Shown piece by piece: positions 1 to 23,616 of a DNA stretch of 23,616 nucleotides. The number at the start of each line of letters is the position of its first letter. The first letter of the stretch is position 1. Both the position numbers and the translations under genes were made by a program. The stretch is from a virus. The notes under the pieces are model-generated. The model ran no database searches and was not told the origin of the DNA. It worked only from the letters and a program-made list of their open reading frames with translations. The DNA lies in the IMG/VR virus record IMGVR_UViG_3300001838_000044, positions 1 to 23,616 of that record. One strand, given 5' to 3'.

Positions 1-267
1 TCGCATTTATTTGCACACGGATTCGTCTGGGTTGTAGAATCTGATAAACGGCCTGGTAATCCACGTTCCTGGGCTGAACCACTTATTTCGCAGCTTTGCA
101 GTTTCCACGGAGAAGGCTCAATCAAGCATGATGACTTTGTTGACAGCACGACTCAAGCACTCAGGTTACTTGCCGACCGCAACGCGTTATCGGTAACAAA
201 GCCAGTGCCAAAAGGCTCTGTGGAGCGAGAGCACAAACCGCGGTTGGTGAACCCTTACGCTGCATGA
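1..267 (+). CDS. Terminase large subunit, C-terminal fragment
   Basis: This is an open frame from the first base to a TGA at 265-267, giving 88 residues with the N-terminus outside the window. It contains HDDFVDST at about residues 43-50. This matches the last acidic motif of the RNase H-like nuclease domain of phage large terminases, where a DD-x-x-D pattern followed by a helix helps bind the catalytic metals. The preceding segment (AEPLISQLCSFHGEGSIKHD) also fits the end of that nuclease fold. The protein would cut and package DNA at the portal vertex. Its position directly upstream of the portal gene (12-base gap) supports the call. The ATPase half cannot be seen, so subfamily and packaging type cannot be judged. 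Confidence 0.8.
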   Translation, partial: SHLFAHGFVWVVESDKRPGNPRSWAEPLISQLCSFHGEGSIKHDDFVDSTTQALRLLADRNALSVTKPVPKGSVEREHKPRLVNPYAA

Positions 268-279
268 CCGGAGCATTGA

Positions 280-2811
280 ATGGCTGAAAACGAGCAAAAG
301 TATGGCGAGATGTACGAAGTTTCGGATGATTCAACGGTCCGTGACACTGACGACGGTGGTGCTGTCATCACGCTCGACGACTCGCCAACTCCAAGCGAAT
401 CAGAGTTCTATGCAAACCTAGCTGAGACGATGCCGAGTTGGGAGCTAGCAAACCTTGGATCAACGCTGTGCGACACCTTGGAAAAAGACAAGGAGGCTCG
501 CAAGAAGCGCGATGAACAATACGAAGAAGGCCTGCGTCGTACAGGCCTTGGTGATGATGCCCCAGGCGGTGCATCGTTCACTGGAGCCAGCAAGGTCGTG
601 CACCCGATGTTGACTCAAGGATGCGTGGACTTCTCAGCACGCGTCATGAAAGAGCTCTTCCCTGCTGATGGTCCTGCCAAAGACAAGATCATTGGCGAGC
701 CCACACTCGAGAAACAAGAAAAAGCGCAGCGCATCGTCAAGTTCTTGAACTGGCAGATGACTGAGCAGATGCCCGAGTTCAGATCCGAGCTCGAGCAGCT
801 CTCAACCCAACTGCCTTTGGGTGGTGGCCAGTATCTCAAGATGACTTGGGATCTGAACAAGAAGCGTCCAATGCCGATGTTCGTCGCGATTGATGACATC
901 TATCTCCCATTTGCCGCGACCAACTTCTACTCAGCGGAACGCAAGACTCATGTGCAGTACATCACGCGCATTGAGTATCAGAAGCGTGTTGAAGCCGGCA
1001 TGTACATGGATGTTGACTTGATGGCTGATCCCTTGCCGCCTGAAGAGTCCAAGGCCGAGACTGCCAACAACAAGATCGAAGGCCGTCAACAAGATAGCTA
1101 TAACATCGATGGTCTGCGCACAATTTTCGAATGCTACATCATCCATGACTTTGGCGACGATCATGGATTGGCCCCTTATGTGATCAGCGTGGACAAGGCA
1201 ACGCAACGCGTGTTGGCCATCTATCGCAACTGGGCTGAAGATGACGAGACCAAGGAAGAACTGCAGTGGCTCGTTGAGTTCCCGTTCGTGCCTTGGCGTG
1301 GTGCTTACCCGATCGGCCTGATTCACATGATTGGCAGCTTGTCAGCTGCTGCCACTGGTGCCTTGCGTGCGTTGCTTGACGCTGCGCACATCAACAACTT
1401 CCCTGGCTTGCTGAAGCTGAAGTCAGGAGCTGGCGGTCAGACAGACCGTGTGGATCCGACTGAGGTCAAGGAGATCGAGGGTTCATTCGGCCAAGACGAC
1501 ATCCGCAAGGTGTTGATGCCGATGCCTTATAACCCGCCCAGCGCAGTGCTGTTCCAGTTGCTTGGCTTCCTTGTCGATGCCAGCCAAAACGTCGTTCGCA
1601 CCACGTTTGAAGAACTAGCTGACAGCAACGCCAACACACCAGTCGGCACGACCTTGGCTCGTCTTGAGCAGGGCATGGTTGTATTCTCAGCAATCCATGC
1701 GCGTCTACATGACTCCATGGGCCGTGTGCTGAAGCTACTGTTCCGCCTGGACAAGACCTATTTGACCGAGGAAGAAGTCTACGACGAGACTGGCGAGTTG
1801 TTGGTCAAGCGCAGCGACTTTGAAGGCCCGATGAATGTCGTGCCTGTCAGCGACCCAAATATCTTCAGCGAAACCCAGCGGTTTGCCCAAGTACAAGCCG
1901 TGATGCAGCGTGCCAAGGAGATGCCGCAGCTGTACGACCTTCGCAAGGTCGAGATCATGTTTCTTGAGCGCCTGAAAGTGCCTCAAGGCAAGGATCTTTT
2001 GCTGCCGGCTCCTAAGCCGCTTGAGCTGAATGCTGTGAACGAGAACATTGCAGTCACGATGCGCCGCCCGATCGTCGCGTTCCCTGAGCAAGATCACCTG
2101 GCTCACTTGCAAGTCCACTTGGACTTCATGACGAACCCGATGTTCGGCGCCAATAAGGCCATTGGCCCAGCATTCATCCCCATGATGCTTGACCACATCA
2201 AAGAACACATGGTGCTGTGGTACGCGACTCAGATCTATGAAGAAGCCTCGGCTGCTGCCCAAGTTGACATTGGCGAGATCCAAAAAGACGCGACCACCGA
2301 AGAGAAGCAATCGCTTGATAAGCTGCTGGCATCAACCAGCCAGATCGTCACCAAGCAAAGCCAGGAAGCATTCCAGCAGATTCCTCAGATCATCGAGCAG
2401 ACGATCCAGATGCTGCAACAGATGCAACCGCCTCCACCCATGGATCCGTCAGTCCAGATCGCCCAGCAACAGCTGCAAAACCAACAGGCCAAGGATCAGG
2501 CAACGGCGCAGACTCAGCAGGCCAAACTGGCTCAGGACGCACAGCTCAAGCAAGCCGACATCCAGGCACGTGGCCAAGAGAAGCAGATGGAGATTCAGGC
2601 TCGCATCCAAGAACTGCAGGCCGAGTTGCAACGCGAAGTCATTCGCCAACAAGCCGAGGACCAACGTTCTCAGGCGCAGATCCAGTCGCGCCTCGAGATG
2701 AACGAGTCCGACAACCAAACTGCCAAGCAACTTGCTGCCCTTGAGGTGGCAAGCGGCAACCGAATCGGTGTCAGCAATGGCACCGGTATCAACCCCAACC
2801 CCCGTCCTTAA
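280..2811 (+). CDS. Portal protein (large, with Q-rich coiled-coil C-terminus)
   Basis: This 843-residue protein forms the dodecameric DNA channel at one capsid vertex and docks the terminase. Its place between terminase and scaffold/capsid genes, its length, and the segments GGASFTGASKVVHPMLTQG (about residue 99) and PLGGGQYLKMTWDLNKKRP (about 180) fit the large portal proteins of short-tailed aquatic phages. An acidic N-terminal leader (about 1-50) precedes the core. After a proline tract (QPPPPMDP, about 715-722), the last 110 residues are strongly Gln/Ala-rich and predicted to be a long coiled coil, reminiscent of the C-terminal barrel of P22-type portals. GGAG at 270-273 lies 6 bases before the chosen ATG. 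The portal call rests on synteny and overall character rather than an alignment. Confidence 0.85.
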   Translation: MAENEQKYGEMYEVSDDSTVRDTDDGGAVITLDDSPTPSESEFYANLAETMPSWELANLGSTLCDTLEKDKEARKKRDEQYEEGLRRTGLGDDAPGGASFTGASKVVHPMLTQGCVDFSARVMKELFPADGPAKDKIIGEPTLEKQEKAQRIVKFLNWQMTEQMPEFRSELEQLSTQLPLGGGQYLKMTWDLNKKRPMPMFVAIDDIYLPFAATNFYSAERKTHVQYITRIEYQKRVEAGMYMDVDLMADPLPPEESKAETANNKIEGRQQDSYNIDGLRTIFECYIIHDFGDDHGLAPYVISVDKATQRVLAIYRNWAEDDETKEELQWLVEFPFVPWRGAYPIGLIHMIGSLSAAATGALRALLDAAHINNFPGLLKLKSGAGGQTDRVDPTEVKEIEGSFGQDDIRKVLMPMPYNPPSAVLFQLLGFLVDASQNVVRTTFEELADSNANTPVGTTLARLEQGMVVFSAIHARLHDSMGRVLKLLFRLDKTYLTEEEVYDETGELLVKRSDFEGPMNVVPVSDPNIFSETQRFAQVQAVMQRAKEMPQLYDLRKVEIMFLERLKVPQGKDLLLPAPKPLELNAVNENIAVTMRRPIVAFPEQDHLAHLQVHLDFMTNPMFGANKAIGPAFIPMMLDHIKEHMVLWYATQIYEEASAAAQVDIGEIQKDATTEEKQSLDKLLASTSQIVTKQSQEAFQQIPQIIEQTIQMLQQMQPPPPMDPSVQIAQQQLQNQQAKDQATAQTQQAKLAQDAQLKQADIQARGQEKQMEIQARIQELQAELQREVIRQQAEDQRSQAQIQSRLEMNESDNQTAKQLAALEVASGNRIGVSNGTGINPNPRP

Positions 2812-2820
2812 GGAGGAATC

Positions 2821-2985
2821 ATGGAAGCAATCAGTTTGCACAAACAACTGGCCATGGGCAAGGCTTACCCCAAGTCCGTTGAAGGCGGCGGTAAAGATCC
2901 CGCACCGACCCCTGGTCTGCCCAAAGCCGACTACAAGACCATGCCTAAGATGCAGGTCCAGAAGACCAACGGCGACAAGAAGTAA
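2821..2985 (+). CDS. Small hypothetical protein (54 aa)
   Basis: The start is ATG at 2821, with a near-perfect AAGGAGG at 2810-2816 that overlaps the portal stop codon. The 54-residue product is basic and rich in Lys, Pro and Gly (for example PKSVEGGGKDPAPTPGLPKA), with no hydrophobic segment, and is probably disordered. It ends in TAATG, where the A of the stop is the first base of the next start, so the two are probably translationally coupled. I recognise no function. Its place between portal and GroES-like genes suggests a minor virion or assembly role, which is inference only. Confidence 0.7.
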   Translation: MEAISLHKQLAMGKAYPKSVEGGGKDPAPTPGLPKADYKTMPKMQVQKTNGDKK

Positions 2986-3185
2986 TGCTTGCCAAAATTG
3001 TCGCGGTGATCAACGCCGAGAAGAATCGACTGGCTCATGATGCCTTCAAGATTCGTCCTGGCGAAGGCAAAGACATCAGCTTTGAATATGGTCATCGTCA
3101 TGGCGTCTACGCAGGCCTTGAACAAGCCATCCAGCTGATTGAACGCATCTACCGCGACATTGACAATGACACCCGAGATCTTTAA
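2985..3185 (+). CDS. Small hypothetical helical protein (66 aa)
   Basis: The start codon overlaps the preceding stop (TAATG at 2983-2987). The 66-residue protein looks like two amphipathic helices (residues 1-22 and about 42-60) around a short linker, with charged and hydrophobic residues alternating and no cysteines or membrane segment. A short gap of 21 bases separates it from the co-chaperonin gene. I do not recognise the family. Coupling and normal codon use support a real gene. Confidence 0.65.
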   Translation: MLAKIVAVINAEKNRLAHDAFKIRPGEGKDISFEYGHRHGVYAGLEQAIQLIERIYRDIDNDTRDL

Positions 3186-3206
3186 CCCCAGCATACGGAG
3201 AAGCGA

Positions 3207-3626
3207 ATGCTATTAGAAAAACCCATGTCTTTCACCTATGACTCCCTTGAGGAGGCATTTCCCCCAGTCGATTGTGGCCATTTGCCGCTCGGCTCGCGCG
3301 TGATCGTTCAGATCCGTAAGGCCAAAAGCCAGACTGCTGGCGGCATCTACATCCCGGAAGAGGCTCGAAAGACCGAGGCCAGCAATACCCAGGTCGCCAA
3401 AGTGGTGGCCGTTGGCGCATTGGCCTACAAGAATCGGAACACCATGGAGCCTTGGCCCGAAGGCGCGTGGTGTGAAGTTGGCACCTATGCCCGTGTGCCT
3501 AAGTACGGAGGTGACCGCTGGGCCGTGAAGTCCGGCGACGAGGAGATAGAATTCGTGATGTTCAACGACCTGGACATGCTTGCCAAGGTCACCGGAAATC
3601 CGACTGCGATTCGGGCTTTTATCTAA
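3207..3626 (+). CDS. GroES-like co-chaperonin
   Basis: This 139-residue protein has the GroES (Cpn10) signature: PLGSRVIVQIRKAKSQTAGG (residues 27-46) followed by GIYIPEEARK. This corresponds to the N-terminal strand and mobile loop whose hydrophobic tripeptide (here IYI, 47-49) docks into GroEL. A VVAVG strand (66-70) follows, and the end YGGDRWAVKSGDEEIEF...LDMLAKV resembles the family's closing strands and the 'DILA' motif. It has about 25 extra N-terminal residues and about 15 between the VVAVG strand and the final barrel. It would act with host GroEL, as T4 gp31 does for its capsid protein, and it sits between portal and scaffold/capsid genes. GGAG at 3197-3200 supports this start over the internal ATG at 3225, which has no ribosome site. 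No GroEL is present in the window. Confidence 0.85.
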   Translation: MLLEKPMSFTYDSLEEAFPPVDCGHLPLGSRVIVQIRKAKSQTAGGIYIPEEARKTEASNTQVAKVVAVGALAYKNRNTMEPWPEGAWCEVGTYARVPKYGGDRWAVKSGDEEIEFVMFNDLDMLAKVTGNPTAIRAFI

Positions 3627-3645
3627 CTGCTGAAAGGAGCGGGCA

Positions 3646-4620
3646 ATGGCAGGAGAAAACCTACTCATCGAAGATGATGAAGATCAGAAAGGCGGCAAGC
3701 CTCAGGAAGTCGAGTTTGTCCCGGTCGAATCCAAACAGGACCATGACGAAGATGACCACGAGGACGCGCGGCTTTCAGAAGACAATGAGGATCGTGAAGA
3801 ACTGCGTCGCAAACGTCGTGAGGAAAAGGCAGAGCGCGCAGCGCGTAGAAAACAGGCAATTGAGCGAGACAAGACCGAGCTTAACTTTTTGAGGCAGCGG
3901 AACGAGGATCTCGAGAAGCGCATATTCAACATTGAGAAAACGACAGTGGCCAATACGATCTCGGGCATCGACGCTCGTATTGCTGACACTGTGGCCGAAG
4001 TCAAGGCGGCCGAAAGAATCATGGCCCAGGCCATCGAGGCAGGCAACGGGGAAGACGCGGCGAAAGCCATGCGTATCCGCGATGCGGCCATGCAGCGCGT
4101 GCAGCAGCTCCAGGTCCATAAGCACCATCAAAATCAGGCGGCCCAACAACTGCATCAGCAAGCCCAAGTGCCGGCTCCTGCACCAGGTCCAGACCCTGAA
4201 ATCGCGAGCTTTGCCCAAGACTGGGTGTCCAGGAATACCTGGTACGACCCCGACGGCAAAGACGAGGCATCGAAGATTGTGCTGGCAATAGATCAAACTC
4301 TTGTAGAATCTGGCTATAATCCAAAGACAGAGGCATATTGGCGCGAGCTAGACAAGCGAGTGGCCAAGCGATTGCCAGACATCAAAGGAGGCGGTAACTA
4401 TGACGACAGTCAAGACGACGATCGCCGCGGACAGCGTAGAGGTCCGCTCATTGGTTCCAGCAGGGACAATGCTCCGTCGTCTTCCCGCCGCGAAGTCTAC
4501 ATCTCCCCAGAACGAAAGCAAGCCATGATCGATGCTGGTGTCTGGGAAGATGCCGTTCTACGTCAGCGTTACTTGAAGCAGTACGCGAAGTGGGACCGTG
4601 AAAACAATGCATCTCGCTGA
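3646..4620 (+). CDS. Putative capsid scaffolding protein
   Basis: This 324-residue, highly charged protein starts with AAAGGAG ahead of ATG 3646. It has an acidic N-terminus (about 1-55, many Asp/Glu), a long basic then mixed helix and coiled coil (about 55-175, ending in a Gln/His-rich tract), a proline linker (PAPAPGPDP), a short folded segment containing WVSRNTWYDPDGKDEASK (about 195-212), and a basic C-terminus that ends in a helical hairpin. Acidic N-terminal coiled-coil proteins with a basic helical C-terminus just upstream of the capsid gene are typical scaffolding proteins, which are expelled before DNA packaging. No protease gene was recognised nearby. The assignment rests on position and architecture, not on a motif. 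Confidence 0.6.
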   Translation: MAGENLLIEDDEDQKGGKPQEVEFVPVESKQDHDEDDHEDARLSEDNEDREELRRKRREEKAERAARRKQAIERDKTELNFLRQRNEDLEKRIFNIEKTTVANTISGIDARIADTVAEVKAAERIMAQAIEAGNGEDAAKAMRIRDAAMQRVQQLQVHKHHQNQAAQQLHQQAQVPAPAPGPDPEIASFAQDWVSRNTWYDPDGKDEASKIVLAIDQTLVESGYNPKTEAYWRELDKRVAKRLPDIKGGGNYDDSQDDDRRGQRRGPLIGSSRDNAPSSSRREVYISPERKQAMIDAGVWEDAVLRQRYLKQYAKWDRENNASR

Positions 4621-4632
4621 AAGGAGTGAGTC

Positions 4633-5166
4633 ATGAACGATGAACGTTTGAAAAAATCCCCTGATCTCGTCCGCCAATCACGTGGAGCCACCGAACGCAA
4701 GGTGACTGAAGACCGTGCTATTAGCGACGATGATCGCGTTGAGATGTTTAGATCTCAATTCTTCCAAGACGCATTGCCCGATCTGCCAAAGATCCCGGGT
4801 TATCACACATGCTGGTTGACCACCACTAACCCCCGAGACTCCATTCAGCAACGGATTCGGTTGGGTTATGAACCTATTACGCCCGAAGACGTGCCTGGCT
4901 GGGAATACGTTACCGTCAAGACAGGCGAGTGGCAAGGGTTTATTGGTGTCAATGAGATGCTCGCTTTCAAGCTGCCCATGGTTCTTTATTTACGATTCAT
5001 GCAAGAAGCTCACCATGACGCTCCTGCACGTGAAGATGAAAAGCTTACAGCAGTCCTGGACAGCATCAAAGAGAGTGCAGCAGCCGCAGGCGGCCGTGTG
5101 GTTGAAGGCGATGGTATCGCAGCATTGCGTGAAAATCCTGGTCGAGCTTCTTTCGAGGAAATTTGA
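4633..5166 (+). CDS. Conserved hypothetical head-module protein (177 aa)
   Basis: It starts at ATG 4633 with AAGGAG just upstream, 12 bases after the scaffold-like gene. The protein has a charged N-terminus, a compact folded-looking centre (YHTCWLTTTNPRDSIQQRI, then LGYEPITPEDVPGWEYVTVK; about residues 57-95) and an alanine-rich helical C-terminus that ends with a flexible tail. The central segment looks familiar from other aquatic phage head modules, but I cannot assign a function. The position between scaffold and capsid genes suggests a structural or assembly protein. No catalytic motif or membrane segment is visible. Confidence 0.7.
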   Translation: MNDERLKKSPDLVRQSRGATERKVTEDRAISDDDRVEMFRSQFFQDALPDLPKIPGYHTCWLTTTNPRDSIQQRIRLGYEPITPEDVPGWEYVTVKTGEWQGFIGVNEMLAFKLPMVLYLRFMQEAHHDAPAREDEKLTAVLDSIKESAAAAGGRVVEGDGIAALRENPGRASFEEI

Positions 5167-5196
5167 CCGGTCCACAACTTTCTCTGAGGAATAAAC

Positions 5197-5763
5197 ATGT
5201 CAACTTCTAGCGCACCGTTTGGTCTGCAGCCGGTCTACCACGCAAGTGGTTTTGTCCGTCCCGCAGCCTTTACGCTGGCGAACAACGCCGCTGTGACACT
5301 GTTGCAATACCAACCTGTGGCGATTAATACGTCCACTGGTGTTGTGACTCCTGCCACGGTCGGCGGCGCCCTCGTCGGCACTTTCATGGGTGTTGAATAC
5401 ACCGACAGCGATGGTCGCCGTCGTGTTTCCAACAAGTTCATTGCGAACACTCCCGCAACGGACGTCACCGCGTACATCACGCGCGACCCTGCGATCGTTT
5501 ACCAGATCCAAGCCAATGGCTCTGTGAACATCAGCAACATCGGCAACCAATTCGACTTCGGTTCGATCACGGCAGGTAACACTACCGTCGGTTTGAGCCA
5601 AGCTGTGTTGGACACCGCCTCTGTTGTGGCTTCAGGCGGCACCGCCCAAATGCGTGTTATCGGTATCACTCCTGGTCCCGACAACAACTGGGGCGATGCT
5701 TATACGATTGTCCAAGTTCAGATCTCTGAGCATCAGGACGTCGCAACCATCAACGCTTATTAA
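5197..5763 (+). CDS. Putative capsid decoration / head structural protein
   Basis: This 188-residue protein precedes the major capsid gene by 12 bases. The N-terminus SAPFGLQPVYHASGFVRPA matches a recurrent pattern (APFGL-P-YHPSG) of small head structural proteins placed next to the capsid gene in aquatic podoviruses. The rest is rich in Val, Thr, Ala and Gly with alternating beta strands, as expected for a decoration protein on the capsid lattice. GAGGA lies 5-9 bases upstream of the ATG. The decoration role is inferred from position, size and beta character. It could also be an inner head protein. Confidence 0.55.
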   Translation: MSTSSAPFGLQPVYHASGFVRPAAFTLANNAAVTLLQYQPVAINTSTGVVTPATVGGALVGTFMGVEYTDSDGRRRVSNKFIANTPATDVTAYITRDPAIVYQIQANGSVNISNIGNQFDFGSITAGNTTVGLSQAVLDTASVVASGGTAQMRVIGITPGPDNNWGDAYTIVQVQISEHQDVATINAY

Positions 5764-5775
5764 GGAGGCTAAAAA

Positions 5776-6690
5776 ATGGCTGTCCCAATGCGCAGTACGG
5801 ACTTTCGCAGCATCGTAGAGCCCATCCTGAACGAAGAGTTTGATGGCTTGTATGATCAGCGTGCAGACGAGTGGAAACAGGTGTTCAAAGAGCGCCAAGG
5901 TATCCCTCGCAACTACCATGAGGAACCCGTCCTCTATGGTTTCGGCGCTGCCCCTGAGTTGCCTGACGGCATGCCAGTCACCTACCAATCGGGTGGTGTG
6001 CTGTTCAATGCTCGGTACGTCTATAAGGTCTACGGTCTGGCTTTTGCCTTGACCAAGGTCCTCGTGGAAGACGGCGACCACATCTCGATCGGCCAGACTT
6101 ACGCCAAGCACTTGGCTCAGTCTTTGATCGAAACCAAAGAAACCTTGTGTGCCAACATCCTGAACCGCGCCTTCAACGGCTCGTATGCAGGTGGTGACGG
6201 CGTTCAGTTGGTTGCTAGCAACCACCCGATCGCTGCAGGTACTGCAAGCAACCTGTTGACCACTGCGGGCAACCTTTCGCAAACCACGCTTGAGCAGATG
6301 CTCATTCAGATCCGCAACGCCATTGACAACAATGGCAAGCGTATCCGCTTGACTCCTGAAAAGCTTGTGTTGAGCCCTTCCAACGTCTTCCAAGGTGAAG
6401 TGCTGTTGAAGTCCGTCCTGCGTGCAGGCACTGGCAACAACGACATCAACCCGATCAAGTCGATGGGTATGCTCGGCGGCGGCCAAGCTAACTTGTCTCG
6501 TCTGACTTCTACCACTGCTTGGTGGGTTCAGACTGATGCCAAGGTTGGTCTGCAGTTGATGATGCGTCGCAAGCTCGAGAAGAGCATGGAAGGTGATTTT
6601 GAAACCGACTCCATGCGCTACAAAGCCACCGAGCGCTACATCCCTGGTTGGACTGACTGGCGTACTGTTTACGGTACTCCTGGTCTGTAA
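5776..6690 (+). CDS. Major capsid protein
   Basis: This 304-residue protein has a strong ribosome site (AAGGAGG at 5763-5769) and is followed by a factor-independent terminator, as expected for the most abundant virion protein. It begins with an N-terminal helix (RSIVEPILNEEFDGLYDQ). A core follows with ALTKVLVEDGDHISIG, a long helix ending ALNRAFNGSYAGG-like (LNRAFNGSYAGGDGVQLVAS) and a 'hinge' helix leading to RYIPGWTDWRTVYG at the C-terminus. The segment around 115-155 resembles the Mu gpT-like branch of HK97-fold capsid proteins. Position after scaffold and decoration genes agrees. Family placement within HK97-fold proteins is inference. Confidence 0.8.
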   Translation: MAVPMRSTDFRSIVEPILNEEFDGLYDQRADEWKQVFKERQGIPRNYHEEPVLYGFGAAPELPDGMPVTYQSGGVLFNARYVYKVYGLAFALTKVLVEDGDHISIGQTYAKHLAQSLIETKETLCANILNRAFNGSYAGGDGVQLVASNHPIAAGTASNLLTTAGNLSQTTLEQMLIQIRNAIDNNGKRIRLTPEKLVLSPSNVFQGEVLLKSVLRAGTGNNDINPIKSMGMLGGGQANLSRLTSTTAWWVQTDAKVGLQLMMRRKLEKSMEGDFETDSMRYKATERYIPGWTDWRTVYGTPGL

Positions 6691-6693
6691 AAA

Positions 6694-6730
6694 AGGAAGG
6701 GGGCCTCGGTCCCCTTCCTCTCACTTTTTT
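6694..6730 (+). terminator. Factor-independent terminator after the capsid gene
   Basis: An inverted repeat pairs AGGAAGGGG (6694-6702) with CCCCTTCCT (6711-6719), giving a 9-bp GC-rich stem with an 8-base loop. A T-run at 6725-6730 follows after a 5-base spacer. It starts 4 bases after the capsid stop codon. It is likely to end, or partly attenuate, transcripts reading out of the head genes, giving more capsid than downstream mRNA. The spacer before the T-run may make it leaky. Confidence 0.75.
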
Positions 6731-6761
6731 AACTTGTCAAGCTTTTCAAGGAGAAGACAAA

Positions 6762-7499
6762 ATGCCTCAATTTTCTGATGACCTGTTCCTGGGTTCTGCC
6801 GTCACTGACATGGGCATGAACCTTGATGACCCCTCGCCAATGTCTCAAGGCGTGGGCCCTCTTGGCCGTATCTATGTGTGGGACACCGTGCCCCTCACCA
6901 AAGGTGCTGCCAACATCGCTGCTGCCTCCGTGTGGACAAGCACCGTGACCCTTACAGCCGGTACAGGCGTCACCTCAACCACCAATGCAGCAGGTACTAC
7001 CGTCCTCCAATTGGACGTGCCTCGTGTGGTGACCGTGACTACTGGTGCAGGTACCCCTACAAACCGCAACGTGACCGTGTCAGGCTTTGACATTTACGGT
7101 CAAGCCATGAGCGAAGTGATCGCCACCGGCACCGCCGCATCAACTACGACTGCCGGCAAGAAGGCCTTCTACCAGGTCTCCAGTGCAACGATCAGTGGTT
7201 CGCCCGTCGTGACTGTGTCGATTGGTACGGGCGACGTGTTTGGCTGCCCCGTTCGTTTCATCAATCGTGGCTACTTGGGCCGAGTGGGTTGGAACAACGT
7301 GTTGGCTGAAGATGCAGCCACCGTAACCGTCGCCGATACTGCAACTGCCACCACTACGACAGGTGACGTACGTGGCACCGTGGCTCCTAGCTCGGCAGCT
7401 GATGGCGCAAAGCGCTTGGTCGTTGGCGTGCTGTTGCCTGCCCTGGCAGTTGGCCCGAATGCCACACGTGCCGGCGCACTTGGCGTGACCCAGGCCTAA
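6762..7499 (+). CDS. Putative virion structural protein (245 aa, beta-rich)
   Basis: The first gene after the capsid terminator, with AAGGAG at 6748-6753, 8 bases before the ATG. The protein has a folded N-terminus (about 1-50, ending GRIYVWDTVPLTKGAANIAA), then about 150 residues dominated by Thr, Val, Ala and Gly in alternating strands (such as VTLTAGTGVTSTTNAAGTT), and a hydrophobic C-terminal strand region. It has no cysteines except one and no membrane helix. This composition is typical of outer-capsid or decoration beta-sandwich proteins. I recognise no named family. Placement between capsid and adaptor genes supports a virion role. Confidence 0.55.
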   Translation: MPQFSDDLFLGSAVTDMGMNLDDPSPMSQGVGPLGRIYVWDTVPLTKGAANIAAASVWTSTVTLTAGTGVTSTTNAAGTTVLQLDVPRVVTVTTGAGTPTNRNVTVSGFDIYGQAMSEVIATGTAASTTTAGKKAFYQVSSATISGSPVVTVSIGTGDVFGCPVRFINRGYLGRVGWNNVLAEDAATVTVADTATATTTTGDVRGTVAPSSAADGAKRLVVGVLLPALAVGPNATRAGALGVTQA

Positions 7500-7512
7500 C
7501 TAGGAGAACACC

Positions 7513-7935
7513 ATGGCAGATGCAGTAGCAACTCAAACCATCTTTGATGGTGATCGCATGGCGATTCAGAAGTTCACGAACATCTCCGATGGTACTGGTG
7601 AAAATAAGGCCCTCAAGGTCGATGTGTCGGCCTTGCTTCCAAACAACTATGGGATTGCGTGCAATGCGGTGACCATCACTAAAATTCACGCAAGCACCCA
7701 TGGCATGGAAGTTTTGATGTACTGGGATGCGACGACAGATGTGCTCATTCAAACCATCCCGCAGAATAGTCAATACACCTTTGACTTTGAGAAGTTTGGT
7801 GGCTTGACTAACAATGCGGGAACCGGTAAGACGGGCGACATCTTGTTCAGCACAGCAGACGCATCCGCCGGAGACGCATACACCATTACTCTCGAGATGG
7901 TCAAGCACTATCCCAACCCTTATGACAGCATCTGA
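7513..7935 (+). CDS. Putative virion structural protein (140 aa)
   Basis: It starts at ATG 7513 behind TAGGAGA, 13 bases after the previous gene. The 140-residue product is beta-rich and compact: an N-terminal IQKFTNISDGTGENKALKVD region, a centre with ITKIHASTHGMEVLMYWDAT, and an end with AYTITLEMVKHYPNPYDSI. The family looks recurrent in aquatic phage virion modules, but its exact role is unknown to me. Its size and place fit a decoration or head-completion component. No enzymatic motif is seen. Confidence 0.55.
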   Translation: MADAVATQTIFDGDRMAIQKFTNISDGTGENKALKVDVSALLPNNYGIACNAVTITKIHASTHGMEVLMYWDATTDVLIQTIPQNSQYTFDFEKFGGLTNNAGTGKTGDILFSTADASAGDAYTITLEMVKHYPNPYDSI

Positions 7936-7937
7936 TC

Positions 7938-8498
7938 ATGGCAAACGTCAAGATCACTGACCTGGCATCAGGCACATCGCTGGTTGGCACCGAGCTGTTT
8001 GAGTCTGTTCAATCGGCCTCGTCAGTGAAGCTCACTTCTGATCAGATCAAGACGTTCACCAACAAGAACTCCGTCCTTGCCACCTCGACCTCGGCCACCA
8101 ACACGCCAGCCACTGCTGCAACATTGAGCCATGAGACCTCGGGTGTCCCATCTGCTGGGATTGGTGTTCGCCTTGATTTTCAGTGTGAGACGTCAGTCAG
8201 CAACACAAACATTGGGGCTCGAATCTCCGCAGTCTCCACCAACGTTGGCTCAGGCACGGAGGCTTTTGACCTTCAAGTCCTGCTTCAAGCTGGTGGAGCC
8301 TTGCCCACTATGGTGGCCAAGTTTCTTAGCACAGGTGACTTCATCATTGTCGGTGACACGATCAATGTTGGCGCCTCCAAGACTCCTGCTTCGGCTGGAG
8401 CCCCTGGAACCGCTGGCGACATCTGCTGGGACTCGAGCTATATATACGTCTGCGTGGCGACCGATACCTGGAAACGGGTGGCGATTGCAACATGGTAA
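7938..8498 (+). CDS. Small fibre-like virion appendage protein
   Basis: This 186-residue protein starts 2 bases after the previous stop, so coupling is likely. Its N-terminus (MANVKITDLASGTSLVGTEL, then SVKLTSDQIKTF) matches the start of many phage fibre and appendage proteins, where it anchors to the virion. The middle is Ser/Thr/Ala-rich. The C-terminus (GTAGDICWDSSYIYVCVATD then WKRVA) matches a small terminal domain often seen at the tip of phage fibres. It is probably a short trimeric head or tail fibre. It overlaps the next gene by 7 bases. Confidence 0.6.
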   Translation: MANVKITDLASGTSLVGTELFESVQSASSVKLTSDQIKTFTNKNSVLATSTSATNTPATAATLSHETSGVPSAGIGVRLDFQCETSVSNTNIGARISAVSTNVGSGTEAFDLQVLLQAGGALPTMVAKFLSTGDFIIVGDTINVGASKTPASAGAPGTAGDICWDSSYIYVCVATDTWKRVAIATW

Positions 8499-8803
8499 AC
8501 GATCACAAGTTTGGTAAGAATGGCGGCACGCTCTTTGTAGCGAAGGGCGGAGCTGTCTGGGCCCGCAAGGAAGGACAAAATCCCAAAGGCGGCTTGAATC
8601 AAAAGGGTCGTGATGCCTACAACCGTCAAACCGGTGGCAATCTCAAACCCCCAGTATCTGCCAAACAGGCAGCAAAAAGCCCCAAGGCTGCAGGCCGACG
8701 CAAAAGTTTCTGCGCGCGTATGTCAGGCATGCCGGGTCCGATGAAAGATGGCAAGGGCCAACCGACCAGAAAAGCCCTTGCCTTGAAAAAATGGAGTTGT
8801 TGA
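8492..8803 (+). CDS. Small basic protein of DUF6321 type (103 aa)
   Basis: It starts within the end of the fibre-like gene (7-base overlap). The N-terminal part contains GGTLFVAKGGAVWARKEGQN and PKGGLNQKGRDAYN, and the C-terminal part contains RRKSFCARMSGMPGPMKDGK and ends RKALALKKWSC. From memory, this pattern (KEGQNP-GGLN, then FCARMSGM, then a Lys-Trp-x-Cys end) is that of the phage family DUF6321; I could not run a search. The two cysteines and many Lys/Arg suggest nucleic-acid or metal contact, but no function is established. It is the first of three consecutive basic Gly/Lys-rich genes. Confidence 0.75.
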   Translation: MVNDHKFGKNGGTLFVAKGGAVWARKEGQNPKGGLNQKGRDAYNRQTGGNLKPPVSAKQAAKSPKAAGRRKSFCARMSGMPGPMKDGKGQPTRKALALKKWSC

Positions 8804-8804
8804 C

Positions 8805-9002
8805 ATGATCGGACAAAAAATGGCCTTCAAGCGTGGGGGCGCAGTAAAAGCACCTTGGGATAAGCCAAGGCCAAAGGACCTGCCAAAGCCTAAAAAACTG
8901 TCGTCTGCTGCAAAAGCAAGCGCAAAGGCAGCGGCTAAAGCCGCCGGACGCCCCTATCCCAATCTCGTTGACAATATGCGGCCAGCCGCAAAAAGGAAAT
9001 GA
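8805..9002 (+). CDS. Small Lys/Ala-rich basic protein (65 aa)
   Basis: The 65-residue product starts 1 base after the previous stop, with GGAG at 8793-8796. It is extremely basic: an N-terminal FKRGGAVKAPW patch, a PKPKKLSS linker and an Ala/Lys helix (AAKASAKAAAKAAG) similar to histone H1-like tails. No family is recognised. Together with its basic neighbours it may bind packaged DNA or the inner capsid, which is inference from charge alone. Confidence 0.6.
   Translation: MIGQKMAFKRGGAVKAPWDKPRPKDLPKPKKLSSAAKASAKAAAKAAGRPYPNLVDNMRPAAKRK
8993..8998 (+). promoter_or_regulatory. Ribosome binding site that sets the start at 9004
   Basis: AAGGAA lies 5 bases before ATG 9004. An in-frame ATG at 8968 exists, but it lies inside the preceding gene and has no Shine-Dalgarno sequence, so the 9004 start is preferred. 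Confidence 0.6.
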
Positions 9003-9003
9003 T

Positions 9004-10050
9004 ATGGGAAAAAACTTGAAATACGGCGAATTTGAGTTCGCCCCATCACCAGCCCGTCCAACGGCTCGTCCAGTCTCGACCGCAAGGTCTACAAAAGGCA
9101 TCCCAAAGGCCATGTACGGTGCACCGCATGCCATGAAAAAGGGCGGAATGTACAAAGGCTACGCTGAGGGCGGCATGAAAAAGTCTGATGACAAGAGTGC
9201 CGTTGAAAAAGCCTTGAATTGGCTGGGGTCGCAGGGTTATTCCCCATCTGACCTGGCGGCGGCCGTAGGACGCCGTTTATTGCCTGTTGGTGCAGCCTTG
9301 TACTCAGATGAACTGAACTCCAACGAAGCCGAAGAACTTCGCAAGCTTCGCTCAATGCCTGCGGCAGCTGGCAAAAAAGCCGACGGCGGTTTAGTTGGTT
9401 ATGCTGCAGGCGGCCCAAAAATGCCAGCCAAGCGTGAACCTGAAGCCATGGTCCGCAAGGAAGTGGCCTTGCTGCGCAAAGCCGGCTCACCGAAGGCTCT
9501 GATTCAGCACGAAATGCGTGAAATTAGGGGCAAACGTGACACCCCGGTAACCAAAAAGGCTGAAGTATCCATGCTGCGCAAGGCAAAAGCCCCTCTGACC
9601 ATGATCAGAGAGGAAATGGCTGAGCCGGTCGGACTGAAAACGGGCGGAATGACCAAGATGGAGCGCAAAGTCGGCAAGGTCATGGGCGAATTTAAGGCCG
9701 GAGATCTCCGTTCCGGATCAAAATCTGGTCCTGTGGTCAAAAACCGCAAGCAAGCCATCGCAATCGGTCTTTCTGAGGGCCGCAAAGCCCAAGGATATGC
9801 CAAAGGCGGCCAATATGCCGCAGAAGCACCCAAAAAGATGGCTTCTGAAGGCAAGGCCTTGAGCAAACTGGCCAAAAAGTACGGTGTTGAAACCCAGAAG
9901 TACGCTAAGGGAGGTTCCGTTGAAGCCAAGCTGGAAAAGCATGCAAATATGCCCGCCAGTAAGGCCCACGGTCCCGGTGCAGCTGCAAAGCTTGCTAAAG
10001 GTGGTGTGCCGACGTTCTCAAGAGTACCAAAATTTGGACAGATGAAGTAA
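9004..10050 (+). CDS. Basic KGG-repeat protein with DUF6496-like segment
   Basis: This 348-residue protein is very rich in Lys, Ala and Gly, with a recurring [KED]GG/AKGG motif (about residues 46, 56, 128, 136, 213, 268, 303 and 333). Residues about 218-264 (KVGKVMGEFKAGDLRSGSKS, then KNRKQAIAIGLSEGRKA) match my recollection of DUF6496, a short domain found in small basic bacterial and phage proteins. Two similar helices (149-172 and 186-205) carry the pattern E-V-x-[LM]-LRKA-x-x-P-x-x-[LM]-I, suggesting an internal duplication. Residues 65-100 may form another small helical domain. It is unlike a typical structural protein. Capsid-interior DNA binding is possible but unproven. A start at 8968 would add 12 residues and overlap the previous gene. 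Confidence 0.65.
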   Translation: MGKNLKYGEFEFAPSPARPTARPVSTARSTKGIPKAMYGAPHAMKKGGMYKGYAEGGMKKSDDKSAVEKALNWLGSQGYSPSDLAAAVGRRLLPVGAALYSDELNSNEAEELRKLRSMPAAAGKKADGGLVGYAAGGPKMPAKREPEAMVRKEVALLRKAGSPKALIQHEMREIRGKRDTPVTKKAEVSMLRKAKAPLTMIREEMAEPVGLKTGGMTKMERKVGKVMGEFKAGDLRSGSKSGPVVKNRKQAIAIGLSEGRKAQGYAKGGQYAAEAPKKMASEGKALSKLAKKYGVETQKYAKGGSVEAKLEKHANMPASKAHGPGAAAKLAKGGVPTFSRVPKFGQMK

Positions 10051-10104
10051 AATAAAAACAACACCCCCGGGTCTGCCACTTTCGGCAAGCCGCAACTTAA
10101 CAAA

Positions 10105-10110
10105 TAGGAG
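10105..10110 (+). promoter_or_regulatory. Ribosome binding site for a GTG start
   Basis: TAGGAG lies 8 bases before GTG 10119. No ATG occurs in that frame before residue 50, so the GTG start is needed to keep the conserved N-terminal helix. Confidence 0.65.
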
Positions 10111-10118
10111 CAGATCCG

Positions 10119-11114
10119 GTGGCAGTTTCAGGCACAGTCAGCACGACGGTTTTCAACACGCGTAAGGTCATTGACCACGCGTACTGGCGTTGCCGCGTTC
10201 CCCCTGAAGGTATCACGTCAGAGCAGATTGCTTTTGCTCTTGACGCACTCTACTTGATCCTCAGCATGCTAGCCAATCGTGGCTTGCAGCTCTGGTGTAT
10301 TGAGCGCTACTTGATGCCCATCTATCAAGCGCAAGGGCTGATCACCATGCCCAACGGCATTGTGGACATCCTCAACACCAACTTGCGCACCGTTGAAGTT
10401 GTGAACACTGGCGGAGCCGTAAACACATCTACTTCAACAACTTACCAAACTCTTTTCCCCACTGCAACTCAAGTCACGACCATCGGCATTAAATGGTCAG
10501 GGGCTTCTACAAGCTATGAGCTGCAAACGTCTCCAGATGGTGCCGGCTGGACCACGGTTGGTACCGAGGATGATCCAGGAGCCGTGGCGAATGACGTAAC
10601 ATGGGTTGACGTTCAAGGGTCCATAGCGAACCTCTATTTCAGAGTGAGAGCTACTGTCGGGACGCTGAACCAGACTCAAGTGCTGCTGGCCAACACGCCA
10701 AACGAGATCCCTATGGCTCGCTTGAACCGTGATGACTACGTCAACCTGCCCAACAAAGCATTTGAGGGCCGTCCGCTTCAATTCTGGGTTGATCGTTTGC
10801 TGAACAACCCTGTCTTGTATCTATGGCCTGTACCATCTGCCCAGTTTGTCTCTGCGCAAGTCGTTGTGTGGGTCAAGCGCTACATCATGGATGTAGGCAA
10901 GATGACGCAGGAAATTGAGGTCCCGCAGCGCTGGTATGATGCCATCGTCTATGTGTTGGCCTCACGCGTGGCTGAAAAGACTCCAACCGTGGATCCTCAG
11001 ATGATCGCCATCTTGGACCAGAAAGCGCAACGTGCCTTGCTGGAAGCCGAGAACGAAGAACGCGACGACAGTCCGATCTATCTGACTCCCAACATTGCGG
11101 TGTACACGCGATGA
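10119..11114 (+). CDS. Head-to-tail adaptor, P22 gp4-like, with inserted beta domain
   Basis: This 331-residue protein starts with GTG. Residues 1-92 are helical (EQIAFALDALYLILSMLANR; NGIVDILNTNLRTV) and 198-325 contain RLNRDDYVNLPNKAFEGRPL, LYLWPVPS, VPQRWYDAIVYVLASRVAEK and a Glu/Arg-rich terminal helix. This is the pattern of P22 gp4-like connector proteins that seal the portal after packaging. Residues about 95-195 appear to be an insertion: a Thr-rich linker, then a beta-sandwich-like stretch with YELQTSPDGAGWTTVG and LYFRVRATVG, similar in style to discoidin or carbohydrate-binding folds. The stop overlaps the next start (ATGA). The gp4 assignment is based on remembered family pattern and synteny. 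Confidence 0.65.
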   Translation: MAVSGTVSTTVFNTRKVIDHAYWRCRVPPEGITSEQIAFALDALYLILSMLANRGLQLWCIERYLMPIYQAQGLITMPNGIVDILNTNLRTVEVVNTGGAVNTSTSTTYQTLFPTATQVTTIGIKWSGASTSYELQTSPDGAGWTTVGTEDDPGAVANDVTWVDVQGSIANLYFRVRATVGTLNQTQVLLANTPNEIPMARLNRDDYVNLPNKAFEGRPLQFWVDRLLNNPVLYLWPVPSAQFVSAQVVVWVKRYIMDVGKMTQEIEVPQRWYDAIVYVLASRVAEKTPTVDPQMIAILDQKAQRALLEAENEERDDSPIYLTPNIAVYTR

Positions 11115-11410
11115 GTATCTGGCTTGACACCCGTGGACGCAGCGTGCTGGGCATCGGCCTCTGCGCGCGTTGCAGCCGTAAGATGAGCCTTGACGAACTG
11201 TTCTCCGACCCTAATTCGCCCGGACTGCGGGTGTGCCGTGAAGACCTGGATCAGCTTGATCCTTACCGCTTGCCGCCACGCCAGCCCGACAATATCACCT
11301 TGCCCTTCGTGAGGCCTGACACTCCCCTGAATACCGACCCATCTGGATTGGTGACCGAGGACGACAACAGCTTCTTGATCGGTTCTAACGATCAGTATCT
11401 AGTGCCATGA
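11111..11410 (+). CDS. Small Cys-containing virion-module protein (99 aa)
   Basis: It starts in an ATGA overlap with the adaptor gene and ends in another ATGA overlap with the fibre gene. CARC (residues 18-21) and VCRED (41-45) resemble a treble-clef or zinc-ribbon knuckle, but only three cysteines are present (18, 21, 42) and the usual fourth is replaced, so metal binding is uncertain. LDPYRLPPRQPDNITLPFVR (about 49-68) is a recurrent motif of small proteins encoded after gp4-like adaptors in aquatic phages. The C-terminus is acidic and likely flexible. It is probably a minor connector or assembly protein. Confidence 0.65.
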   Translation: MSIWLDTRGRSVLGIGLCARCSRKMSLDELFSDPNSPGLRVCREDLDQLDPYRLPPRQPDNITLPFVRPDTPLNTDPSGLVTEDDNSFLIGSNDQYLVP

Positions 11411-13860
11411 CAGTACCATCGAACCTCGTACCGACGTCGATCACTCAGCTGCCGGTGGCCCCGAACCCGACGTCGTCGGCGACCATGGTCTGCGTTATTG
11501 GCGGCATCACTTATCAGGTCCCCTTCATCGACCTGCAATCGACCGTCTCCGTCCCGGCTTCTCGTGAAATCAATACGGGCGGCGGCCTTCAAGGCGGTGG
11601 AGACTTATCCCAAAACCGTACCCTGAGCATCGCGACAGGTGGCGTGACCAGCGACAAGCTGGCCGTCAGCGGCGTCACTGCCAATACGTATGGTTCAGGG
11701 ACCATGATTCCTGTTTTGACTATCAGCAATAAGGGCCTGGTCACGAACGCGACTGAGGTCGCCCTGGTCATTTCTGGATATGTTCCTGATACCCGCCAGA
11801 TCATTGCTGGAACCGGTTTGACCGGAGGCGGCAACCTGCAAGCCAATCGGACGCTAACGGTTGGCTTTTCAGCTTTAACGCCTTCAGCCCTTGGATCTGC
11901 TTCGGCTGGCAGCTCAGATACGTCTGCCCGCGGTGACCACGTTCACCCGGCCCTAAACTTTGCAAACCTGACTGAATATACCGGCCTGCTACCATTGACG
12001 CGTGGCGGAACAGGCAAGCAGATCAACACCCTCACGGGTGGGGCAGTGTGGTATTCTGACGGAAGCAACGGTTTTTTGCAGACGGCTCAAGGCTCTGTCG
12101 GTCAAGTTTTGGTCTCGAATGGATCTTCCGCGCCGTCCTGGGGCTCTGCGCTGATCGTCTCAAACCAGCCAGCTAACTACGTCTACGCTGGCCCAACTTC
12201 TGGAGCAGCTGCCCCCACCGCCTTCCGCCTACTCGTCAACGACGACATTCCGTCGACCTTGACTGGCAAGACCATGAGCGGGGCTTTAAACACGTTCAGC
12301 GGCATCGCAAACGCGTCCCTGGTCAATTCTTCTGTGACTTTCAACGGTGTCACGGTGGCTTTGGGGGCTTCTGGAACGATTACCGCTGCTGCTACAAACG
12401 CCTTGACGATCGGGACCGGACTGTCTGGCACCAGCTATGATGGCTCGTCTCCGGTCACCATTGCCATTGATTCGACTGTTGCCACCTTGACAGGAAGCCA
12501 GACGTTGACCAACAAGTCAATGTCTGGCGCAAGCAACACCTTCACAAACATCCCCAACTCAGCCCTGTCCAACTACACCATCTCTGGTGTGGCGTTGGGT
12601 GGAAACCTGTTTGGGTTGACGATTGGAACAGGGCTGACAGGTGGCAGTTATAACGGTTCGGGTGCGGTCACCGTGGCGATCGATTCCACGGTTGCCACCC
12701 TGACAGACACTCAAACCCTGACGAACAAGTCAATCAGCGGGTCAACCAACACGTTGAGCAATATTCCAAACTCGGCGCTGACTAACTCGTTGATTACACT
12801 GGGCACGACCAACATTGCGTTGGGCGGTACATCTTTGACGCCAGCAGGTCTGACATCGGTGACGGTTACGCAAGACCCTACATCAGCCTTACAACTGGCG
12901 ACCAAGCAGTATGTGGACAACATTGCGTCTACTGGCTTGTATTACCATGCGCCAGTTCAAGCTGCGACTACGCAAAGCCTTGCCGCTCAGACGGGTGGCA
13001 CGGTCACCTACAACAATGGCACGGCTGGTGTTGGTGCGACCATCACTCTATCTGTGGCTTTGACCACATTGGATGGGTACAGCCTTGCTAACACAAACCG
13101 CATCTTGGTTAAAGACGAGGTCAACCAAGCCTACAATGGTGTTTATACATGGGCGACTGGCGGCACTGTCCTGACCCGCTCAACTGACACCGATTCCTAT
13201 GGCCCCGGCCCCGGCGACCTGAGCGAGAACGATTACTTCTTCGTGCAGAATGGCACGGTGAACAAGGGCAACTCGTACATCTGCGCAACGCAGGGCACGA
13301 TCACCTTTGGCACAACGGCCATCACTTTCTCGCAGTTCAGCACCTCGCAGGTCTACTCTGCTGGTACTGGACTGACGCTGACCAACACGACTTTCAGCAT
13401 CACCAACACAGCGGTTACTGCTACAAGCTATGGCTCAGCAACCCAGGTAGGCACGTTTACAGTCAATGCACAAGGTCAACTGACTGCCGCCGCAAACGTC
13501 ACAGTCACCCCGGCTGTTGGCTCGATCACGGGCCTTGGCACTGGGGTTGCAACGGCTCTGGCCGTCAACACCGGATCTGCTGGGGCAGTCGTGCTGTTCA
13601 ATGGAGCGCTTGGAACACCGTCGTCAGGCACCTTGACAAACGCGACAGGCTTGCCTTTGACTTCTGGCGTGACTGGCGTCTTGCCTGTTGCAAACGGCGG
13701 CACAAACGCCACAGCAACACCAACAGCGGGCGCCGTGGCGTATGGCGACGGTACAAAATACGCATTCAGTGCAGCTGGCACATCTGGCCAATTTTTAATC
13801 TCAGGGGGTACCGGTTCACCCACCTGGACTGACACTATCCCTGGAGGAACCTACGCATGA
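11407..13860 (+). CDS. Tail fibre protein 1 (817 aa, repeat-rich)
   Basis: This 817-residue Gly/Thr/Ser/Ala-rich protein starts in an ATGA overlap and ends in ATGA with the second fibre gene. It has two copies of a G-G-G-L-x-x-NRTL pattern (about residues 57-75 and 133-155), a SARGDHVHP motif (about 173-181), two copies of an [NR]GGT...GAV-Y-DG...GQ-L-S-G...W module (about 198-245 and 763-815), three QTLTNK-type repeats (about 284-475) and a beta domain (about 510-650) containing NRILVKDEVNQAYNGVYTW. These are standard building blocks of aquatic phage fibres and suggest a trimeric fibre shaft. No peptidase or chaperone is visible at its own C-terminus. GGAGGA at 13842-13847 inside its end serves the next gene. 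Confidence 0.75.
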   Translation: MTVPSNLVPTSITQLPVAPNPTSSATMVCVIGGITYQVPFIDLQSTVSVPASREINTGGGLQGGGDLSQNRTLSIATGGVTSDKLAVSGVTANTYGSGTMIPVLTISNKGLVTNATEVALVISGYVPDTRQIIAGTGLTGGGNLQANRTLTVGFSALTPSALGSASAGSSDTSARGDHVHPALNFANLTEYTGLLPLTRGGTGKQINTLTGGAVWYSDGSNGFLQTAQGSVGQVLVSNGSSAPSWGSALIVSNQPANYVYAGPTSGAAAPTAFRLLVNDDIPSTLTGKTMSGALNTFSGIANASLVNSSVTFNGVTVALGASGTITAAATNALTIGTGLSGTSYDGSSPVTIAIDSTVATLTGSQTLTNKSMSGASNTFTNIPNSALSNYTISGVALGGNLFGLTIGTGLTGGSYNGSGAVTVAIDSTVATLTDTQTLTNKSISGSTNTLSNIPNSALTNSLITLGTTNIALGGTSLTPAGLTSVTVTQDPTSALQLATKQYVDNIASTGLYYHAPVQAATTQSLAAQTGGTVTYNNGTAGVGATITLSVALTTLDGYSLANTNRILVKDEVNQAYNGVYTWATGGTVLTRSTDTDSYGPGPGDLSENDYFFVQNGTVNKGNSYICATQGTITFGTTAITFSQFSTSQVYSAGTGLTLTNTTFSITNTAVTATSYGSATQVGTFTVNAQGQLTAAANVTVTPAVGSITGLGTGVATALAVNTGSAGAVVLFNGALGTPSSGTLTNATGLPLTSGVTGVLPVANGGTNATATPTAGAVAYGDGTKYAFSAAGTSGQFLISGGTGSPTWTDTIPGGTYA
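12256..12840 (+). repeat. Three in-frame QTLTNK-type repeats in fibre 1
   Basis: Three related units start at 12256, 12502 and 12715 (246 and 213 bases apart). Each encodes TLT-[GN]-K-[ST]-[MI]-SG followed by NTF/NTL, I-N-[AP]-S-[AL]-L and a beta tail ending in ALG(G). Units two and three also share the preceding IGTGL and IDSTVATLT stretch. The units are clearly similar at protein level and partly at DNA level, giving a substrate for expansion, loss or exchange by recombination. Confidence 0.75.
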
Positions 13861-15197
13861 CCACGATTCTGATCAAGAAAAAGGACACCGCTGGCGCTCC
13901 TGCTCCTGGTGACCTGACCAACTCGGCCGGTGGTACCGAGATTGCCGTTAACACAGCAACCAAGCGCATCTATACAAAAGACAGCGGCGGTAACGTTGTT
14001 GAACTCGCAACCAATGCCTCGTCGTCAACAATTGACCAGCTGACCGTTACCACGTCCGAGACTCTGTCTTATGGCACTGCCAACGGCGTAGCCTACCTGA
14101 ACGGCTCCAAAGTCCTCACAACGGGGAGTGCGCTGCAATTCGACGGTAGCAACCTCGGCCTCGGGGTGACGCCGAGTGCGTGGAGTCAAGGTACTGCCTT
14201 TGAAATGTATCAAAAAGGTTATGGGCTTTGGAATGGCTCTGGAAGCCCGTCTAGCATTTACTTAACCGCAAACACTTATTATAACGCAGGGTTTAAATAC
14301 GCAAACACAGGCGGTTACGCAACAACGTACTACCAATACCAAGGTCAACACGTTTGGAATACAGCCCCCTCCGGCACAGCAGGCAATACCATCAGCTTCA
14401 CGCAGGCGATGACGCTGGATGCGAGTGGGCGGCTTTTGGTGGGTGCCACTGCTACCGATTCAGGCGCACAGTTCCGTTTCCAATACACGGGCAGTAGTCA
14501 AAACGGTTTGCAATTATTTGATAACACAAATACATCTGGTAGTCTGTTTGCTATTTTTGGATACAACACTGGGTCTGGAAATAACAACGCTGGCACGATT
14601 GCGCGTAACGGCACGGATAACGCCATTATTGTTAATGGCACTTCCTATCTTGCACTTGGCTCCAACGGCTCCGAATGCGCCCGTATCGACTCCAGCGGCA
14701 ACTTGCTGGTGGGGACGACGAGTGGGACTGGAAACGGAGAACGTATCTACTCCGTAACCTCAACTTTTGTGCCTTTTGCTGGAAGGCACTCTAGTACGTC
14801 GGCAGGTAAATTTTGGTTTTTTGGCCCCAATAGTGGAAATAACTATGTTGTGCAAAATCAAAGTTCTGTTGGCGTGTACATTACCGATGGCGGCACTTCT
14901 TGGACATCAACATCTGATGAACGGATAAAAACAAATTTAATACCAATTGAAAATGCCGTTCAAAAGGTTTCTACATTGAGAGCAGTTACTGGGCGTTTTA
15001 AAACAGATGATATTGGCGTCAGCCGCGCATTTCTAATTGCTCAAGATGTCAAAGCCGTTTTGCCAGAAGCGGTCAGTATGGATAACGATGAGATTGGAAC
15101 GCTTGGTGTGTCTTATACCGAAACAATCCCGCTGCTTGTTGCAGCAATCAAAGAACTTGCCGCCCGTGTCGCAACCCTAGAAGGAACCCAACCATGA
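13857..15197 (+). CDS. Tail fibre protein 2 with C-terminal peptidase S74 chaperone
   Basis: This 446-residue fibre has an N-terminal module (about 1-55; TEIAVNTATKRIYTKDSGGN) typical of virion attachment, a beta-rich shaft and tip with GLGVTPSAW and two LLVG(A/T)T strand motifs (about 75-345), and a C-terminal domain from Ser353. The SDERIK motif (Ser353, Lys358), LIAQDVKAVLPEAVS and a final coiled coil (VAAIKELAARVATLEG) identify the peptidase S74 intramolecular chaperone domain, which assists trimerisation and then cleaves itself off just before the Ser. This predicts a mature chain of about 352 residues. The shaft/tip and S74 segment are distinctly AT-richer than fibre 1. Likely the receptor-binding protein. 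Confidence 0.85.
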   Translation: MTTILIKKKDTAGAPAPGDLTNSAGGTEIAVNTATKRIYTKDSGGNVVELATNASSSTIDQLTVTTSETLSYGTANGVAYLNGSKVLTTGSALQFDGSNLGLGVTPSAWSQGTAFEMYQKGYGLWNGSGSPSSIYLTANTYYNAGFKYANTGGYATTYYQYQGQHVWNTAPSGTAGNTISFTQAMTLDASGRLLVGATATDSGAQFRFQYTGSSQNGLQLFDNTNTSGSLFAIFGYNTGSGNNNAGTIARNGTDNAIIVNGTSYLALGSNGSECARIDSSGNLLVGTTSGTGNGERIYSVTSTFVPFAGRHSSTSAGKFWFFGPNSGNNYVVQNQSSVGVYITDGGTSWTSTSDERIKTNLIPIENAVQKVSTLRAVTGRFKTDDIGVSRAFLIAQDVKAVLPEAVSMDNDEIGTLGVSYTETIPLLVAAIKELAARVATLEGTQP

Positions 15198-15523
15198 TCA
15201 CCTACCAATGGACTATCTCCGCACTTAACTGCATCCCGCAAACTCCTGAAGGTGCAGACTATGTAATCACAGCACATTGGCAATGCACAGGCACTGATGG
15301 CACTTATACCGGCAGCGTCTACAGCACTTGCTCATTCCCTGTGGAGAGCAAAACAAGTTTCACGCCTTACGATCAACTCACGCAACAGCAAGTCATTGAC
15401 TGGTGCTGGGCCAACGGGGTGGACAAGGCCGCTACGGAGGCTGCGGTGCAGCAGCAGATCGACAACCAAATCAACCCGCCAATCATCCAGCCTGCTTTGC
15501 CTTGGGCGACCCTCGCAGCATAA
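15194..15523 (+). CDS. Conserved phage protein downstream of fibre (109 aa)
   Basis: It overlaps the S74 fibre stop (ATGA). The sequence MITYQWTISALNCIPQTPEG, then a strand-rich DGTYTGSVYSTCSF region, FTPYDQLTQQQVIDWCWANG, a Gln-rich helix (EAAVQQQIDNQINPPI) and a PALPWA tail is a pattern I remember from many aquatic phages, usually just after a tail-fibre gene. The two halves look like a small beta domain plus a helix. A role in fibre assembly or as a tip protein is plausible from context, but no function is established. It ends in TAATG. Confidence 0.7.
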   Translation: MITYQWTISALNCIPQTPEGADYVITAHWQCTGTDGTYTGSVYSTCSFPVESKTSFTPYDQLTQQQVIDWCWANGVDKAATEAAVQQQIDNQINPPIIQPALPWATLAA

Positions 15524-15585
15524 TGATGAAGGGGAAGTCGCCACCCCACTTTGGCGGCAATTTCATGGAAATGAAAAATGGATGA
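15523..15585 (+). CDS. Possible 20-residue micro-gene
   Basis: ATG 15523 overlaps the preceding stop (TAATG) and the frame reads MMKGKSPPHFGGNFMEMKNG before TGA at 15583-15585, overlapping the next gene by 8 bases. The stop-start coupling and Lys/Gly character resemble the neighbouring tiny genes, but the frame is short enough to occur by chance. It may instead be simply the leader of the following gene. Confidence 0.3.
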   Translation: MMKGKSPPHFGGNFMEMKNG

Positions 15586-15745
15586 AATCAAACTGAAGAC
15601 CAATCTGGTCAATGCAATCCTTCAATACTTGGGATCGCGTCCCTTTGTTGAAGTTGCTGGCCTGATTCAAAGCATTCAGCAGCAGGCTCAAGCTCAGGGC
15701 GCACAACCCGCCGCAGCACCTGCTGAGGCCGCACCCGCAGAGTAA
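15578..15745 (+). CDS. Small conserved hypothetical protein (55 aa)
   Basis: ATG 15578 has GGAA at 15567-15570. The 55-residue product has an N-terminal helix with KLKTNLVNAILQYLGSRPFV then EVAGLIQSIQQQAQAQG and an Ala/Pro-rich acidic tail. The 'NQILQYLGTRPY-EV--LI--IQ' pattern recurs in small genes of aquatic phages beside lysis or fibre genes. Function is unknown; the helical N-terminus suggests oligomerisation or a binding partner. It is followed by AAGGAG, the ribosome site of the next gene. Confidence 0.65.
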   Translation: MDEIKLKTNLVNAILQYLGSRPFVEVAGLIQSIQQQAQAQGAQPAAAPAEAAPAE

Positions 15746-15755
15746 GGAGTGAGCC

Positions 15756-15929
15756 ATGGCCGAGAAGTGGATTCAAAAGGCGATCAAAAAGCCCGGAGCG
15801 CTTAAAAAGCAACTGGGTGTACCTGAGAGCAAGAACATTCCTGCAAAGAAGCTGGAGAAGGCCGCAAAGGCCCCCGGCAAGCTGGGCCAGCGTGCTCGTC
15901 TGGCGAAAACACTTCGAGGCTTTGACTGA
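15756..15929 (+). CDS. Small very basic protein (57 aa)
   Basis: AAGGAG at 15744-15749 precedes ATG 15756 by 6 bases. The 57-residue protein reads MAEKWIQKAIKKPGALKKQL, then AKKLEKAAKAPGKLGQRARL and ends LRGFD. It is a recurrent small phage protein type ('W-I--AIKKPGALR', then 'GKRARLALTL'), strongly positive and lacking cysteines and membrane segments. Function is unknown. The TGATG overlap at 15927-15931 couples it to the following membrane-protein gene. Confidence 0.65.
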   Translation: MAEKWIQKAIKKPGALKKQLGVPESKNIPAKKLEKAAKAPGKLGQRARLAKTLRGFD

Positions 15930-16150
15930 TGGATACACAGGCGATTTTCAACATTGTTGTTGGGATCGCCGCCTTTTTTGGCGGCTGGGTTCTCAACAAC
16001 ATCACCAAGGCCATCGAGCGGTTGGATGTCGATGTGCGTGCTATGCCGCACACCTACGTCACCAAAGAGGACTATCACCGTGACATCGACGAGATCAAGG
16101 ACATCTGCAAGCAGATTTTCAACAAGCTCGACGAAAAGGCCGATAAGTGA
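15929..16150 (+). CDS. Small membrane protein with coiled coil, lysis region (73 aa)
   Basis: It starts in a TGATG overlap. One N-terminal hydrophobic helix (about residues 6-23, FNIVVGIAAFFGGWVL) is followed by a charged helical tail: NNITKAIERLDVDVRAMPHT, YVTKED, and a coiled coil DEIKDICKQIFNKLDEK. It could be an N-in or N-out single-pass membrane protein. Position just before another TM/coiled-coil protein, the endolysin and holin suggests a lysis accessory role (pinholin, antiholin or spanin-like), though no lipobox or spanin signature is seen. It resembles the next protein, suggesting duplication. Confidence 0.6.
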   Translation: MDTQAIFNIVVGIAAFFGGWVLNNITKAIERLDVDVRAMPHTYVTKEDYHRDIDEIKDICKQIFNKLDEKADK

Positions 16151-16158
16151 GGTAACCC

Positions 16159-16428
16159 ATGGCTTGGTCAGACGTTCTCAAAGCAATCATCCCCATTGTG
16201 GTGGCATGCATCGCATGGCTGCTTGGGCAGGTGGCGTCCTTCTCTGAGCGTCTGACCAAGATTGAGGGGCAGATGCCTGCCCTCATCACCAAGGAAGGCA
16301 TTCCCACGGACAGCCCCATCAGCGCCGAGCGTCGCGCTGCTCAGAAAGAGCAGTTGATGGTTCACATCAACGACCTGCAAGTCAAAGTCAGGCTCCTCGA
16401 AGAGCACGAAAAAATGGGGAAAAAATAA
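16159..16428 (+). CDS. Second small membrane/coiled-coil protein, lysis region (89 aa)
   Basis: GAGGT lies 7 bases before ATG 16159. A single N-terminal membrane helix (about 8-26, AIIPIVVACIAWLLGQVA) is followed by SERLTKIEGQMPALITKEG, and then a long coiled coil (about 52-85). The order membrane helix, ERL, [AQ]MP, [VI]TKE matches the preceding protein, so the two may be diverged paralogues. It ends in TAATG with the endolysin gene. An i-spanin-like or holin-regulating role is possible from context, but no partner o-spanin with a lipobox was found. Confidence 0.6.
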   Translation: MAWSDVLKAIIPIVVACIAWLLGQVASFSERLTKIEGQMPALITKEGIPTDSPISAERRAAQKEQLMVHINDLQVKVRLLEEHEKMGKK

Positions 16429-16931
16429 TGGCTGACTTCACCCCGGCCTTTGAGGAGATGATCCGCGACGAGGGCGGGTATCAATTCACCGACATCCCGG
16501 GGGACAACGGAGGTCAGACCTACGCCGGGATCGCACGCAAGCCCAACCCTGACTGGGCTGGCTGGTCGTACATTGACCGCAAAGAGACACCCCCGGCCCA
16601 GATGGTGCGCGACTTCTACAAGACGCGGTTTTGGGACGACATCAGAGGAGACCAGATTGCCAATCAACGCGTGGCCTCCTGCATTTTCAACTTCTATGTC
16701 AACACGGGCAAGCCAGCCAAGACCATCACACAGTTGGTGGTGGGCTCCACCCCTGACGGCATCATCGGAGACATCACGGTCTCCAAGATCAACGCGATGG
16801 AGGCCGACAGGTTCATCCTGACCTTCACGCTGGGCAAGATCGCTCGATACGCAGAAATCTGCAACCGCAACAAAGACCAGACCAAATTCCTGCTGGGCTG
16901 GATCAACCGAGCCTTGAAAGGAGCCAAGTGA
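16428..16931 (+). CDS. Endolysin, GH108-type N-acetylmuramidase
   Basis: This 167-residue protein overlaps the previous stop (TAATG). The N-terminal half has FEEMIRDEGGYQFTDIPGDN followed by GGQTYAGIARKPNPDWAGW: the EGGY motif places the proposed catalytic Glu at residue 15 of glycoside hydrolase family 108. The centre (FYKTRFWDDIRGDQI; VASCIFNFYVNTG) continues that domain. The C-terminal half from about 95 (TITQLVVG, PDGIIGDITVSKINAM, FLLGWINRA) matches the PG_binding_3-like peptidoglycan-binding segment. It would cut the glycan strand of peptidoglycan at lysis. No signal peptide or SAR segment is seen, so export would depend on the adjacent holin. Confidence 0.88.
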   Translation: MADFTPAFEEMIRDEGGYQFTDIPGDNGGQTYAGIARKPNPDWAGWSYIDRKETPPAQMVRDFYKTRFWDDIRGDQIANQRVASCIFNFYVNTGKPAKTITQLVVGSTPDGIIGDITVSKINAMEADRFILTFTLGKIARYAEICNRNKDQTKFLLGWINRALKGAK

Positions 16932-17326
16932 TGGACTTGCTGGGCATCGGATCAGTCATTGAAAGTGTCGGCAAGGTTGCCGAGCATTTCGTCACCACGG
17001 ACAAGGAGAGGATGGCGCTGGAGATCGAGGCACGCAAGCTCGATCAGGCCAACGACATGGCCCAGCTTGCCGTCAACACCGAGGAGGCCAAGAGTGCGAG
17101 CATTTTTGTCAGCGGCTGGAGACCTGCTATTGGTTGGACTTGTGGCCTTGGGCTTCTATATGTCAGCTTCCTTCTACCAATTGCGCAGTTCGTCGCAAAG
17201 ATGTACGGATACGAAGGATCGTTCCCTGAGGTAGACACGACCATCACCATGCAGGTGCTCTTTGGCATGCTGGGGTTGTCAGGGATGCGCACCTATGAGA
17301 AAACCAAGGGCGTAGCATCGAAGTGA
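16931..17326 (+). CDS. Holin, GTA/3TM-type
   Basis: ATG 16931 overlaps the endolysin stop (TGATG) and has AAAGGAG at 16917-16923 with 7-base spacing. An in-frame GTG at 16928 is closer to that site and less favoured. The 131-residue protein has an amphipathic N-terminal half (about 1-60, heptad-like and acidic), then WRPAIGWTCGLGLLYVSFLL (63-82), a second hydrophobic segment (about 104-118, MQVLFGMLGLSGM) and MRTYEK (119-124). WRPxxGW plus a terminal R-T-x-E-K is characteristic of the GTA-type 3TM holin family. Holins make the membrane lesions that release endolysin at a timed moment. Confidence 0.8.
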   Translation: MDLLGIGSVIESVGKVAEHFVTTDKERMALEIEARKLDQANDMAQLAVNTEEAKSASIFVSGWRPAIGWTCGLGLLYVSFLLPIAQFVAKMYGYEGSFPEVDTTITMQVLFGMLGLSGMRTYEKTKGVASK

Positions 17327-17335
17327 GGATATGAA

Positions 17336-17518
17336 ATGACCACACCATCTTGGGTTCTGACCTATGACAGCCTGACCGAAACGGTCAAGCAGTACCTTGA
17401 GCGCAAGGATGCTGCGGTGGTCAACGCCATCCCGACCTTTATCACGCTGGCCGAGTTTGAGATCGCAGAGCAGATCAAGACCTTGATCAACGTCCCGCAC
17501 TTTGAGAGGAACGTGTAA
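17336..17518 (+). CDS. Truncated paralogue of the tail-adaptor protein (60 aa)
   Basis: GAGGA at 17325-17329 precedes ATG 17336. The product has LTYDSLTETVKQYLERKDAA, then VVNAIPTFITLAEFEIAEQI. This aligns with the first 55 residues of the next gene: SL..-V-..-YLER-..-AV-..-IP-..-ITLAE-..-I-..-K. It ends at a stop whose A starts the next ATG (TAATG at 17516-17520). It could be the remnant of a full-length duplicated adaptor cut short by deletion, or a retained regulatory N-terminal domain. The intact ribosome site and frame suggest it is still translated. Confidence 0.6.
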   Translation: MTTPSWVLTYDSLTETVKQYLERKDAAVVNAIPTFITLAEFEIAEQIKTLINVPHFERNV

Positions 17519-18171
17519 TGCCTCAGGCAATGACCTTCACGTCGCTTCAAAACGACGTTCGCAGCTACCTGGAACGTGGAGCATCCGCTGTCACGGACCC
17601 GATCGTCTATGCTCAGATCCCCAACCTGATCACGCTGGCTGAACGCCGCATCAGCCGTGACCTGAAGGTTCAAGGCTTCCAGACCGTCGTTGTGACCAAT
17701 CTGCAGGCTGGCGTGGCTGTGCTGCCTAAGCCAGACCGCTGGCGCGAGACTATCAGCATGAACGTGGGAACTGGGGCCCAGTACAACACCAGAAAGCAGA
17801 TCTTTACTCGTGACTATGAGTATTGCCGCACATATTGGCCCAATGAGACAGAGGTCGATGAGCCTGAGTTTTATGCGGACTACAACTACACCAACTGGCT
17901 AGTTGTGCCCACCCCTGATCTTGCCTACCCTGTCGAGATCCTATATTACGAGCTGCCTGCATTGCTGGACGACAGCAATCAGACCAACTGGCTCACCCAA
18001 TACGCTCCCAACTTGCTGTTGTATGCAACCCTGTTGGAGGCAACACCATTCCTGAAAAACGACGAACGCATCCCGGTCTGGCAAAACATGTACGCCATGG
18101 CAGCCCAAGCGCTGCAAGGTGAGGACTTGAGCAAGATCCTGGACCGCGGCGCAGTGAGAAACGAGGCTTGA
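17518..18171 (+). CDS. Tail adaptor / tubular protein A-like (217 aa)
   Basis: This 217-residue protein begins with an N-terminal helical region (DVRSYLERGASAV, then ITLAERRISRDLKVQGFQ) and continues with VLPKPDRWRETISM, a Tyr/Asp-rich centre (DYEYCRTYWPNETEVDEPEF), PVEILYYELPALLDD and TQYAPNLLLYATLLEATPFL, with a helical C-terminus. This order and the LPKPDRWRE motif fit the phage adaptor family related to T7 gp11 (tail tubular protein A) and other connector proteins. It probably forms the ring joining the neck to the tail nozzle, consistent with the hub gene downstream. Overlap with the upstream paralogue suggests coupled translation. Confidence 0.65.
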   Translation: MPQAMTFTSLQNDVRSYLERGASAVTDPIVYAQIPNLITLAERRISRDLKVQGFQTVVVTNLQAGVAVLPKPDRWRETISMNVGTGAQYNTRKQIFTRDYEYCRTYWPNETEVDEPEFYADYNYTNWLVVPTPDLAYPVEILYYELPALLDDSNQTNWLTQYAPNLLLYATLLEATPFLKNDERIPVWQNMYAMAAQALQGEDLSKILDRGAVRNEA

Positions 18172-18172
18172 G

Positions 18173-19363
18173 ATGACCGTCTACACCAACATCTTTGGCG
18201 GTAGCAATATCGCACCAGCAGAGATAAGCTACGCTGAAGTCTCTCTGACCCAAGACACGACCTTTGATTGGTCGCTTGAGACGGCACCGTCTACCAATAT
18301 CATCGCAGGCATCATGGATGTGACCGCTACGGCTGGTCCTTGGTCCATGACCTTGCCAAGTGCATTGGAAGCATCTACTGGCCAAGCCATCCTTATCAAC
18401 AACGTCGGGGCTGAGACCTTCATCATCAAGAATGCTGCCGGCGTACAAATTTGTGCCCCGACCCAAGGGTCTGTGTGGCAGCTTTACTTGACAGACAACA
18501 CCACATTGGGTGGAACCTGGCAAGCTTTCCTGTACGGCGCCCAGGTCTCGACGGCCAACGCAGCGTCGCTTGCAGGAACCGGCCTTGTGGCCATCGGCAC
18601 CCTTTTGTCGTTGGCCATGCCAGTCACGTTCTTTGGCACCAATTACACGGCCGGTGTGGCCGATCGGGCCAAGACCCTGATCTGGAACGGTGGTGCCGGC
18701 ACCTTGACCATGACGTCTGCAGGCACCCTTGGCGACAACTGGTTCTTCCAGCTTCGCAACGAAGGTACTGGCGCCTTGGTGGTCGATCCTCCAGGATCTC
18801 AAACCATCAACGGTCTGTCAACCTTGACTTTTCAGCCGGGTGATTCTGCCATCATCTTCACTGACGGCAACAACTTCTACACGATCGGCTACGGCCAGTC
18901 GCCTGTCTTTGCGTTTGACTACACCTCGATTAGCGTGGCAGGATTCGGTAACTATGTGCTGTCTGGCAGCGAACTGAACCGCATTGCCTACAACTTCACG
19001 GGTGTGTTGACAGGCAACCGCAACATCATCGTGCCGCAAACCGTTCAGCAATACTGGGTGGCCAACAACACGACAGGTCCTTACACCTTGACCGTCAAGA
19101 CGGCAATCGCCTCTGGCTATACTGTCAGTCAAGGTTCGCGCTCGATCCTGTATTGCGACGGCACCAACGTGGTTGCAGCTGACACGGGTGGCGTGGCGGT
19201 TCCGATCAGCGTGTCTGACGGCGGCACGGGGGCTACGACCGCTGGTAACGCCTTGATCAACCTGGGTGGTACGGCAACAGGTATCGGCATCTTCACGGCG
19301 GCTTCCCAAGCTGCTGCCCAAGCGGCCATCGGTCTTGATCCAATCGAAGGCGGAACGTACTAA
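18173..19363 (+). CDS. Tail fibre-like / appendage protein (396 aa)
   Basis: This 396-residue beta-rich protein begins 1 base after the adaptor stop and ends in TAATG with the hub gene. It is Gly/Thr/Ala-rich with repeated short strands (LTQDTTFDWSLETAP; LPSALEASTGQAILINNVGA; GTLTMTSAGTLGDNWFFQLR). Near the C-terminus are ISVSDGGTGATTAGNALINL and AASQAAAQAAIGLDPIEGGT, the linker and A-x-x-L-x-x-L-G-L motif that often connect phage fibre modules. It is missing a fibre tip or S74 domain. Its place between adaptor and hub suggests a tail-attached spike, or the adaptor for fibres 1 and 2. Confidence 0.6.
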   Translation: MTVYTNIFGGSNIAPAEISYAEVSLTQDTTFDWSLETAPSTNIIAGIMDVTATAGPWSMTLPSALEASTGQAILINNVGAETFIIKNAAGVQICAPTQGSVWQLYLTDNTTLGGTWQAFLYGAQVSTANAASLAGTGLVAIGTLLSLAMPVTFFGTNYTAGVADRAKTLIWNGGAGTLTMTSAGTLGDNWFFQLRNEGTGALVVDPPGSQTINGLSTLTFQPGDSAIIFTDGNNFYTIGYGQSPVFAFDYTSISVAGFGNYVLSGSELNRIAYNFTGVLTGNRNIIVPQTVQQYWVANNTTGPYTLTVKTAIASGYTVSQGSRSILYCDGTNVVAADTGGVAVPISVSDGGTGATTAGNALINLGGTATGIGIFTAASQAAAQAAIGLDPIEGGTY

Positions 19364-21006
19364 TGACAACCCCGGTCATCATCAAGTCGTTGCCGGGCAT
19401 CAAGCGTGACGGCACAAAGTACGAGGGCGACTATTACGTCGACGGCCAATGGGTCCGTTGGCAGCGTAGCCTTCCTCGCAAGATTGGCGGGTATGCCGTT
19501 ATCAACCGCTACCTGACTGAGATCAGCCGTGGGGTCAAGACCTTCACGCAAAACGGCCTGACGTATTTCCATTCTGGAAGCGCCGGCTGTCTCGAGCGCT
19601 TTACCATTGACGCCAGTGGCAACTCTAGCCTAATCACCGACCGCACACCGACAACGTACACTGCCCATGATGAAAATCTCTGGCAGTTTGACGTCATCTA
19701 CGACACCCAGTCGATTCCTGCGGCCAACATGCTGGTCGCTCAAGTGGCTCCCAATGCCGGCTGTCTCTGCAACACGGACGGCGGCCAGATTTTTTTGGGC
19801 GACCTTACCGGGACCAATCCCCTGGTCGAAGTGACCACTTTCCCGGCTGGGGTCAGCGTGACTGGCGGCGTGGTCGCCTTGCACCCCTACCTAATGTATT
19901 TTGGCAATGATGGCGTCATCGGCTGGTCCGTGGCAGGGGCCCCATCAGATTTGATTGGTCTGGGCTCAGGGAGTGCGCGTGTAGCAGGTCAAAAGATCGT
20001 TCGTGGACTTGCCCTTAGGGGTGGCCCAGGAAACGCGCCAGCGGGCCTCTTTTGGAGCGCAGACGCCGTTATCCGGGCATCGTTTGTCGGTGGGACTGAG
20101 GTCTTTCAATTTGACACGATCAGCCCGTATTCGAGCATCTTGTCTGCAGCCTCCGTCATCGAATATGACGGCCAATACTTCTGGCTTGGAACAGATCGCA
20201 TGCTGATGTTCAATGGCGTGGTTCGGGAGATTCCGAACAACCTGAACATCAACTACTTCTATGACGGCCTGAACAGGGAAGCTGCTCAACGTGTCTGGGC
20301 ATTCAAGGTCCCTCGTTTCGGCGAGATCTGGTGGTGCTACCCAAGAGGCACCGCCACCGAGTGCACCCACGCCATCATCTACAACGTCCGTGAGAACACC
20401 TGGTACGACACCGAGCTGCCCAATGGCGGCCGGACCGCTGGTGAATGGTCTCCGTTGTATGCGGCTCCCTTGCTTTGCGGTCTGGAGCAATCCACCTTTG
20501 TGCCGAACAACCGGATCACCGAGGACGGAAACTTGCGCATCACCCAAGACAACGACCAGCGGATCGTCATGCCTGAAGAAGGCTACAAGGTCTGGCAGCA
20601 TGAGCATGATGTGAACGAGATCGACGGTCAGTTCATTACAGCAGTCCCCTCGTACTTTGAGACTGCTGACATGAGCATGCTGGTCCCGGCAGGAGGCTCC
20701 AAGAACAAATGGATTCGCGTGGAATCCATGGAGCCTGATTTTGTACAGTCAGAAAACATGACCGTGCAAATGACCGGTCGAGCCAACGCCAAGGCCTTGG
20801 AAGTCAACGGCCCGGAGCGCGTGATCTTTGCCCAGCCCACCGATCCATACCAGCAGATTGTCTGGTTCAAGGAAGAACGCCGAGAACTTCGTTTCAAGTT
20901 CACCTCAAACACCATCAATGGCGACTACCAGATGGGCCAGATCATTGCGCACATCGGCGAAGCCGACGGAACGGTGCTTGGCGGTGTCGCAGGGGGTTCC
21001 ACGTGA
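19363..21006 (+). CDS. Tail hub / nozzle protein, P22 gp10-like
   Basis: This 547-residue protein starts in TAATG. The N-terminus (VIIKSLPGIKRDGTKYEGDY, then WVRWQRSLPRKIGGY) followed by repeated strand groups (LYFGNDGVIGWS; AGLFWSADAVIRASFVGGTE; YDGQYFWLGTDRMLMFNGVV; FGEIWWCYPR; NTWYDTELP) fits a beta-propeller like that of P22 gp10 and T7 gp12, which form the tail nozzle through which DNA leaves. The C-terminus (RVESMEPDFV; RELRFKFTSNTINGDYQMGQ) is a further beta domain. Length is above P22 gp10 (472 residues). Its place just before small tail and ejection genes agrees. Similarity is by remembered pattern. Confidence 0.6.
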   Translation: MTTPVIIKSLPGIKRDGTKYEGDYYVDGQWVRWQRSLPRKIGGYAVINRYLTEISRGVKTFTQNGLTYFHSGSAGCLERFTIDASGNSSLITDRTPTTYTAHDENLWQFDVIYDTQSIPAANMLVAQVAPNAGCLCNTDGGQIFLGDLTGTNPLVEVTTFPAGVSVTGGVVALHPYLMYFGNDGVIGWSVAGAPSDLIGLGSGSARVAGQKIVRGLALRGGPGNAPAGLFWSADAVIRASFVGGTEVFQFDTISPYSSILSAASVIEYDGQYFWLGTDRMLMFNGVVREIPNNLNINYFYDGLNREAAQRVWAFKVPRFGEIWWCYPRGTATECTHAIIYNVRENTWYDTELPNGGRTAGEWSPLYAAPLLCGLEQSTFVPNNRITEDGNLRITQDNDQRIVMPEEGYKVWQHEHDVNEIDGQFITAVPSYFETADMSMLVPAGGSKNKWIRVESMEPDFVQSENMTVQMTGRANAKALEVNGPERVIFAQPTDPYQQIVWFKEERRELRFKFTSNTINGDYQMGQIIAHIGEADGTVLGGVAGGST

Positions 21007-21230
21007 TCACGCAGCCCGTTATAATCGGGCTACGCGATTGGGCCGATCAGATCGTTATGGATCTGTCAACCTATGGCGTACTTATGAGGCTGGACGATGA
21101 GGACAAGTGGCAGGACTGGGCTTTGCAATTCTGCGTTATCTCGGGATTGAGCCAAAAGAACGTTCCCAATCCATTTGACTTTGCCGACTGGCGCACCTGG
21201 GCGCAACGTTTTGTACAAATGGTGGATTGA
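21003..21230 (+). CDS. Small hypothetical protein (75 aa), GTG start
   Basis: GTG 21003 overlaps the hub stop as GTGA, with AGGGGG at 20991-20996 six bases upstream. The 75-residue protein has an N-terminal beta/helix stretch, an acidic centre (RLDDEDKWQDWALQFC) and Trp/Phe-rich C-terminus (PFDFADWRTWAQRFVQMVD). It ends in TGATG with the acyl carrier gene. The abundance of tryptophan and compact size suggest a tail-tip or assembly protein rather than part of the acyl pair, but no family is recognised. Confidence 0.6.
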   Translation: MITQPVIIGLRDWADQIVMDLSTYGVLMRLDDEDKWQDWALQFCVISGLSQKNVPNPFDFADWRTWAQRFVQMVD

Positions 21231-21520
21231 TGACTGACCAAGAATTTATCGAGCTCCTGAATCAGGTAGCTAAAAAAGCCAAGCCGTTTCACAACGAGCT
21301 TGCCCCTATTGACGACATGAACGCCAATTTGGCCGACGTCGGTCTTGATAGCCTAGACACGTTGATGTGTATCGTCTATCTTTGCGAAATCTATGACGTT
21401 GAAGATGAAAAAAGCAAGGAGATGACAGCCACTACTCCTCGAGAGTGCTTGGACTTCCTTGAACAATGGGGCCGGCGCAAGCCGGAGTCTCTTGAAGCAG
21501 CTGTAGGAATGATCAAATGA
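21230..21520 (+). CDS. Acyl carrier protein (phage-encoded)
   Basis: The ATG at 21230 overlaps the previous stop; an in-frame TTG at 21227 is possible but less likely. This 96-residue acidic helical protein carries GLDSLD at residues 38-43, the signature of the 4'-phosphopantetheine attachment site, with Ser41 in the right place at the start of helix II. LMCIVYLCEIYDVE then follows as in ACP helix II and loop 2 (E. coli AcpP reads DSLDTVELVMALEEEF), and the end TPRECLDFLEQW fits helix IV. Residues about 79-96 are extra. Modification would need a phosphopantetheinyl transferase, none of which is visible here, so a host enzyme is implied. It is directly coupled to the ketosynthase gene. Confidence 0.9.
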   Translation: MTDQEFIELLNQVAKKAKPFHNELAPIDDMNANLADVGLDSLDTLMCIVYLCEIYDVEDEKSKEMTATTPRECLDFLEQWGRRKPESLEAAVGMIK

Positions 21521-22638
21521 GAATCTTTCTTACAGAATCACGCACCTGCTCCCAAACAGAGACCGATCTTTTTGAAGATCACACCTATCCGCAAAGGATT
21601 CACTGGTTCAAGGAGACCTATGCCCGTGTCAAAAGTGGACTTTTTTATCCTCCACACATGATTGCTGAGCGGGTTTTAGATCCCAAACTGCTTGCCCATC
21701 TCAAAACCACGCAGCCTGGCAAGACTGCTTTTATCTTGGCTTCTGGAAGCAGTAACTTTGCTGGAGAAGGCAACAAGATTGGGCGTGAAAACAGCCTGTC
21801 TTTTAACTACAAGTTCCTCCCATTGACGTTGACCAATGTGTATGCCGGTCGCGTAGCATCGCAGTGCGGGGAAATGGACTACGTCGCCACAGATGCCACG
21901 GCCTGTACTTCCAGCCTTAAAGTTTTGATGGACGTACAGACCCTGATCAAGTTTTATGGCTTTGACCGGGTCATCGTGCTGGCCGTCGAGGACCAAGTGA
22001 ACAACATGACACTCCAGTTTTTTGGAGAAGCCAAAGCAACCCTGACCGAAGACATGGCCGAGGCTCACCAGGTGGTTCCCAGTGCCTTCGATTCAAAGAA
22101 TTTTGGGTTCTACATAGGCCAGGGCGCCGCGTTTGCCGTGTTCGAGTCTGAGGAGGCTCTAAAACGCAGTGGATTGGCCCCAAAAGCCGAACTTTTGTCA
22201 GCGTATACCGCTGCAGAAGTCGCCAAAAATGCCATTGGACAACGTGAAGATGGTCAGGGCTTTTGTCGGGCAATTGAGGGGGCCATGAAATTTGCACAAA
22301 TTTGCCCGGAACAAATTAAAATCGTGAAAACTCATGGTACCGGTACCAGATCTAACAACGATGCCGAAAAGGCAGCGCTGGAAAGGTGCTTGAGTGGGTT
22401 TGTAGCGACATCGTATAAGCAACGAATCGGCCATACGATGGGAGCGAGCGGACTGTTAGAGACCCTCTTGCTGTTCAATGATTTAGAAAAGGGAACTGTC
22501 CCTGGGATCTTGAATCGGACTGAGGAGGATCATGTGTTCCTCTCTGAAGCGGTTGAAGCGCCTAAAGGGATGGTGTTAAGCTTGAGTGCTGGCATGGGCA
22601 ACGTGTTCAGTGCTGCGCTTTTCAACATGAGGATCTAA
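21517..22638 (+). CDS. Beta-ketoacyl-ACP synthase (KAS II/FabF-like thiolase fold)
   Basis: This 373-residue ketosynthase overlaps the ACP stop (ATGA), with AGGA at 21505-21508. The nucleophile Cys130 sits in TDATACTSSL, His273 in KTHGTGTRSNND, Lys301 and His306 in KQRIGHTMGASG: the Cys-His-His triad and Lys of condensing enzymes. A FDSKNFGFYIGQGAAFAVFE stretch (191-210) matches the RDGFVLGEGAG region. It would extend an acyl chain by two carbons from malonyl-ACP. Compared with E. coli FabF (about 413 residues), the Cys lies about 34 residues earlier, so the N-terminal part is shortened and divergent. The terminal GFGGTN motif reads GMGNVF (359-364), replacing the Phe gatekeeper by Met360. 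Hand-counted GC in two 120-base blocks is 49% and 46%, versus 61% in the hub gene. Confidence 0.9.
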   Translation: MRIFLTESRTCSQTETDLFEDHTYPQRIHWFKETYARVKSGLFYPPHMIAERVLDPKLLAHLKTTQPGKTAFILASGSSNFAGEGNKIGRENSLSFNYKFLPLTLTNVYAGRVASQCGEMDYVATDATACTSSLKVLMDVQTLIKFYGFDRVIVLAVEDQVNNMTLQFFGEAKATLTEDMAEAHQVVPSAFDSKNFGFYIGQGAAFAVFESEEALKRSGLAPKAELLSAYTAAEVAKNAIGQREDGQGFCRAIEGAMKFAQICPEQIKIVKTHGTGTRSNNDAEKAALERCLSGFVATSYKQRIGHTMGASGLLETLLLFNDLEKGTVPGILNRTEEDHVFLSEAVEAPKGMVLSLSAGMGNVFSAALFNMRI

Positions 22639-22640
22639 CT

Positions 22641-23096
22641 ATGCCGCTCGTAGACAGCAGACAGCAAATGCTCGACCTTGGCCAGCTACTCAAAGTAGCG
22701 GCTGAGAACACAAAATCTGAGTACCCGATGGAGTTCGTGTACACCGCCTTCGTCAAGGAGGTGCAGATGCCTGACAGCAAGTTCTATCGCTACGGCAACA
22801 CTGTCTATGTCGTGCATGGCTCAGAAAAAACTCCTCGCAAGGGCATGTTCAGGGCGCTAAACGCAGACACTGCCCCCAATTTCCTAGCTTCGGGTTTTGC
22901 TTTTGTCGTTGATGCCTACAAGGCAGGTTTCGACACACTGGTCACCCAGTTCAGCGACCAAAGCATCTTAAATATCTTCCGCAACGTTGCAAAGAATCCT
23001 CCCAACCCAGGCATGGGCTACAACGTCACCATGCTGGCTGATGGGCAATACCAGGTTGCTTTGCAGCTCGGACAAAAACGTGAAGGAGCACGATAA
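22641..23096 (+). CDS. Conserved phage protein, possible internal virion or GNAT-fold (151 aa)
   Basis: GAGGA at 22629-22633 precedes ATG 22641, 2 bases after the ketosynthase stop. The 151-residue protein has a helical N-terminus (VDSRQQMLDLGQLLKVAAEN), a strand region (KFYRYGNTVYVVHGSEKTP), FRALNADTAPNFLASGFAFV, YKAGFDTLVTQF and IFRNVAKNPPNPGMGY with a final strand pair. This recurs immediately upstream of internal-protein genes in aquatic short-tailed phages. The alternating helix/strand order resembles a GNAT acetyltransferase fold, as noted for some T7 gp13 relatives, but I see no Q/R-x-x-G-x-G/A acyl-CoA motif, so activity is doubtful. It may be a virion ejection protein. Confidence 0.55.
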   Translation: MPLVDSRQQMLDLGQLLKVAAENTKSEYPMEFVYTAFVKEVQMPDSKFYRYGNTVYVVHGSEKTPRKGMFRALNADTAPNFLASGFAFVVDAYKAGFDTLVTQFSDQSILNIFRNVAKNPPNPGMGYNVTMLADGQYQVALQLGQKREGAR

Positions 23097-23616
23097 TGGG
23101 TGCAGTAGCAAGTTTTGTTGAAGACGTTTTTGGCGGCGTAGTTGAAGCCGTGGGAGATGTTGTTGATACCGTTGGTGATGTTGTCAAAGACGTTGGCAAG
23201 GCAATTGATGACTACGTCGTTCAGCCGATTCTTGATGATCCCCTGAGCGCAATTGCAACTATTGGAGCAGCGACATTCCTAGGGCCTGAAGCTGCGGCAC
23301 TATTTGGAACATCCGCCCCTGTTGGTGTTGGTATTGCTGCTGGTGCAGCAAATACGGCTGCTGGCCTTGTCCAAGGCGAAGATTTTGATGAAGCGATCAA
23401 AGGCGGTTTGGCAGCAGGTATTGGCGCCGGCGTCAGTAACTCGCTCAACCTGTTTGGCGAAGCCGGAGGCGAGACTCCTCCAAACACAACTCCTGATCCG
23501 CTTAACCGGTTGCCTTCTCTGCAAAACAACAACATTGCCAATGTGGATGTTGGAAATCCATCGGTTTCGACAAATGTTGCAACGCCAACCGCGACATTGG
23601 ACACGAGCTTTGCTCC
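23096..23616 (+). CDS. Internal virion / ejection protein, N-terminal fragment
   Basis: ATG 23096 overlaps the previous stop (TAATG), and the frame stays open through the window end (173 residues). The N-terminus is a short-period repeat of the type V-[GE]-D-V-V (VEAVGDVVDTVGDVVKDVGK) that would form an amphipathic helix, followed by PILDDPLSAIATIGAATFLG and a hydrophobic Gly/Ala-rich stretch (about 55-120; GVGIAAGAANTAAGLVQGED, then AGIGAGVSNSLNLFG) and a Pro/Asn-rich linker. Such amphipathic, Gly/Ala-rich N-termini are typical of large podovirus internal proteins that enter the cell envelope with the DNA (T7 gp15/gp16, P22 gp16/gp20). Total length and the rest of the protein are not visible. 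Confidence 0.55.
   Translation, partial: MGAVASFVEDVFGGVVEAVGDVVDTVGDVVKDVGKAIDDYVVQPILDDPLSAIATIGAATFLGPEAAALFGTSAPVGVGIAAGAANTAAGLVQGEDFDEAIKGGLAAGIGAGVSNSLNLFGEAGGETPPNTTPDPLNRLPSLQNNNIANVDVGNPSVSTNVATPTATLDTSFA

Follow-up and report, generated by a model that had tools for sequence, protein, structure and literature searches.

A 60-codon open reading frame before an SU10-type adaptor gene probably left as a scar when two related phages exchanged lysis cassettes

A 60-codon open reading frame (ORF) that directly precedes an intact adaptor gene is, with a probability of about 0.95, the right-hand scar that remained after two related phages had exchanged their lysis cassettes. The window, i.e., the whole stretch of DNA analyzed, is a virus record of 23,616 nucleotides (23.6 kb; positions are counted from its first letter), and in it the ORF occupies positions 17336 to 17518 and the intact adaptor gene, here adaptor B (217 aa), positions 17518 to 18171, both on the plus strand. 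In the event that we propose, a phage with the order GH108 endolysin, holin, adaptor A would have recombined with a phage in which an M15 endopeptidase gene is followed by adaptor B, presumably through short-homology recombination during co-infection. The right crossover would have joined a point in codons 49 to 51 of adaptor A to one near the 3' end of the M15 gene, over few common bases and in the same frame, and the left crossover would lie near 16410 to 16430. The recombinant would have acquired a different endolysin and holin and would have retained an intact adaptor B, whose own ribosome-binding site forms part of the M15 3' end. What is left over is an in-frame chimera of the first 48 to 50 residues of adaptor A and the last 10 to 12 of the endopeptidase, which would be translated from the ribosome-binding site of adaptor A, end at the start of adaptor B and have no function of its own. 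The fragment is most likely a recent passenger. The chance of an in-frame fusion is 1 in 3.

Two features of the ORF that a preliminary description had reported, namely that it ends at the next start and that it resembles the beginning of the following adaptor, were seen again. Its stop codon overlaps the ATG of adaptor B within TAATG (17516 to 17520), and a GAGG-like ribosome-binding site lies just 5' of 17336, the same as in a related locus, L003. In BLASTP comparisons, residues 7 to 48 of the ORF align with residues 4 to 50 of the 217-aa adaptor at 40% identity (E = 7.3e-8 with the ORF as query, 2.6e-7 with the adaptor as query), and 0 of 5,000 shuffled versions of the ORF attained the real alignment score. 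Both proteins match phrog_2941 (virion structural protein; E = 5e-8 for the ORF and 7.9e-29 for the adaptor), the ORF covering only positions 4 to 44 of 208. The ORF matched no Pfam family up to E = 1, and hence not the SU10_adaptor profile (PF24175) either. The match had been described as spanning the first 55 residues; the similarity is real, but it stops at about residue 48 to 50, and the remaining 10 to 12 residues derive from an M15 gene instead of an adaptor.

Profile, sequence and modeled fold identify adaptor B as a SU10-type head-to-tail adaptor. It matches PF24175 (SU10_adaptor) at E = 7.6e-26 over profile positions 1 to 185 of 194 (score 92.2 versus a cut-off of 27); a PDB sequence search returned the SU10 adaptor 7z47 (E = 1.1e-10), and the best Foldseek match of its model was 7z47_B (E = 1.1e-10, TM 0.61). 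The model (mean pLDDT 81) places helices at residues 7 to 19, 28 to 32 and 34 to 49, and strands from residue 54. Because residues 7 to 49 are mostly helical in the model and strands start at 54, the 60-aa ORF corresponds to the N-terminal helices and has neither the central beta region nor the C-terminal helices. According to the structural report on SU10 (PMC9509320), gp11 is laid out as a helix bundle plus a central dock region. Adaptors A and B join this family (PF24175; PDB 7z47) by profile, and B also by fold. Unlike the full gp11 described there, the 60-aa ORF carries the N-terminal 48 to 50 residues alone, so that a single chain with both helix bundle and dock region is not found in it. 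A genome scan returned 15 adaptor relatives, every one in metagenome-assembled bins, and they therefore permit no reliable host inference.

The front part of the ORF (17336 to 17481, plus strand; at least 48 codons plus 2 nt, right edge uncertain by at most 5 nt) corresponds to the 5' part of the type A adaptor gene, a SU10-family adaptor of other phages. Viral contigs were searched with the 60-aa ORF (A search; the best 80 of 390 relatives were kept) and with adaptor B (B search; the best 80 of 126); a third search, on contigs partly shared with the other two, kept the best 80 of 96. The sequence extends 200 nt or more to the 5' side of the adaptor start at 75, 76 and 79 of the 80 loci, respectively. 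At 78 of the best 80 of 390 A-search loci, the match runs on into a type A adaptor of about 211 aa, and 77 of these align to its last residue, L056 being cut by the contig end; the other two belong to the window's own clade and share its arrangement. Translation of 38 of the best 80 A loci gave an open frame of 208 to 214 codons from the match in the 36 that lie outside the window clade. Residues 1 to 50 of the ORF are identical (50/50) to the 211-aa adaptors of L003 and L004, and type A matches the SU10_adaptor profile at E = 1.2e-22. Adaptor A and the window's adaptor B are 43% identical, and homologues of the window's 396-aa and 547-aa genes follow both types where the sequence reaches far enough; since the locus and the two genes after it are the same, A and B are orthologues, not a duplicated pair. 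No second adaptor occurs in the stretch compared at 78 of the 80 kept A loci (best 80 of 390), and a search at E = 1e-4 found none at 78 of the 80 kept B loci (best 80 of 126), the other two being of the window clade. One of these 78 B loci, L120, has an adaptor remnant that is too short for such a search. A remainder of adaptor A was also sought elsewhere in the window, where its residues 51 to 211 match only adaptor B (next match, E ≥ 0.39).

The tail part of the ORF (17482 to 17518, plus strand; left edge uncertain by at most 5 nt) corresponds to an M15 endopeptidase gene. In L084, the locus that served as proxy for the B parent, a 112-aa Peptidase_M15_4 gene (3663 to 4001, E = 1.5e-8) lies directly 5' of adaptor B, its stop overlapping the B ATG (B from 4001) by one base, and such a gene directly precedes B in several of B's closest relatives. 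The M15 gene of the B relatives ends in KSLVDVPHFERNV and a stop, the window's ORF in KTLINVPHFERNV and a stop; the common C-terminal pattern is [IV]-[DN]-V-P-H-F-E-R-N-V-stop. M15 residues 100 to 112 match window positions 17477 to 17515 (E = 0.002), and from this likeness we assign the last 10 to 12 codons of the ORF to the M15 3' end. The Shine-Dalgarno-like GAGAGG of adaptor B sits within this M15-derived part. With only residues 100 to 112 matched, the Peptidase_M15_4 catalytic domain is absent from the chimeric ORF. A complete M15 gene was looked for elsewhere in the window, and only residues 100 to 112 at the junction were found; the next match, which lies opposite the adaptor gene on the minus strand (E = 0.01, 29% over 55 aa), was taken as chance. 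Genes of the M15_4 type also stand before adaptor A, in 8 of 84 rows of our gene labels, and are therefore not peculiar to the B lineage; the tail is assigned to that lineage because of its direct join to B, not because an M15_4 gene is present.

At the junction, the nearest relative of the window switches abruptly from one lineage to the other. More specifically, L003 is identical to the window at 135 of 146 positions in 17336 to 17481 and at 36 of 119 in 17482 to 17600, whereas L084 is identical at 39 of 146 and 110 of 119, respectively; both the position-by-position comparison and a sliding view put the switch between these two proxy parents at 17481/17482. Each unrecombined arrangement is present among the relatives, i.e., GH108-holin-A in L003 and M15-B in L084. 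In a comparison of 35 A loci with 13 B loci carrying the M15 tail, the window sides with A as far as 17481, where its C is found in 34 of 35 A loci and in 4 of 13 B loci, and with B from 17487, where its T is found in 13 of 13 B loci and in 0 of 35 A loci. The break could thus lie a few bases to the right of 17481/17482 when other A loci serve as proxy, and the alignments place the in-frame junction within 17481 to 17487, not at 17500 to 17520, where a deletion or frameshift had earlier been supposed. About 4 to 6 nt are common to both proxies at this point. As judged from the aligned loci, the breakpoint is shown to within a few bases, with relatives of both sources at hand. The first 150 nt of the ORF differ from L003 at 13 nucleotides, all synonymous, and only two sites, 17431 and 17482, are private to the window when it is compared with L003 to L005. 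When the junction is set from L003 and L084, site 17482 falls on its right side, which leaves a single private site, synonymous, on the left; the lack of amino-acid changes therefore suits a recent event as well as selection. So few private sites point to a recent event and give no measure of selection on the fragment.

The sequence that arrived with the front part comprises a lysis cassette. A GH108 endolysin gene (16428 to 16931, plus strand; Glyco_hydro_108, E = 4.9e-16; PG_binding_3, E = 6.1e-9) is followed by a GTA_holin_3TM holin gene (16928 to 17326, plus strand; PF11351, E = 3.5e-17); the latter is listed from GTG at 16928, and ATG at 16931 was used for comparison. The endolysin is identical to that of L003, where it precedes the holin and a full-length adaptor A, at 140 of 167 residues, and the holin at 125 of 131. 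Window positions 16428 to 17481 (GH108, three-transmembrane holin and start of A) are 85% identical to L003 at the nucleotide level and contiguous there with the full-length adaptor A, and positions 17475 to 22164 are 81% identical to L084. In place of GH108 and holin, L084 has a 174-aa gene without family assignment and the M15 gene. Because the window's endolysin and holin match the A lineage and L084 has other genes there, the event is read as a lysis-cassette exchange. The order GH108-holin-A was found at high identity in L003 only; L062 has it at 55% and 49%. On the left, the BLAST match with L003 starts where the GH108 gene does, and the gene ends at this start have a similar GAAAAGATGGGGAAAAAATGAT-like stretch in common. 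The 89-aa gene at 16159 to 16428 is closer to L015 (80%) and L009 (76%), both A-type loci, than to the B proxy L084 (72%), so the imported piece may extend further left.

Two other origins of the ORF have to be weighed against this exchange. As two adaptor-family sequences stand in tandem and the first is truncated, the preliminary description had proposed a duplicated adaptor shortened by deletion. A tandem duplication of adaptor B with subsequent deletion or decay of the first copy is, however, scarcely credible. The closest relative of the fragment is not its neighbor (about 40% identity) but adaptor A of other phages, as in L003 (50/50), and for this reason we take the fragment to have come from another phage by recombination. 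Further, its last codons are those of an M15 endopeptidase, not of an adaptor, and the sequence upstream as far as 16428 travels with A in L003. The words scar and shortened adaptor thus hold, and duplicated and deletion do not. A full-length counterpart of the first copy does exist in relatives, as adaptor A, yet at no examined locus (best 80 each of the A and B searches) does it occur together with B, and 78 of the 80 kept A loci lack a second adaptor. An artefact of metagenome assembly is also most improbable, if slightly less so. Scans of viral contigs for the exact junction, and likewise for a degenerate version, returned only 3300001844_000007 and 3300001843_000006, so that the junction is present in three records only, two of them from samples with neighboring identifiers. 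Against an artefact, these separate records agree over 3,565 nt (0 and 2 mismatches, respectively), the 4 to 6 nt common to the proxies are far below an assembly overlap, and a second such chimera exists elsewhere.

This second chimera lies in L120 (3300006802_008300, positions 3423 to 3476), directly before adaptor B, and is an independent adaptor/M15 fusion of 17 aa, MTAAVMTYDSLVFERNV. It joins MTAAVMTYDSL to VFERNV and a stop, in frame, and the stop overlaps the B ATG; the gene before it is a phage lysozyme (PF00959, E = 2.9e-31). The relatives thus do not have only unrelated small genes at this place. No other viral contig scanned held an exact encoding of the 11-residue adaptor start. Frame-blind degenerate DNA scans for adaptor starts joined to M15 tails, limited to gaps of 0 to 30 and 31 to 61 nt, gave 4 and 6 stretches, respectively, of which one in ten (the L120 contig) was real by eye on the translations; for longer gaps, the window's type, only the window's own junction was scanned. 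A further break is found in L086, L087, L089 and L090, which share 97% identity with L088 across the initial 550 nt of B and lose this similarity within about 20 nt upstream of the B start. Being identical to one another there, these four count as one event, and their alignment identifies it as a replacement of lysis genes upstream of B, near the window's crossover point. The gene preceding the adaptor was labeled automatically in 163 rows, in which some contigs appear twice. The 79 B rows showed an M15_4-type gene in 18 (13 at ≥77% identity and 5 at 27 to 30%), M15_3 in 13, GH108 in 2, a 174-aa-like gene in 2, none of the probes in 32 and too little upstream sequence in 12. For the 84 A rows, which include 5 of the window's clade counted under holin, the labels were holin (8), GH108 (5), M15_3 (12), M15_4-type (8), none (37) and too little (14). 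By these labels, the lysis genes 5' of the adaptor clearly vary, though many rows are unlabeled. The M15 3' end, which doubles as the ribosome-binding site of B, seems to have served as a crossover point more than once (window clade, L120 and L086 group).

Whether the ORF does anything is a separate matter. It might be kept for translational coupling through TAATG, replacing the stop overlap of the lost M15 gene at the B start; this is possible and a reasonable second reading after that of a passenger, although we think it improbable. In its favor, the chimera restores the one-base overlap that the M15 stop has with the B start in L084; both chimeras, in the window and in L120, preserve the reading frame of the M15 tail and terminate at the B ATG, and frame and stop overlap in these two cases are what the idea is built on. 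However, two of two in frame is expected by chance 1 time in 9, and the ORF screens could see only chimeras that are in frame or retain YLER, the frame-blind scans having covered gaps of 0 to 61 nt. Adaptor B also has its own ribosome-binding site, and a stop-start overlap is dispensable, as the L086/L089 group shows with an upstream gene that stops 25 nt short of the B start (position 3975 of L089). RNA folding over the B start region likewise gave no significant structure (z = -1.22 in the window, -0.29 in L084 and +1.86 in L120). With still lower probability, junctions at such a hot spot may be selected for in-frame fusion, which would turn the incoming adaptor start into a translated leader ending on the resident ATG; in that case, adaptor/endolysin chimeras would arise repeatedly and serve as coupling ORFs instead of being debris. 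The preliminary description had also considered a retained N-terminal domain with a modulating role in ring assembly in the neck. The break does fall where the N-terminal helices end in the model of adaptor B, and none of the 13 nucleotides at which the first 150 nt of the ORF depart from L003 changes an amino acid, but this fits a recent event equally. The product would be without the central beta region and C-terminal helices, the 60 aa alone model at low confidence (mean pLDDT 63, single sequence), and the form occurs in no examined relative except the window clade and, as a much shorter remnant, L120. Nothing was found in favor of a modulation of ring assembly, and such a role is very unlikely.

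The exchange has a known parallel. According to PMC9371310, lactococcal phage P335 and prophage bIL286 exchanged part of a neck-passage-structure gene and the entire holin-endolysin cassette. Similarly, the window's cassette arrived with a piece of the neighboring neck (adaptor) gene. That case involved homologous recombination in laboratory strains, whereas the window's junction has few common bases and is known from metagenome contigs only; unlike there, the window joins an adaptor start to an endopeptidase end, forming a chimeric ORF beside an intact adaptor. In PMC3706429, illegitimate recombination is proposed at module boundaries and as a main source of phage mosaicism, and in keeping with this, modules of different histories abut sharply near gene ends in the window. 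Beyond that account, the window offers relatives of both parents, a breakpoint within few bases and an in-frame ORF. Among the matches listed for literature on gene remnants, translational coupling, microhomology and gene boundaries, none describes such a scar, which is not proof of absence. The window case is a new, cleanly resolved instance of a known process, ordinary mosaicism. It illustrates almost to the base how phages swap lysis cassettes yet spare the neighboring virion gene: the donor's adaptor gene is broken near its start and the recipient's endopeptidase gene near its end, and the ribosome-binding site of the resident adaptor is retained. For annotators it is a warning that a small "adaptor paralogue" ahead of an adaptor gene can be a chimeric scar.

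Several other genes of the window were noted. The record 3300001844_000007 is 100% identical to the window from 14697 on (BLAST) and matches it before that in two pieces at 70 to 83% (window 13857 to 15197), which suggests, by alignment, a recent exchange inside a tail gene ending in a Peptidase_S74 chaperone domain. An ORF at 3207 to 3626 matches Cpn10/GroES (PF00166, E = 5.4e-10), and the 331-aa protein encoded at 10119 to 11114 has a weak F5/8 type C match under the Pfam cut-off (E = 5.3e-5). Downstream of the tail genes, positions 21227 to 21520 encode an acyl-carrier-like protein with weak Pfam, PHROG and NCBIfam matches, whose GLDSL motif we take to be a phosphopantetheine site. The overlapping gene at 21517 to 22638 encodes a fabF-like beta-ketoacyl synthase (E = 1.6e-34, well short of the equivalog cut-off), and MW202545.1 also carries an annotated 3-oxoacyl-ACP synthase.
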